Shown here piece after piece: positions 1-50,392 of a stretch of DNA of 50,392 bases. Both the position numbers and the translations under genes were made by a program. Source of the stretch: Bdellovibrionales bacterium. Lineage in GTDB: Bacteria > Bdellovibrionota > UBA1018. The notes under the pieces are model-generated. The model saw only the letters and a program-made list of their open reading frames with translations. It had not been told where the DNA came from and did no database searches. The stretch covers positions 1 to 50,392 of the forward strand of contig JAEUWC010000007.1 in NCBI GenBank assembly GCA_016786465.1. The letters are read 5' to 3'. Within the stretch, counting starts at the first letter, position 1, and every line of letters starts with the position of its first letter.

Positions 1-282
1 GGTGCACTGGTTTTCACGGCACTTTTATTTGCCAGCCGTTCAGCTTACTGGATCTATATTCATTACAACAAAGCCAATATTCAAAGCAGCTACGGGATTT
101 TCAGCACGCTGATTCTGATTATGCTTTGGGTTCACTTTTGCGTCAGCTGCCTGCTTTACGGTTGCTTGTACGCGTGGCACTTGGATCATGACGGGCAGGC
201 AGGGCACGGTGCGGGACACGGCGGCGGCCACGGGCACGAAGCAGCGCCTGTACGTAAAATGGGCTCGATGCACGGGGCGTGA
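1..282 (+). CDS. YihY/BrkB-family inner membrane protein, C-terminal part
   Basis: The reading frame is open from base 1 to TGA at 280-282, so only the last 93 residues are in the window. They show two membrane segments; the second follows SSYGIFSTLILIMLW and fits the last helix of YihY/BrkB (formerly annotated RNase BN) proteins, where a YG(s/a)...W pattern precedes the final segment. The family is integral to the inner membrane and its function is unsettled. After the last helix comes an unusual tail rich in His and Gly (HDGQAGHGAGHGGGHGHE), which could bind metal. The gene converges on the next one with 3 bases between stops. Family call from pattern only. Confidence 0.6.
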   Translation, partial: GALVFTALLFASRSAYWIYIHYNKANIQSSYGIFSTLILIMLWVHFCVSCLLYGCLYAWHLDHDGQAGHGAGHGGGHGHEAAPVRKMGSMHGA

Positions 283-285
283 GCC

Positions 286-774
286 TTAGTCGAAGAAACC
301 CTCGTCCACTTTTTTTCCATTCTCATCCCAATTGATGTACGCACCCGCGGGCTGGTCGTTCCAGTAGTTGCCGGCTGATTCGACGTAGGTACTTGCGGGT
401 GACCGTCCTTTCTTTTTTAAGACAACGTAGGGACCACGTTTCTTTCCATCGGCCTCGCAGAAAACTGTCTTCCGGCCCTTAGCGTCGGACGTTTCGCGCC
501 AGGACTCGGAAGATCCACACAAGTAGTTTCCTTTTTGAAACAAGGTACGAATCTGCGAAGGGTCCTTCAAGGTGACGTAAAAAGGAACAGGATTGGGTTT
601 TCCGGAGCAGCCACCTCCTGCCCCACAAAGCGTCGCGTCCAGAACATTCATGGCTGAAACTGTTCCATCCATTTGTGAATGGAATTTCGCTCGAAATTTC
701 ATCCCAATCAGCGCCACATACACTCCTGCCAGAAGACAGGCCATGATCCTCGCTCGTATTTTGCGACGGTCCAT
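286..774 (-). CDS. membrane-anchored protein of unknown function with a MORN/YwqK-like end
   Basis: 162 residues starting at ATG 774. Residues about 8-26 form one hydrophobic segment (a signal anchor), so the rest probably lies in the periplasm. The body holds four Cys (CGAGGGC near the anchor, then LCGSS and FCEAD) that could form disulfides. The C-terminus (GAYINWDENGKKVDEGFF) resembles a single G-x-Y-x-x-W-D-x-N-G-x-x-x-x-G repeat as in MORN/YwqK proteins. It lies 66 bases downstream of the GNAT gene on the same strand and may be the tail of that operon. No function can be assigned. Confidence 0.6.
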   Translation of the reverse strand: MDRRKIRARIMACLLAGVYVALIGMKFRAKFHSQMDGTVSAMNVLDATLCGAGGGCSGKPNPVPFYVTLKDPSQIRTLFQKGNYLCGSSESWRETSDAKGRKTVFCEADGKKRGPYVVLKKKGRSPASTYVESAGNYWNDQPAGAYINWDENGKKVDEGFFD

Positions 775-840
775 CCCCTAAGTTTATCACAAAACATCGT
801 AGGGAATCTGAAGCACAACTTATTGAAAACTAATACGTTT

Positions 841-1302
841 TCATCTTTTGTAGAGGTTCGGCTTTTTTATCTCCATCCAGTTCTCTGGAGCCTTGATCAC
901 TTCGAATCCGTAGCGCATGTAAAGTCCGTGCGCGTCTTTCGTTCCCAGACAAAAGCGGCGTAGTCCCTGGAGTTGTGGATGCGCGACCACGCAATCCATC
1001 AACCATTTCGACAGGCCTTTGCCTCGGTATTCTTCCAAGACGTACACATCGCCCAAGTACGCGAACGTTGCGTAGTCGCTGACCACTCGAGCAAATCCAA
1101 TTTGGCGAAACCGACCTTCATCTGAAAGATACAGTCCAAAACCCAACGAGTTCTGAACGGACTTTCTAACAACACTCAATGGAATGCCTTCGGCCCAATA
1201 CGACCGGCTTAGAAACGCGTGAATGCTTTCTACATCCAACATCTTTGGATCCGTGCTGACAGCGAAGTTTTCTTTTTCCCAGCGAACCGGCTCAAGGAGC
1301 AT
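841..1302 (-). CDS. GNAT-family N-acetyltransferase
   Basis: 153 residues. The acetyl-CoA site motif is visible as VYVLEEYRGKGLSKWLM (the R/Q-x-x-G-x-G/A loop), followed by LRRFCLGTKDAHGLYMRYGF, the typical beta-strand and final GLY..YGF helix of small GNAT enzymes. It would transfer an acetyl group from acetyl-CoA to an amine; the substrate is unknown. The start at ATG 1302 overlaps the end of hutI by 11 bases, so it is translated with the histidine-degradation genes. A role in that pathway is not implied by sequence. Confidence 0.85.
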   Translation of the reverse strand: MLLEPVRWEKENFAVSTDPKMLDVESIHAFLSRSYWAEGIPLSVVRKSVQNSLGFGLYLSDEGRFRQIGFARVVSDYATFAYLGDVYVLEEYRGKGLSKWLMDCVVAHPQLQGLRRFCLGTKDAHGLYMRYGFEVIKAPENWMEIKKPNLYKR

Positions 1303-2638
1303 TCGAAGGCACCCAGCCCACTCGGTAAAAACATTCTTCGAAAGTACTGAACGGCAAAACGGTGTGGCAGGCTTCGCGGCCTGCTTCTAGCGTTCCGATT
1401 TCAGATTCCATCCCCAAAGCTTTCGCAGCATTGTAGGTCGTCGCGCAAAGAATTTCGTGGGCGGCCATTCCCAAGTACAGCGCCGACAGGTTCATGATCC
1501 ACGGAAGCGATTGGGTCATGCAGGTGCCCGGATTGAAATCGGTCGACACCGCCACGCGCGCGCCCGATTCAATCAGTCGCCGGGCCGGCGCATGCGGCTT
1601 TTTCAGATAGTACGCCGTCCCCGGAAGCAATACCGCCACAGTCGAAGACCGCGCCAGCGCCTGAATCCCTGCATCCGAAATGCAAAGCAGGTGATCCGCT
1701 GATAGCGCGCCCATCTGCGCCGCCAAGCGCGCGCTTTCCGTATTTCCCAGTTCATCGGCATGGACCCGGATCTTCAGCCCCGCCTCGCGCGCGGCCGTCA
1801 GAACCGCGCGGGCGTCATCCAGCGTGAAGTACCCTTCGTCGACAAAAATATCAGCTGAATCCGCAAGCTTCTTCTTCGCTACTAGCGGAAGCTGTTCACG
1901 CAAAAGCGCCTGAACGTAATCCGCCCGCACTTCACCCTTAGGCACCGCGTGCGCGCCCAGCCAAGTGATGTGAAACCGAATCAAGGGAAATTCTTTCTTC
2001 AAACTTTGTGCGACTTCTAAAATTTTTACTTCCGTCTGAAGATCCAGTCCGTACCCACTTTTGATTTCCAGTGCGCGCACGCCCCACGCGTAAGCTTCAC
2101 GAACGCGATCGCGCGCAAGCGCCAGAAGATCTTTCTTCTGCATTGCACGCGTTGCTGAAACGGTGGCCTGAATTCCACCCCCTTCGCGCGCGATTTCTTC
2201 ATAAGTCGCCCCCGCGCATCGGCGGGAAAATTCACTGGCGCGGTTTCCGGCAAAAACCAAATGCGTGTGACAATCAACCCATCCCGGGGTGACCGCCTGC
2301 TTACGATCCAGATCCCGAACCGAAGACGTTTTCAATCCTGCACGCACTTCACGCGGCATAGCGCTGACTGCGCCCGCGAAAACCACTTGGCCTTTCGAAT
2401 CCCAAATCAGCGCGCCATCATTCACAACGCCTGCGTCTTCGCGGGTGACCCGAATCCCGTCTTTGATCCGAAACCCGGCGCCTGTCCAAAGTTCGGATGC
2501 GTGAACCAATCCGCTTAAGTTTTTCAAGCCCCCAGATCCAGAAGGCCTCGAAGATTCAGGAGAACCGGACGCCGCTACTGCCGCCTTTTTTCCAGCCGCG
2601 GCTGCTTTCGACGATGACTTTCGCTTTGCGACCGCCAT
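1292..2638 (-). CDS. hutI: imidazolonepropionase
   Basis: 448 residues. Hydrolyses 4-imidazolone-5-propanoate to N-formimino-L-glutamate, the third step of histidine degradation, in the cytoplasm. The amidohydrolase metal motif DCHTHLVFAGNR (His near 124 and 126) and later VHADE and STDFNPGT blocks fit the family. ATG 2638 overlaps the hutU stop by one base (TGATG); a GTG lies one codon upstream. The first 40 or so residues are rich in Lys, Ala and Ser (AVAKRKSSSKAAAAGKKAA) and precede the usual N-terminus, which is an uncommon extension. No hutG or hutF is in the window, so the last step must be encoded elsewhere. Confidence 0.95.
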   Translation of the reverse strand: MAVAKRKSSSKAAAAGKKAAVAASGSPESSRPSGSGGLKNLSGLVHASELWTGAGFRIKDGIRVTREDAGVVNDGALIWDSKGQVVFAGAVSAMPREVRAGLKTSSVRDLDRKQAVTPGWVDCHTHLVFAGNRASEFSRRCAGATYEEIAREGGGIQATVSATRAMQKKDLLALARDRVREAYAWGVRALEIKSGYGLDLQTEVKILEVAQSLKKEFPLIRFHITWLGAHAVPKGEVRADYVQALLREQLPLVAKKKLADSADIFVDEGYFTLDDARAVLTAAREAGLKIRVHADELGNTESARLAAQMGALSADHLLCISDAGIQALARSSTVAVLLPGTAYYLKKPHAPARRLIESGARVAVSTDFNPGTCMTQSLPWIMNLSALYLGMAAHEILCATTYNAAKALGMESEIGTLEAGREACHTVLPFSTFEECFYRVGWVPSNAP

Positions 2639-4320
2639 CACTTCAGCATCGGGACCTTTCCGCCCCGTTTTTCAAAATCAGTTCTTGCGATCTGCGACGC
2701 GGATTCATAACCGGCATCTGCGTGGCGGACGACGCCCATTCCCGGATCCGAATTCAAAACCCGCGTTAAGCGCCATTCCGCATCCTTCGTTCCGTCGGCG
2801 ACCACCACCATCCCGGAATGGATCGAATATCCCATCCCGACGCCACCGCCGTGATGAAGACTGACCCAGGATGCTCCGTTCACGGCATTCACCAACGCAT
2901 TTAGAACGGGCCAGTCGGCAATCGCATCCGATCCGTCTTTCATCCCTTCGGTTTCGCGATTGGGGGACGCAACCGATCCGCAGTCCAAGTGATCACGACC
3001 GATCACAATGGGCGCTTTGACTTTCCCGGTGCGAACCAATTCATTAAAAAGCAGTCCCGCTTTTTCGCGCTGACCATAACCCAACCAGCAAATCCGTGCA
3101 GGCAAGCCCTGAAACGCAATCCGTTCCTGCGCCATGCGAATCCAACGCTTCAAACCCTGGTCTTCCGGAAAAAGTTCCAAAAGTGCGTTGTCCGTTACTC
3201 GAATGTCTTCGGGATCCCCCGAAAGCGCGACCCATCGGAATGGACCGCGCCCCAGACAGAATTGCGGGCGAATGTAGGCTGGAACAAAGCCTGGGAAATC
3301 AAAAGCGTTCTTGACGCCCACTTTCATGGCCTGTGCGCGGATATTGTTCCCGTAGTCGAAAACGTGGGCTCCGCGCTTTTTGAATTCCAACATGTATTCG
3401 ACGTGCTTGCCCATCGATGCCATGGACCTTTGAATGTATTCGGTTGGATTCGACGCTCGAAGCTTCACAGCTTCTTCAACCGAAAGTCCAGAAGGCACAT
3501 AACCATTCAGTTCGTCATGCGCGCTGGTTTGATCCGTGACCAGGTCCGGCTTGAATCCCATCTGCAAAAGCTTGGGATAAACTTCGACTGCGTTGCCCAC
3601 TAGCCCGATGCTTAATGCGCGTTTTTCGGCGACTGCCTTTTTCACCCTTGAAAGCGCGTCTTCAAGATCCGTCGCCATTTCGTCCAGGTATCGAGTTTCA
3701 AGCCTTCGCTTCACGCGGGTGACATCGACTTCAACGTTCAAAGAAACAGCGCCTGCCATCGATGCTGCCAAAGGCTGTGCGCCACCCATCCCGCCCAGTC
3801 CAGCCGTCAAAACCACGCGGCCCGAAAGATCCCCACCAAAATGCTGGCGTCCGGCTTCCGCAAAAGTTTCATAGGTTCCCTGAACGATGCCTTGGGTTCC
3901 GATATAGATCCAAGAACCGGCCGTCATCTGGCCGTACATGATCAAGCCACGGTCTTCTAGGTCGCGAAAATTTTCCCAATCGGCCCACTTCGGAACCAAA
4001 AGGCTGTTCGCAAGCAAAACCCTGGGCGCAAACGGGTGGGTCGGCATCACGGCGACCGGCTTCCCGCTTTGAATCAAAAGCGTTTGGTCTTCACGCAAAG
4101 TCTTCAACGACGCGACGATCGCATCAAAGGATTCCCAGTTTCGGGCGGCGCGGCCGTTTCCGCCGTATACAACCAACGCATCCGGATTTTCTGCGACTTC
4201 AGCGTCCAGATTATTCATCAGCATCCGAAGCGCGGCTTCTTGTTGCCATCCTAAACAAGTCAGCTGATTTCCGCGTGCTGCACGCACGGGCCTTGATCCT
4301 TTTTTAAAATCCTTTGCCAT
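2638..4320 (-). CDS. hutU: urocanate hydratase
   Basis: 560 residues from ATG 4320. Converts urocanate to 4-imidazolone-5-propanoate with tightly bound NAD+. Family blocks are clear: [20 protein letters not shown] near the NAD site, [21 protein letters not shown], and the C-terminal [17 protein letters not shown] holding the conserved Cys. An in-frame ATG at 4371 would run 47 bases into hutH and add 17 residues unlike the family; the start at 4320 gives a 4-base gap after the hutH stop, the spacing also seen at def-fmt and fmt-rpe. Confidence 0.97.
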
Positions 4321-4324
4321 ATGC

Positions 4325-5863
4325 TTAGACCTGCACCCATTGGGTCCATTGACCCGATTCCAAAACGCCATCCAACCATTGCATGTCGTCGTGCAGTGAA
4401 CGGTCCTTGTCCATGAACGGCGACTTTTCGCGAATCTTCGCGTGAATCGTTTCCACCATCGAAGACGATTTCAGCGGTCGAAGGAAATCCAAGCCCTGCG
4501 CCGCCGCCAAAAGTTCCATCACCAAAACGCGTCGGACATTCGTCACCACGCGCTGAGCCTTTCGCGCGGCCCAGGCGCCCATGCTGACGTGGTCTTCCTT
4601 GTCTGCAGACGTCGGGATCGAATCGACCGATGCCGGATGACAAAGTGTCTTGTTTTCAGAAACGATCGAAGCCGCGGCAACTTGAACAATCATGTATCCG
4701 CTATTCAACCCGCCTTCTTTGACCAAGAAGGCTGGAAGTTCCGAAATCGCGGGGTTGATCAACTTTTCAATTCTTTGTTCAGAAATACTTCCAATTTCCG
4801 CCATCGCGATTGAAAGCGCGTCCATGGCAATCGCCACGATCTGCCCGTGAAAATTTCCGCCGCTTAGAATTTTTCCTGCGGCTGGAAAAACCAAGGGGTT
4901 GTCCGTGACCGCATTGATTTCGCGATCCAAAACATCGCGAACGAACTTCAGCACGTCGCGGCTGGCGCCGTGAACTTGCGGAATACAGCGAACACTGTAA
5001 GGATCCTGGACTTTTCCACAACCTTCGTGACTTTCTGAAATCTGACTTTTCTTAGGCCGTCCGTCCGAAGACGAAAGCAAAATCGATTTCATCCTTGAAG
5101 CCACCAAAACCTGACCCGGATGGGGACGAACGGAATGGATTTCTTCTTCAAATGCTGTTTCGGTCCCGCGAAGCGCTTCAACGGTCATCGCGCCCGCCAC
5201 ATCTGCAACGTCGCAAAGGTGTTCAGATTCCAAAAGCGCAAGCGCCCCGATGGCTGTCATGAACTGCGTTCCATTGATCAGCGCCAATCCTTCTTTGGCT
5301 GCCAGGCGAATCGGTTCGATTCCCGCTTTCTTCAAAGCGTCAGCGCCGGTCATTTCCGCACCCTTCAAACGGGCACGGCCTTCACCAATCAGAACCAAAG
5401 CCAGGTGTGAAAGGGGGGCTAGATCGCCCGAAGCACCCACGGATCCTTGCTGCGGAATCAAAGGACAGATGCCTGCGTTCAAAACATCTAAAATTTTCTG
5501 AACCAGTTCGACCCGCACGCCCGAATGCCCTAGCGAAAGGGCCTGAGCCCGAAGCAGGAGCATCGCGCGCGACACCTTGTCCGGCATCGCAGGTCCAACG
5601 CCCACGGCATGCGAACGAAGCAGATTGTACTGAAGGGTTTCAATTTGATCGCCTGAAATTTTGACGTTCGACATCAGACCAAAGCCGGTGTTCACGCCGT
5701 ACAAAGTTTTTCCCGAAGAAACTTCGGATTCCAGAAATTGGCGCGACTTCAAAATCGCTGCCTTTGCCGCCGACGACAACGAAACCTGGACGCCACCCAG
5801 TGCGACTGCGCGAACATCTTCTAAGCTCAGTCGCTTTGCGCCACCGATTTCAAGCGTCTTCAT
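4325..5863 (-). CDS. hutH: histidine ammonia-lyase
   Basis: 512 residues, the usual length. Removes ammonia from L-histidine to give trans-urocanate, the entry step of the hut pathway. The self-forming MIO cofactor triad Ala-Ser-Gly is at residues 144-146 ([10 protein letters not shown]), and the Tyr loop LYGVNTGFG is at 54-62. Other family blocks include LINGTQ and DNPL. The start ATG overlaps the rpe stop by four bases (ATGA), so translation is coupled to a pentose-phosphate gene, an unusual arrangement for hutH. No HutC-type operator was recognised. Confidence 0.97.
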
Positions 5864-6528
5864 TTCGCACCTTCCGCGGCCTTGCGAAGCCCCTCGATCG
5901 CTGCGGCCCGATCTTTTTGACCAAAGACCGCAGAACCGGCGACAAAAACTTCGGCACCCGCTTTGCGAACGCGCGCGATGTTGGAAGGACCAATTCCTCC
6001 GTCCACTTCGATCAAATACTTTCGCGATCCACGAAGTTCGGCTAGGCGTTCGATCTTTCCAATCGCCGAATCTATGAACTTCTGGCCGCCAAATCCTGGA
6101 TTCACCGACATGACCAAAACCAGGTCGACGATGTCTAAAACTTCTTCAACCGACGCCAAGGGCGTTGCAGGATTCAACGAAACCCCGGCCTTGCATCCCA
6201 ATTCCTGAATCCGCTTTAAAAGTCTTTCAAGATGGTGGGTGGCTTCGCAGTGAACGGTGATCACGTGCGCGCCGGCTTTTGCAAATCCTTCAACCCAGTC
6301 TTCGGGCTTACTGACCATCAAGTGACAATCCAAAACCATTTTCGTGTGCGGACGAATCGCATCAACGACCAAAGGTCCGATGGTTAAATTCGGAACAAAG
6401 TGTCCGTCCATGACGTCCAGGTGCAGCCATTCGGCGCCCGCTTTTTCGACGTCGCGGACTTCGGACTTTAAATTTGCAAAGTCCGCCGACAGAAGTGACG
6501 GAGCCATGATGATTTGCTTATTTGCCAC
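5860..6528 (-). CDS. rpe: ribulose-phosphate 3-epimerase
   Basis: 222 residues. Interconverts D-ribulose 5-phosphate and D-xylulose 5-phosphate in the pentose phosphate pathway. TIM-barrel signatures: [39 protein letters not shown] and EVDGGI, including the metal-binding His and Asp residues. The GTG at 6528 is chosen because it places APSLLSADF at residue 9, as in homologues; the next ATG would cut the first strand. Four bases separate it from fmt. Confidence 0.96.
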
Positions 6529-6532
6529 GAAA

Positions 6533-7486
6533 TCACCCTAACATTAGGGGAAGCGAAATTCCTCGACCTTTTAGGCCATTCAAGAAGGCGGCGGCGTCCA
6601 CGGCTTTCTTGCCGTCCCACTGGACTTCATGAAGTTCGATCGATCCTGCGCTGCATCCAATTGCGACCATACCGCTTCTTTCGAAGATGGATCCCGCCGG
6701 GCCCTGTACGTCAAGACGAAGGCTGGCGCGCTTGATTTTCAGCCGTTCCGAAGCGCCGTCTTTGGTCAACTTGACCCAGACGCTGGTACCGGGCCAGGGG
6801 TTTAACGCACGAATCTTTCGATCAACCACCTGGGCCGTTTCACTGGCCGGCGCGATCGCTTCCATTTCTTTGGTCAGTTTCGATGCATAAGTCACCGCAG
6901 ATTCATCCTGCGCGCGACCCTTTAAGCTTCCATCTTCCAAGCCCGAAAGCGTGGGCAAAATCAATTCTGCGCCAATTGCAGCCAGACGATCGTGAAGCGT
7001 GCCGCCGGTGTCGCTTCCGGAAATCGGTGTTTCTTTTTGAAGCAAAATATCGCCGGCATCCAATTTTTCGACCAGCCGCATGGTCGTGACCCCAGAAACG
7101 GAATCTCCCCCTAAGATTGCCCATTGAATCGGGGCCGCCCCACGCCATCTGGGCAAAAGTGACGAGTGAATGTTCACGCAACCCAAGCGTGGCAAGTCCA
7201 AAACATTTCGGCGCAAGATCTGACCGTACGCCACAATTAGGATCAAATCGGGTTTCAGCGCCGACAGAAATTCAAATTCTCCGGGCTGCGAAAGTTTTTC
7301 GGGCTGTCGAACGGGAATCCCTAATTTCAAAGCCGCTTGTTTCACGGCGCTTTGACGAACTTCTAGCCCGCGCCCCACCGGACGATCGGGTTGAGTGTAC
7401 ACGTGCAAAACTTCATGCGCCTTTGCGACCGCTTCCAGTGCGGGAACAGCGAACTCAGGTGTGCCCATGAAAACGATTTTCAGCAT
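6533..7486 (-). CDS. fmt: methionyl-tRNA formyltransferase
   Basis: 317 residues. Formylates Met-tRNAi using 10-formyltetrahydrofolate. The N-terminal domain begins [17 protein letters not shown] and carries the catalytic region [20 protein letters not shown] (Asn-His and the formyl-folate loop) and the later LDAGDILLQ block. The C-terminal OB-like tRNA-binding domain follows from about residue 210. It starts four bases after the def stop, the classic def-fmt pair that adds and later removes the formyl group. Confidence 0.97.
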
Positions 7487-7490
7487 GGCT

Positions 7491-8117
7491 TTACAGCCCC
7501 GGCTTTCCGGATTTTTTTCCGCCGGACTTGGGCGCTGGCCCTTCTAGATCGCGCAGAATTCTTTCTTCGCGAAGTTTCTTTCGGGCCATGTCCTTTTTCA
7601 GGGGGCTTAGGTGATCGATGAAAAGTTTTCCATCCAGATGATCGATTTCGTGCTGGATCGCAACCGCCTGAAGTCCTTCAGCCAAAAGCGTCTGCGTTTT
7701 TCCGTCAATGTCCTGGTACTGAAGCTTGATCTTTTTTGATCGCTGAACATCCGCGCCATATTCAGGAACCGAAAGGCAACCTTCGTGAAAAAGTAGCTTC
7801 CCTTCGCGCGCGATGATTTCAGGATTGATGATGATCTTGGGTTTCTTGTTTTTGATCAAAGACCCGTCGACCACTTCGCTTCCTTCCGGGGCCTTTGCGC
7901 CTTCCGGAAGTTCTTCTAGATCGTAATCGGTATCTAAAACCAAAATACGCTCCAAGATTCCCACCTGATTTGCCGCCAATCCCACACCGGGTGCGAAGTA
8001 CATCGTTTCCAGCATGTCATCGGCCAACTTGAAATAGGACTTTTCCACGCGCGCAATCGGCGACGCCTTCTGAGTCAAAATGACATCCGGAAAAGTAAAA
8101 ATCTTAAGCTTGCCCAT
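7491..8117 (-). CDS. def: peptide deformylase
   Basis: 208 residues. Removes the N-formyl group from nascent proteins. All three family motifs are present: GVGLAANQVG, EGCLSVPE (metal Cys) and QHEIDHLDG (two metal His and catalytic Glu). Between motifs 1 and 2 there is an insertion of about 30 residues (ELPEGAKAPEGSEVV region), making it longer than common type I enzymes. The C-terminus is basic (GGKKSGKPGL). The start overlaps the upstream permease gene by 14 bases. Confidence 0.96.
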   Translation of the reverse strand: MGKLKIFTFPDVILTQKASPIARVEKSYFKLADDMLETMYFAPGVGLAANQVGILERILVLDTDYDLEELPEGAKAPEGSEVVDGSLIKNKKPKIIINPEIIAREGKLLFHEGCLSVPEYGADVQRSKKIKLQYQDIDGKTQTLLAEGLQAVAIQHEIDHLDGKLFIDHLSPLKKDMARKKLREERILRDLEGPAPKSGGKKSGKPGL

Positions 8118-9186
8118 AGTTTCGAGTCAGCAGAAACGCCGCCAACCCTGCGAAAAACACACTGGGAAGCCAGGCGCCTAGGACGGGTGGAAGTGCTCCG
8201 TTAGTGCCCAGCGATAGTCCCACCGAATAGAAAAGCCAATAGAAAAACGTGACGGCCATCGAAAGGCCAAAGTCCCGAGCGGCGCTACCACTGCGGCGAT
8301 TGCCGATAGAAAAGGGTACGCCCAAAATACACATGACCAAGGGAATGAAGGCCAAGCTGATCCGTGAATGGTATTCCACTTCATACGACCGGGTGTTTGC
8401 GCCCGAAGCTTTTGACCGGTTGATGTACTCGCGAAGTTCCTTCAGCCGCAACCCGTGGACCTCGCGCTCGATTTCTTGAAAATCTTTTGGCGTTTCCTGA
8501 ATGACCAAGTCCTTTTCTTTAAAGGTCTGGGTCATCGGACTTTGATCTTCTTTCGAAAAGATCGTGACCGTCCCATCCATCAGGCGCCACCCGTTTGGGG
8601 TAAAAAGGGCTTTTTCCGCTTCAACGAACTGGGCCAAGCCAAAATCTTCATCAAAGGTGTAAACCGCCATCCCGTGAATCATCTTGGTCTGGGGGTCGAA
8701 GGTTCGAATATTGTAGATCAAATTTTTCGAGCGATACCAGATCTTGTCCTTTTTCACGTCCAAGAAGAAATCCGTACGCTTCTTCATTTCCTGCCAATAA
8801 TAGGTATTTCGGGCCTTAAAAACGGGAGGCAAAACCCGGTCCTGCATCATCAACATCAGGCAGGAAAACATGAAAACGATTCCCAAAAGCAGACCCGAAA
8901 TTCTTTGAATTCCGATGCCGATAGCAAAACTTGCGGTCAATTCGTTGGTGCGATTCAAGCCCGATAGCGTCATGACTGTTGCCATCATCACGCTGGGCGG
9001 CGCCATTTGGACCAGGATGAAAGGCAGATTCATCAAGTTGTAGACGATGATCTGACTAGACGGGTATTTGTTATCGATCAGTTCGCCCATCAAAGCCTGG
9101 AATAGATAAAAAGCGACCAGGCCCGCCAAGGCAACGGCCAGATTCTTCAAAAACAGGCCGGAAATGTAACGGTCCAGTGTGTTCAT
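8104..9186 (-). CDS. LptF/LptG-family LPS export permease (YjgP/YjgQ), LptG-like
   Basis: 360 residues. Begins MNTLDRYISGLFLKNL as LptG-type permeases do; three N-terminal membrane segments, a periplasmic beta-jellyroll stretch (about 130-260), then three C-terminal segments. With LptB it would extract LPS from the inner membrane and pass it to LptC/LptA. No partner lptF or lptB lies next to it. It is the first gene of the leftward operon, about 80 bases from the divergent lepB, and its end overlaps def. LptG rather than LptF is chosen from the N-terminus only. Confidence 0.88.
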   Translation of the reverse strand: MNTLDRYISGLFLKNLAVALAGLVAFYLFQALMGELIDNKYPSSQIIVYNLMNLPFILVQMAPPSVMMATVMTLSGLNRTNELTASFAIGIGIQRISGLLLGIVFMFSCLMLMMQDRVLPPVFKARNTYYWQEMKKRTDFFLDVKKDKIWYRSKNLIYNIRTFDPQTKMIHGMAVYTFDEDFGLAQFVEAEKALFTPNGWRLMDGTVTIFSKEDQSPMTQTFKEKDLVIQETPKDFQEIEREVHGLRLKELREYINRSKASGANTRSYEVEYHSRISLAFIPLVMCILGVPFSIGNRRSGSAARDFGLSMAVTFFYWLFYSVGLSLGTNGALPPVLGAWLPSVFFAGLAAFLLTRNYGQA

Positions 9187-9269
9187 GCCTGGGCTAATTA
9201 TGCCCTATCGCTAGCGGAATTTCAGGAGTATCGTGTCTGAAAGTAGCCGAACAGGAGAGAGCACCTCGA

Positions 9270-10031
9270 ATGGCCACCGACTCACCGCAGCCAAGCGAAA
9301 CCATGTCTAAAAAAAGACTTCTGATCGAAAACGTAGTGGCCCTTGGGCTTTCGCTTTTCTTGGTCTTGATGGTCCGTTCCAGCATCATCGAAGCTTTCAA
9401 GATCCCATCAGGGTCCATGATCCCCACGCTTCTGATCGGCGATCATATTTTCGTCAATAAGTTCGCGTACGGCTTCAAAATTCCGCTGACCGAATACATC
9501 CTTCCCAAACCCATTACGATCATTCCACGCGATCCACCTAAGCGCGGCGACATCATCGTCTTCGTTTATCCGAAAGACGAAAGTTACTATTACATCAAGC
9601 GCGTGGTGGGCATTCCCGGCGACACGATCGAAATCCGAAATCGCGTCCTTTACGTGAACAACCAAGCGATTCAGCGCGAACCCTTGGCCAGTGAAGAAGG
9701 CGACAAGATTTTCAATTCTTTGGACGATCCAAAATACAGCAAGACGAACCTGGAACTTTTCAAAGAAACCATGGGTTCGGACAGCCACACGATCATGCTG
9801 GATAAGAACAATTTCTTAAGTGAAAGCTTTGGTCCGATGACCGTGCCAGCTGAAAGCCTTTTCGTGATGGGTGATAACCGTGACTTTTCAAACGACAGCC
9901 GCTTCTGGGGATTCGTTCCCTTTAAGAACGTCAAAGGGCGTGCGATGGTCACTTGGTTTTCGATCTGGATCGACTTCACCGAAAAACAGTTCCTATTCCG
10001 CCCTAGCCGGATCGGAACGGTTCTTCACTAA
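9270..10031 (+). CDS. lepB: signal peptidase I
   Basis: 253 residues. Cleaves signal peptides at the outer face of the inner membrane. One N-terminal membrane segment (about 19-37), catalytic Ser49 in IPSGSMIPTL, catalytic Lys110 in YYYIKRVVGIPGD, and the GDNRDFSNDSRFWG box. A strong ribosome site AGGAGAG (9253-9259) supports ATG 9270. Between the Lys and GDNRD boxes there is an insert of about 60 residues, as in several proteobacterial enzymes. The many exported proteins in this window are its likely substrates. It overlaps the next gene end to end by four bases. Confidence 0.97.
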   Translation: MATDSPQPSETMSKKRLLIENVVALGLSLFLVLMVRSSIIEAFKIPSGSMIPTLLIGDHIFVNKFAYGFKIPLTEYILPKPITIIPRDPPKRGDIIVFVYPKDESYYYIKRVVGIPGDTIEIRNRVLYVNNQAIQREPLASEEGDKIFNSLDDPKYSKTNLELFKETMGSDSHTIMLDKNNFLSESFGPMTVPAESLFVMGDNRDFSNDSRFWGFVPFKNVKGRAMVTWFSIWIDFTEKQFLFRPSRIGTVLH

Positions 10032-10735
10032 GACCTAAGTTTGCGTCCCAAGTAATCCAGAACACGGGCAATGCCATGACGTACGGGCTTTGGCGCGACC
10101 ACCACTGCGCGCGCCAAAATCGGACCTACGCGGTAATAGACGCGAATCAAGGCTTGCCCCATTCGTGACTGGCGAAGCCTTTGATCCCGAAATCCTTGAA
10201 GGCGGTCGATCGTATCAGGATCGACCAAGTCCATCACCGCATGCACGACAAAACATTTTCCGCCGCCTAAAGCGCGGTAGGCGTTCATGAAGGCTTCTTT
10301 ATGCTGGGGTCTTCCACGAAGGATGTGCTTTCTAATCGAATCGGCTGCGATGTGTTCGTGGGGTTGTCCCTTGGCAAAGGCGACGTACTTTTCCAAATAG
10401 CGCATGAATTCGCGCTGCTTTTCGGGACTGGAAGTTCGGTCATACATCTTGGCCAAGTCCCAATAGACGCCCAATAAAAGCAGAATTTCGGCCAATTCCT
10501 TCTGAGGGTCAAAAAGCTGCGGAGTCAGTCCGTTTTCGCCGACGCCTTTGAAATCTTCCAATAGACGCAGGTAGGTATAGAAAGAAGTAACGGCGTCGCC
10601 GACTTTCTTGTCGCGATAACTTTTCACGCCTTGACGGGCCAGTTCCAAGCGCTGCTTGAACATCTCCCGTTTGCGTTCGACTTCGGCCGCGTCCAGCGCT
10701 TCCCGAACTTTGTTTTTGCCGCCCTTTTTATCCAC
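10028..10735 (-). CDS. uncharacterised protein with CFI-box-like C-terminus
   Basis: 235 residues from GTG 10735, 11 bases after the priA stop. Residues 1-140 are charged and helical, with no signal peptide. From residue 161 the sequence reads CFVVHAVMD...LQGFRDQRLRQSRMGQALIRVYYRVGP. This follows the layout of the CFI-box C-terminal domain (Cys-Phe-Ile..., L-x-x-F-R-D-x-x-L, G-x-x-x-x-x-x-Y-Y-x-x-x-P) although the leading CFIATA is altered to CFVVHA. The function of that domain is not known. Confidence 0.6.
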   Translation of the reverse strand: MDKKGGKNKVREALDAAEVERKREMFKQRLELARQGVKSYRDKKVGDAVTSFYTYLRLLEDFKGVGENGLTPQLFDPQKELAEILLLLGVYWDLAKMYDRTSSPEKQREFMRYLEKYVAFAKGQPHEHIAADSIRKHILRGRPQHKEAFMNAYRALGGGKCFVVHAVMDLVDPDTIDRLQGFRDQRLRQSRMGQALIRVYYRVGPILARAVVVAPKPVRHGIARVLDYLGRKLRS

Positions 10736-10746
10736 TGTATTCCAGT

Positions 10747-12786
10747 CTATCCCATTCCATACGGATCGACATCGATAAGAATTTCGATCTGTTTGTCATT
10801 CGCCATTTTTCTGACTTGGTGAACGGCCTGATGAAGGCTTCGGATTTCTTTTGTGCGGATGACAAAGTCCCAGCGGAAAACGCCTTCGACCCTTTCGATA
10901 TGCGCCGGGCTTGGCCCTAGAACCTGAATGGCCCCGCCCGATGTCCCCAGCCCCTGGACCAAAGCTTCTGACATCTTCTGCGCCTTGGCGTTGGCTTCGT
11001 CTTCGACGCGAATCCGCGCAATTCGCCCAAACGGCGGATAGCTCAGCACTTCGCGTAGGTTTCTTTCGTTTGCGATAAAGTCTTCCATCGAAGACTTGCC
11101 CGTCAGCGTTTCAATGACGGGATGATCCGGCTGAAAGGTTTGGACCAAAACACGCCCATGGTGACTGGCGCGACCGGCGCGTCCCGAAACTTGGGTCAGG
11201 ATTTGGTAGGCCCGTTCGGCCGCGCGAAAATCCGGCCAAGAAAAAAGGGCGTCCGCCAAAATGACCACCACCAGGGTCACCGATGGAAAATCATGCCCTT
11301 TGACCAACATCTGCGTTCCCAAAAGAACGTCCGCCTTTTTCTGCCGAAAATCATCCAATGTTTTTTCCAGCCGACTTGCGCTGGTGATCTGATCTCGGTC
11401 CAAGCGAAGCACACGGATTCCTTCCAAAAGCTGCGGAATCTGTTCTTCTAAACTTTCAGTGCCGGCGCCCGTCGGATTCAGATTCGCGCTGTGGCACTTC
11501 ACGCATACATCCGGTGTTTTTTCCTGGTAACCGCACCAGTGGCATTTCAAAAGCCGCGACTTTTTATGAACCGTCAAAGCCAAGCTGCACTTTTTACACT
11601 GCGGAACATCGCCGCAGTCTTCACAAATCAACGAAGACGCATAGCCACGACGATTCAAAAATGCGATGACCTGTTCGCCGCGTGCAACGGTGTCGCGAAT
11701 CGCGTTTAAGGTCTTTTCTGCAATCGGCGCCTGAATTCCGTGAATTCTGGGTTCTTCGCAAAGGTTCACGACTTCGATTGCAGGAAGCTGTCCCCCGCCC
11801 ACGCGATCCAACATGGAAAGCCTTTTGTACTTTCCTTCGCGAACGCGTTCCAAGGTTTCAAGGCTTGGCGTCGCCGACCCCAAAACCACGGGGCATCCCA
11901 CGATCTTTCCGCGAAAAACGGCCAAATCGCGGGCCTGATAGCGGACCCGATCTTCTTGCTTATAGGTCACGTCGTGTTCTTCATCGACCACGATCAAACC
12001 CAAGTCCCGAAGCGGTGCAAAGACCGCGGAACGGGCGCCGACAACCACGCGTATTTTCCCGGAACGGATCGCTGCTGTTTCGTCACGGCGGTGTCCCGCT
12101 GCCATCGCTGAATGCCAAAGCGCCACGGGAACGCCCAAACCGGTTTCCATTCTTTCGTGAAGCTGTGGGGTCAAAGCGATTTCTGGAACCAAAAGAAGGA
12201 CCGACTTTCCACGTGCCAAGATTTCCCGCGCTGCGGTCAGATAAACTTCGGTCTTTCCGCTTCCCGTGACCCCGTGAAGCAAAAACGGCGCGGACGAATC
12301 CGTTGGCGAAGAAGCCGCATCGGTGATGGCTTTCACGCATTCATTCTGGGTTGAAGTCAGTTCAACAACCTTGGCCTGCTTGCCCGCTGTTCTTCTTGCG
12401 ACATCCCAGTCCTTTTCACGCGCTTCTTGTCGCTTGGATCGCAAACCCAAGGAAGCCGCGGGGACCGCGACATTCAAAACTTCACCCAAAGGCGCTTGGT
12501 AATAATCCGATGCGAATCGGCAAAGCTTCAAAACATCTTCGGGCAAAACGACTTCTGGATGCAGTGAACCCAGTTCTTTGATCTTTGAAATTTCTAAGTC
12601 TTTTGGAATTTCGGATTCGGATTTTTCAGGCTCGACGACAAACGCGTGCGTTTTTCCACGGCCAAACGAAACTTCGACCCAGGATCCGACGGGAATTTTT
12701 TCCGGAGAATCCTGTGGAATGCGATAGGTAAAAAGCCCTTCAAGCGGTCTGGGAACGGCGACCGAAATGAAGCGAGAAGGCGTCAT
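10747..12786 (-). CDS. priA: primosomal protein N' (replication restart helicase)
   Basis: 679 residues. A 3'-5' DNA helicase that recognises stalled forks and reloads the replisome. N-terminal DNA-binding domain (1-105), Walker A HGVTGSGKTEVYL, Walker B with DEEH (VVDEEHD), and paired zinc clusters with eight Cys (CEDCGDVPQCKKC ... CHWCG ... CVKCH). Helicase C motifs GTQMLVKGHDFPSVTLV and QVSGRAGR follow. ATG 12786 overlaps the upstream stop by four bases (ATGA), so it is coupled to a secreted protein gene of unrelated appearance. Confidence 0.97.
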   Translation of the reverse strand: MTPSRFISVAVPRPLEGLFTYRIPQDSPEKIPVGSWVEVSFGRGKTHAFVVEPEKSESEIPKDLEISKIKELGSLHPEVVLPEDVLKLCRFASDYYQAPLGEVLNVAVPAASLGLRSKRQEAREKDWDVARRTAGKQAKVVELTSTQNECVKAITDAASSPTDSSAPFLLHGVTGSGKTEVYLTAAREILARGKSVLLLVPEIALTPQLHERMETGLGVPVALWHSAMAAGHRRDETAAIRSGKIRVVVGARSAVFAPLRDLGLIVVDEEHDVTYKQEDRVRYQARDLAVFRGKIVGCPVVLGSATPSLETLERVREGKYKRLSMLDRVGGGQLPAIEVVNLCEEPRIHGIQAPIAEKTLNAIRDTVARGEQVIAFLNRRGYASSLICEDCGDVPQCKKCSLALTVHKKSRLLKCHWCGYQEKTPDVCVKCHSANLNPTGAGTESLEEQIPQLLEGIRVLRLDRDQITSASRLEKTLDDFRQKKADVLLGTQMLVKGHDFPSVTLVVVILADALFSWPDFRAAERAYQILTQVSGRAGRASHHGRVLVQTFQPDHPVIETLTGKSSMEDFIANERNLREVLSYPPFGRIARIRVEDEANAKAQKMSEALVQGLGTSGGAIQVLGPSPAHIERVEGVFRWDFVIRTKEIRSLHQAVHQVRKMANDKQIEILIDVDPYGMG

Positions 12787-13631
12787 CGTAAGACCGAAAA
12801 GTACCTGCGAATGGCGTCTTTCAGACGGCCTTCGACTTGATTTCCTTCTGAAGTAAACCCTGCCGATCCAGAACCTTTCAGTTCTTTTGGATCGCCGGCC
12901 GTCGTGAATTCAGTGACTTCTTCCTTGAACCAAATCAAGCGTGGATCTTCTTCTTTGGCTTTTGACGCCGTTCCCACTGAAACGACGCCGGGAAAGCCCA
13001 CAGGACCCGAAAACCGAAAAGCTTCGAACTTCACATCGACGGTTCCTTCTTCGGACTTTTGAATCAATCGAATCGGTAAAAAGCCGTCTTTTTCAAACCA
13101 AAGTTGTGGCCAGACTAAATCAGAAACTCCGGGTCCGATGACCCAGGCGACCGCCCCGCGATAGCGTGCAAAGCTTTGGACTTCGCTGGCTCGTCTTTCG
13201 TTTTCGTCCTTCATTTGAACCAGTTCAGCTTCGGTGCGAATCGGAATTCCACCGCTTCGAAGAATGGCTGAAACTCCGTCTAGGTCCCGATCGAATAAAA
13301 GGGCTCCGACCACGGGCAGGTGATCCCCACCGCCGTTGGTCGCCGACACGGCGTCGGGAATTCTTCTTTCCACCGAATACAATTCACGGCCTGAAAGATC
13401 GTATGCGCGCGCGCGCAAGGATTTGGTCTTGGGATCAAAAACGGTCAGCTGTCGAAAAGTCGATTCGGTCGGCTTACCGTTGTCGTATGCGATGACATTG
13501 CTTCGAACACGAAACACGCCCACTGAATTTCGGCTTTTTACCCAGCTTTTCAAAATGTACTGGGACGGCGGTACGTAAGCGAACGCACTGGAAGCCGAAA
13601 GCAAAACAGAAAACGCTGCAATGAAGCTCAT
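12783..13631 (-). CDS. secreted protein of unknown function
   Basis: 282 residues. A cleavable signal peptide is clear (MSFIAAFSVLLSASSAFA, cut before YVPP). The mature part is rich in beta-type sequence, contains IYD/WFEKDGFLP-like strands and no Cys; overall it resembles outer-membrane-lipoprotein or lipid-sorting folds in texture but no motif was recognised. It starts four bases after galU and ends by ATGA overlap with priA, so it is translated between two housekeeping genes. Confidence 0.7.
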   Translation of the reverse strand: MSFIAAFSVLLSASSAFAYVPPSQYILKSWVKSRNSVGVFRVRSNVIAYDNGKPTESTFRQLTVFDPKTKSLRARAYDLSGRELYSVERRIPDAVSATNGGGDHLPVVGALLFDRDLDGVSAILRSGGIPIRTEAELVQMKDENERRASEVQSFARYRGAVAWVIGPGVSDLVWPQLWFEKDGFLPIRLIQKSEEGTVDVKFEAFRFSGPVGFPGVVSVGTASKAKEEDPRLIWFKEEVTEFTTAGDPKELKGSGSAGFTSEGNQVEGRLKDAIRRYFSVLR

Positions 13632-13635
13632 GAAT

Positions 13636-14517
13636 TTATACTACACCATTCAGGTGCTTCTTCATGATGTCTCGTACACCGGAAGCCAATTCAGGACGAC
13701 GCAGAGCAAAAGCCAACGTCGCATCGATGAATCCCAGGCGGTCCCCGGTGTCGTAGCGGGTTCCTTCAAAGGCGTACGCCAGAAGCTTTTCCCTTTGTGC
13801 CAAAAGCTGCAACGCGTCGGTCAGCTGGATTTCTCCGCCCTTGCCCGGCTTCGTTTCACGAAGGCAATCGAAGATCTTGGGTGAAAGAACATAACGGCCA
13901 GGAATCGCCCAGCGCGAAGGTGCCTGGTCGGGGCTAGGTTTTTCAACCAAGCGATCGACGTGCATCAACTTGGGATTCAGCATGTTTCCGCCCACGATTC
14001 CGTACTTGGATGTTTCAGCTTGGGGAACTTCCATCACCCCAACGACTGACGCGCCTTCTTTTTCATAGATTTCAGCCAGCTGTCTGGTGCAGGGGACCTT
14101 TGAATCAATCAAGTCGTCACCCAAAAGAACGGCAAAGGGTTCATTGCCAATCACGGGGGCCGCGCAAAGAACGGCGTGTCCAAGGCCCATGGGGTTCTTC
14201 TGGCGAACCGAAATCAGATTGCACATCTTCCCGATTTTTTTCGAAACTTCGGCCAGATCGTTCTTCTGTTTCTTTTCCAGGGAATCTTCCAGTTCGTAAT
14301 TGTAATCGAAATGGTTTTCGATCGATTCCTTGTGGCGGGCGGTAATCAAAACGACGTCTTCAATTCCGGCGCGGACCGCTTCTTCGACGATGTGTTGAAT
14401 CATCGGGACGTCAACGATCGGAATCATTTCCTTAGGAATGGCTTTGGTCGCAGGTAAAAACCGAGTCCCCAATCCCGCAGCCGGGATCACCGCTTTTCTA
14501 ATTTTGGTTGATGGCAT
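13636..14517 (-). CDS. galU: UTP-glucose-1-phosphate uridylyltransferase
   Basis: 293 residues. Makes UDP-glucose from UTP and glucose 1-phosphate for envelope polysaccharides. Nucleotide-binding signature AAGLGTRFLPATKAIPKEM near residue 13, then VDVPMIQHIVEEAV, FAVLLGDDLID (metal Asp) and YDTGDRLGF. Length and motif order are standard for bacterial GalU. Confidence 0.96.
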   Translation of the reverse strand: MPSTKIRKAVIPAAGLGTRFLPATKAIPKEMIPIVDVPMIQHIVEEAVRAGIEDVVLITARHKESIENHFDYNYELEDSLEKKQKNDLAEVSKKIGKMCNLISVRQKNPMGLGHAVLCAAPVIGNEPFAVLLGDDLIDSKVPCTRQLAEIYEKEGASVVGVMEVPQAETSKYGIVGGNMLNPKLMHVDRLVEKPSPDQAPSRWAIPGRYVLSPKIFDCLRETKPGKGGEIQLTDALQLLAQREKLLAYAFEGTRYDTGDRLGFIDATLAFALRRPELASGVRDIMKKHLNGVV

Positions 14518-14609
14518 GGCACAACCGTATCACAACTTCGCGCGGACGCATGGAACAGCACAAGCGCATTTCTGCTTGTGCTTGTCGCTGGCCCTCATTG
14601 TGGGGGTCT

Positions 14610-14984
14610 TTAGACGCGGCCGGGATAACGCATCCGCTTATTTTCCACTTCGGCCTTACAGTCCAGGCACATCGTGGTTGCGGGGTTGGCTTTCATTCGA
14701 GCTTCAAGAATTTCTTCGCCGCAGGATTGGCAAAGGCCGAAAGAACCGGCTTCGATTCGACGAATGGCTTCGTCGATTTGGACTAGGATGTCGCGTTCAC
14801 GATTCTTCATCTGAACGGTGATTCCCTTGTCCGTGTCGGCCGCTGCCTGGTCGACACTGTCGCTATACATAGCATCATCATCGATCATTTCAGCTGTGGC
14901 AGCCGCCAGATCGCGGGCTAGATTGTCCCGACGAGTCTGTAGATCTGACTTAAACTGGTTCAATGTTTCTTTGGTAAGCGACAT
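14610..14984 (-). CDS. DksA/TraR-family zinc-finger transcription factor
   Basis: 124 residues, about 30 shorter than E. coli DksA. Two coiled-coil helices (about 5-75) with acidic residues near the tip (MIDDDAMYSDSVDQ) and a C4 zinc finger with Cys85, Cys88, Cys106 and Cys109 (CQSCG...CLDC). Such proteins enter the RNA polymerase secondary channel and adjust initiation, often with ppGpp. The tip does not show the DKSxxA motif in standard form, so dksA is not assigned as a gene name. Separated from galU by 92 bases and divergent from the next gene. Confidence 0.85.
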   Translation of the reverse strand: MSLTKETLNQFKSDLQTRRDNLARDLAAATAEMIDDDAMYSDSVDQAAADTDKGITVQMKNRERDILVQIDEAIRRIEAGSFGLCQSCGEEILEARMKANPATTMCLDCKAEVENKRMRYPGRV

Positions 14985-15073
14985 AGGGCTAGAAGGACTA
15001 TCTAGAAGCGGTGCGTAAGTAAAGGGAAATTTGACGCTAGGCGTAGTCCTTCATTTAAAGATAGGATCCCGGA

Positions 15074-15907
15074 ATGCTGCATCGCCTGGCCCTGGTCTTT
15101 ATATTTTTTCTTAATATTTCAAATATTTACGCAGCAGACATCCTGGGGGCAAGGGCTATGGGCCTTGCGGGCAGTACCCGCGGGGGACCCCTTTTAAACG
15201 AAGCCCTGCACCTAAACCCCGCCTTTGAATCCTTCCTTCCGGTCAATAGCGTTTCGTTTAACTGGATCCCCTTTCAGGGAAATTCGGGGTCTGGAATCAA
15301 GGGTCGAAATTACACTTTGTCTGTATTCGACGGCCGATCGACGGCATTCCAGGCCGGACTAGCCTTTACGATTCGCAATGACCTGACCATGGTTCATGTC
15401 GGAGCATCCAAGGCCCTTTTGAAGCAATTAGGGATTGGGCTTGGCGCCAAGTACCTGATTGAAAATTCGTCGGCGCAAAACGCCCAGGACGTCACTTTTT
15501 CGGTCGTCGGCATCCCGCTGGGTTGGCTTCAAACGGCCTTCATCATCGACAACCTGGTTGAAACTGACCTGGGAAAACGCAACGGGCTTAACCGTGAATA
15601 CATCGTGGGGCTAAAGGTCAATTTAGAATCGATCTTTCTGATGTACTTAGATCCTCATTACATTCCTTCCATCGCAAATTCCTGGGGACACGCCTACGGA
15701 ATGGAATTCGTTTTGATGAAGGACCTTTTTCTTCGGTTCGGCGGGTTTCGAAACACACTGGTTCCGCACCTGGCTGAAAGGGGCAAGGGGTATTCCGTCG
15801 GCCTGGGCTGGCTTGCTCCACGGATCAGCTTTGATTTTTCGCTATATCGGACCTTGGAACCCGTACTGTCGACCGCGACCGGACTAGGGGCGACGATCTA
15901 TTTCTAG
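15074..15907 (+). CDS. outer membrane beta-barrel-like protein
   Basis: 277 residues. Signal peptide MLHRLALVFIFFLNISNIYA cut near AADI. The mature protein opens with GARAMGLAGS (a motif common at the start of FadL/PorV-like barrels), has alternating strands throughout, and ends in Phe (GATIYF), the usual terminal residue of outer membrane barrels. Cargo is unknown. Its last 24 bases overlap the oppositely oriented ATPase gene. Confidence 0.65.
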   Translation: MLHRLALVFIFFLNISNIYAADILGARAMGLAGSTRGGPLLNEALHLNPAFESFLPVNSVSFNWIPFQGNSGSGIKGRNYTLSVFDGRSTAFQAGLAFTIRNDLTMVHVGASKALLKQLGIGLGAKYLIENSSAQNAQDVTFSVVGIPLGWLQTAFIIDNLVETDLGKRNGLNREYIVGLKVNLESIFLMYLDPHYIPSIANSWGHAYGMEFVLMKDLFLRFGGFRNTLVPHLAERGKGYSVGLGWLAPRISFDFSLYRTLEPVLSTATGLGATIYF

Positions 15908-16654
15908 TCGGCCCTTGGAATAGTTCAGCTGAATTCCCGGAAACGCCTTCTTCATCGCTTCCGACGAAAGAACTTGTTCTGCGCTTCCCGTCTTCAGCAT
16001 TTTTCCTTCGTGAATCAAAAACACGGAATCTGAAAAACGAAGCGAAAGATTCCAGTCGTGGGAAACCAAGATGATCGAACGCGCTTCCATCCATTTGGAA
16101 AGCTGGTCTTCCAGCATGAACTGATGGTTCAGGTCGATTTGTGAAAGCGCTTCATCCAAAAGAAGGACCTTGGGGTCTTGAACGATGGCCCGGGCCAGCG
16201 CGACCCTTTGCCTTTCACCGTGACTGATTTCATTCATGTTTTGAAACCGCAGTTTCCAGCAACCCATTCTTTCCATGGCGTCGTGCACACGGTCCTTCGT
16301 TTCTGAACTGAATCGATCGCCGTGTGGAAATCGCCCCATTGAAACGGCATCCGATGCGCTTAGGGGAAAGTCAGCCCGAAATTCGGGGCCCACGTAAGTC
16401 ACTTCGCGCGCCAGTTCCATCGAAGAAAATTCATGCTGGAGACGACCCGCAAAACGAATCTGTGCGCCCGGCGAAAGCCGACTGCGATGAATTCCTGCAA
16501 TCCGTTTCAAAAGCGTCGACTTCCCAGAACCGTTTGGACCCAGAAGCGCGACCCGTTGTTTGGGTTCTAAGCTGAAGGTTACATCAAAAAGAACCTGTCG
16601 GTCTTGATCCGCAAAGTAATCCAATCCAAAAACTTCCAGTGAAGGCTGGGTCAT
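15884..16654 (-). CDS. ABC transporter ATP-binding protein, BtuD/FecE type
   Basis: 256 residues. Walker A GPNGSGKST (about 38-46), Q-loop region, signature ISHGERQRVALARA, Walker B VLLLDEALSQID and H-loop ILVSHDWN. It powers import of cobalamin or an iron chelate with the two following-listed partners. Its ATG overlaps the permease stop by four bases (ATGA), fixing the start and showing a single transcription unit. Confidence 0.92.
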   Translation of the reverse strand: MTQPSLEVFGLDYFADQDRQVLFDVTFSLEPKQRVALLGPNGSGKSTLLKRIAGIHRSRLSPGAQIRFAGRLQHEFSSMELAREVTYVGPEFRADFPLSASDAVSMGRFPHGDRFSSETKDRVHDAMERMGCWKLRFQNMNEISHGERQRVALARAIVQDPKVLLLDEALSQIDLNHQFMLEDQLSKWMEARSIILVSHDWNLSLRFSDSVFLIHEGKMLKTGSAEQVLSSEAMKKAFPGIQLNYSKGRLEIDRRP

Positions 16655-17607
16655 GAAGTGACCCCCGAACGTTTCTGAATCAGAAAAATGAAAAGCGGCG
16701 ATCCTACCAGTGCCGTGATTACCCCGACCGGAATTTCAATCGGCTGAAAAATCAGGCGCGAACCCAAGTCGGCCCAAACCATCACGGCGGCACCCACGAT
16801 CGCGCTTAGGGGAATCAGCGGGCGATGCAAAGCGCCCGTGATTCGGCGACAAAAATGCGGAATCATTAAGCCGACAAACCCCACCATCCCAGCCGAAGAA
16901 ACCGAAAGAGCAACTAAACAACTGGCCAAAATCAAAAGCCCGCGACGCTGCTTCTGCACTGAAAGACCCAGGGATGAAGCCGCTTCTTCGCCCAGCAGAA
17001 ACAGGTCCAAGACTTCGGCCTTGCGATAAGCCAGAAACGCGAACGCGGCGGCCGAAACTAATGCAAGAAGACTAGGTTGAAATTCCGCCCGCGAAAGATC
17101 ACCCAGCAACCAAAAAAGCGCCGACTGAATTCCATCCGAATCCGAAACAGCAATCATCAAAGCGATCCAGCTTGAACCCAAGAAAGTCAGCATCATCCCG
17201 GTCAAAAGAAGATGCGTGGATCCGCTTCCGGTGCCACGCGAACGCGATCTTTCGGAAAGGACCAAAATCAGACCAAACGCGACCGCCCCGACAATTGCGA
17301 AAAGCGAAGTACTGGCTGATTTTCCAAACCATAAAGACAGATGAAGAACCGAAGACAGAACTGCGCCGACGGATGCGCCTGAAGAAATTCCCAAGGTATA
17401 GGGTTCGGCCAGCGGGTTACTGAAAAGCGACTGCAAAATCACGCCGGCGATAGAAAGTCCGATCCCCACAGCAGACGCCAGAAGCGCACGCGGCAAACGC
17501 AGGCCCGCGATAATTTCCGGCGTTGGGGAATCCAGAACCCCAAACGAAAGTGAAAACCAGAAACCAAGCGCCCAAAGCAAAGCTGCGATCACCACGGCCT
17601 TTTTCAT
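16651..17607 (-). CDS. FecCD-family (BtuC-type) ABC transporter permease
   Basis: 318 residues from ATG 17607, which overlaps the binding-protein stop (ATGA). The open frame runs 37 codons further up, but that part is antisense-like and overlaps the partner gene, so it is left out. Several hydrophobic helices, the FecCD signature GISSGASVGAVLSS and LPRALLASAVGIGLSIAG near the N-terminus, and PHFCRRITG facing the ATPase. Substrate could be vitamin B12 or a siderophore/heme; the sequence does not decide. Confidence 0.93.
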   Translation of the reverse strand: MKKAVVIAALLWALGFWFSLSFGVLDSPTPEIIAGLRLPRALLASAVGIGLSIAGVILQSLFSNPLAEPYTLGISSGASVGAVLSSVLHLSLWFGKSASTSLFAIVGAVAFGLILVLSERSRSRGTGSGSTHLLLTGMMLTFLGSSWIALMIAVSDSDGIQSALFWLLGDLSRAEFQPSLLALVSAAAFAFLAYRKAEVLDLFLLGEEAASSLGLSVQKQRRGLLILASCLVALSVSSAGMVGFVGLMIPHFCRRITGALHRPLIPLSAIVGAAVMVWADLGSRLIFQPIEIPVGVITALVGSPLFIFLIQKRSGVTS

Positions 17608-18440
17608 TTGGGAAAAAGTTCCTTTTCTAGGTGGTACAGGCCTTGAACCAGACGAAGGCTGGGGCGCGCGATGGCGTCGTTTCGGTGAAGGGTCGCTTGC
17701 ACGCCTAGTTTTTTCCACGCGACGATGGATTCGCGTTCACGGGTTTCGTCCTTACCCAGGGCCAAGACGATGATCTTTTCTGGCTTCCAGGAAAGAACCG
17801 CTTCGACACTGACTTTCGGAAACGCCTGGATCAGTTCGGAAGCCACGTTTTGTGCGCCTAACTTAGCGATGGATTCGTTCAAAAATCCTGTGCCGCCGAC
17901 AACGATCAGGGGATTCCATCCTACTTGAAAAACAACACGCGGTGGCTTCGTATTCTTGACCCGGGTTTGTGCCCGTTTCGTGATTTCTTCTAATTGCGCG
18001 CTGAATTTTTTTTCTAAAAGTGTGGCTGTCGATGCGCGATCCAAAGCCTGGCCAATTTTTTGGATGGATTTAGGAATATCGTCCACCGTATTGGAATCGA
18101 CGACCAGGGTCTTTACGCCTAGCTTTTCCAATCTTTCGACTTGGTCCTTCGAATTTCCTTGCGAAGCGGCAATGATCAGATCAGGTTTCAGCGCCAACGC
18201 TGCTTCCAGGTGAATCCGATGGTAAGGTCCGACCTTCTTCTTTTTCAAAAGGGCAGCCGGTTCGTCGGCGTATTCGGTCACACCGACAATAGCGTCTAAG
18301 TCTTCGCCCAGGATGTCGGCCGTCATTTCTGCGATCGCTGGGGTCAGCGGAATGATTCGCCTGGGCGCTTCCGCCCAAACCCCAGGGCTGACGGCGACGC
18401 CCAAGAAAATGGCGATGGACGCGAACGCCTTAGCGAACAC
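17604..18440 (-). CDS. periplasmic substrate-binding protein, BtuF/class III type
   Basis: 278 residues. Signal peptide MFAKAFASIAIFLGVAVSPGVWA, then the fold of cobalamin/iron-chelate binding proteins: RRIIPLTPAIAEMTADILG, VGVTEYADEPAAL, LKPDLIIAASQGN, a long connecting helix, and the second lobe from about residue 168 (VVFQVGWNPLIVVGG). The LTP.IAE..AD.G and V.YADYP-like phrasing is closest to BtuF, which favours B12. GTG 18440 overlaps the lgt stop by 11 bases; no ATG is available. Confidence 0.88.
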   Translation of the reverse strand: MFAKAFASIAIFLGVAVSPGVWAEAPRRIIPLTPAIAEMTADILGEDLDAIVGVTEYADEPAALLKKKKVGPYHRIHLEAALALKPDLIIAASQGNSKDQVERLEKLGVKTLVVDSNTVDDIPKSIQKIGQALDRASTATLLEKKFSAQLEEITKRAQTRVKNTKPPRVVFQVGWNPLIVVGGTGFLNESIAKLGAQNVASELIQAFPKVSVEAVLSWKPEKIIVLALGKDETRERESIVAWKKLGVQATLHRNDAIARPSLRLVQGLYHLEKELFPK

Positions 18441-19203
18441 GCTTCAAACGCCACATCAAGACGGCGGTGGCCCCCATGAAAAGCAAAAGCGAAATGAACT
18501 GACTGGTCGAAAGAATTTCGTCGACGACAAAGCCGCGAATCAGGTCGCCGCGGAAAACTTCGATCACGCTTCGAATGATCGGATACGCCATGAAGTAGGT
18601 CAAAACGACTTGGCCCGCAAACTTTCGATGCTTCAAAACCCAAAGTAATGTCAGGAAAAGCGCGAATACCGCTGCAGCTTCGTAAAGCTGGGTTGGGTGA
18701 AGATTGATTCCGCGAAGGCTTGAATCAACCAGTTCAGAATCCAGCTTGATTCCAAAACCGGTGCCGGTGGGCTTTCCGTAACAGCAACCTGCCATCAAAC
18801 AGCCAAAGCGCCCAAATACGTGCGCAATTGCTAAACCCGGAATCATGGCGTCCATGGTTTCCCAAAGGGGCAGTTTCTTTTTCTTAGTCCAGAAAACGAC
18901 AAAGGGAATCGCAGCCAGTGGGCCGCCGAAAAAAACCAATCCGCCTTCCCATACGCGGAAAACATCCAATGGCGCGGTCAAAAAGTAATCCAAGCGCGTG
19001 AATACAAAAAGGATCCTTGCGCCAGCAAACCCAATCAACAGGGTCCAAAAAACCAAATCCAAAGTCGCTTCGACATCCAGCTTGCTACGCGCTGCCAATC
19101 GGCGAATCACGTTCACCGCCACCAAGAATCCAATAGCGATCAAAAACCCGTAGGTGTGAACCGGAATGTCCAAAAACGGGATTTTGAAAAGTAAGGGATG
19201 CAT
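18430..19203 (-). CDS. lgt: prolipoprotein diacylglyceryl transferase
   Basis: 257 residues. Transfers diacylglycerol from phosphatidylglycerol to the Cys of lipoprotein precursors in the inner membrane. Seven hydrophobic segments; family blocks HTYGFLIAIGF, GGLVFFGGPLAA, HVFGRFGCLMAGCCYGKPT (essential Arg/Gly signature) and HPTQLYEA. ATG 19203 overlaps the preceding TAA by one base (TAATG); a TTG at 19227 would add eight residues. Lipoproteins elsewhere in the window depend on this step. Confidence 0.96.
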   Translation of the reverse strand: MHPLLFKIPFLDIPVHTYGFLIAIGFLVAVNVIRRLAARSKLDVEATLDLVFWTLLIGFAGARILFVFTRLDYFLTAPLDVFRVWEGGLVFFGGPLAAIPFVVFWTKKKKLPLWETMDAMIPGLAIAHVFGRFGCLMAGCCYGKPTGTGFGIKLDSELVDSSLRGINLHPTQLYEAAAVFALFLTLLWVLKHRKFAGQVVLTYFMAYPIIRSVIEVFRGDLIRGFVVDEILSTSQFISLLLFMGATAVLMWRLKRVR

Positions 19204-19781
19204 TAGTGAGCCCACCCCGAATCCCAAAGCAAGACGCCCCGAGAAACCATTTGTGTGAAGCCCGGTTCTTTGCGGGGCATTTCTTCGTATTCGTGAGCGC
19301 CCAAAACACGGGTTTCGATCGTGCGACCGATTGGAAAGCCCGCGACGATTTGCTTCACGGAATCTGCCTGTTCGGAAACGACGAAAAGTTCAAAAGAACT
19401 GTCGGTGTGCGCATTTCCTTCGGCCCGCGCGCCATAAAGAACAATCCGGCGGGCGATCGGGCGAAGAAGTTCGACCAAACCTTCCATGTCGCAAACCGAA
19501 CCAAAAATTTTCATGCGTTGAACGCCGGCGTTCTCTTCACGAAGGCGTACGGAACGACGGTTGTCGATGAAGTCGACCATTCCGACTTCTTCCAAGATTC
19601 CCAAAATTTTAACGATGCCTTCGGTTCCACCCAGGCCACGGATGCCTTTTAGTTTCGAAGAAATCACCCGTGGAGTGAATGAAGTGGTGGGTTCCGACAA
19701 TAGGAAACGCATGACCTTTTGTTCCGGCGAGGAAAAAAAGATCGAGTCCAAAGTGGGTTTAGGTTTCCTTACGCGGGCCAT
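19203..19781 (-). CDS. winged-helix protein with nucleotidyltransferase-like domain
   Basis: 192 residues. Residues about 14-85 look like a winged helix (SPEQKVMRFLLSEPTTSFTPRVISSKL...LGILEEVGMVDFIDNRRSVRL). Residues about 100-150 resemble a minimal nucleotidyltransferase fold (RRIVLYGARAEGNAHTDSSFELFVVSE), where the usual G-S...D-x-D catalytic pair reads G-A...S-x-E, so enzyme activity is doubtful. Possibly a regulator or an antitoxin-like module. It overlaps both neighbours and is co-translated with lgt. Confidence 0.6.
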   Translation of the reverse strand: MARVRKPKPTLDSIFFSSPEQKVMRFLLSEPTTSFTPRVISSKLKGIRGLGGTEGIVKILGILEEVGMVDFIDNRRSVRLREENAGVQRMKIFGSVCDMEGLVELLRPIARRIVLYGARAEGNAHTDSSFELFVVSEQADSVKQIVAGFPIGRTIETRVLGAHEYEEMPRKEPGFTQMVSRGVLLWDSGWAH

Positions 19782-20224
19782 AGTTCTCCTAATTCTGTTG
19801 CGACTTTTTCGATTGCGGCTTGTTCTTCGGGGCCGAACGCGTTCAGGGTGTGGCTGTCGATATCGATTTGCCCAACGACCTGATTTCTGCGGTTTCGAAC
19901 GAGTACCACCAATTCTGAACGGGTTTTGGTACTACACGCAAGATAGTTTTGATGATTCGACACGTCGGGAACATTCTGCGTTTTCCCCAGGGAAACCGCT
20001 AATCCGCACACGCCACGGCCCACTGGAATTCGCTTGTGTTCGGTCGCTTCGCCAATGTACGGGCCCAGGACCAAAGTCTTTCCCTTCAGCACATAGATCC
20101 CCACCCAGTTGTACCTGCCTGAAAGGCCTGCGACGTAACGAACCGCGGACCCAAGCGGCGAATCTGGGTGGTACCAAACGGGTAAACTTCCTTTTGATTT
20201 TGAAGACTTGGCCTTTTTAGGCAT
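19769..20224 (-). CDS. GAF-domain protein, free-methionine-(R)-sulfoxide reductase-like
   Basis: 151 residues. A single GAF domain with the fRMsr block order: NWVGIYVL, GRGVCGLAV (Cys73), NVPDV, YLACSTKTRSELVV (Cys97), GQIDIDSHTLNAFGPEEQ. The 24-residue spacing of the two Cys matches two of the three redox Cys known in E. coli fRMsr; the third, ten residues before Cys73, is His here. It would reduce free Met-R-sulfoxide in the cytoplasm. The N-terminus is basic (MPKKAKSSKSKG). Confidence 0.75.
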   Translation of the reverse strand: MPKKAKSSKSKGSLPVWYHPDSPLGSAVRYVAGLSGRYNWVGIYVLKGKTLVLGPYIGEATEHKRIPVGRGVCGLAVSLGKTQNVPDVSNHQNYLACSTKTRSELVVLVRNRRNQVVGQIDIDSHTLNAFGPEEQAAIEKVATELGELWPA

Positions 20225-21131
20225 GGGTCGAGTCTACTTGAACTTTGCGTGAAACACCAATTCCGGCAACACCGACAACCCCCAAGACGATTAGAATCGC
20301 CCCGAACCATTGGAACGGTGTGAGAACTTCTGAAAAGAAAGTCCAACCCCAGATCGCTCCAAAGGCTGCGTTAAGAAGTCCCATCGAACTGACTTTGCCT
20401 GCTGACGAAAACCGATACCCCTGAGTCATGCAGTACTGTCCGCACGTCGCAAGAAGTCCCATCAGAACTAGTTTTCCAGTCACAAGCATCGTCAGCGGCG
20501 CTGACGACTGCATCACCACCCACATCCAGGGAAGTCCCAAAAGGCTTCCGATTCCTGAAAAGAATAGGATGATCGTGTTCACGCCGATCTTGGTCGCCGC
20601 TGCGCGCACCGAAATATAGGCCGCTGCTGCGAAAGCGGATCCCAGCCACGCAATCATCAACGCGTGTTGATTAATCGGCTGGACCGACGAAGTCGCAGTG
20701 GGTTCCGGTTGATAGACCAATGAAATCAAACCCAAGAATGAAAGAACGATCCACGGGATCGACCGGACCGAAGTTTTTTCTTTCAGAAAAATCCATGAAA
20801 AAAGAATCACGAAAACCGGTGACGACCAATTGATCAGCGTCGAAAGCGCCAGCGGGATGTGTTGAATCGCGTAAAAAAGGCAGGTGACAGCGATGAACCC
20901 CATCAATCCACGAAAAATCAAAAGCGGAAGCTGGTTGCGATGCCACCGTTCTGACCGGAAGAACGTCCAGGCCAAGATCAGGGAAATCACAAAGTTCGTG
21001 AAAGACCGGAAGAAGACGATCGTCGCATGAGGGACTTCGGCCGACAGCCACCGCACCATTAAAGACATCAACGAGAAGAAGAATGCGCTTAAGCACATCC
21101 AAAACAGGGAACGACCAAGTTGGTCTTGCAT
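20217..21131 (-). CDS. EamA/DMT-family transporter
   Basis: 304 residues from ATG 21131; a GTG at 21149 would add six residues and cannot be ruled out. Ten hydrophobic segments arranged as two EamA repeats, with the conserved second-helix phrase RSFTNFVISLIL and the Pro of YAIQHIPLALSTLINWSSPVFVILFSW. Such drug/metabolite exporters sit in the inner membrane; substrate unknown. It is the first gene of the seven-gene leftward operon ending at the ABC ATPase and overlaps the next gene by eight bases. Confidence 0.85.
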   Translation of the reverse strand: MQDQLGRSLFWMCLSAFFFSLMSLMVRWLSAEVPHATIVFFRSFTNFVISLILAWTFFRSERWHRNQLPLLIFRGLMGFIAVTCLFYAIQHIPLALSTLINWSSPVFVILFSWIFLKEKTSVRSIPWIVLSFLGLISLVYQPEPTATSSVQPINQHALMIAWLGSAFAAAAYISVRAAATKIGVNTIILFFSGIGSLLGLPWMWVVMQSSAPLTMLVTGKLVLMGLLATCGQYCMTQGYRFSSAGKVSSMGLLNAAFGAIWGWTFFSEVLTPFQWFGAILIVLGVVGVAGIGVSRKVQVDSTHA

Positions 21132-21275
21132 GGAGAGCCTGACTTTCACCCCGATTTTCCCAAGAACCGACTTGTTATGTCAACATTGACCAAGTGCGTC
21201 ATCATATTTTTCTAGCCGCGTTATAGCTGACCCAGAAGGCGTGTGTTACGTGGTACGCCTGGGGGAAAATCATCC

Positions 21276-24200
21276 ATGAAAAACGCCTTAGTCGTTTCTG
21301 TCGTCGTTGCGTCCTTTTCAATTTTTTCAAGCTGCTCGAAATCTCAAGAATCCTTCATTCCGGAATTAACGGGATCTGAAGTCCGCGAATCGGATGTCCC
21401 GGTTGGCAAAAGCGTTACAGCAAAATTGAATAACGGAACCGAGATCACGGTTCACAACATCGGCGGAAAACTTTTTCACCCCGTTGAAAGCGTCTTGGAT
21501 GATCGGTCGATGGCTGACATCGGCGCCATCCAGTCTTCACTGACCCAGTCGGCATCGGAATCTTACCTGGCAGGCGAAATCGGAAAAATTTCTAGCAAGC
21601 TTTCGAAAGCTGGCGCCATCCAAGTCGCCGCATCGAACAAGGTCGGATACTTTTCTTTCTATCTTCCTTACGAATCAGGATCATTGATGTCGGCTTTGAA
21701 GTCCGTCGACTTCGGAAGCAATCGTCGCCTGATCGTCAACCCAGTTGTGGTTGAAAAAGGACGAATCAAGGAACTTCACGCTTACGGTCCTCAAGCCGAA
21801 GCCATGACCCTAAGCCCAGCTTTCCGCAAGGATACGGAAAACTTCAGCGGCCTGGTTCGCATGGGAGTTCCAACCTTCGTGAAGGATGCCGAAAAAGAAA
21901 TCGGCAACGGACAAAAAGTGAACGGATCATCGGTTCGCTTGGGTATCACCGACACCGGCATCACTTACAATCACCCCACTTTCATGGATCGCACGGATTC
22001 GAAGAACCGCATCATCTATATGCGCGACTTCACCAAAGAAGGCCGCGTGTACTTCCGCCAAAGTTCGAAGTTTCACCTGACCCCAGCTTCAGACCCAGCT
22101 GATCTGGCTAAGGGCCTGGCTTCGTTGTCAGCGGAATACATCGCAACCCCGAAACTTCCGAACATTCCACAGGTTGAAAAGCCAAAGACTCTGACTGACA
22201 TCAAGGTCTTCCTGCCTCAGGACCTTTTGAACAAATTGGCTAGCGGAACCGTCGACGCTCGATACGGGCTGCTTCTGGAAGAATCTCTAGACGCGGATTC
22301 TGACCCAGTTGACATCAACAACAACGGCAAACAGGACGACGCGCTTCCCATTATCTTGGTCGTGGGCGCCACCCCGAAAGATGACCTGATTTATTTTGAT
22401 CCATCCGGAACAAACGACTTCAGAAACGTTACCGCGGTTCGCAACTTCAACACCAGCGGCGATACCGTTTCCGTGTATTCGGAAAAAATCGGTTTCGACG
22501 TTCGTGAAGACAAATTGCCATCTGAAGATGGAAAAACGACGATCGCCGTTCGCAGCGTTTCGATCGTGGGTTACGACCCAGGAAATCACGGATCACACGT
22601 CGCCGGAATCGCCGCTGGTCGTAAGACATTGGCCGATAATTCGGACGACACCCTGGCTCGCGGCCCAGCGCCAGAAGCGCAGATTCTGATGAACCGCGTT
22701 TGTGCAAACAACACGGGTTGTTCATCAACGGCAGCGTTGATTGACTTGGCGGTCGAAGGCCAAGCAGAAGTGATCAACATGTCCTTGGGTGGATTGAGCG
22801 CTTTCAACGACGGATACGGCGTTGAAGAAACCGTCATCAATCGCCTGACTTCGGTTGAAAACGTTTTGTTCGTGATTTCGGCCGGGAACTCGGGCCCAGG
22901 ACGCCAAACGGTGGGAAGTCCATCGACCGCTCGCCATTCGCTTTCGGTCGGCGCTTCGGCATCGCGCGGATTGATTCAGCGCCAGTACCAATGGCCAGGA
23001 TCGGGAAGTTCTTCGATTCTGACGGGTCAAGGGCTGGAAGACGACTTCATGTTGTTCTTCAGTTCACGCGGACCTTCGGCCGCAGGCGGTTTCAAGCCGA
23101 TGATTTCGGCCCCAGGAACGGAACTTAGTTCGATCCAACTGAACGCGGCACCGGGTGCGCGCGCAGGGTTGGATGTTTACTGGGGAACGTCGATGGCCGC
23201 GCCCAGTGCAACCGGCGCATACGCACTTTTTGTCGATGCGATCAAAAAGTACAACGCCGCAAACCCAGGGCGTGAACTATCGACGGATGCGATCACCCTT
23301 CGCAACGTCTTGATTGAATCGGCTCGTCCCTTCGATACCAACAGCTTCAACCCTGAAACAGGCGAAAGAAGTTTAGGCCAGTACACCTGGATCGATCAGG
23401 GAACCGGAATGATTGACCTTCCGAAAGCGTGGAAGACACTTTTCGCCCTACGTGATTCGAAGGCGACTTCTTCGGTCGCTTTGAAAGGAAAGTCACTGGA
23501 CCCAGACTACCAAGTCTTCGTTTCAGAAGCTTCAAACCCAAGCGGCCAGACCTATGATGGTTCTCGTACGGCGGCTTCGAAAGCTCCTGCTTTCGGAACG
23601 GGATTGTACCTGAAGTTTACGGGTACCGAGACCTTGAAGCAGGTCCACATTGCTCGCCAGGTTCCACAGGCCTATGTGTCGACATCCGACGCGGGCGCCG
23701 TGTCCAGGTCGATTGCAACCACACACGACGAATTCGTTCTGAAAACGGTCATTCAGGGTTCAAACAAAGTCTGGTTGAAGGCCGGCGTTTTGGATCAATT
23801 GAATTGCATGTCTTCGCAGGCCGAAAACCTGACGATCATCGGACGTGGGGTAGAAGTTAAACCAACGGCTTCGGGCGGAACCCTGACTTCGTTGGGTGCT
23901 TCGACATTGAACATCTGCTTGGACCGTCAAATGATCGCAAACGATCTTCCTGCCGGCGACAACGCGGCTTTGATCTATGCTTACCGCACGAAGAACGGCC
24001 AGGTTTCTCCGGTCGCGTCCTTTGTGGTTCCTGTCTATGTGACGGTTCCGCACAAGACGCTGACTGCAAGCACGGCCTATGACGTGAAGTCTGAAGTGGC
24101 AAGTTTCGGTGTGAATCGAAACTATGTCACGATTCCTAAGGGCACGACGATTGCTCGGGTCACCTTGACCGTTCCAGCGGTGAAACGTGATTCCAGCGGA

Positions 24201-25136
24201 TTGGTGGCTGCGGGTGAAACCTGCCAAGGCGTCGAATTGATGTCCTTGGAAGCTGGGAACACCGCAAAGTCCTTGGACACTCGGGCAGCGGCACGCGTTT
24301 CCAACTGCGACGCAACCGGCGTTCCTTATAAGGACACCGATGCTCGCAGAACACTGACAATTACCCGGGCAAATCCCAAAGCGGGAAGCTGGGACCTTCA
24401 TGTCTTTGGTCAGTACAAGTACTTGAAGTCGAACTTTAACCTTCGCGTCGATTACGTCATCGCAAGCGGATCGATCGACAAGATCGAAGGTCAGGCTTCG
24501 GCACTGGTCGGAAACTTCCACTGGGCAATTCAGGAATCGTCTTTGGCCATCGCACCTAGCGAAGCCAAAAGCGTTTTCCAACTGAACGGCTTCAAGTCGA
24601 AGACTTCTGCCAAGGTGGCTGAAGGCAAGACCGAAAAAGTCGTCGGATCCGACGGTAGCATTTACCGCAAGTACGATCTGGCCGTTAAGAAAGTCGAAAT
24701 CCGTACCGGAGAATCCGACGGTAACGACATCGACCTTCGCGTTCTGGGCTGTGACGGAGCCCTGGTGGCGCCCGATCTAGACAGCTGCGAGACCGTGGGT
24801 TCAAGCGGCGGATCAGACGACAACGAACGCGTGGTCTTCCTTCCAGAAGCAGGAAGATCTTACGTCGTTTTGGTCGATGGTTATTCGATTTCGGGTGACG
24901 GATCATTCGTCGCTTCCGAAGTTCAGACGGTTTCAGGCGAAAAGGGATCAATCAAAGTTTCGGGCGCTGCCCCTGACTTCACGATTGCTTACGATCTTTC
25001 GGGCGCGGCTCAAGGATCGATCCTGACCCACGCGGGCTTTACGTCAAAGCTTTTCCAAGCAGTTGGCGAACTGACCCTGAAGTCAGACGACGGCGTCACT
25101 TTGGATTCGATTCCAGTGACGATCTCGGCTCCGTAA
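21276..25136 (+). CDS. large subtilisin-like (S8) serine protease, predicted lipoprotein
   Basis: 1286 residues from ATG 21276, preceded by GGGGGA; a GTG 33 bases earlier lacks a leader. N-terminus MKNALVVSVVVASFSIFSSC fits a lipoprotein signal with Cys20. The S8 triad is complete: Asp226 (GITDTGITYNHP), His438 (GNHGSHVAGIAAG), Ser639 (WGTSMAAPSATG), with SAGNSGPG holding the oxyanion Asn. The 211-residue gap between Asp and His and the wording NRLTSVENVLFVISAGNSGP recall tripeptidyl-peptidase-II-like subtilases. About 640 residues of beta-rich domains follow, including a PPC-like stretch near 1150-1225. It probably degrades protein outside the inner membrane. Confidence 0.93.
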   Translation: MKNALVVSVVVASFSIFSSCSKSQESFIPELTGSEVRESDVPVGKSVTAKLNNGTEITVHNIGGKLFHPVESVLDDRSMADIGAIQSSLTQSASESYLAGEIGKISSKLSKAGAIQVAASNKVGYFSFYLPYESGSLMSALKSVDFGSNRRLIVNPVVVEKGRIKELHAYGPQAEAMTLSPAFRKDTENFSGLVRMGVPTFVKDAEKEIGNGQKVNGSSVRLGITDTGITYNHPTFMDRTDSKNRIIYMRDFTKEGRVYFRQSSKFHLTPASDPADLAKGLASLSAEYIATPKLPNIPQVEKPKTLTDIKVFLPQDLLNKLASGTVDARYGLLLEESLDADSDPVDINNNGKQDDALPIILVVGATPKDDLIYFDPSGTNDFRNVTAVRNFNTSGDTVSVYSEKIGFDVREDKLPSEDGKTTIAVRSVSIVGYDPGNHGSHVAGIAAGRKTLADNSDDTLARGPAPEAQILMNRVCANNTGCSSTAALIDLAVEGQAEVINMSLGGLSAFNDGYGVEETVINRLTSVENVLFVISAGNSGPGRQTVGSPSTARHSLSVGASASRGLIQRQYQWPGSGSSSILTGQGLEDDFMLFFSSRGPSAAGGFKPMISAPGTELSSIQLNAAPGARAGLDVYWGTSMAAPSATGAYALFVDAIKKYNAANPGRELSTDAITLRNVLIESARPFDTNSFNPETGERSLGQYTWIDQGTGMIDLPKAWKTLFALRDSKATSSVALKGKSLDPDYQVFVSEASNPSGQTYDGSRTAASKAPAFGTGLYLKFTGTETLKQVHIARQVPQAYVSTSDAGAVSRSIATTHDEFVLKTVIQGSNKVWLKAGVLDQLNCMSSQAENLTIIGRGVEVKPTASGGTLTSLGASTLNICLDRQMIANDLPAGDNAALIYAYRTKNGQVSPVASFVVPVYVTVPHKTLTASTAYDVKSEVASFGVNRNYVTIPKGTTIARVTLTVPAVKRDSSGLVAAGETCQGVELMSLEAGNTAKSLDTRAAARVSNCDATGVPYKDTDARRTLTITRANPKAGSWDLHVFGQYKYLKSNFNLRVDYVIASGSIDKIEGQASALVGNFHWAIQESSLAIAPSEAKSVFQLNGFKSKTSAKVAEGKTEKVVGSDGSIYRKYDLAVKKVEIRTGESDGNDIDLRVLGCDGALVAPDLDSCETVGSSGGSDDNERVVFLPEAGRSYVVLVDGYSISGDGSFVASEVQTVSGEKGSIKVSGAAPDFTIAYDLSGAAQGSILTHAGFTSKLFQAVGELTLKSDDGVTLDSIPVTISAP

Positions 25137-25140
25137 TTCA

Positions 25141-25776
25141 GTGTCTATTCCTTCCATTCAAAGCCCGGGTTTCAGTTATGAAACTCGGGCTTTTGAACTT
25201 TTACAGGGTGAAGAAAGTCTGACGATCGAAGCTCTTCACGAAGCGCGACTAGAAGATCGAATCGTCGAACCGTACTTTGCGCAGATTTGGCCCGCCTGCC
25301 AGGTCCTTTCGGAAATTTTGAAAAATCGCGAACCGTCTTGGAAAGGGCTTTCCGTTTTGGAATTGGGCTGCGGGCTTGCCGTCCCTTCGATGTGGTTAGC
25401 GAAATGGGGTGCGAACGTGATTGCGACTGACGGTCACCCCGAAGTGCCGGCCTTCTTGACTAAAAATTTAGAAATCAACGGGCTTTCGGATCGGGTCCGA
25501 TTCGAAAACTTGGATTGGGAATCTAGCGAAGTTCGGTCCCTGGGAAACTTCGATTGGATCATCGCCAGCGAAATTCTCTATGACGAAGACCAGGTGAAGG
25601 CGCTGGCCTTTGCGCTTTCCATTCTTCGTGGCCCCAAAACAAAGACACTGATCATCGATCCAGGGCGTCCGTATTTGGAAACATTCTTGGAAGCTTTACA
25701 CACTTCCCTTGGGGTTCGCGTTGGCTTAAAAAATCAGACCGTCAAAGGCCGGAACTACTGCTTGATCGATTTCTAA
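25141..25776 (+). CDS. SAM-dependent methyltransferase, family-16-like
   Basis: 211 residues from GTG 25141, four bases after the protease stop. SAM-binding motif I is VLELGCGLAVPSMWLAKWGA; then VIATDGHPEV, ENLDW and FDWIIASEILYDE. This is the order seen in METTL21/family-16 protein-lysine methyltransferases, which carry D/E-x-x-Y at the last position (here SEILYDE). The target is unknown. Its last 35 bases overlap the oppositely oriented gene. Confidence 0.8.
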   Translation: MSIPSIQSPGFSYETRAFELLQGEESLTIEALHEARLEDRIVEPYFAQIWPACQVLSEILKNREPSWKGLSVLELGCGLAVPSMWLAKWGANVIATDGHPEVPAFLTKNLEINGLSDRVRFENLDWESSEVRSLGNFDWIIASEILYDEDQVKALAFALSILRGPKTKTLIIDPGRPYLETFLEALHTSLGVRVGLKNQTVKGRNYCLIDF

Positions 25777-26386
25777 TTCGAATATCGCGGATCACCCTTG
25801 AGTTTCGAATGACCATGAGGACCTCGTCGTCACGAGTGGGGTAATCGTAAATGAAGATATCGACAGGAACTTCTGAAAAGAAGCGCGCATAGTTTTTGCC
25901 AAATCGGTCTTCGACAAATCCCTCGATCATCGCCCTTCGAAAATCGATGACTTTTGCCGTGCTCGCGATGTCTAATTCCAGTATTTCACCGCCTTCATTT
26001 CGGTCCACGAATCCTTCGGCGAATCCAACGTGTTTTTGAGAAACCACATAGACCCCAGAATAAGGTTCGCCCCCTGGGAATATTTGGCCCCCGGACTGCG
26101 GAATGAAACCCATTTCTAAGATTGCATCAACGCGGGAACGCTGCCATGTGCCGTGATAAAGTTTGAACCCGGGCGCGACAGATTCAAGGTCGGCATAAAG
26201 ACCGCGCGTTCCTTCCGAATATTCGCGAAACTTCAGATCAGCTCTTTCGTCCGCGCCACTTGGGAAGTCTTGAAAAAAACCCAGATGGTTTGGAAAGCGA
26301 CTAAGAAATTCGCGACAGTCCGATCCATCCGCAAAAGATGGAACCACCAAAACTAAGGCCAGTAAGATCTGAAACTGTCTTCGCAC
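25742..26386 (-). CDS. secreted protein with ADP-ribosyltransferase-like fold signs
   Basis: 214 residues from GTG 26386. Signal peptide MRRQFQILLALVLVVPSFA, cut before DGSD. The frame is open upstream to 26599, but that part reads through a non-coding repeat and is not part of the gene. Residues 75-200 carry FKLYHGTW (His78), then a hydrophobic helix, SGVYVVSQ (Tyr113), EILELDI and DDEVLMVIRN (Asp187/Glu188), in the order of an H-Y-acidic ART/PARP-like site. This is a pattern match, not proof. It would be exported and could modify nucleic acid or protein, but the target is unknown. Confidence 0.5.
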   Translation of the reverse strand: MRRQFQILLALVLVVPSFADGSDCREFLSRFPNHLGFFQDFPSGADERADLKFREYSEGTRGLYADLESVAPGFKLYHGTWQRSRVDAILEMGFIPQSGGQIFPGGEPYSGVYVVSQKHVGFAEGFVDRNEGGEILELDIASTAKVIDFRRAMIEGFVEDRFGKNYARFFSEVPVDIFIYDYPTRDDEVLMVIRNSRVIRDIRIRNRSSSSSGL

Positions 26387-26436
26387 ATTCTTCTTGTCGG
26401 AGGCGTCAGACCATCCATTGAGAAGCGCCAAGAAAA

Positions 26437-26457
26437 TGGCGATCCCAACAGGAGTCG
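26437..26457 (-). repeat. displaced 21-base copy of the tRNA-Arg 3' end
   Basis: Bases 26437-26457 are identical to 26605-26625, the 3' acceptor and T-arm part of tRNA-Arg including CCA. An intact tRNA followed by a displaced copy of its 3' end is the usual footprint of site-specific insertion into a tRNA gene, though only 147 bases lie between the copies. Confidence 0.8.
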
Positions 26458-26578
26458 CCTTCCGGTTCTCGCGGCTAGCGCGCTCGACCTGCAGGCCGGG
26501 CTCGGCGCTTTCCCGCAAGCGGGAACCCAAACGCCTCCGCCATTCGCCCCTGTTGGAAGGTACAAACGCTTCGCGTTT
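26437..26578 (-). ncRNA. structured tRNA-linked element, copy A
   Basis: On the minus strand, in order: hairpin AAACGC-GAA-GCGTTT (26578-26564), GTACC link, CCTTCC (26560-26555), CCAACAGG (26556-26549), an 84-base GC-rich core (26541-26458) with hairpin CCCGCTTGCGGG (26523-26512), GGAAGG (26463-26458), then a tRNA 3' end whose CCTGTTGG pairs with CCAACAGG, ending in CCA at 26437. The last 21 bases equal the 3' end of the adjacent tRNA-Arg. Copy B at 49097-48949 has the same layout with different stem sequences. Whether it is transcribed is not known. Confidence 0.5.
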
Positions 26579-26604
26579 TTTCACTGCTGCGGTCGCCATG
26601 TATA

Positions 26605-26681
26605 TGGCGATCCCAACAGGAGTCGAACCTGTAACCCCCAGCTTAGAAGGCTGGTGCTCTATCCGGTTGAGCTATGGGATC
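26605..26681 (-). tRNA. tRNA-Arg(UCU)
   Basis: 77 bases including an encoded CCA. Acceptor GATCCCA pairs with TGGGATC, D-arm GCTC/GAGC, anticodon arm CCAGC-CTTCTAA-GCTGG with anticodon TCT after T33, T-arm ACAGG-TTCGACT-CCTGT, discriminator G. It decodes AGA. Its 3' end is copied 168 bases further on in the same strand, flanking a structured repeat. Confidence 0.95.
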
Positions 26682-26723
26682 GCTTGTCTTGGGTTATACA
26701 CGGAATTCGGATACACTTAAAGG

Positions 26724-26993
26724 ATGCCGGTTTTCGAATTTCAATGTCAGGGCTGCAATCAAAACTTTGAACAGATCACTTCGCGCGACAATGCAGATTA
26801 CGGTCGTTGCCCCACGTGTCAATCTAGCGATAGATCAAGCCGGTTGATTTCCCGTTTCGCCGTCGCCGGACAAGGCGACCTTCGCGAATCCACTTTCCAC
26901 GGCTGCCACGACGGATTTACCGGAACGGATTCTAAGCCGTCAGACACCGGCGCCCATTCAGGCCACGTTCACGGCCCTGGGTGCAATCACTAG
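26724..26993 (+). CDS. FmdB-family zinc-ribbon protein
   Basis: 89 residues. The FmdB zinc ribbon occupies the first 45 residues: MPVFEFQCQGCNQNFEQI with Cys8/Cys11 and CPTC with Cys29/Cys32. Such small proteins are common and poorly understood, with a regulatory role proposed for FmdB. The tail is unusual in being rich in His, Gly and Cys (FHGCHDGF, HSGHVHGPGCNH) and may bind a second metal. The last 36 bases overlap the oppositely oriented PHP gene. An AAAGG lies directly before the ATG. Confidence 0.88.
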   Translation: MPVFEFQCQGCNQNFEQITSRDNADYGRCPTCQSSDRSSRLISRFAVAGQGDLRESTFHGCHDGFTGTDSKPSDTGAHSGHVHGPGCNH

Positions 26994-27743
26994 GGCTTTT
27001 GGATCATAGAATTTAAACGAAAGCTTTTGGTCCCGGATGGCCTGCAAAATGGCTTCCGGATGCTTTTCGCATTCCAGCACCGTTTTCCAAGAACGCATTT
27101 GCTTGGGTGCATGCAAATCACTGTTGGCCAACATCGCCAGACCGCTTTCAAAGACTTCTTCAAAAAGATGAGGTCCACTTGCGACTTCCCACGCATCCAT
27201 CACGCTGGCTAATTCCCATCGGCGATTCCAAAGATGATGGGTTTGCTTTTCCATCTTTCGGGTTGAAACCGGATGCGCGGCAACCGATAGCGCGCCTTGA
27301 TCCCGAATGGCTTGGGCCAAATCGTAAGCATCTGCATCCGCTGACAGAAATTCCGAAACACCTAAGCCCAAGATATGAGCCGATCGATCGTTGTTGATCG
27401 TGTTCTTGGTCAGTTCAAAACCGGGGATCACGATCATTCGGTACTGATCCCAAGCACGGGCAGCTTCGGCTTCGATGGTCTTCAAATAAAAGGGAAAGGA
27501 TGCTTCCGTCAGCGTGTTGCCAATCCATTTTGCCGCACGGCCGATTAATGTTTCTTTTTCGCAAAGGTGATCGGTGATGGCGATTGCTCCGAAACCGGCC
27601 TTGCCATAAAGGTCCACCAGTTCGGCAATCGAAAGCCTTCCGTCGCTGTAAGTCGAGTGCATGTGAAAATCTGCCAAGAACATGTCTAGATTATCGGAAA
27701 CCCTTGTTGGTTCTGGGTTCTGGGCTGGTTTTGTCTGCGTCAT
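26958..27743 (-). CDS. PHP-domain metal-dependent phosphoesterase-like protein
   Basis: 261 residues from ATG 27743; ATG 27683 (Met21) just before the domain is an alternative. PHP metal motifs: DFHMHSTYSDG (His27, His29), AIAITDH (Asp58, His59), VIPGFELT, SVAAHPVS and MLANSDLHAP. Members hydrolyse phosphoesters such as 3',5'-bisphosphates or RNA ends; the substrate here is not evident. It diverges from the SDR gene. Confidence 0.85.
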   Translation of the reverse strand: MTQTKPAQNPEPTRVSDNLDMFLADFHMHSTYSDGRLSIAELVDLYGKAGFGAIAITDHLCEKETLIGRAAKWIGNTLTEASFPFYLKTIEAEAARAWDQYRMIVIPGFELTKNTINNDRSAHILGLGVSEFLSADADAYDLAQAIRDQGALSVAAHPVSTRKMEKQTHHLWNRRWELASVMDAWEVASGPHLFEEVFESGLAMLANSDLHAPKQMRSWKTVLECEKHPEAILQAIRDQKLSFKFYDPKALVIAPRAVNVA

Positions 27744-27798
27744 AGGACGGTTAGGAAACCATTAGGATTGTTTAGGCCGCATGCTAGGATGTCCCCAT

Positions 27799-28482
27799 AT
27801 GAAGCAAACCGTCTTGGTTACGGGCGCCGCAGGGGGATTAGGCCGTGCCGTCATTGAAAAATTCCTGAAACAGGGCTGGACCGTTCTGGGGACGTATTAC
27901 CAGTCCGAACCCACCGATTTAAAAGGGGTCGAGCGCCTGCACTGGTACGATCTGGACGTTTCAGAACCCCATGCCGTTCATCGTGCGATTGATGAAATGG
28001 AAAAAGAACACGGCCCGATCCAAGCGTTGGTTCACTGCGCGGGTGGTTTTCGTTATTCACGGATCGAAGAAACCGCAGACGAAGACATCGAATTTCTTCT
28101 GAACGCGAATCTGAAATCCGCGATCTTGCTGGTGCGCGAACTGATTCCTAGGATGAAAGAAAGAAACCTGGGACGCATCGTTCTAATTTCTTCAAAAACG
28201 GCGCAGCAGGCCCCTGCGGGAATGTCGGTTTTCACGGCAACCAAGGCCGGGCTAGTTTCATTGACCGAAGCGGTGGCCGAAGAAGTGCGTTCCTTCAACA
28301 TCAACGTCAACTGCCTGATGCCGACTATCATCGATACACCCATGAATCGTCGCGATATGCCGCAAGCGAATTTCAATTCTTGGGTCAAACCGACAGATCT
28401 TGCAGACATCATTCTTTCTTTGACCGGTTCGTGGGGTTCGCCGATCAACGGCGCAAGCGTTTCGGTAGCGGGAAGGCTTTAG
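27799..28482 (+). CDS. short-chain dehydrogenase/reductase with atypical active site
   Basis: 227 residues from ATG 27799 (AGGA upstream at 27786); a TTG/ATG further up adds six residues. Rossmann motif TGAAGGLG (8-15), HCAGG in place of NNAG, the NxxS region NANLKSA, and ISS (131-132) with Lys149. The catalytic Tyr of YxxxK is Phe145 (VFTATKAG), so standard proton transfer is not possible as in classical SDRs. Layout resembles dihydropteridine-reductase-like SDRs. It is three bases upstream of the threonine dehydratase gene. Confidence 0.88.
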   Translation: MKQTVLVTGAAGGLGRAVIEKFLKQGWTVLGTYYQSEPTDLKGVERLHWYDLDVSEPHAVHRAIDEMEKEHGPIQALVHCAGGFRYSRIEETADEDIEFLLNANLKSAILLVRELIPRMKERNLGRIVLISSKTAQQAPAGMSVFTATKAGLVSLTEAVAEEVRSFNINVNCLMPTIIDTPMNRRDMPQANFNSWVKPTDLADIILSLTGSWGSPINGASVSVAGRL

Positions 28483-28485
28483 TTC

Positions 28486-29697
28486 ATGAAGGTCGGGCTG
28501 AAAGAAATCCAAGCAGCACAGGCGAATCTTTCCCGAATTCTGGTTCCAACGCCGCTGCTTCATAATCCTTGGTTATCCAAGGAATTGGGCTGTGAAATCT
28601 ATCTGAAGCTGGAAACCGCGCAACCCATTGGTTCTTTCAAGATCCGGGGCGCTACCCACGCGATTTTATCGTTAAGCGACACCGAAAAGAAAAAAGGGGT
28701 TGTCGCCGCAAGCGCCGGAAATCACGCCCAGGGTGTGGCGTGGGGTTCGCGGCAAGCCGGGGTTCAGGCGACCATCGTCATGCCTAAAAACGCACCCCTG
28801 ATGAAGATTCAAAACACCCGCGCCTTAGGTGCTGAAGTGGTTTTGGCCGGGGACAATTACGACGAAGCTTATCTAGAAGCCCAGGCCATTTGTAAAAAGA
28901 CGGGAAGCGTTTATATTCACGCGTTTCAGGATGCGAATGTGATCGCGGGACAAGGAACCGTGGGACTTGAAATTTTCGAGCAACTTCCTTCTGTCGATGT
29001 CGTGGTCGCGTCGATTGGCGGCGGCGGTTTGGTCGCGGGAATCGCCGTGACTATGAAGGCCTTGAAGCCGTCCGTGAAAGTTTACGGCGCCCAAGCAGCT
29101 GGCGCGGCTTCCATGCAAAAGTCTTTTGAAAAGAAGAAGGCCGTCACTTTGGATGGCGTTTCCACTTTTGCTGACGGAATCGCCGTTTCAAAAGCCAGTG
29201 AAGAACTTCGCGAAATCCTGCAGCCGAAAGTAGAGAAAGTTTTAAGTACCGATGACGAAAACATCGCCGCGGCAATTTTGATGCTTCTGGAAAAAGCGAA
29301 AGTCGTGACCGAAGGTGCGGCCGCCGTGTCGTTAGCCGTTTTGGACCAAATCCGTTCTGAAATCAAAGGTAAGCACGTGGTCGTCGTTTTGGGCGGCGGA
29401 AACATTGATGTCAACGTCTTGGGTCGAATCATCGACCGAGGCCTGATCCGCGCTGGCCGCAGACTTCGAATCAATTGCTGGGTCGCTGATCGCCCGGGGT
29501 CCTTGGCCAAGCTAACTGATACGATTGCGAAAGGCGGTGCAAACATCCTGCAAGCCATTCACGACCGAAGCGAACCTTCCACATCCATCGATCAAACCGA
29601 AGTCGCACTGACCCTTGAAACCAAGGGCCCAGACCACAGCGCTGAATTGATTCGTGCGCTCAAGGGCGCGGTCATCCGCCTTGAGCAAGTAGACTAA
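28486..29697 (+). CDS. ilvA: threonine ammonia-lyase (threonine dehydratase), PLP-dependent
   Basis: 403 residues. Converts L-threonine to 2-oxobutanoate and ammonia, feeding isoleucine synthesis or catabolism. PLP Lys52 lies in GSFKIRGA; ASAGNHAQG and the Gly-rich phosphate loop SIGGGGLVAG are standard. Residues from about 325 (RLRINCWVADRPGSLAKLTDTIAKGGANI) form one ACT domain, as in short IlvA/TdcB-like enzymes with regulatory ends. Gene name by family; tdcB is the alternative. The last 26 bases overlap the opposing nuclease gene. Confidence 0.9.
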   Translation: MKVGLKEIQAAQANLSRILVPTPLLHNPWLSKELGCEIYLKLETAQPIGSFKIRGATHAILSLSDTEKKKGVVAASAGNHAQGVAWGSRQAGVQATIVMPKNAPLMKIQNTRALGAEVVLAGDNYDEAYLEAQAICKKTGSVYIHAFQDANVIAGQGTVGLEIFEQLPSVDVVVASIGGGGLVAGIAVTMKALKPSVKVYGAQAAGAASMQKSFEKKKAVTLDGVSTFADGIAVSKASEELREILQPKVEKVLSTDDENIAAAILMLLEKAKVVTEGAAAVSLAVLDQIRSEIKGKHVVVVLGGGNIDVNVLGRIIDRGLIRAGRRLRINCWVADRPGSLAKLTDTIAKGGANILQAIHDRSEPSTSIDQTEVALTLETKGPDHSAELIRALKGAVIRLEQVD

Positions 29698-30508
29698 GGC
29701 TGTCGCGCTTCTGTTGCGGAATGAAGGCTTCGCCCCAACCCGTTTTGGCGCGAATTTTTTTGATCCTGGCAATTTCGTGCCGCCAAAACCATTTCATCCA
29801 AGAAAGGTGGCGTTGAATCTGCTTGGGCCGTGCACGTGCGCGTGGATCTTCGGCCAACGACAAAACCAGGATTTCCATGAAATCCAAACTTTCACCGTTT
29901 AAATAGCGATTCAGAGCCGGGCCCCAGCCATCGGGAATCCTTCGAAACGAAGCCACCAAGGAATAGCGGTCAATTCGACCTAGCCCGTTTTTTCCATAAA
30001 GCTGGGCGCGCTTGGCTGGAATCCCCACCCATTTCAAAAGTTCTTGAAGCGCTTCAAAGAATTCCTTCGTCGCTGAACGCGACCGAAAAACCCCGTTCCA
30101 ATGAAAGCCCTGGGAACTTTGATCAAATTTTTCCGGGCTGGATGAAAAGACCAGTTCCAGGTGATCGCCAAACTGGCGCACACCCACGGCGGGGTACAGA
30201 AATGAAAATGCACCCACCACATTCCAGCGGGGACGGATTTCCTGAATCAACTGATTTTCCAAAATCAGCGCCTGAAGTTCGGTACCTGTAGTTTCCCACC
30301 TTAGATCAGCGGCATCAGTTAAAATGCGCCGCATTTTTGCGTGTTTCTTGATCCGCTTGGCGTTGCGATACTGCGCAAGCCTGCGGCGAAGGTCTTTGGC
30401 CTTGCCCACGTAGATGACTTTTCCGTCGTGATCGAAGAACCGATAGACCCCTGGGGATTTCGGTGCAGTCAGCGTCGGCTTAAAGTCCAGCTTCGGGGTT
30501 TGGGCCAT
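29672..30508 (-). CDS. GIY-YIG endonuclease, Cho/UvrC N-domain-like
   Basis: 278 residues. The GIY-YIG domain covers residues 15-95: SPGVYRFF, VIYVGKAKDLRRRLAQY, ELQALILENQLIQEIRPRWN, i.e. the Tyr, Arg and Glu of the UvrC-type nuclease. The rest lacks the UvrC UVR, RNase H and HhH domains, and its length matches Cho, the alternative 3'-incising nuclease of nucleotide excision repair. The start at 30508 overlaps the coiled-coil gene end by 29 bases; no later start preserves the domain. Confidence 0.85.
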   Translation of the reverse strand: MAQTPKLDFKPTLTAPKSPGVYRFFDHDGKVIYVGKAKDLRRRLAQYRNAKRIKKHAKMRRILTDAADLRWETTGTELQALILENQLIQEIRPRWNVVGAFSFLYPAVGVRQFGDHLELVFSSSPEKFDQSSQGFHWNGVFRSRSATKEFFEALQELLKWVGIPAKRAQLYGKNGLGRIDRYSLVASFRRIPDGWGPALNRYLNGESLDFMEILVLSLAEDPRARARPKQIQRHLSWMKWFWRHEIARIKKIRAKTGWGEAFIPQQKRDSLSLLAQGG

Positions 30509-32231
30509 GATCTAGATCGGCTGAAATCGTGTTCTCGGACCGAGCTTCTTCGATTTGTTTCAGATTCGATTCGATCTTACCTTCGGATTCCTTCAGAATT
30601 TCCGCAAGGCGATTCTTTTGGTTTTCCAAAGTATTCAAGGCCGAGTTGGCCTTCTGATGCAGGATCGAACCTTCTTGGAAGTTTTCGATCTGCGCGCGAA
30701 GACGGTCGGCTTCCATCTCTTTGGACGCAATCAGATCCTTAAGCGGATAGACGCTGCGAAGCTTTTCCATTTCGCCACGGAAAGAATCCAGGGTTCGATC
30801 AAAGCGCCGTTTTTCGGTAATCAACGCCATTTCAAGGCTTTTTGAACGATCCGCTTCAGCCTGAAGCGCTTGATTCAAATGCGTCAGCTGATCGATTGCG
30901 TCAGCGACCTGCCCAGAAACTTCCACGCGGGCTGCGTTCTTCTTTTGTTCTTCTGCCGCCTTTTGGATCGCATCCAGGTACTTGCGTTCAAGTTCCTGGA
31001 ATTTGGCTTGGAATTCCGTGCGTTCCCGAGCAATGTTCAGTTCGCCCTGGGTCTGTGTTTCAGCCTTGGCTTGCTTTTCAGCAGCCAATTGCGCTTCCAC
31101 TTTTTGGATTCGTTCGGCCAAAAGAAGCTTGGCTTGACCCGCTTGTGAAACGGCGTCTTTCTGCCTTTGGATTTCTTCTTTGAAAAGCTGGTTCTGGCGC
31201 TGCGTGGATTCCAGTTGGCTGGTCAGCTTCTGGTTGGCTTCACGCATTTGTTCAATCAGCTTCTGTTGTTCTGGCCCGTTTTGGGTCGCTAGCTGGTTTG
31301 CGGCTTTCTGCTGCTCAAGTTCGGTTTTCAAACGACGGATTTCGGTTTCCAGGCCGCTTTGAATCAAGCGCGCGCGTTGGCGTTCATTTTCAGAACGTTC
31401 TTCGACTTCTGCGCCAAACTGGGCGCGAAGTTCGTCGCGTTGCTTGTCCAGTTGTTCTTGATTTTCCCGGGCCAAGTCCGCACGAAGGCGTTCCTTTTCG
31501 CGAACCAGTTCCCATTTCAGGCGTTCGCGAATGGATTTTTCAACCTTACTGACTTCTTCTTCGATGCTTTTTTTGCTTTGGCTTAAGGCCTGATATTCTT
31601 TCTGAAGTTCATTGAATCGCGCTTCTGCCGAATGCAGCCGAACCAACGCATTCTGAAGTTCGCTTTGATAGCTTTTTGCGTGCCGTTCAATCTGCTCACG
31701 ATTCTGGCGTTCGATTGCCAGTGACGTTGCCAGCTTTCGGTTCTGGTCTTCAAGACCATGAATCTTTTCGACGTTCTTTTGGCCTTCTTGGATGATGGAA
31801 CGCGCTTCGCGTTCACGCTGAAGGACTCCGGCCCAGGCGTTGCGATACTGCTGCAATTCCGCGATGGCCTTGCGATAGCCGCTTGAAAGCGTGTTCAACT
31901 TTTCTTTTAGGCTTCTTTCATTTTCCTGGAAGGTGCTGGTTGCTGCGCGAAGCTGGCTGACTTTCGTGGAAATTTCGTTTCCCTTTGCGCGTTCGTCTCG
32001 AAGTAGGCGTTCGTACGTGGCTTGAACGGCGCTCATTTCCTCTTGAAGCGCTCGGACTTTCTGTTTTTCCTGGACCAAGGCTAATTCAATCTGCCGGGCT
32101 CCGGACAAAACCGATTCCAAATGATCGATGACGCCTGTGGAGTTTGCGCCCGAATTGGCGAAACCCGATTGAAGCGTGGAATACCCGGAACTTCCGCGGC
32201 CAAGCGGAGTTACATTGTGTGATGGACCCAT
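30480..32231 (-). CDS. large coiled-coil protein
   Basis: 583 residues from ATG 32231, preceded by AAGGGGA at a good distance; upstream in-frame codons lack such a site. Residues 1-35 are Gly/Ser-rich and flexible (GPSHNVTPLGRGSSGYS). From about 40 to 565 the protein is an almost unbroken heptad-type coiled coil rich in Glu, Gln, Lys and Ala with no signal peptide or membrane segment. It is probably a cytoplasmic structural or scaffold protein; coiled-coil filament proteins are known in Bdellovibrio (Ccp), but identity with them cannot be judged here. Confidence 0.75.
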   Translation of the reverse strand: MGPSHNVTPLGRGSSGYSTLQSGFANSGANSTGVIDHLESVLSGARQIELALVQEKQKVRALQEEMSAVQATYERLLRDERAKGNEISTKVSQLRAATSTFQENERSLKEKLNTLSSGYRKAIAELQQYRNAWAGVLQREREARSIIQEGQKNVEKIHGLEDQNRKLATSLAIERQNREQIERHAKSYQSELQNALVRLHSAEARFNELQKEYQALSQSKKSIEEEVSKVEKSIRERLKWELVREKERLRADLARENQEQLDKQRDELRAQFGAEVEERSENERQRARLIQSGLETEIRRLKTELEQQKAANQLATQNGPEQQKLIEQMREANQKLTSQLESTQRQNQLFKEEIQRQKDAVSQAGQAKLLLAERIQKVEAQLAAEKQAKAETQTQGELNIARERTEFQAKFQELERKYLDAIQKAAEEQKKNAARVEVSGQVADAIDQLTHLNQALQAEADRSKSLEMALITEKRRFDRTLDSFRGEMEKLRSVYPLKDLIASKEMEADRLRAQIENFQEGSILHQKANSALNTLENQKNRLAEILKESEGKIESNLKQIEEARSENTISADLDHGPNPEAGL

Positions 32232-32321
32232 CTGATCATTTCCCCTTCCATGGAAAAACATCCTTCCTTTATTGTGACGTTTACTGCGCCATGTTGTCAA
32301 ACAGATCGCAATCGTCACTCT

Positions 32322-32340
32322 TTTGACGTATCGTCAAAAA
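32322..32340. promoter_or_regulatory. perfect palindromic operator candidate
   Basis: TTTTGACG-TAT-CGTCAAAA, two perfect 8-base arms around a 3-base spacer, lies between the divergent starts of the coiled-coil gene (32231) and the HEAT-like membrane protein gene (32417). The half-site TGACG recurs nearby (TGTGACG at 32274-32280). It is a likely dimeric regulator site; the regulator is unknown. Confidence 0.5.
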
Positions 32341-32416
32341 TGGGCAGATTTTGCCTAAATTTTGGCGTGTTTTCTTCCGAAGTGCTTTATTACCAGGAGC
32401 GTTTGTCCGCAGCCGT

Positions 32417-33193
32417 ATGAGCCCCCCCGAGTCATCTAAAAAATCCCGCCCCAGAGACCCCGTTTATGCGTGGTCCTATTTGGAATCGCGTAGAAGAAGT
32501 CGCATTCTGTGGATGGCCATTGCCGGTTTTTGTGGGATCAGCGCCGTGGCGCTCGGTTGGGTCGGAATTCCTGCGTTGGTTTCTAGGATTCCTGCAAAGA
32601 ATGACTATAGCTACGCATCGGCACTGGAAGCTCAGTCCGCGCTTCACGCCGCCGTCGATCAGGTGAAGGACCTAACGGTTTCAGACGGTGTTCGTTCCGA
32701 AAAGCTTCACGAAATTTCAAAGATCTGCGTGAAATTTCCGGTTCTACGGACACAGGCCGAACTGGTCGTTTTCAAGACGGTTCTAAGTGGTGGATCTTTG
32801 TACATCCGCGGCGAAGCCCTAAGAACCCTAGCTAGCTTTAGAAGTCCCCGGGCCTTCACCTTGGTTGAACAGTCGCTGAAATCGCCCGAACCCGATTTGG
32901 TACTTTCAGCAGTCCAGGGCTTGGAAAGTTTTATCGGATCGAATCGGGATCCTGCCGCTAGAACCCTTTTGGCGCGAACAGCTGCCGCAGGACGCGGAGA
33001 ATCCAGTGCCGTTGCTGGGCATATTCTGGTCAAGCACCGCGATCGACGGATTGCGTCTGCAATTCCCAGCTTGGTTCGCGAAACCGCCGTTCAAGAGGAA
33101 ATTCAAACGGCTTTAGAAGCCGTAGAAAAACTGGGGCTTAAGGAATTCGAATCTTTGGTTCAGGCCCGACTTGGAAAGGCGAAAGCACAATGA
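32417..33193 (+). CDS. single-pass membrane protein with HEAT-like helical repeats
   Basis: 258 residues from ATG 32417; the frame is open to a TTG at 32351, but that part is poor. A short basic Pro/Ser-rich N-terminus, one membrane segment at about 31-52 (ILWMAIAGFCGISAVALGWVGI), then helical repeats of about 30 residues with RGEALRTLASFRSPRAF and VLSAVQGLESFIG, in the style of HEAT repeats used for protein binding. Its stop overlaps the next small gene (ATGA). Function unknown; it heads the sigma-factor locus. Confidence 0.65.
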   Translation: MSPPESSKKSRPRDPVYAWSYLESRRRSRILWMAIAGFCGISAVALGWVGIPALVSRIPAKNDYSYASALEAQSALHAAVDQVKDLTVSDGVRSEKLHEISKICVKFPVLRTQAELVVFKTVLSGGSLYIRGEALRTLASFRSPRAFTLVEQSLKSPEPDLVLSAVQGLESFIGSNRDPAARTLLARTAAAGRGESSAVAGHILVKHRDRRIASAIPSLVRETAVQEEIQTALEAVEKLGLKEFESLVQARLGKAKAQ

Positions 33194-33342
33194 ATCACTT
33201 AGAAAACGACGATCTGGAATATGTGATTGACCTGAACCCTTCCCGCACTTTGGAACTGACCCTGATCCAGTACTTGAATGAACAGGATCCGGAACTGGCC
33301 GATCGAATCAAAAATATTCTGAACCCCGTCACAAAGCCCTAG
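33190..33342 (+). CDS. 50-residue protein of unknown function
   Basis: ATG 33190 overlaps the previous stop in an ATGA; stop TAG 33340-33342. The sequence begins MNHLENDDLEYVIDLNPSR and continues with helical, acidic text (LELTLIQYLNEQ, DPELADRIKNIL). No signal peptide or Cys. Translational coupling on its left and the sigma gene 18 bases to its right support a real gene, perhaps a small binding partner. No homology was recognised. Confidence 0.6.
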   Translation: MNHLENDDLEYVIDLNPSRTLELTLIQYLNEQDPELADRIKNILNPVTKP

Positions 33343-33360
33343 TCCTAGGCGTAAGATCGG

Positions 33361-33831
33361 GTGGTGCCATCGGAAACCGCTTTAGATCAGCAATGGATGC
33401 GTCTTTACGTAGAAGGGGATACATCCGCCTTTGACCTGATTTATCGCGAAAATGCCAGCAGGGTCTTTGGGTACATCGCCAAGCGCATTAGGTCAGATTC
33501 GGAAAGGCACGATGTTTTCCAAGCCGTTTGGATGAAGTTTCACCAGGCGCGACACCAGTACGATCCAAAGTTTCCCCTGACTCAATGGATCTATGTCATC
33601 GCAAAAACAGTTTTGATCGATCACTTTCGAAAAAAGGGACACCAGGTCACCGTTGATTCTGAAGTGGATGTGGATCGGTTGTCACAACCTGAAGGGGGAG
33701 AAACGTTAAACCCTTCGATGGATCGCGAAGCCGCACTAGAGCGCCTAAAGGGGCTGACCGCCGAACAAAAGCAAGTCGTAGAAATGCGCGTCTTGGATGA
33801 ACTTTCGTTTCAACAATCAGTGAAAAGCTGA
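33361..33831 (+). CDS. ECF-type RNA polymerase sigma factor, C-terminal helix frameshifted
   Basis: 156 residues as read from GTG 33361. Region 2 is complete (GDTSAFDLIYRENASRVFGYIAKRI through QWIYVIAKTVLIDHFRKK) and region 4 starts normally (ALERLKGLTAEQKQVVEMRVLDELSFQQ). The frame then ends in SVKS-stop. A -1 shift at about 33816 restores ISEKLNRSQVSVRQILSRALRKLRA and a TAA at 33891, the missing -35-recognition helix. The intact product would be 177 residues. This is a one-base deletion, either a real mutation or a read error; no slippery heptamer is present. Confidence 0.85.
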   Translation: MVPSETALDQQWMRLYVEGDTSAFDLIYRENASRVFGYIAKRIRSDSERHDVFQAVWMKFHQARHQYDPKFPLTQWIYVIAKTVLIDHFRKKGHQVTVDSEVDVDRLSQPEGGETLNPSMDREAALERLKGLTAEQKQVVEMRVLDELSFQQSVKS

Positions 33832-33892
33832 ACCGTTCACAAGTCAGCGTCCGACAAATTCTAAGTCGTGCATTAAGGAAACTGAGGGCCTA

Positions 33893-34411
33893 ATGAAGGA
33901 TTTTGAAGAATTCAGAAAATCAGGACAGACCCCGCCACCTGCATTAAGCGAAGCCATTCGGTTTCGTGTTGATTCCGATTTGAACCCTTCAATTGCGCGC
34001 GTTTTTTCGAAGATCGCTTTGATTCATTTTTTCACGGCTCTTTTTACGCTGTCGGTTTGCCCGCAGTTTGGCTTCAAACTTTTTGGCAGCGACCCGGGTC
34101 TTATGCATTACTTTATGGCGTTGGGCGAAACCGGGTGTGCGATTGCCTGCGGTTCCTTTTTTGTTGGAACCAGTCTTGCCGTGGCGATTCTAATCTTAAG
34201 CCAAGATGAACTTCGGCACCTGCGAAGGAATCGGTTCTTGGAATTGGGTGCGCTGGTTCTTCTTTCGATGGGCGCATTTGTCATGAGAGACCCCAGCACC
34301 ACTTTGACCGGCTTTGGGGTCGCTTGGCTTTTTGGGGCCCTGATGACCGCAGGGGCGACCGTTGAAGTGGGATGGGCTATTCGAAAATTTGCAGTAAAAA
34401 CAAATGAATAG
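33893..34411 (+). CDS. membrane protein, possible anti-sigma factor
   Basis: 172 residues. ATG 33893 overlaps the TAA of the frame-corrected sigma gene (TAATG), the usual arrangement of an ECF sigma factor and its anti-sigma factor. A cytoplasmic N-terminus of about 45 residues (MKDFEEFRKSGQTPPPALSE) precedes four membrane segments. The NrsF-like pattern of several short helices after a small cytoplasmic part is compatible, but no zinc (HxxxCxxC) anti-sigma motif is seen. The role rests on position. Confidence 0.65.
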   Translation: MKDFEEFRKSGQTPPPALSEAIRFRVDSDLNPSIARVFSKIALIHFFTALFTLSVCPQFGFKLFGSDPGLMHYFMALGETGCAIACGSFFVGTSLAVAILILSQDELRHLRRNRFLELGALVLLSMGAFVMRDPSTTLTGFGVAWLFGALMTAGATVEVGWAIRKFAVKTNE

Positions 34412-34466
34412 GTTCTTGACTAAATTGGTCTGGCATTCTTAAACCGTTTCGGCTATTTTCCCCGCC

Positions 34467-35099
34467 ATGTTTAAAGCAATGGCCGTGTTGTCCGTCATTT
34501 CAGTAACCCCTGCGTTTGCACAAAGTCTACCCACGGTGGGCTACCAGTGCTCGGTCGTGAACGACACCTTCATGACCCCCGAACAGTACGAAACTTCGGG
34601 TGTAGAAGAATCCAAGAAGCTTGCACAAGACCTGGTGCTGACGACAGAACTTGCCCAAGTCAATTCTGTGATTCGTGAAATGGATACATCGAATGGAAAA
34701 GTACATCTGGTCGCAACGTTAAGCCGTGACAACTATTCCCCTGACCAAGTGATTGCCATGGTTCGGTACGTGAAAACAGGTCCAGGATTCATGGGATCCG
34801 AACCCTTGGGTTCAATGCATCTTTCAAAGCTCGCGCCGACGATGTTCAGCATCAACAAGAAGGCTCTGGAATCTGAAAACGATTTGGATCTGAAGAGCCC
34901 CTATTCTGACGCTCGAATCAAGGCTGAAGATTTCTCGAGCAAGAAAATTTTCAAGAAATCGAAGAAAGCTCAGCTGATCGAAGAAATGAACTTGGTCATG
35001 GAACGAAAGTTAGAAAAGAATCGCGACCCCGAAAACCAGCTTGCGGATCAGTTTGATCGCTTTTCGCGCATTAGCGTTGTTTGTAAGAAACTGAATTAG
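34467..35099 (+). CDS. secreted protein of unknown function
   Basis: 210 residues. Signal peptide MFKAMAVLSVISVTPAFAQ. The mature part has two Cys (YQCSVV near the start and VVCKKLN at the end) that could join the termini, and a Lys-rich stretch (KKIFKKSKKAQ). A candidate -35 TTGACT (34416-34421) lies upstream with a poor -10. It follows the sigma/anti-sigma pair and could be its target, but that is unproven. Confidence 0.65.
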   Translation: MFKAMAVLSVISVTPAFAQSLPTVGYQCSVVNDTFMTPEQYETSGVEESKKLAQDLVLTTELAQVNSVIREMDTSNGKVHLVATLSRDNYSPDQVIAMVRYVKTGPGFMGSEPLGSMHLSKLAPTMFSINKKALESENDLDLKSPYSDARIKAEDFSSKKIFKKSKKAQLIEEMNLVMERKLEKNRDPENQLADQFDRFSRISVVCKKLN

Positions 35100-35224
35100 C
35101 TTTCTGTGTATTGAGTGCGTTTAGGGACGTTAAATCTTTCCAAAGGCAGAGCTCTCAATTTTTCAATTGATCGCCCTGCCTTTGGTCTGAATCGATCGCA
35201 GGAGGAGGGGGGAGAACGAAACCT

Positions 35225-35545
35225 TTATGGGTTTCGAATGGCGATCGTACAGAAGCTCGAGTTTTTCTCGTTGATTCCCCATGGCGCGAAAAAGTCGCGC
35301 TCCAAGACTTCCACTGACTGGTAACACTTAACAAAGTCATTCACTCGTCGAACTTGATATCGGACGGTCACCCCCGAAAGAGTGAGGATTCGAAAAACGG
35401 GCCTTCCGTCCTTCAAGTGAAGCGAAGACATTTCATACAGTTTTGTGTAGTCACCTGGCTCTTCTCGCTGTGTCACGACCAAAGTCACATCCGCAAACGC
35501 ATTTGCCGACAGCAGGGTCAGCAGCCCCGTCAATATTAGTTTCAT
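35225..35545 (-). CDS. small secreted protein of unknown function
   Basis: 106 residues from ATG 35545, chosen because AAGGGA lies at the right distance and the signal peptide (MKLILTGLLTLLSANAFA) begins here; an upstream in-frame codon at 35602 would bury it. The mature part of about 88 residues is beta-rich (VTLVVTQREEP, SGVTVRYQVRRV) with two Cys. Converges on the gene at 34467. Confidence 0.65.
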   Translation of the reverse strand: MKLILTGLLTLLSANAFADVTLVVTQREEPGDYTKLYEMSSLHLKDGRPVFRILTLSGVTVRYQVRRVNDFVKCYQSVEVLERDFFAPWGINEKNSSFCTIAIRNP

Positions 35546-35793
35546 GCTTCTATTTCCCTTCATATTGACCAAAGGTAAGTGCAACTTTGCGGCCAATACC
35601 AAATCAAATAGGTTGAATCGTAGCCCTCCTTAAACCTGTTAACCCTGTAAGTCCTACAGCCTTGTCCATTTTTTGATCACTTTTAAATATTATCTGACCT
35701 TTAATAAGTTGTATCATCTGTCATGAACTTGACACTCGACTGGCTTTGGCGTGGTTAAACAAGATATTTCGCAAGCATTCCGATAAGTCATCG

Positions 35794-38418
35794 ATGGTTC
35801 GTGCGATCGGCTTATCCGTCATATTGCTTTGGTCGCTGCTTTCGCCAGGGGCGAGCGCCCAGGTTTCCCAAGACGAAAAGCTGCTGAAGCAACGTGAAAC
35901 AAACGCACTTAAAGCAAAAGCCGTCTTGGCTTCTTGCAAGGGCGCTCCAAGTTATTCATCAGGACTTTTCAATCAACTAGACCAGGGCTTGGTTCACGGT
36001 GTGTCTGTGGGCATTCAGCCAACTTGCCTGCATTCATCCGATCACCGGTACTTCCTGAACCAACTGGATCAGATGAAATCGATCGCGGACCAGTCTGCAA
36101 AGGTCGAATCAGATTTGGAAGATTCCCAGTTCGTAGCGGCGCTTCGGTTTGAAACCCTAAAAAACGTCTTAGAAACCTATGTTGACGCCGAACTGCGATA
36201 CAACTTGAACTATCCCAAGAAAGAAGACTTATCCGACCCTGCTTCCATCGTCGCAAAAGTTTGCAGTTCTTCTCGCGGGAAAAACACCTGTTCAGAATCG
36301 GAAACTGCTGAGCTTAAAGAAAGTGTCGCACAGTTTCGAAATCAGTTCTTCGCGAAGGGCCAGCGTACAGTTTCAGTTCGCCACGCCACTTCAGTACTGA
36401 ATCAGGAACTGCAGGGACTGAATCAGGCATTTAAGCCCGTATCTGAAGCCGGCCAATTTTTGCAGAAACAAACGTCACCAAAGTCTGCTCTGGATCGCTA
36501 CAGTTCTGGCGACGAGGCTGTTAAGAATGCCATTGGCCGCAGTTACTTGGCACCGGAACAATCACTTTACGAACAAAACTACCAGAATTTTCTAAGGAAT
36601 TCGCAATCTGGGATCGGTCTACTTTTCTACACCGAAGAACTGCGCCGGGGACTTGGGTTGCAGAAAAACGGAGAAAAACGAGTCAATCAATCGCAGGTCG
36701 TTTCGGCGATTTCCGAAATCAAATCGCAGTCGATCGGACTTGCGCAAGCGACGAACGACCAGTTTCTAGACGTCACAGACCGCACACCTGATCGAGGTGA
36801 ATATTTGTTTCAACAAAGTAATCGCCGAAATCGATCCGCGGTCGCCATTCGTCGAATGCTTCGAACCAATCCTGTCGCTGCGGGAAAAGTCTTGGTCAAT
36901 CAACCCGAAATGGCCTGGGCCGTCTGCCGAATTTCTTCGAAAATTGCCGCCGATGATCGCGCGAAAGAAACTTTGTCCGATTCAGTTCGTGTCGCCGCAT
37001 GGGGGGGCGCCATCATCGGGGGAATCATGGCGCTCACTGGCGTCTTGTCTCCTGCGGGAGTGGCGCTGAATTCAAGTTCGATGGCTATCGTTTCCACCTT
37101 AGGCGCCCTAGATACTTCCATAAGCACGCTGACTTTCATGGCCTATACTACAGCCCAAGTCCAAAAACGGTCCGACCTGACCTCGGACCTGCGTTTAAGC
37201 CAGCAGGCTTTGATTTCTGGTACGAATGGCCTTTCTGCCGATTCAATACAAAAGAAAGAAGACCAGATCCAAGCCTTAGACCGGGAAGCCCTTGAAACCG
37301 CGATGGCGATCGCGTCTCCGTTCGCAGCAAATGTGGTCCGCGGTTCGCGTGCGTATCAGGCTAGCCGGGCTCGCGACTTCTTTTCGCGCCTGACCCGGGA
37401 TCTGGGTGGAAAGCCCGCGACGGAAAAAGGCATCCGGGTTTTTGACTTCACTTGTGGCATCGCTGGGATCGTTGCATGCGAAATTCTGACGTCATCATTT
37501 TCGACGCTGACTACCGATGTCCAACAAAGGCTTCTGAATCACCCGGATCAATTCAAAAAGTGGGCTTCTTCGCGCCTAGAAGATCGGTTTTCGTCTTCCG
37601 GTAACAACGGAATCCGATCGACCCTGATTAAGAAGTCCGGACTAGAAAAAAAGGCAGCAGCACAAAAAGCCTCAAAGATACTTTCTGACCAGATCGAGGA
37701 TTCTGCGTTTGACGGATCTAACCCGCCTTTTGCTTTAAGTTCTGCAGTCGAGGACATCACCGGTACCCAAGTTCAAATTCACTTTTTGAACCAATCTGCG
37801 ATGAACAAAGCCCTAAAGGATGGCGGCGCTCAAGTTCCAACTTTCTATCGCGAAGCACCTGCTGCGTTTTCAGACGCCAAGAAGTCGGTATACGAAGCCT
37901 CGGGGGGCGTTAAAGTTTCGGAAAACCTAAAGGGGCTGCTTCGCAACTATGGCAAGAAGGTCCAGGATCGTTCCGATCTGATCTTCGTGACCCGGGAAAA
38001 ATCGGGTTTAAAGCCGGATCAGGTCCTGAATCAACGTCCAAACGTGATTGGCGGAATTTCGATCGTCTATTCAAGAAACCGCTCCGAGGGGACCCAGCTG
38101 GATGAAATTTTCGGAATTGACTTACCACGCCCCGAAGACGGGCGTGCGATCGCTAACCTGGAAGGCTTGTTTGCACAGGTCCACGAACGGGATGCAACCG
38201 TTGCAGAAATCTGGAGAACTGCTGCGATGGTCGCTCACAAAAGAAAGGATGTGGGTCTAATTACCTGTGTCACCCGTGCGGATGTTGCCGGGAAACTACT
38301 AAAACGGGGTTTCAAGACCATCGGCAGCCCGCTTAAGAACAAAGAACCCGCTGCCGAGTTCGCGTTACAGATTACCCCTGAAGAACTTTTGAGTTACTCA
38401 ACCCGTGCGGAAAATTGA
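35794..38418 (+). CDS. large exported protein of unknown function, possible acyltransferase-like end
   Basis: 874 residues from ATG 35794, where a signal peptide starts (MVRAIGLSVILLWSLLSPGASA); a TTG 48 bases earlier is possible. Residues about 25-360 are helical. Two hydrophobic stretches follow near 405-460 (AAWGGAIIGGIMALTGVLSPAGVA) and 550-580 (FTCGIAGIVACEILTSS). Residues about 690-870 have alternating strands and helices, ending in VGLITCVTRADVAGKLLKRGFKTIG, which recalls the last strand and GF helix of GNAT-type acyltransferases. This is weak. The final 21 bases overlap the opposing TetR gene. Confidence 0.6.
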   Translation: MVRAIGLSVILLWSLLSPGASAQVSQDEKLLKQRETNALKAKAVLASCKGAPSYSSGLFNQLDQGLVHGVSVGIQPTCLHSSDHRYFLNQLDQMKSIADQSAKVESDLEDSQFVAALRFETLKNVLETYVDAELRYNLNYPKKEDLSDPASIVAKVCSSSRGKNTCSESETAELKESVAQFRNQFFAKGQRTVSVRHATSVLNQELQGLNQAFKPVSEAGQFLQKQTSPKSALDRYSSGDEAVKNAIGRSYLAPEQSLYEQNYQNFLRNSQSGIGLLFYTEELRRGLGLQKNGEKRVNQSQVVSAISEIKSQSIGLAQATNDQFLDVTDRTPDRGEYLFQQSNRRNRSAVAIRRMLRTNPVAAGKVLVNQPEMAWAVCRISSKIAADDRAKETLSDSVRVAAWGGAIIGGIMALTGVLSPAGVALNSSSMAIVSTLGALDTSISTLTFMAYTTAQVQKRSDLTSDLRLSQQALISGTNGLSADSIQKKEDQIQALDREALETAMAIASPFAANVVRGSRAYQASRARDFFSRLTRDLGGKPATEKGIRVFDFTCGIAGIVACEILTSSFSTLTTDVQQRLLNHPDQFKKWASSRLEDRFSSSGNNGIRSTLIKKSGLEKKAAAQKASKILSDQIEDSAFDGSNPPFALSSAVEDITGTQVQIHFLNQSAMNKALKDGGAQVPTFYREAPAAFSDAKKSVYEASGGVKVSENLKGLLRNYGKKVQDRSDLIFVTREKSGLKPDQVLNQRPNVIGGISIVYSRNRSEGTQLDEIFGIDLPRPEDGRAIANLEGLFAQVHERDATVAEIWRTAAMVAHKRKDVGLITCVTRADVAGKLLKRGFKTIGSPLKNKEPAAEFALQITPEELLSYSTRAEN

Positions 38419-38988
38419 TTCATCCAACAGGGCTTTCCAATCGGATTTAATTTCTGCCTTTTTTCTGGCTGTTTGATCACTGAGGTAGTCCGTAATTGCT
38501 CCGATAATCCAAAAGTGAATGGTGCGGGACCACCTTTCGACATCCAGGTTCGGCAGGGTTACTTTTTCACGAGCGCCCGCTTTTAGAATGTTCCCGTAAC
38601 GCGTGCGGACCCCTTCAACCACTTTCTTATAAATCGGGTTCAGTTCCTTATCCCAGCCGGCGCTTGCGTAAAGAACCAACATCAGCCGCGCAGATTCCGT
38701 ATTTTCATCGGCCAGTACGAAGTTGGCTTCCAAAATCATGTCGGCACGGGCCCGGGCGTCTAGGTCCAGTGAATTCAATTCATCATTGCGACGCTTTTGT
38801 TCTACCAATATTTCTTCGATTGCCGCCTGCAAAAGTGCTGACTTGTCCTTGAAATAGTACAGAATCAAAGGCTTCTGAACCTGCGCCTTTTTTGCAATCC
38901 GATCTAAAGTGGCCAAGTGAAATCCTTGGGTTCCAAATTCGTTGATCGCGCATCGGATAATCGTGTCTCGCGTGCTTTCTTTAGCCAT
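38398..38988 (-). CDS. TetR/AcrR-family transcriptional regulator
   Basis: 196 residues. The N-terminal helix-turn-helix is standard: TRDTIIRCAINEFGTQGFHLATLDRIAKKAQVQKPLILYYF, with the Y-Y-F-K-D-K ending typical of TetR. The C-terminal helical domain binds an unknown ligand. It diverges from the secreted-protein cluster at 39178 and may control it or itself through the palindrome at 38996-39010. Confidence 0.92.
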   Translation of the reverse strand: MAKESTRDTIIRCAINEFGTQGFHLATLDRIAKKAQVQKPLILYYFKDKSALLQAAIEEILVEQKRRNDELNSLDLDARARADMILEANFVLADENTESARLMLVLYASAGWDKELNPIYKKVVEGVRTRYGNILKAGAREKVTLPNLDVERWSRTIHFWIIGAITDYLSDQTARKKAEIKSDWKALLDESIFRTG

Positions 38989-38995
38989 TAACCAT

Positions 38996-39010
38996 AAGTC
39001 TACCAGACTT
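38996..39010. promoter_or_regulatory. palindrome upstream of the TetR gene
   Basis: AAGTCT-ACC-AGACTT, perfect 6-base arms, begins eight bases upstream of the TetR start codon and is followed on the plus strand by a run of T. As an operator it would allow self-repression; as read on the plus strand it could also act as a terminator, but no plus-strand gene ends here. Confidence 0.35.
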
Positions 39011-39083
39011 TTTTTTAGTCAAAAGCTTTTACAGTTGTTCACCCTTTGACTGCCAGATTGACCCAGGAACCTGTCAGTTCGTT

Positions 39084-39089
39084 TATAAT
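39084..39089 (+). promoter_or_regulatory. -10 promoter element candidate
   Basis: A perfect TATAAT, with TTGACC at 39058-39063 as a possible -35. The 20-base spacer is longer than ideal. It lies 89 bases before the start of the secreted-protein gene at 39178, which has a strong ribosome site. Confidence 0.4.
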
Positions 39090-39177
39090 CCATCGCGTTT
39101 TCTAAATAAGATTGGCCAAATCTTTGCATTTACCTTTGATCAGTTTTTCCTGCTTTTTAGTAATCAAAGGAGTTTCT

Positions 39178-39585
39178 GTGCAAAATCTGGTTCTATTACT
39201 TGCAACCTTTGCTGTCCCATCCCTGACCCTGGCGCAGTCGAATCCGTTTTACAACTACGAGGTTGTTTCGGTGGGACGCTGTAAAACGTCGTTTCAAGAG
39301 CGAGGGATTCCTGGAATTAGCGCTCGAAACGATTTCTTCGTCACCCTAAAGACGACCTATTGCAAAAGCGCGAAACTTTCTGACGAAAAGCCCAAGCTGA
39401 TTACGGACATTGATGAAAACGTCTTTTTCAAACAGCGGTTCAACCCAGGTTGGCCGGTCGATCTGTTTCAAGGCGACTTTCATCGCCTGAAGAAGGAAGC
39501 CATCCTGGAATGTGAAGAACGGCGCGACGAACTTTTGTCAAAAGTCACTGAAAACCATCGTTGCACAAGCAAGAAAGGAAACTGA
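39178..39585 (+). CDS. small secreted Cys-containing protein
   Basis: 135 residues from GTG 39178, set by an excellent ribosome site AAAGGAG (39166-39172) and by the signal peptide that starts here (VQNLVLLLATFAVPSLTLAQ). The mature part holds four Cys (GRCKTS, TYCKSA, LECEER, HRCTSK), consistent with two disulfides outside the cytoplasm. First gene of a run of four small secreted proteins. No function recognised. Confidence 0.7.
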   Translation: MQNLVLLLATFAVPSLTLAQSNPFYNYEVVSVGRCKTSFQERGIPGISARNDFFVTLKTTYCKSAKLSDEKPKLITDIDENVFFKQRFNPGWPVDLFQGDFHRLKKEAILECEERRDELLSKVTENHRCTSKKGN

Positions 39586-39592
39586 GCCTAGA

Positions 39593-39949
39593 ATGAATAC
39601 CTTAAAGCGCTACAGTCTGTTGTTTTCGTTCTTCGTTTGCATCGCTACGCAGAGTTTTGCCGCGGATTCCGCGTTTGAAAACAGCTTCGATTCAGCGGAT
39701 TCACCCCTTCCGAAGTGCATTGTCGAAGATTGCAAAGGCGGAACTTGGCAAAATGAAGCCATCCATTGGCGAATTCGAAAAGACGACGACAATGTCATCT
39801 TGGAATACGGGCCGGGCCCAAGTTGGAACGAAGACACAAGAAGGAACGCGACGCTAAAAAATTGTAACCGATACTACTTGGGCCAAGTCTGCGGAAAGTG
39901 TGAAATCCGGGCTCTGCCCGCGAAACTTAAAGAATGTAAGGAAGAATAG
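39593..39949 (+). CDS. small secreted Cys-rich protein
   Basis: 118 residues from ATG 39593, seven bases after the previous stop. Signal peptide MNTLKRYSLLFSFFVCIATQSFA. The mature part of about 95 residues has six Cys (PKCIVEDCKGG, NCNRYYLGQVCGKCE, KECKE), likely all paired. No family was recognised. Confidence 0.65.
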   Translation: MNTLKRYSLLFSFFVCIATQSFAADSAFENSFDSADSPLPKCIVEDCKGGTWQNEAIHWRIRKDDDNVILEYGPGPSWNEDTRRNATLKNCNRYYLGQVCGKCEIRALPAKLKECKEE

Positions 39950-39953
39950 AATC

Positions 39954-40361
39954 ATGAAGAAAGTACTTTTAGCTTTAATTCCCTTGTTTGCCGTAAACGC
40001 TTCCGCTGCCGAGTTCAGATGCGAAGTCAGCCATTCAAATCTGTTTGCAGGTAACGGTACTAAGAAGACGGAATTCTACAATAGGGACATTACAGTTACT
40101 CGCTCAAAGACCACCGAGGTATTTGCTCTTGGATATGAAGGCGGAGCCTCGGTCAAGTTCGCGGTGTCCCTACTTGATGGCGGACAAATGAGCCTTGTCG
40201 AGGAAAAGGGAAGCACGACCAAACTGACTCAAAAGGTCTCGGTAAATAGCTTCTCGCAAATTGTTTCCTTTGAGAGTTCTGTTGACTCACCAACGAGTGT
40301 GAATTTCAAGGTGCGTTGTGGTCTAAAAGAAATCTTGGAACAAATTCCAAGTCAGAACTAG
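39954..40361 (+). CDS. small secreted protein of unknown function
   Basis: 135 residues from ATG 39954, four bases after the previous stop, with AAGGAAG in front. Signal peptide MKKVLLALIPLFAVNASA, mature start AEFRCEVS. The body is beta-rich (KFAVSLLDGGQMSLVEEKGST) and has two Cys, one at each end (FRCEV, VRCGL), as in the protein at 34467. Function unknown. Confidence 0.68.
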   Translation: MKKVLLALIPLFAVNASAAEFRCEVSHSNLFAGNGTKKTEFYNRDITVTRSKTTEVFALGYEGGASVKFAVSLLDGGQMSLVEEKGSTTKLTQKVSVNSFSQIVSFESSVDSPTSVNFKVRCGLKEILEQIPSQN

Positions 40362-40413
40362 TTCGCGGGAAAGCGAGTCTCGAAAAAGGTTGCTTTAGAA
40401 AAGGATGAAGGAA

Positions 40414-41007
40414 ATGAGAAGTTCAGTTCTAATTTTGTGCGCAAGTCTATTTTTCGCAAATGGTGTCGCCCAGGCCGGGGATGTTCCACTTTCAACGATC
40501 ATCCGCAGAAATTTGAAAGAGATTCTTGTCGATGATTATGGGCTTTCTTGTTCGGACAATTCTGGCATCCACTGTGAAGAATCCGATACGGGCCGCAGAA
40601 TATGGCTTTTCGTGAATACTCAGGAAACGAAAAGACGCACAAGCTTTGAGGTAAACATCCACCAAAACTTGTTTTCGGTTTACAATTCGTCCAATTCAGC
40701 CGCGGATGTGCGCCTAAATCTAAACAGAAGGCTTGCGACGTCACTTGGCAAGGTTCGGGAATCAGTGATCGGAAGGAAACTACTTCTTGAACTGCTGAAC
40801 AGGCTGAACAATGAACTTCTCGAAGGAAGGGCAACCGTTTCTGAAAACACTGCGGGTCGCTTTTCAACTAGGCGCGACGGAGTATTTTTGGACAAGGGTC
40901 ATCGTGTAGGATTCTGGGAAACATCGGGACTGGACGCGAATCAGGTCATCTTCAAAGGTGAAGAAATCGAGTTTGTAGACTCGTCCATCTACGTTCAGTT
41001 TAAGTAA
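40414..41007 (+). CDS. secreted protein of unknown function
   Basis: 197 residues from ATG 40414, eight bases after AAAGGA; ATG 40405 is too close to that site. Signal peptide MRSSVLILCASLFFANGVAQA. Two Cys near the mature N-terminus (LSCSDNSGIHCEES). A lysine/arginine-rich middle (RKLLLELLNRLNNELLEGR) is probably helical. It ends 22 bases before the opposing tRNA-Ser. Confidence 0.65.
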   Translation: MRSSVLILCASLFFANGVAQAGDVPLSTIIRRNLKEILVDDYGLSCSDNSGIHCEESDTGRRIWLFVNTQETKRRTSFEVNIHQNLFSVYNSSNSAADVRLNLNRRLATSLGKVRESVIGRKLLLELLNRLNNELLEGRATVSENTAGRFSTRRDGVFLDKGHRVGFWETSGLDANQVIFKGEEIEFVDSSIYVQFK

Positions 41008-41029
41008 CGGGATATGTCGCAGTAAAAAA

Positions 41030-41122
41030 TGGCGGAGAGAGAGAGATTCGAACTCTCGATACGACTTTTGATCGTATGCTCCCTTAGCAAGGGAGTGCCT
41101 TCGACCACTCGGCCATCTCTCC
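41030..41122 (-). tRNA. tRNA-Ser(GCU)
   Basis: 93 bases with encoded CCA. Acceptor GGAGAGA pairs with TCTCTCC, anticodon arm CTCCC-TTGCTAA-GGGAG with anticodon GCT, long class II variable arm (CATACGATCAAAAGTCGTATC) and T-arm GAGAG-TTCGAAT-CTCTC, discriminator G. Decodes AGC and AGU. No extra 3'-end copy is seen beside it. Confidence 0.95.
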
Positions 41123-41222
41123 GCGAAATGATCCGGTATAAACCAGGACTGGTGTCGATTTCCAAGGTATAGCAAATAACGCGACGCGCGGCATAGCCCT
41201 GTTATGATAAATTTCGTGGACC

Positions 41223-42119
41223 ATGGACCAAATCCAATTCTGGAACCGCGAAACCCAGAAACTTGAAACAGAACGCGTTTACGGCGATTCGGCCGTCAAG
41301 CTGGTCTACCAGAACCCCGTTGGGCGCCTTTTGACCGACTGGGTCTTCGCGAAAAAGCCCATTAGCCAGCTTTACGGCTGGATGCAGGCACATCCCATGT
41401 CCGCGAAAAAGGTCGAACCTTTTATCAAACGCTTTGGGATTCCCATGGAAGACTTCGAAGGCGCGCCCTTTAAGTCCTTTAACGATTTTTTCGTTCGCAA
41501 ATACAAACCCGGAAAACGCCCCTTTTGTACGCAGCCCGGCGATTTTTCCGCGCCAGCCGAAGCGCGCTACTTCGCGTTTGATCGCCTTTCACGCGATTCG
41601 AAACTAGCGGTGAAGGGGATCGAGCTGACCCCCCAAGGCCTTTTGGGTTCTGCAAAAAAGGCCGAGCCTTTTGAAGGCGGGCCTGGGCTTTTAGCACGAC
41701 TTTGTCCTGTCGATTATCACCGCTACCACTATCCCGATGACGGAAAGACCATCGACGCTTACACGATCCCTGGGCGCTTTCATTCGGTGAATCCGATTGC
41801 GCTAGAAGTCCAAAGCGACATTTTGGTTTCAAATGAAAGACGCGTGGCGATTTTGGAAACCAAGAACTTTGGAAAAGTCGCTTACGTCGAAGTCGGGGCC
41901 CTTTTCGTGGGCCGCATCATCCAAACCCATGACGAATCCCAGTCGTTTTCGCGCGGCCAGGAAAAGGGGATGTTCCTTTTTGGCGCATCGACTGTGATCA
42001 TTTTGGGCGAACCGGGACGTTGGATTCCTGACGCTGACTTGCTTGAACAGACAAAGCAGGGCCGCGAGTCCTACGTAAAAATCGGTACGCGGGTTGGCCG
42101 TCAAAAGTCCAACTCTTAG
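41223..42119 (+). CDS. psd: phosphatidylserine decarboxylase proenzyme
   Basis: 298 residues. Makes phosphatidylethanolamine from phosphatidylserine at the inner membrane, using a pyruvoyl group formed by self-cleavage at Ser256 in FLFGASTVIIL. The His motif is intact (PVDYHRYHYPDDG, His166), as is FFVRKYKPGKRPF near the N-terminus. The usual catalytic Asp of S-P-x-D-G is Glu113 here (SAPAEARYFAF). Length and wording fit the type II branch. ATG 41223 agrees with homologue N-termini. Confidence 0.93.
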   Translation: MDQIQFWNRETQKLETERVYGDSAVKLVYQNPVGRLLTDWVFAKKPISQLYGWMQAHPMSAKKVEPFIKRFGIPMEDFEGAPFKSFNDFFVRKYKPGKRPFCTQPGDFSAPAEARYFAFDRLSRDSKLAVKGIELTPQGLLGSAKKAEPFEGGPGLLARLCPVDYHRYHYPDDGKTIDAYTIPGRFHSVNPIALEVQSDILVSNERRVAILETKNFGKVAYVEVGALFVGRIIQTHDESQSFSRGQEKGMFLFGASTVIILGEPGRWIPDADLLEQTKQGRESYVKIGTRVGRQKSNS

Positions 42120-42176
42120 ACGCTCTGCTCTTCTAAAAAGCTAAAATACCCCTGAAAACCGGCCGAAAAGGTCGTT

Positions 42177-42917
42177 GTGAGAGCTCGTCGCAAACCTTTG
42201 AGACCGCTTGAATACTTCTTCCACCTGGCCGCCTTGGCCGTCTTGGTGGGAAGTTCATGTGCGGTCCATAAAAATCGAATGGCGAAGTACAAGGGCGTGA
42301 AGCTTCCGGACGGAAGGTCGCTTGCTTCGGCAAACGTCGGATTGGGCGCACGCGACTGTTTGGATCGAACAGAAGCCTTTCTTCGTAAGAAATTTACCAT
42401 CGAACAGAAATTGAAACTTTGTCGTTCGGCGACCCAGGAAGAACCGATCAATCCATTGGTTTGTTTTGAAAGTGTCGGAGAACACCTGGATTCTTTGAAA
42501 CTTTCCGATGAACAGAAGATTTCACTTTGTTCCGGGGTCCGTGACGAACCGATGGCGCCTGTCGACTGCTATGAAGAAGCCGACGATGTTTTCGCAAAAA
42601 CAATGACTAGCCCTCAGAAAATTAAGCTTTGCGAAGGCGTGACGGATGAAAACACCGCACCGGTTGCGTGCGTTGTTTATAGCGAAGACCTGATTGCTGA
42701 AAATCTGAAGACCGAAGACAAGATCAATCTTTGCGCCGGGGCATCTGAAAACGGCCTTCAGCCCCTTCATTGTTTCAATCGAGTCGAAGGCGTAGGCGGC
42801 AAATCGCTCGCCGCTTCCGACAAAATCCGGGTATGTGCGAAGTATTCAAATCGATCCCAAACCGACGAAGCGCTTCGAACTTCGATGTCGGCGATCCTTC
42901 GACGCATGTCAAATTGA
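42177..42917 (+). CDS. predicted lipoprotein with 34-35-residue Cys repeats
   Basis: 246 residues from GTG 42177. N-terminus RRKPLRPLEYFFHLAALAVL with lipobox GSSC (Cys28). The rest has about four tandem repeats: Cys at 61, 96, 131, 165, 199 and at 82, 118, 152, 186, 220, so one LC and one C per 34-36 residues. The consensus is K-I-x-L-C-x-G-x-x-x-E-x-x-x-P-(V/L)-x-C-(Y/F). Such spacing suggests a stack of helical hairpins held by disulfides in the periplasm. No named repeat family was recognised. Confidence 0.65.
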   Translation: MRARRKPLRPLEYFFHLAALAVLVGSSCAVHKNRMAKYKGVKLPDGRSLASANVGLGARDCLDRTEAFLRKKFTIEQKLKLCRSATQEEPINPLVCFESVGEHLDSLKLSDEQKISLCSGVRDEPMAPVDCYEEADDVFAKTMTSPQKIKLCEGVTDENTAPVACVVYSEDLIAENLKTEDKINLCAGASENGLQPLHCFNRVEGVGGKSLAASDKIRVCAKYSNRSQTDEALRTSMSAILRRMSN

Positions 42918-42993
42918 TCGACAGTTTTTGGAAATAAAAACCAATTATTTCAAATAGTTAAAACAGGCACGGCTGTTGCTTTATCCATGGGTA

Positions 42994-44007
42994 ATGAAGC
43001 CGCTACTGTCCCTAAGCCTAATCAGCCTTTGCGCTTTCGCAAGCCCTGTCGCTTACGCAGACGGCTGTTCAGCTTTTACCCAGGCCACAGCCAAAAAGCT
43101 TCATCGCCAAGTTTCCCAAGTCATTGGCCAGGAAAACGGCCTGGTCCTTTTTTGCGCGGATTGCGTGGACCAAGAAATCCGTTCGATGCCGGTTGAAACC
43201 GCTACGTTTCGAAAAGACCCAAAAGAAAAGGGCGAAAAGTTCAACGTCTTGATTAACGGAGAAAAAATTTCTTTTGCCGACATCTTCATCAAGAAGAATC
43301 CAAGGCAGCCTTTTGATGATCAGCTGGTTTCGGTTGCACACGAATTGGGATGCGCAAAGCTTCCCAAGGAAAAAGAAATCAGCCTGATGGACAAGCAAAA
43401 CTTTCACACCGCTTTTCGTTCCGTCTTTCCGACGGCCGAAGTTTTTTTGGCCTTCAAGAAGTGTCAAAAAGATCTTTTAAAGCAGGAAATTGACCTGGCT
43501 TACGAAGGAATTCAAAAAGCCGGATTTCAGTTCGATGGTGTTTCTGAAAAATGGGACGAGCCTCGCGCTTATTTGGGCGCTGGTGCCGGTGAAGCCTTTT
43601 ACCGAATGCCTCATTCATTAGAAACGACACTTTCACTTAAGAACGGAAATGGCGGCGGCGCCAAGGTGAATTCGAAACTGGTGATTTTCGCACAATCGAC
43701 CACGTCGACTTCTGTGGTTCCGGCTATTCCGCCGCAACCCGCGCAATACGACGCTTTGGGTAACCTTCAAAAACACGCTACCGAAGAAGTTCCTGCCCGC
43801 GAAATCCGCAAGGTCAAGCTGACCGTACACGGGGGCTGGGAAGATTCTGAACTTTCGATGGTTCGCAGCTTCCGCTTCAACAACCAGGAAACCGGCCAAC
43901 CTGTATTGACCCTGAATTCTGGCAACGAACAGGTTCTGGATATCTATCAAACTTTGCAAAAGGCACCTCCTAGCTGCGAAGTCGAAATCGAACTGAAGAA
44001 CGAATAG
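42994..44007 (+). CDS. secreted protein of unknown function
   Basis: 337 residues from ATG 42994, where the signal peptide MKPLLSLSLISLCAFASPVAYA begins; a TTG at 42976 is less likely. Early Cys-rich part (DGCSAF, LFCADCVD), a middle Gly-rich segment (NGNGGGAKVNSK) and a Pro-rich linker (VVPAIPPQPAQYD), then a beta-rich end. Function unknown. Confidence 0.68.
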   Translation: MKPLLSLSLISLCAFASPVAYADGCSAFTQATAKKLHRQVSQVIGQENGLVLFCADCVDQEIRSMPVETATFRKDPKEKGEKFNVLINGEKISFADIFIKKNPRQPFDDQLVSVAHELGCAKLPKEKEISLMDKQNFHTAFRSVFPTAEVFLAFKKCQKDLLKQEIDLAYEGIQKAGFQFDGVSEKWDEPRAYLGAGAGEAFYRMPHSLETTLSLKNGNGGGAKVNSKLVIFAQSTTSTSVVPAIPPQPAQYDALGNLQKHATEEVPAREIRKVKLTVHGGWEDSELSMVRSFRFNNQETGQPVLTLNSGNEQVLDIYQTLQKAPPSCEVEIELKNE

Positions 44008-44041
44008 ACTTTCGTCCATTGATTTGGGCATGATGGCCCAA

Positions 44042-44716
44042 ATGAAATCCCTTCCAGCACTGTTTCTGTTGACCTTCCTTTTCCAAAGCTGCGCTTCTTC
44101 TGGCGCACGCCCGGGCTACCCTGAACATTGGTTTAAACCGGTTTCAGAAAAAGGTGCTCCATCCTGGGAAATCTTGCCACAGGCGGCCCCACAGGGATCC
44201 GTCATTCTATCAAAGCGCCACGAACTGGGATTGCTTTCGAATTTCGCGGCAACACCGTTCACATTGGATGGAAAAAAGTACGCAAGCGTCGAAGGTTTTT
44301 GGCAAATGATGCTTTTTCCGGATCCGAAGTTAAAGGATGACCCAAGAAATTCACCTTCAGTCACCTGGCCTTCTAGTCGCGAAAAAGTTGCGCAAATGGT
44401 GGCTTTTGACGCAAAAAGCGCGGGAAAAAAGGCCGAAGACAATATGGCAAAACTGGGAATCACCTGGGTTTCCTTCGAAGGAGAAAAGTTTCCCTACCGG
44501 CCCGCAGGAAACGAAGAAAAGAAGGGACGCCACTATCAGCTGATCGTTCGCGCGATGAAGGCCAAGCTGGACCAGAATGAAAAAGTTCGTGCCGCGTTGA
44601 TTTCAACCGGCGATTTGAAACTTCTGTCCGACCATCACCAAGAAGCCGGCGCGCCACCCGCTTGGATGTACAATCAAATCTGGATGGAACTGCGTGCAGA
44701 ACTTCTGAAACCATGA
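44042..44716 (+). CDS. exported NADAR-domain (YbiA-like) protein, probable lipoprotein
   Basis: 224 residues if ATG 44042 is used; ATG 44030 or 44033 are also possible. N-terminus MKSLPALFLLTFLFQSC with Cys17 fits a lipoprotein signal. Residues 53-220 follow the NADAR pattern: SKRHELGLLSNFAATPFTLDGKKYASVEGFWQ (catalytic-type Glu84), then WPSSREKVAQM and WMELRAELL. Known relatives cleave N-glycosidic bonds in riboflavin intermediates or remove ADP-ribose from guanine and act in the cytoplasm; export is unusual. Overlaps the next gene by ATGA. Confidence 0.72.
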   Translation: MKSLPALFLLTFLFQSCASSGARPGYPEHWFKPVSEKGAPSWEILPQAAPQGSVILSKRHELGLLSNFAATPFTLDGKKYASVEGFWQMMLFPDPKLKDDPRNSPSVTWPSSREKVAQMVAFDAKSAGKKAEDNMAKLGITWVSFEGEKFPYRPAGNEEKKGRHYQLIVRAMKAKLDQNEKVRAALISTGDLKLLSDHHQEAGAPPAWMYNQIWMELRAELLKP

Positions 44717-45837
44717 AGAAGTTCTGGACCGCCCTTCGTTGGGTCGCATACGCCATTTTTTCAATCGCCCTGGTCCGCGACACTTACTACAACGGTTGGG
44801 ACTTCAACGTTTTTCACCAAGCCGCTTTGACGGTACTAGTGGGACAAGACCCTTACCTTCCGGGCCTAGAAAGTGGGTGGGTTTTTAAATACCCGCCGTG
44901 GACTTTACCGATTTTTGTTCCCTTTGGATTGTTTTCAAATGGCGTGGCTAAGCTTCTTTGGGGGCTAATTCAGGTTGGGTTGATTGCTTACAGTTACCGC
45001 TGGGTTCAATCCCATCTGAAATCCTGGCGCGTCGGCTTTTGGGTTTTAGCGTCGTTTTGGTTTCTGTTCGCATATCACGCGCTTTCTGGGCAAATCATGC
45101 TTTTGATACTTGCCGGCTGTCTGTACTTTTTTGAATTGACCAGAATTCGTGCGCTGCCATCCGATCTTGGGAATCTGTTTCTGCTTTCCTTTAAAATTTT
45201 TCCCGTTCTGTCTTGGGCGGGTCTACGAAGCCAAATGCCTTGGGATCGCCGAAACGTGAAAGCTGGGATCATCGCGTTCGTGTTGTTTATGTTTCTTTGT
45301 GTGATTTTTTCAATGATCTGTCTGAAAACTGCCGATCCACTTCCACTTTTGAAATCCTGGGTTCATGCAGCGGGATCGAGCGCGACCCAGCTTTCGGCTG
45401 AAACAACCCGTGGCTGGCGAAACCAGGGACTTCCTGCACTTTTGGGTCGCCTGTTGGAAGACCGTGGCGGCGCTAGGTCTTGGGATATCCCGTTAACCTT
45501 GATCCTTTACATCCTGCTGGGACAGGCTTGGCGAAAAGTATCGGCGTCGGAAAAAGCGCCGGTCCGTTGGGCGGGGTGGCTGGGTTTGGCCGCAGCAATT
45601 CATCCCTTAAGCTGGTTTCATTCGTTCGTTTTGGTGTTCCCAATCGCGGCGATTGCCGTCGATCACGCCGTTCATTCCAAGAATCGAAAGCGAATTGCTG
45701 TCGCGGTTTTTGGCGTTTTCTGCGTAACCCTTTTCACCAAGGCCCTTGGACCCGTCGGGGTTTTTGCAGAACTGGTGTCAGTTAAAGCCTGGGGAACCCT
45801 AATCTGTATGGGGTCGTTCAAGGTGTCCAAGGCCTAG
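44713..45837 (+). CDS. GT87-like polyprenol-phosphate-sugar glycosyltransferase
   Basis: 374 residues from ATG 44713 (ATGA overlap). Eight or more membrane segments. After the first segment comes WDFNVFHQAALTVLVGQDPYLPG (Asp30) and FKYPPWTLPIFVPFG, the D-F...G-x-x-P-Y...Y-P-P signature of GT87/DUF2029 enzymes, which transfer mannose or arabinose from a polyprenyl phosphate donor on the outer face of the inner membrane. Acceptor unknown. Its coupling to the exported NADAR protein is unexplained. Confidence 0.75.
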   Translation: MKKFWTALRWVAYAIFSIALVRDTYYNGWDFNVFHQAALTVLVGQDPYLPGLESGWVFKYPPWTLPIFVPFGLFSNGVAKLLWGLIQVGLIAYSYRWVQSHLKSWRVGFWVLASFWFLFAYHALSGQIMLLILAGCLYFFELTRIRALPSDLGNLFLLSFKIFPVLSWAGLRSQMPWDRRNVKAGIIAFVLFMFLCVIFSMICLKTADPLPLLKSWVHAAGSSATQLSAETTRGWRNQGLPALLGRLLEDRGGARSWDIPLTLILYILLGQAWRKVSASEKAPVRWAGWLGLAAAIHPLSWFHSFVLVFPIAAIAVDHAVHSKNRKRIAVAVFGVFCVTLFTKALGPVGVFAELVSVKAWGTLICMGSFKVSKA

Positions 45838-45848
45838 ACAGTAAACCA

Positions 45849-45873
45849 CCTAGGTTCTTGTTAATCCTAGGTT
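45849..45873. repeat. paired CCTAGGTT repeat
   Basis: CCTAGGTT occurs at 45849-45856 and 45866-45873, 17 bases apart, between the glycosyltransferase stop and the next small secreted protein. The core CCTAGG is also its own reverse complement, so the pair can act as direct or inverted half-sites for a regulator. Confidence 0.35.
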
Positions 45874-45925
45874 TTATCCGATCTGAGCGCTATCGGCCTG
45901 GCACATGCCCTGCAAAATCAAGGGT

Positions 45926-46345
45926 ATGAAGATCCGCATTTTGAGTCTGATTTTTCTGATTCTTACTGGCGCTGCTTTGGCGCAGGAATCGCAGACTTTG
46001 CCTGACACCTATGAAGAAGAATTTGTCCGAGTCACTGAAAACAACGGAATTGGAATCTACCGCCTTTACACTGCCGTTCAGGCTCGGAAAGCGGATGAAG
46101 GCGTGAAGTCATTTGATTACCTTCCTTCGAAAGGCTACTGCGCGACAAATCCGATTCGAAGCTCGCAGGTCTTTCACAATGATCCGGCGTCCAAGCGAAC
46201 GGTTGTTTATACGCTTTCATCCGAAATTTGCGCGCAGATCAAAGAATCTGCGCCCAAGACATCCGAACACAATCCGTTAACCGTTGAATTTTCTCGAAAA
46301 GACGAAAAGGTTCTGTCGATCCAGTTCAAAAAGGACGAAGAATAG
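45926..46345 (+). CDS. small secreted protein of unknown function
   Basis: 139 residues from ATG 45926, where the signal peptide MKIRILSLIFLILTGAALAQ begins; ATG 45905 would add seven residues. Two Cys (GYCATN, EICAQI) in the mature part. It precedes the C11 protease by 18 bases and shares its direction, so they may be one unit. Function unknown. Confidence 0.65.
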   Translation: MKIRILSLIFLILTGAALAQESQTLPDTYEEEFVRVTENNGIGIYRLYTAVQARKADEGVKSFDYLPSKGYCATNPIRSSQVFHNDPASKRTVVYTLSSEICAQIKESAPKTSEHNPLTVEFSRKDEKVLSIQFKKDEE

Positions 46346-46363
46346 AATAGATTCGGCGAACGG

Positions 46364-47491
46364 ATGAAAACCTGGATTATTACCTGTATTGCGACGATTG
46401 CTTGGTTCGCACAACCCGCGAAGGCAGCCGTATCTGAATGGACGATCCTGGTTTACTGGGCGGTAGACAACGACCTGTATCAATTCAGCATTCCTTACCT
46501 AGAAGAATTCAACCGTCTGAATCTGAAAACGACTGAAAAAATCAATATTGTCGTTCAATACGATCACGCTAGCCCCAGAAGAACGGAACGGCAGGTACTA
46601 AATCACCTAGGCCACCGCGGCTTTTCGGTGGTTGAAGTATTGGGATCCAATTTAAATTCAGCATCCCCAAAAACCTTTTCTGACTTTTTAAACTGGGGAG
46701 TGTCCCAGTTTCCTGCGAAAAAGTATGCGCTTGTCGTTGGAAGTCACGGATCAAACTGGAGCGGCTTGATTGAAGATGCCCCGATGAACGAGTACATGAC
46801 GCTAGAAAATTTTGCGTCCGCTTTACGTTCGGGACCCAAGATGGATCTTCTGCTTTTTGACACCTGCAATATGTCCTTCTTGGAAACCTTGCATGTCTTG
46901 AAGGGAACAGCGCCCATCATGGTGGGTTCGAACTATTTTCTAAACGGATTGGATCACGTGCATCCCATTCGTTGGCTTTCACGAAACTTGAACGCGTCCC
47001 CCGAAGAATTCGCCAAGCGATATGTTCGTTCGTACCCATGGACCAAAGGAAACTTTAAGGAAAAGGACTTTGCGCTTTCTGCACTTCGTTTGACCGAAAC
47101 CCAGTCTTTTGTTGCCGAACTGGAATCGTTTTTTGCGGAAATCAGTCTTCAGTCCGACGCGAACAAGATTCGCCTTTATCAAAGACTGAAAAAAAGTTTC
47201 GACACCGAAGATGCCGAAACCGCGTTTGACCTGTTTGAATTGATTCGCGTCGCCGGACGACTTTCAGATCCTTTAAAGAAAAAGGCCCGATTGCTGGAAC
47301 AGCAGAATTCCTGGGTCATTGCGACCGGCCACACTTTTCGAACAAAGCCGCATTCCGGAGTTTCCATCACCTGTTCCATGAATCAGCGCGAGTATTCGAA
47401 GATCGGTTTGGGCAAGATTGCTCAAGCCTGGAACGCCCTTTGTTCGTTTTGGAACCAGGAATTTCCCGTTCAAAAAACCGCGAAGCCGTAA
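46364..47491 (+). CDS. secreted clostripain-family (C11) cysteine peptidase
   Basis: 375 residues. Signal peptide MKTWIITCIATIAWFAQPAKA. The fold opens with WTILVYWAVDNDLYQ, the usual Y-x-x-x-D-N-D-L of clostripain; His128 (VVGSHGSNWSG) and Cys168 (LLFDTCNMSFLE) are the catalytic pair. Clostripain-type enzymes prefer Arg or Lys at P1. It is shorter than clostripain and lacks an obvious propeptide cleavage linker. Together with the subtilase it adds to the exported protease set. Confidence 0.88.
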   Translation: MKTWIITCIATIAWFAQPAKAAVSEWTILVYWAVDNDLYQFSIPYLEEFNRLNLKTTEKINIVVQYDHASPRRTERQVLNHLGHRGFSVVEVLGSNLNSASPKTFSDFLNWGVSQFPAKKYALVVGSHGSNWSGLIEDAPMNEYMTLENFASALRSGPKMDLLLFDTCNMSFLETLHVLKGTAPIMVGSNYFLNGLDHVHPIRWLSRNLNASPEEFAKRYVRSYPWTKGNFKEKDFALSALRLTETQSFVAELESFFAEISLQSDANKIRLYQRLKKSFDTEDAETAFDLFELIRVAGRLSDPLKKKARLLEQQNSWVIATGHTFRTKPHSGVSITCSMNQREYSKIGLGKIAQAWNALCSFWNQEFPVQKTAKP

Positions 47492-47502
47492 AATGGCGGA
47501 TT
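47491..47502. repeat. 12-base direct repeat, left edge of accessory segment
   Basis: AAATGGCGGATT here recurs at 49300-49311 and contains the complement of a tRNA 3' end (TCCGCCA). It lies directly after the C11 peptidase gene, where base use changes. A 12-base match in 50 kb can arise by chance, so its meaning rests on position. Confidence 0.35.
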
Positions 47503-47583
47503 GCTCGGCAGTTGTGTGATTTCAATGGGTTAAGTGACCAGTCCGGGTAAATCCAGGTTGGGCTATTGAAAAATGTGAAATCA

Positions 47584-47607
47584 TTAATTAACATATTAGT
47601 TAATTAA
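47584..47607. promoter_or_regulatory. ArsR operator candidate
   Basis: TTAATTAAC-ATATTA-GTTAATTAA, perfect 9-base arms around a 6-base spacer, 16 bases before the ArsR start. This position and AT-rich dyad match the self-regulating operators of ArsR-family repressors. Confidence 0.6.
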
Positions 47608-47622
47608 CTAAAGGGTTTATTA

Positions 47623-47991
47623 ATGCAAGATTCTCTGAGTCAAACATTTGCTGCTCTAGCTGATCCCACCAGGAGAGCGATGTTAGCTAGGCTCTCTCGG
47701 GGAGAAGCTACAGTTTCAGATTTAGCCGAACCATTCCTGGGTGAAATGAGCCTCCCAGCAGTTACTAAACACATTAAAGTTTTAGAAAAAGCCGGATTGG
47801 TATCTAAAACCAAAGAGGCGCAGTACCGTCCTTGCAAGATTAGCAAAGAAGCCTTCAAAGATGTCGCAGATTGGATGGAGCAATATCGAGTTTACTGGGA
47901 AGAAAGTTTTGACCGTTTAGAGGCCTACTTAAAAACAGTTTCACCGAAAAAGAAGACAAAGAGGAAGAAAGATGTCCGAAAAGAAAAATGA
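47623..47991 (+). CDS. ArsR-family winged-helix transcriptional regulator
   Basis: 122 residues with AAGGG in front. Winged helix: FAALADPTRRAMLARLSRGEATVSDLAEPF...LPAVTKHIKVLEKAGLVSKTKEAQYRPCKI. There is no metal-binding CxCxxC motif; the LSLPAVTKH type found next to AHSA1 genes senses other signals. The C-terminus is very basic (KKKTKRKKDVRKEK). Codon use is AT-richer than in the genes to the left. It overlaps the following gene by 20 bases. Confidence 0.9.
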   Translation: MQDSLSQTFAALADPTRRAMLARLSRGEATVSDLAEPFLGEMSLPAVTKHIKVLEKAGLVSKTKEAQYRPCKISKEAFKDVADWMEQYRVYWEESFDRLEAYLKTVSPKKKTKRKKDVRKEK

Positions 47992-48916
47992 ATTGAAGAT
48001 CACACGAATTTATGACGCTCCATTAAAAGCCGTATGGGATGCTTGGACTGACCCAGATCAAGTAGCAAAGTGGTGGGGCCCAAGAGGGTTCAGTATAACA
48101 ACCCATAGTAAGGACTTAAAAACTGGAGGACATTGGCACTACACAATGCATGGACCTGATGGAACGGACTATCCAAATAGAACCGTTTATCTCGAAGTCG
48201 ATGAATACAAAAGATTAGTTTATGATCATGGTGCTAACGACGATCAGCCGGCTCTGTTTAGGGTCACGGTAATTTTTACTGAATCTAAAGACAATAAAAC
48301 TCACATGGATATGACCATGACCTTTAGGACTCCTGAGGTCGCGGCACATTCTAAGAAAGCTATTAAGGATGCAGATGGCAGTTCAACGTGGGACAGGCTG
48401 GCTGAGTATTTAGGAAAAGAATCAACAGACAAAGAGTTGTTCGTTATCAATCGTTCTTTCAATGTAGATATTGATACCCTGTTTGATGCTTGGACTGACC
48501 CAGATCAGCTTGTGGCTTGGAGTGGGCCGGTCGGCGCGCAGATGGAATACATAAATGTTGATATTAGGGCGGGAGGCAAAGCGTTTTATCGAATGCCTTT
48601 CGGCGATACGGTAATTTATGGCAACGTTGAATATCTTGAGGTGAGGCGTCCCGATCGCTTAGTGTATATTCAACAATTTGCTAACGAAGACAGAAGTCCG
48701 GGCCGTCACCCACTGGCACCCGCGTGGCCTCAAAGTATGTTAACCACAGTGACCTTTACTAAAGAAGGTGAAGGTGGAACTCGAGTTACTCTGCAATGGG
48801 AAGTCACAGGAAAGTGGACTGAAGAAGAAATGGATACGTTCATTAAAGGTAGAAAGAGTATGTCTCAAGGCTGGGGCGGGTCGTTTGATAAACTTGAAGA
48901 ATTTCTTGAGAACTAG
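47972..48916 (+). CDS. tandem AHSA1/SRPBCC-domain protein
   Basis: 314 residues made of two AHSA1-type domains: residues 8-150 (ITRIYDAPLKAVWDAWTDPDQVAKWWGPRGF) and 160-312 (INRSFNVDIDTLFDAWTDPDQLVAWSGP). The shared AWTDPDQ phrase marks an internal duplication; single-domain proteins are usual. SRPBCC folds bind small hydrophobic ligands; the ligand is not known. GAGGAAG lies before ATG 47972, and it is translated with the ArsR regulator that probably controls it. Confidence 0.9.
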   Translation: MSEKKNELKITRIYDAPLKAVWDAWTDPDQVAKWWGPRGFSITTHSKDLKTGGHWHYTMHGPDGTDYPNRTVYLEVDEYKRLVYDHGANDDQPALFRVTVIFTESKDNKTHMDMTMTFRTPEVAAHSKKAIKDADGSSTWDRLAEYLGKESTDKELFVINRSFNVDIDTLFDAWTDPDQLVAWSGPVGAQMEYINVDIRAGGKAFYRMPFGDTVIYGNVEYLEVRRPDRLVYIQQFANEDRSPGRHPLAPAWPQSMLTTVTFTKEGEGGTRVTLQWEVTGKWTEEEMDTFIKGRKSMSQGWGGSFDKLEEFLEN

Positions 48917-48948
48917 AAATACAAACGACTATCAAATCGATTTCATAA

Positions 48949-49097
48949 TGGCGGAGAGGGATGTTCGACCTTCGGGTACTTGCGCTTCCCGCGCTCGTCC
49001 CTTCGGCAAGCCTCAGACGCCGCCCGCAAGCGGGCGCCCGGCGTCTTCCGGCCGTTCGAATCCCTCCCAAGGTACCGGACTCTGCACTGCAGAGTCC
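48949..49097 (-). ncRNA. structured tRNA-linked element, copy B
   Basis: On the minus strand: hairpin of 10-base arms (49097-49077), GTACC link, CCTTGGG (49072-49066), GAGGGAT (49066-49060) and a GC-rich core with hairpin CCCGCTTGCGGG (49034-49023). Then come CCCGAAGG (48976-48969), TCGAAC, ATCCCTC (48962-48956) pairing with GAGGGAT, and the tRNA-like end TCCGCCA at 48949. The element layout matches copy A; the pairing segments differ but remain complementary. Bases 49119-49098 upstream look like a degenerate tRNA 5' part (GGCAGAGTATCC). Confidence 0.5.
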
Positions 49098-49115
49098 TGA
49101 CCATCGGATACTCTG

Positions 49116-49305
49116 CCATTTCCTCTCAGTCAGACAGGTTTGTCGCTTCCACCCATTTCTAAAGAACTTTTTCCGAGCCCGAACTCTCGCAAGCGTGAAG
49201 CGTTCGCGAAGCGATGCGAGAGAGGACAGGAGTCCGCCGAGGGATCGACAAAAGTTCTTTAGAAATGGGTGGAAGTTCCTAGTCTGGGTGACTGAAAGGA
49301 AATGG
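49116..49305. repeat. long inverted repeat in non-coding accessory DNA
   Basis: Perfect 26-base arms at 49146-49171 and 49250-49275 (left arm begins CTTCCACCCATTTC). An outer 15-base pair at 49116-49130 and 49291-49305 (CCATTTCCTCTCAGT against its complement) has one mismatch. The interior holds a smaller GC-rich hairpin (CTCTCGC at 49184-49190 with GCGAGAG at 49216-49222). The structure lies between element copy B and the recombinase gene. The whole stretch 48917-49350 has no credible gene. Confidence 0.8.
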
Positions 49306-49311
49306 CGGATT
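49300..49311. repeat. 12-base direct repeat, near the recombinase gene
   Basis: AAATGGCGGATT, the same as 47491-47502. It overlaps the right outer arm of the long inverted repeat, 40 bases from the recombinase stop, and is a candidate attachment-site trace. Confidence 0.35.
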
Positions 49312-49330
49312 CGGCGATTAAACCGAATTC

Positions 49331-49348
49331 ACCTTTGTTTTTAAAGGT
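49331..49348. terminator. short hairpin after the recombinase gene
   Basis: ACCTTT-GTTTTT-AAAGGT, six-base arms, directly downstream of the recombinase stop (49351). The T-run lies in the loop rather than after the stem, so it is a weak terminator candidate. Confidence 0.25.
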
Positions 49349-49350
49349 TT

Positions 49351-50392
49351 TCAAAACCGTGTGTCTGAAACGTGCCGAAGTCCCGTGACATTGGGTGAGC
49401 CTTCATCGGGACTTTCTTCAAAGAACCTGAGTCTATCTGTGATCCCTTGAATCTCGATTCCCGCTAACCTCACATAGTGCTGCATCGTCTTTAGCTCCTT
49501 CCAACCACAGATCTTCATGACCTTGGCAGCTTCAACCCCCTGCCTGAGCATCTGTGTCGCAAAACACGCCCGCAGGGTATGAAACTTAATGGAAGGAAGC
49601 CCATTCATGGTGCAAAAGGTTCTCAGGATTTTAGCCTGAAGCCCTTTATCCCATTGAGTGTCCCTATTAAAAACTTGGAGTCCCGTTCCAGTCAGTTTCC
49701 TTTGCTCAAGCAAGAGCTGCTTTAGCTCAGGACTGATTGGGACTTTTCTCCAGGTTCCAGCCTTGGTCGATTTAAACGACCTAAGTCTGCAATTGTAGGA
49801 ACGATGCACATTGATCGTCATGTTCTCAAAATCGACATCCTGCCAAGCTAGAGCGTAAAGCTCGCCTGATCGCATGCCGGTAAGAAGAGCAATGTGCCAA
49901 ATTCGTTTCCAAGGATGATCCTGCTCATTCGCTTTTTGAATGAGTGCCTGGATCTCTTGGAAAGTGAGAATTTCTGGCTGCTTCTCTTCGCCTCTTTTGA
50001 GAATGACTTCAAAAGTTGGACTTCGGTGGATGTGCGTAAGTAGACGTGAGTGAATCCCAAAATCAAAAACGCTTTTGAATATCTGTTTTAACTTCTTTCG
50101 ATATCCAAGACACAAACCAGCCTCTTTCATCTTTTCAAAGATGCTCACTAGGACAAATGGGTTTAGGTCCATGGAAGGTTTCTGAAGGTACTCCTTCGTC
50201 CACTTCCTCAGTGCTCCCAAATAGTCTTCGTGATTGATTAACTGGCGTTGTCCTGTTGCGACTTTGAGTCTTCGCTCGGTCTTATCCCATTCGTTTAGAA
50301 GATCGTCCCAGAGTATTCCGCGAGATTCGATCTCTTTGACCTGGTCTTCGCAAATTCGTCTGAGTTTCTTTTCAACTTCATGGGCTTCTTGC
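49351..50392 (-). CDS. tyrosine recombinase (phage-type integrase), N-terminus beyond window
   Basis: The frame is open through 50392, so the start lies outside; 347 codons are visible. The N-terminal part is helical and basic (LRRICEDQVKEIE, WDKTERRLKVATGQRQL), a SAM-like arm domain follows, then the catalytic domain: Arg in LLTGMRSGELYALAW, the beta-turn Lys in STKAGTWRKVPIS, HTLRACFATQML (His-x-x-Arg), and the nucleophile Tyr in TMQHYVRL. The usual His before Tyr is Trp (ICGWKELK), as in some integrases. Its position at the edge of foreign-looking DNA suggests it moves this segment. Confidence 0.9.
   Translation of the reverse strand, partial: QEAHEVEKKLRRICEDQVKEIESRGILWDDLLNEWDKTERRLKVATGQRQLINHEDYLGALRKWTKEYLQKPSMDLNPFVLVSIFEKMKEAGLCLGYRKKLKQIFKSVFDFGIHSRLLTHIHRSPTFEVILKRGEEKQPEILTFQEIQALIQKANEQDHPWKRIWHIALLTGMRSGELYALAWQDVDFENMTINVHRSYNCRLRSFKSTKAGTWRKVPISPELKQLLLEQRKLTGTGLQVFNRDTQWDKGLQAKILRTFCTMNGLPSIKFHTLRACFATQMLRQGVEAAKVMKICGWKELKTMQHYVRLAGIEIQGITDRLRFFEESPDEGSPNVTGLRHVSDTRF

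Follow-up and report, generated by a model that had tools for sequence, protein, structure and literature searches.

A folded repeat behind tRNA genes of Bdellovibrionota with arms that match the local tRNA

The window, the whole 50,392-nt stretch of Bdellovibrionales DNA that was analysed (contig JAEUWC010000007.1), carries a folding repeat of about 170 bases 3' of a tRNA-Arg gene. Copies of this repeat occur behind tRNA genes of many types in the phylum, and their arms match the tRNA that lies next to them. On balance, the evidence leans toward a non-autonomous, structured tRNA-tail element of the same kind as the RtT RNA of E. coli, whose arms would be copied from the neighbouring tRNA by fold-back template switching.

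Layout of the element behind tRNA-Arg(UCU)

All parts of the element are read on the minus strand. The 3' end of the tRNA-Arg(TCT) gene (26605..26681), which was identified by ARAGORN and the Rfam tRNA model, is called X1. It is followed at an offset of 147 nt by X2 (26437..26457), a direct and exact 21-nt copy of the tRNA 3' end (22 nt counting the next T) that was recognised in the sequence and in a layout scan. The insert between them starts with an outer arm, P1' (ATGGCGA, 26593..26599), which is antisense to the tRNA acceptor end. The hairpin P2 (AAACGC-GAA-GCGTTT, 26564..26578), whose helix covaries across copies, and a conserved GTACC link directly after it (26559..26563) come next. A comparison of copies found this link invariant in the first five and frequent in later ones. 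The arm X' (TTCCAACAGGGG, 26547..26558) is antisense to the 3' strand of the tRNA T-arm together with the first acceptor bases. Lastly, a structured core of 89 nt (26458..26546) contains the helices P4, P5, and P6, which were defined by covariation, and its boundaries come from the comparison of copies. In other words, the layout is X – X' – core – X, in which X1 is the tRNA end, X' its antisense, and X2 its direct copy.

The first-pass annotation had described an intact tRNA-Arg(UCU) ending at 26605, a displaced 21-base copy of its 3' end after 147 bases, and a hairpin with GTACC between the two (26578-26564 and 26563-26559), and the sequence confirms each of these. It had also reported an antisense match to the displaced end over eight bases; the match is present but longer, as TTCCAACAGGGG is complementary to CTCCTGTTGGGA within X2 over 12 bp, G-U pairs included. 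It was right that this arm was not copied from the tRNA's own 5' T-strand, the arm being antisense of the tRNA 3' end. Its picture of a structured core held in a T-arm-like clasp, which the displaced tRNA end closes, likewise stands, except that the core measures 89 nt instead of 84. The fold of the single window copy is unremarkable (z -1.4), and the case for the element rests on the family.

The only long frame across the 147-nt insert is a 5' extension of the downstream ORF. A 285-aa frame (25742-26599, minus strand) begins in the element and runs through into the next gene; Pfam returned nothing for it at E up to 0.01, and its real start is probably further inside. E. coli tpr also lies within the RtT repeat.

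Copies in relatives and the fit of their arms

A BLAST search of the window's own genome with a query of 261 bases found four further places (E 6e-46 to 6e-12). The best one includes the tRNA itself, and two of the four lie behind tRNA-Arg(CCG) and tRNA-His. With a threshold of E 0.001, two covariance models, the first built from five copies and the second from 36, identified eight copies in the window's genome. One of the eight is a second copy in the window (48944..49123, minus strand), an orphan without an intact tRNA directly upstream. The expectation that relatives would carry copies was borne out by the search of the phylum, in which 21 of 368 Bdellovibrionota genomes matched, although such covariance-model counts are lower bounds and the genome sample consists mostly of fragmented assemblies, one per species. 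The 21 genomes gave 61 matches that were aligned. Among these, 43 lie behind a same-strand tRNA gene, and the tRNAs represent 13 amino-acid types (Gly, Arg, Tyr, Gln, Ser, His, Val, Met, Phe, Leu, Lys, Trp, and Glu). Two matches are located at tmRNA ends, one recognised as tmRNA (L051) and the other judged by sequence only (L029).

The layout can also be seen independently of the core. A layout scan that covered 30 of the 39 tRNA loci of the window's genome, and a few more, showed that the direct repeats are 16-21 nt long at five tRNAs and 5-10 nt at the others. In this genome, the core-blind scan added a case at tRNA-Val(CAC) and another, decayed, at tRNA-Val(UAC); it also revealed further cases in four relatives (G007, G024, G016, and G027). 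By eye, the Val(CAC) core resembles the core behind tRNA-Arg(UCU) in G027, and the two tRNAs differ. Outside this sample, an exact long pattern had 0 matches in public genomes. A looser pattern returned six records, of which five are Oligoflexia or Bacteriovoracaceae MAGs and one is labelled only 'bacterium', and a pattern search of viral contigs gave no matches. The element matched no Rfam family when the window was searched at gathering and permissive thresholds, and nothing relevant on tRNA-downstream repeats was found in the open-access literature.

How closely do the arms fit the local tRNA? For 41 tRNA-linked copies, the antisense arm scored 9.2 with its own tRNA and 6.2 with other tRNAs. 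Likewise, the longest direct match averaged 15.7 with the own tRNA versus 5.1 with the others. None of 10,000 permutations reached either observed value, a result that describes the pattern but is not a strict probability because the copies are not independent. Furthermore, an outer inverted repeat of up to 23 bp, with one arm in the acceptor end, CCA, and trailer and the other 5' of the hairpin, exceeded shuffled sequences in 23 of the 41 copies.

The pairing proposed in the first-pass annotation is kept in the additional copies by covariation. Changes on both sides were present in 42 of 50 pairs, and 89% of the paired cells could pair, compared with 31-43% when partners were slid; both figures are inflated because the alignment was fitted to the structure. 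In P2 and P4, G·U pairs outnumber A·C, an asymmetry suggesting that it is the tRNA-sense strand that folds. Stems and hairpin arms can also arise and persist through template switching at quasi-palindromes (PMC8794818, PMC7202029). Covariation can thus result from template switching alone, and by itself it is no proof of RNA function.

Relation to RtT RNA and to integrative elements

The closest known system is the RtT RNA of E. coli (RF00391, rttR; the tyrT repeats), a link that the first-pass annotation did not draw. RtT is a discrete RNA released from a tRNA transcript. It has been little studied and is mostly treated as a by-product of a single E. coli tRNA operon, and a few RtT-like RNAs have been noted near other tRNAs. 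Both RtT and the element described here are tRNA-tail units of similar length that consist of a T-arm antisense, a core, and a direct copy of the tRNA 3' end. In E. coli tyrT, the antisense lies at +59 and is followed at +159 by a direct copy of 19 bases; the corresponding positions in the window are +48 and +147. The Rfam consensus of RtT has a clasp stem as in the element and terminates in CCACCA. The RtT combination of a tRNA-tail position with a terminal copy of the tRNA 3' end is present in the window element, and a clasp between antisense and copy that closes the core is present in the window copy and its relatives. Tandem copies are common to both, and the GGATGAGAA motif is common to RtT and the Ser copies of two relatives (G040 and G007). 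The motif GAUGAGAA follows the antisense arm in three Ser copies (L084, L175, and L033), whereas the window copy has GGGGCGAA instead. At two loci (L036 and L141), the unit is duplicated in tandem together with the tRNA end and trailer, like the tyrT repeats of E. coli.

The two also differ. The core of the element is not that of RtT, and, unlike RtT, the element carries a P2-GTACC insert, occurs behind many tRNA types and tmRNA within a phylum, and combines near-identical cores with differing arms. The RtT model, whose gathering cut-off is 45 bits, found no match in the window copy at E up to 10. None of 58 relatives exceeded the cut-off, the best score being 28.2 bits (G007). The three weak matches in these relatives include the one in G007, which lies behind tRNA-Ser(UGA) and has the full layout, and one in G032 that terminates in a tRNA-like CCACCA end. 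A weak match at L177 was rejected as a coding-like sequence with no tRNA. Two elements of G040 align with RtT from end to end at 22-25 bits. The window element is not a member of RF00391 as curated; the two probably fall in one broad class. Finding this layout in a second phylum, behind tmRNA and tRNAs of many types and with arms refitted to each tRNA, would make RtT a branch of that class.

The first-pass annotation had judged the element far too short for an integrated island, yet saw in it the footprint of tRNA-gene insertion. If the unit were the remnant of an integrative element, a tyrosine integrase would have acted by crossover in the T-loop, X2 would represent the original tRNA end after its displacement, and the remainder would be leftover. 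X2 does begin in the T-loop and extend beyond CCA, as at T-loop attachment sites, and the insert is bordered by direct repeats of the tRNA 3' end. Both tRNA and tmRNA genes are typical targets of integrative elements, and two orphan copies adjoin integrase genes. However, the integrative reading is improbable. There is no integrase gene within the 147-nt insert, and a unit without integrase is not a classical integrated island. T-loop attachment sites also have no counterpart to the antisense arm or to the single conserved core that lies behind many tRNA types with X' refitted to each local tRNA. At the orphans, moreover, an att-like tRNA end is positioned between integrase and element, which indicates that the integrase belongs to another element. 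The element explains why some tRNA ends are duplicated at places that would otherwise be taken for integration sites.

The orphan in the window illustrates this arrangement. A tyrosine integrase gene (49351-50391, minus strand; PF00589, E 1.3e-23) that is cut by the contig end lies just upstream of the second copy, and it is 45% identical to the integrase beside another orphan (L006). A displaced tRNA-Ser-like 3' end (GAATCCGCCA, 49303..49312, minus strand) is found between the integrase gene and the copy. Because of this position of the tRNA-like end, the orphans are best read as element-bearing tRNA genes that were later split by another integrative element.

REP and BIME sequences resemble the element in being short palindromic intergenic repeats, and some enterobacterial rtT-like sequences have been reported as part of BIMEs (PMC2965389). 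The element differs from them because it is bound to tRNA 3' ends and its arms are tRNA-derived. The Y1 REP-type transposase (PF01797) is also absent from four carriers (G012, G040, G350, and G352). Reverse transcriptase (PF00078) is absent from the same four and from G345 and G346. Neither enzyme is therefore needed now, and both were rejected as mobilisers. No dedicated mobilising enzyme is visible.

A different kind of mobility would follow if the X':X2 stem, which recreates the tRNA-end sequence, served as a folded single-strand site that a recombinase acting in trans could insert into tRNA genes. Some single-stranded phages and integron cassettes use folded attachment sites. A target-like stem that encloses a structured loop of some 90 nt fits such a site, as do the many small copies without genes. 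Nevertheless, this route is very doubtful, since nothing ties the element to any recombinase and several carriers lack reverse transcriptase and the REP-type transposase.

Apparent spread of cores and proposed rewriting of arms

Pairs of copies within one genome show what changes between sites. In G022, the cores behind tRNA-Arg(CCT) and tRNA-Met are 96% identical, 3 of 11 arm bases differ, and both arms match their own tRNAs over 11 bases. In G002, the cores behind tRNA-Gln and tRNA-Val are 88% identical and 7 of 11 arm bases differ; the arms pair over 11 and 10 bases with their own tRNAs but over 5 and 8 when swapped. In the core tree, which is short and poorly resolved, the cores cluster by genome (27 label changes against a shuffled mean of 32.4; 0 of 200 shuffles), whereas clustering by tRNA type is only marginal (25 against 27.7; 11 of 200).

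The first-pass annotation had suggested a look for empty sites at tRNA-Arg loci of sister strains, and orthologous loci indeed differ in the presence of the element. At tRNA-Leu(UAG) in genus g30, two genomes are occupied (G038 and G045), one has a decayed remnant that kept X2 (G043), and two have empty sites (G052 and G054). At tRNA-Arg(UCU) in genus g3, G002 has the element and G025 is without it, and the upstream flanks of the two loci are 82% identical through the tRNA. Such empty and decayed sites within a genus indicate that the element is dispensable. Taken with the matching arms on near-identical cores and the clustering by genome, they make it appear that cores spread and that their arms are rebuilt from the tRNA at each site. 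Close strains gave no instance of an insertion event, and gene conversion acting on the cores of long-established loci could produce a similar picture.

The main rival to a spreading element is a regulatory antisense role in the host. When transcription reads through from the tRNA, X' would act as an antisense specific to that tRNA, pairing with its 3' end and blocking its folding or maturation, and the copies would be selected and homogenised by gene conversion. Equilibrium folding predicts that the mean pairing of the tRNA T-stem drops from 0.54 for the tRNA alone to 0.07 with the element. RtT has also been reported as a modulator of the stringent response, and in Actinobacillus, Northern signals were obtained for RtT-like RNAs that lie close to tRNA-Asn and tRNA-Lys (PMC4986893). 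A regulatory role is nonetheless rather unlikely, since the occurrence is patchy, decayed and empty sites are found within a genus, and no tRNA type is fixed. The predicted T-stem is also unchanged by X2, and the idea that X2 guards the tRNA from X' was not supported by equilibrium folding. In addition, a terminator-like T-run intervenes between tRNA and element in 12 of the 41 copies, which argues against routine co-transcription.

How, then, would a spreading element reach a new tRNA and acquire matching arms? The most economical account is that the core and hairpin arrive at another tRNA 3' end, perhaps via the shared T-loop sequence TTCGAnTCC, and that fold-back (quasi-palindrome) template switching at replication would then rewrite both arms with the local tRNA as template. 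In quasi-palindrome switching, a single event matches one arm of an inverted repeat to the other (PMC8794818, PMC7202029), which supplies what the rewritten arms need. It is a mutation process and not an element, however, and alone it leaves the arrival of the core at a new tRNA unexplained. By analogy with E. coli RtT, the unit may be co-transcribed with the tRNA where no terminator intervenes, and it may be released as an RNA of about 150-170 nt. The stronger claim, that a folded core which lacks an enzyme of its own spreads from one tRNA gene to others within a genome and rebuilds both arms from the tRNA at each new site by fold-back copying, is a serious possibility with chances somewhat short of even. 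If true, it would represent a new mode of mobility in which one element fits every tRNA, and E. coli RtT would be one branch of it. The element also offers a natural system in which to test the copying of inverted repeats toward a new neighbour.

Several further observations concern individual sites. At L079 (G351:C115), neighbouring tRNA genes for Gly, Tyr, and Trp each have their own element, and the Gly and Trp cores are 94% identical. In the families f23 and f24 (L070, L071, L072, and L076), the tRNA gene often lacks CCA and the displaced copy has it, while at L069 the situation is reversed. The two ends are thus not always equal copies. A second hairpin repeat with a motif like GGCGGACTCCTGTCCTC lies in the window at about 49280-49150 (minus strand) and recurs at L005/L007, L014, L020, L035, and L059. 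It forms the tip of long perfect inverted repeats between the tRNA end and the element, as if this repeat, too, carried arms that match its site.

Follow-up and report, generated by a model that had tools for sequence, protein, structure and literature searches.

A probable rtT-like mobile RNA element behind tRNA genes of Bdellovibrionota

rtT RNA and other elements at the 3' ends of tRNA genes

Since 1991, rtT RNA has been regarded as a puzzling by-product of a single tRNA operon in E. coli. In the E. coli tyrTV repeat, the tRNA-Tyr tail is followed by a spacer, the antisense T strand GGGGAAGGATGAGAA, a core, and the tail copy AATCCTTCCCCCACCACCA, and the Rfam model RtT (RF00391; rttR, tyrT/tyrV) pairs the GGGGAAGGATGAGAA strand with the AATCCTTCCCCCACCACCA strand. 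Behind tRNA-Pro(cgg) in Salmonella, Klebsiella, and E. coli, rtT carries a Pro tail and the matching antisense strand. Insertion at the 3' end of tRNA or tmRNA genes, with displacement of a 3' copy, is also the usual outcome of integrase activity. RtT is summarised in PMC4986893, citing Bosl and Kersten 1991, as an RNA that is released from tRNA transcripts, processed, and stable in E. coli, and rtT-like RNA is reported from nearly all Pasteurellaceae (PMC4986893). In Salmonella, RtT is reported to form a variable tandem repeat of 175 bp (PMC2658671), and a tandem GA motif has been reported for RtT (PMC7657543).

The element described here shares several features with RtT, namely the position downstream of a tRNA gene, a structured GC-rich core, tandem copies, and a closing helix formed by a T-stem reverse complement and a copy of the tRNA 3' end including CCA. 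It also has the tandem-GA motif (in helix P5) and, in part of its copies, the (T)GAGAA motif. In both systems the tRNA-derived strands differ by locus, as with tRNA-Tyr and tRNA-Pro in RtT. However, the core sequence and helices differ, and the Bdellovibrionota element has an extra 5' hairpin, occurs with no fewer than 13 tRNA types as well as tmRNA, and shows a dispersed, patchy distribution. RF00391 (gathering threshold 45 bits) gave no match to copies B or C3 of the element even at E<=10 and nothing over the cut-off in 58 relatives, with a positive E. coli control. The covariance models R1, built from 7 strong copies in the window genome, and R2, built from 46 copies, gave no significant match in rtT. 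By its architecture, as read from sequence, the element appears to work like rtT, and by the Rfam model it is not a member of that family. In genome G007, which belongs to the same phylum as the element, tRNA-Ser is followed by a weak RtT-like copy that carries a Ser tail.

Tyrosine-integrase islands and prophages resemble the element in their insertion at the 3' end of tRNA or tmRNA genes and in the downstream displacement of the original 3' end. Unlike them, the element measures about 160 bp plus a palindrome, has a structured core and no integrase gene inside, contains an internal antisense copy of its site, and presents one core family at many tRNAs. tmRNA, YrlA Y RNA, and viral tRNA-like structures share with it a 3' end resembling a T arm and acceptor with CCA. 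In contrast to these, it has no Aragorn or Rfam match, its two-arm core replaces the T loop, and its CCA region can pair with TGGC.

Copies A and B and the structure of the core

The window is a stretch of 50,392 nucleotides from a Bdellovibrionales bacterium, in which the initial annotation had described two diverged copies, A and B, of a possible new structured RNA or repeat family. All parts listed there for copy B, in the order shared with copy A, were located by sequence inspection on the minus strand at 49118-48949. Copy B reaches further 5' than had been annotated, to TGGCAGAG (49118-49111) and then a 78-nt inverted repeat. Its features, and those of copy A, are as follows.

49351..50391, minus strand: tyrosine integrase gene at the contig end, directly upstream of B (PF00589, E 1.3e-23; phrog_1 integrase, E 3.4e-45)
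49103..49318, no strand assigned: palindromic block between the expected tRNA site and element B (repeat I1; arms 49103-49180 and 49241-49318)
49111..49118, minus strand: TGGCAGAG, near reverse complement of the acceptor end plus CCA (CTCCGCCA)
49077..49097, minus strand: 5' hairpin P2, GGACTCTGCAGTGCAGAGTCC
48949..49075, minus strand: conserved part of copy B, with GTACCTT, anti-T strand, three-way-junction core, and tRNA-tail copy (R1 match, 115.6 bits, E 3.5e-25, copy B being itself among the built-in members of R1)
49075-49069, minus strand: GTACCTT
49055..49068, minus strand: anti-T strand (stem strand) GGGAGGGATTCGAA, reverse complement of the tRNA-Ser(tga) T arm TTCGAATCCCTCCC
49015..49053, minus strand: arm 1, with P4, P5 (AGACGCC/GGCGTCT), and P6 (CCCGCTTGCGGG), from covariation and fold
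49034-49023, minus strand: CCCGCTTGCGGG, which is P6
48968..49007, minus strand: arm 2, with P7, P8, and P9 (GCC...CGAGCGCG...CCCGAAGGT), from covariation
48997-48990, minus strand: CGAGCGCG; the motif C(C)GAAGG is also present in copy B
48949..48967, minus strand: tail CGAACATCCCTCTCCGCCA, the copied tRNA-Ser 3' end with small differences from the tRNA
26605..26681, minus strand: tRNA-Arg(tct), the tRNA of copy A (Aragorn; direct repeat D1)
26437..26598, minus strand: copy A (R1 match 26437-26563, E 7.3e-30)
26549..26556, minus strand: anti-T strand of copy A, CCAACAGG

The 78-nt arms of the palindromic block are 78% complementary and enclose 60 nt, and similar palindromes occur in other copies. 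In B, C22, and C2, the palindromes from the tRNA site to the element (seen at 49103-49318 of the window, around 5270-5450 at L028, and upstream of the element at L027) hold a common GC-rich repeat, GGACTCCTGTCCTC...GCGAACGCTTCACGCTTGCGAGAG, possibly a separate REP/terminator family.

Copy A starts six bases past the CCA of tRNA-Arg(tct), and the last 21 nt of this tRNA recur at 26457-26437 as its 3' end (D1). A 285-aa ORF (26599-25742, minus strand) has its ATG within copy A, and as it runs on through the element, its first ~50 residues consist of element sequence. Its true start likely lies further downstream, and it has no Pfam family match. The genome holds seven strong copies (A, B, C3, C9, C22, C2, and C18), with C3 after tRNA-Arg(ccg), C9 after tRNA-His, and C22 after tRNA-Ser(gga). 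A weaker fragment, L075, follows tRNA-Glu and has a matching anti-T strand.

The core forms a three-way junction of arm 1 (P4-P5-P6), arm 2 (P7-P8-P9), and the closing helix. Across 55 distinct copies, 92.3% of cells in the core helices are paired and 19 of the 22 pairs have changed on both sides. The covariation score is 0.511; shuffles give 0.134 +/- 0.010 and slid controls no more than 0.07, a large margin even though the alignment was fitted to the model and is biased towards it. The larger alignment thus bears out the selected structure proposed in the annotation. Since the seven-copy model also finds full-length matches in other genera, the likeness of A and B is far from chance. P6 is longer in some copies, and in P5 two pairs are jointly replaced by tandem G.A/A.G in 16 copies. 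A strand test of G.U versus A.C gave 18 vs 11, an excess too weak to serve as a mark of the RNA strand, so the folded molecule may instead be single-stranded DNA. The pseudoknot suggested between CCTT and AAGG was rejected, as this pairing holds in 61.7% of cells compared with 58.7% after shuffling and slid versions score equally high.

These results bear on a reading of the element as a non-autonomous DNA element (MITE or satellite) of tyrosine integrases, in which the tails would be attL and attR, the hairpins would bind protein, and there would be no functional RNA. The strong two-arm covariation, the tandem G.A/A.G of P5, and internal loops resembling structured RNA argue against it; its further evidence concerns the insertion sites, discussed below.

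The tRNA-derived closing helix

The 3' strand of the closing helix is a copy of tRNA positions ~57-76, i.e., the last ~20 nt with T arm, acceptor, and CCA, and positions ~54-68 recur in the 5' strand as their reverse complement. An additional stretch, TGGC..., corresponds in reverse complement to the acceptor and CCA. Many kinds of tRNA gene, and tmRNA, have a copy directly behind them on the same strand: 41 of the 55 have a tRNA or tmRNA at most 250 nt upstream of GTACC. Besides tmRNA, 13 tRNA types are involved (Arg, His, Tyr, Gln, Ser, Gly, Met, Val, Phe, Leu, Lys, Trp, and Glu), and later R2 copies likewise stand behind tRNAs for Val (twice) and Leu (twice). The tail copies match their own tRNAs with a mean score of 13.97, compared with a maximum of 7.74 among 10,000 permutations, and the antisense strands reach 7.54 (permutation maximum 6.26). 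As in RtT, the element thus ends family-wide in a copy of the adjacent tRNA 3' end, with B's matching tRNA on another contig, and closes with a helix of an internal strand and this tail copy. The tRNA-derived strands change with the tRNA; the cores do not.

The outer stem had been noted as complementary yet different in sequence between A and B. The helix itself stands, but not its reading as point-by-point compensation: because tail copies and antisense strands fit their own tRNAs, the difference is mainly that between Arg and Ser tails with their reverse complements, not drift with compensation. The tail copy is truncated in C22, L032, L062, and L064 and therefore need not be functional. In some copies strong terminator-like palindromes separate tRNA and element, which would hinder their co-transcription. 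Tandem element units were observed at L059, L071, L160/L185, L189, and L190, each with tail copy, palindrome, hairpin, and core, like an rtT array.

Copy B has no tRNA beside it. Its anti-T strand matches the reverse complement of the T arm of tRNA-Ser(tga), on contig C20, at 14/14 positions, and that of the orphan C2 matches tRNA-Ser(cga), on contig C29, at 15/15. Both tRNA genes are on other contigs, with no element behind either. On account of the 14/14 match and the adjoining integrase gene, which probably belongs to a genomic island, B is probably the copy of tRNA-Ser(tga), cut off by such an island. For C2, an integrase gene lies 15 kb upstream on the same contig. The simplest reading would be that islands entered the tRNA-Ser(tga) and tRNA-Ser(cga) genes and pushed elements B and C2 away, with the break at B placed across contig ends whose joins fall within assembly gaps. 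B would first have stood behind tRNA-Ser(tga) and become separated once the island entered that tRNA. On C20 and C29 of the window genome, G000 (L196 and L198), similar foreign-looking DNA lies behind tRNA-Ser(tga) and tRNA-Ser(cga), probably two related islands.

Distribution and movement between tRNA genes

With R1, copies were detected beyond the window genome's own genus, family, and order, in 15 of the phylum's 369 genomes, and R2 raised this to about 60 copies in 21 of the 369. When 84,980 named genomes were scanned with a strict pattern, matches came only from Bdellovibrionota-type MAGs, labelled Oligoflexia, Bdellovibrio sp., Bacteriovoracaceae, or 'Deltaproteobacteria', with two loci titled just 'bacterium'. 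Copy B had no match in phages and the strict pattern none in viral contigs (IMG/VR), and a phage origin was rejected. Among the matches listed, plasmid matches of copy A cover the tRNA part of the query alone (3-88 of 261). No Rfam family, including YrlA-type Y RNA, matches the element at gathering or permissive thresholds, and Aragorn and Rfam recognise it as neither tRNA nor tmRNA. A literature search, with a coverage mostly outside subscription journals, found no earlier account of such elements. The family may thus be called new, although not wholly unprecedented, its architecture being that of the E. coli rtT repeat. We judge it to be a real structured-RNA element without earlier description, which is rtT-like in its architecture and moves between tRNA genes.

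For 21 of 47 copies the nearest-neighbour core lies within the same genome, where permutations gave at most 14, and in 0 of 18 it belongs to the same isoacceptor. It follows that cores move from one tRNA to another, with a change of the tRNA-derived strands. At two sites, the original tRNA 3' end is displaced downstream, as in integrase-type insertion. In G094, an element-free tRNA-Arg(tcg) ends in GGGCGCACCATTTGTCAA; in genome G060, GGGCGCACCATTTGTCAA stands after the element and tRNA-Arg(tcg) now ends in GGGCGCGAATAAAC, a new 3' end. A similar displacement was found at tRNA-Val(cac) when G060 was compared with element-free relatives, so that at both sites the element stands between a tRNA with a new 3' end and the displaced original end.

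The comparison at tRNA-Arg(tcg) contradicts the view of the element as a fixed regulatory 3' structure of tRNA operons, inherited vertically, with core similarity due to gene conversion instead of movement. Enteric rtT, which seems stable at tyrT and one tRNA-Pro locus and is reported in similar form from nearly all Pasteurellaceae (PMC4986893), would suit such a view. In Bdellovibrionota, however, the distribution is patchy (21/369 genomes), the occupied tRNAs differ between genomes, the nearest cores are never of the same isoacceptor, and relatives have empty sites, which together make a fixed structure improbable.

The origin of the tail copies was also considered in terms of a retroelement, whose RNA, primed by or fused to a mature tRNA, would be reverse-transcribed, the tRNA tail and its complement being copied into new copies. 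The antisense strand does resemble a primer-binding site (TGG plus the reverse complement of acceptor and T arm), and the tail copies of L037, L050, L053, and L068 have a CCA that is absent from the adjacent tRNA gene. Yet in relatives that lack the element, the corresponding tRNA-Arg and tRNA-Val genes do encode CCA, and since the original 3' end is displaced, the extra CCA is not evidence for reverse transcription. RVT_1 is absent from the carriers G060 (100% complete, 5 copies), G040, G068, G088, and others, and reverse transcriptase shows no association with the element, being present in 7 of 14 carriers versus 37 of 83 other genomes. Copying of the tail from mature tRNA was accordingly set aside as unlikely, and the retroelement as a whole carries little credence. 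In L033, L034, L061, and L192 the repeat runs several bases past CCA, for which target duplication is another fitting account. As a side observation, only about a third of the tRNA genes of G060 encode CCA.

The insertion pattern with a displaced 3' copy, being the usual integrase outcome, and the integrase gene adjoining B speak for the non-autonomous DNA element of tyrosine integrases set out above. Against it, one core is combined with many att sequences, and integrases account for 4 of 139 flanking proteins. With the structural evidence, this reading is unlikely, though better placed than the two preceding ones. The element has no ORF, and neither an integrase encoded in it nor a known cognate integrase was found. 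The 139 flanking proteins include no shared gene family, so that a flanking gene was rejected as mobility partner. A Y1/RAYT transposase (REP/RAYT, IS200-like) was likewise rejected, as there was no association with the element and PF01797 is absent from the carriers G012, G040, and G068. Movement by a trans-acting recombinase is what we infer.

Taken as a whole, B is probably one copy of a mobile, non-coding RNA element resembling rtT, and this is the best explanation of the evidence. The element would insert in the T loop or 3' end of tRNA genes, where integrase-like, trans-acting recombination would keep the tRNA intact. Renewal of the antisense strand with each new tRNA might be driven by selection that preserves the closing helix, or else by templated correction of one inverted repeat by the other. 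By analogy with reports on rtT RNA, the transcript may be matured at its 3' end by the tRNA machinery. That a distant phylum has the rtT layout dispersed behind no fewer than 13 tRNA types and tmRNA, with different tRNA-derived strands in each case, suggests a general kind of mobile RNA linked to tRNAs. More tentatively, and with somewhat more doubt than confidence, there could be one mobile RNA class including E. coli rtT, in which each jump rewrites one sense and one antisense segment of the element from the entered tRNA gene, and which could thereby settle behind almost any tRNA or tmRNA gene and leave it intact. The Bdellovibrionota family offers direct tests of rtT function, of the origin of the tRNA copies, and of how a single small element can exploit almost all tRNA genes as sites.

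A second kind of insert (CTTCAGATACG...GTACGCCTTGG...) was observed behind tRNA genes of G060 at L078 (near C5:184956), L087 (near C2:135230), and L097 (near C15:127159), ending in a tRNA-tail copy at L078 and L087. At L038, L191, and L192, sequence like this second kind lies in the spacer ahead of the element.
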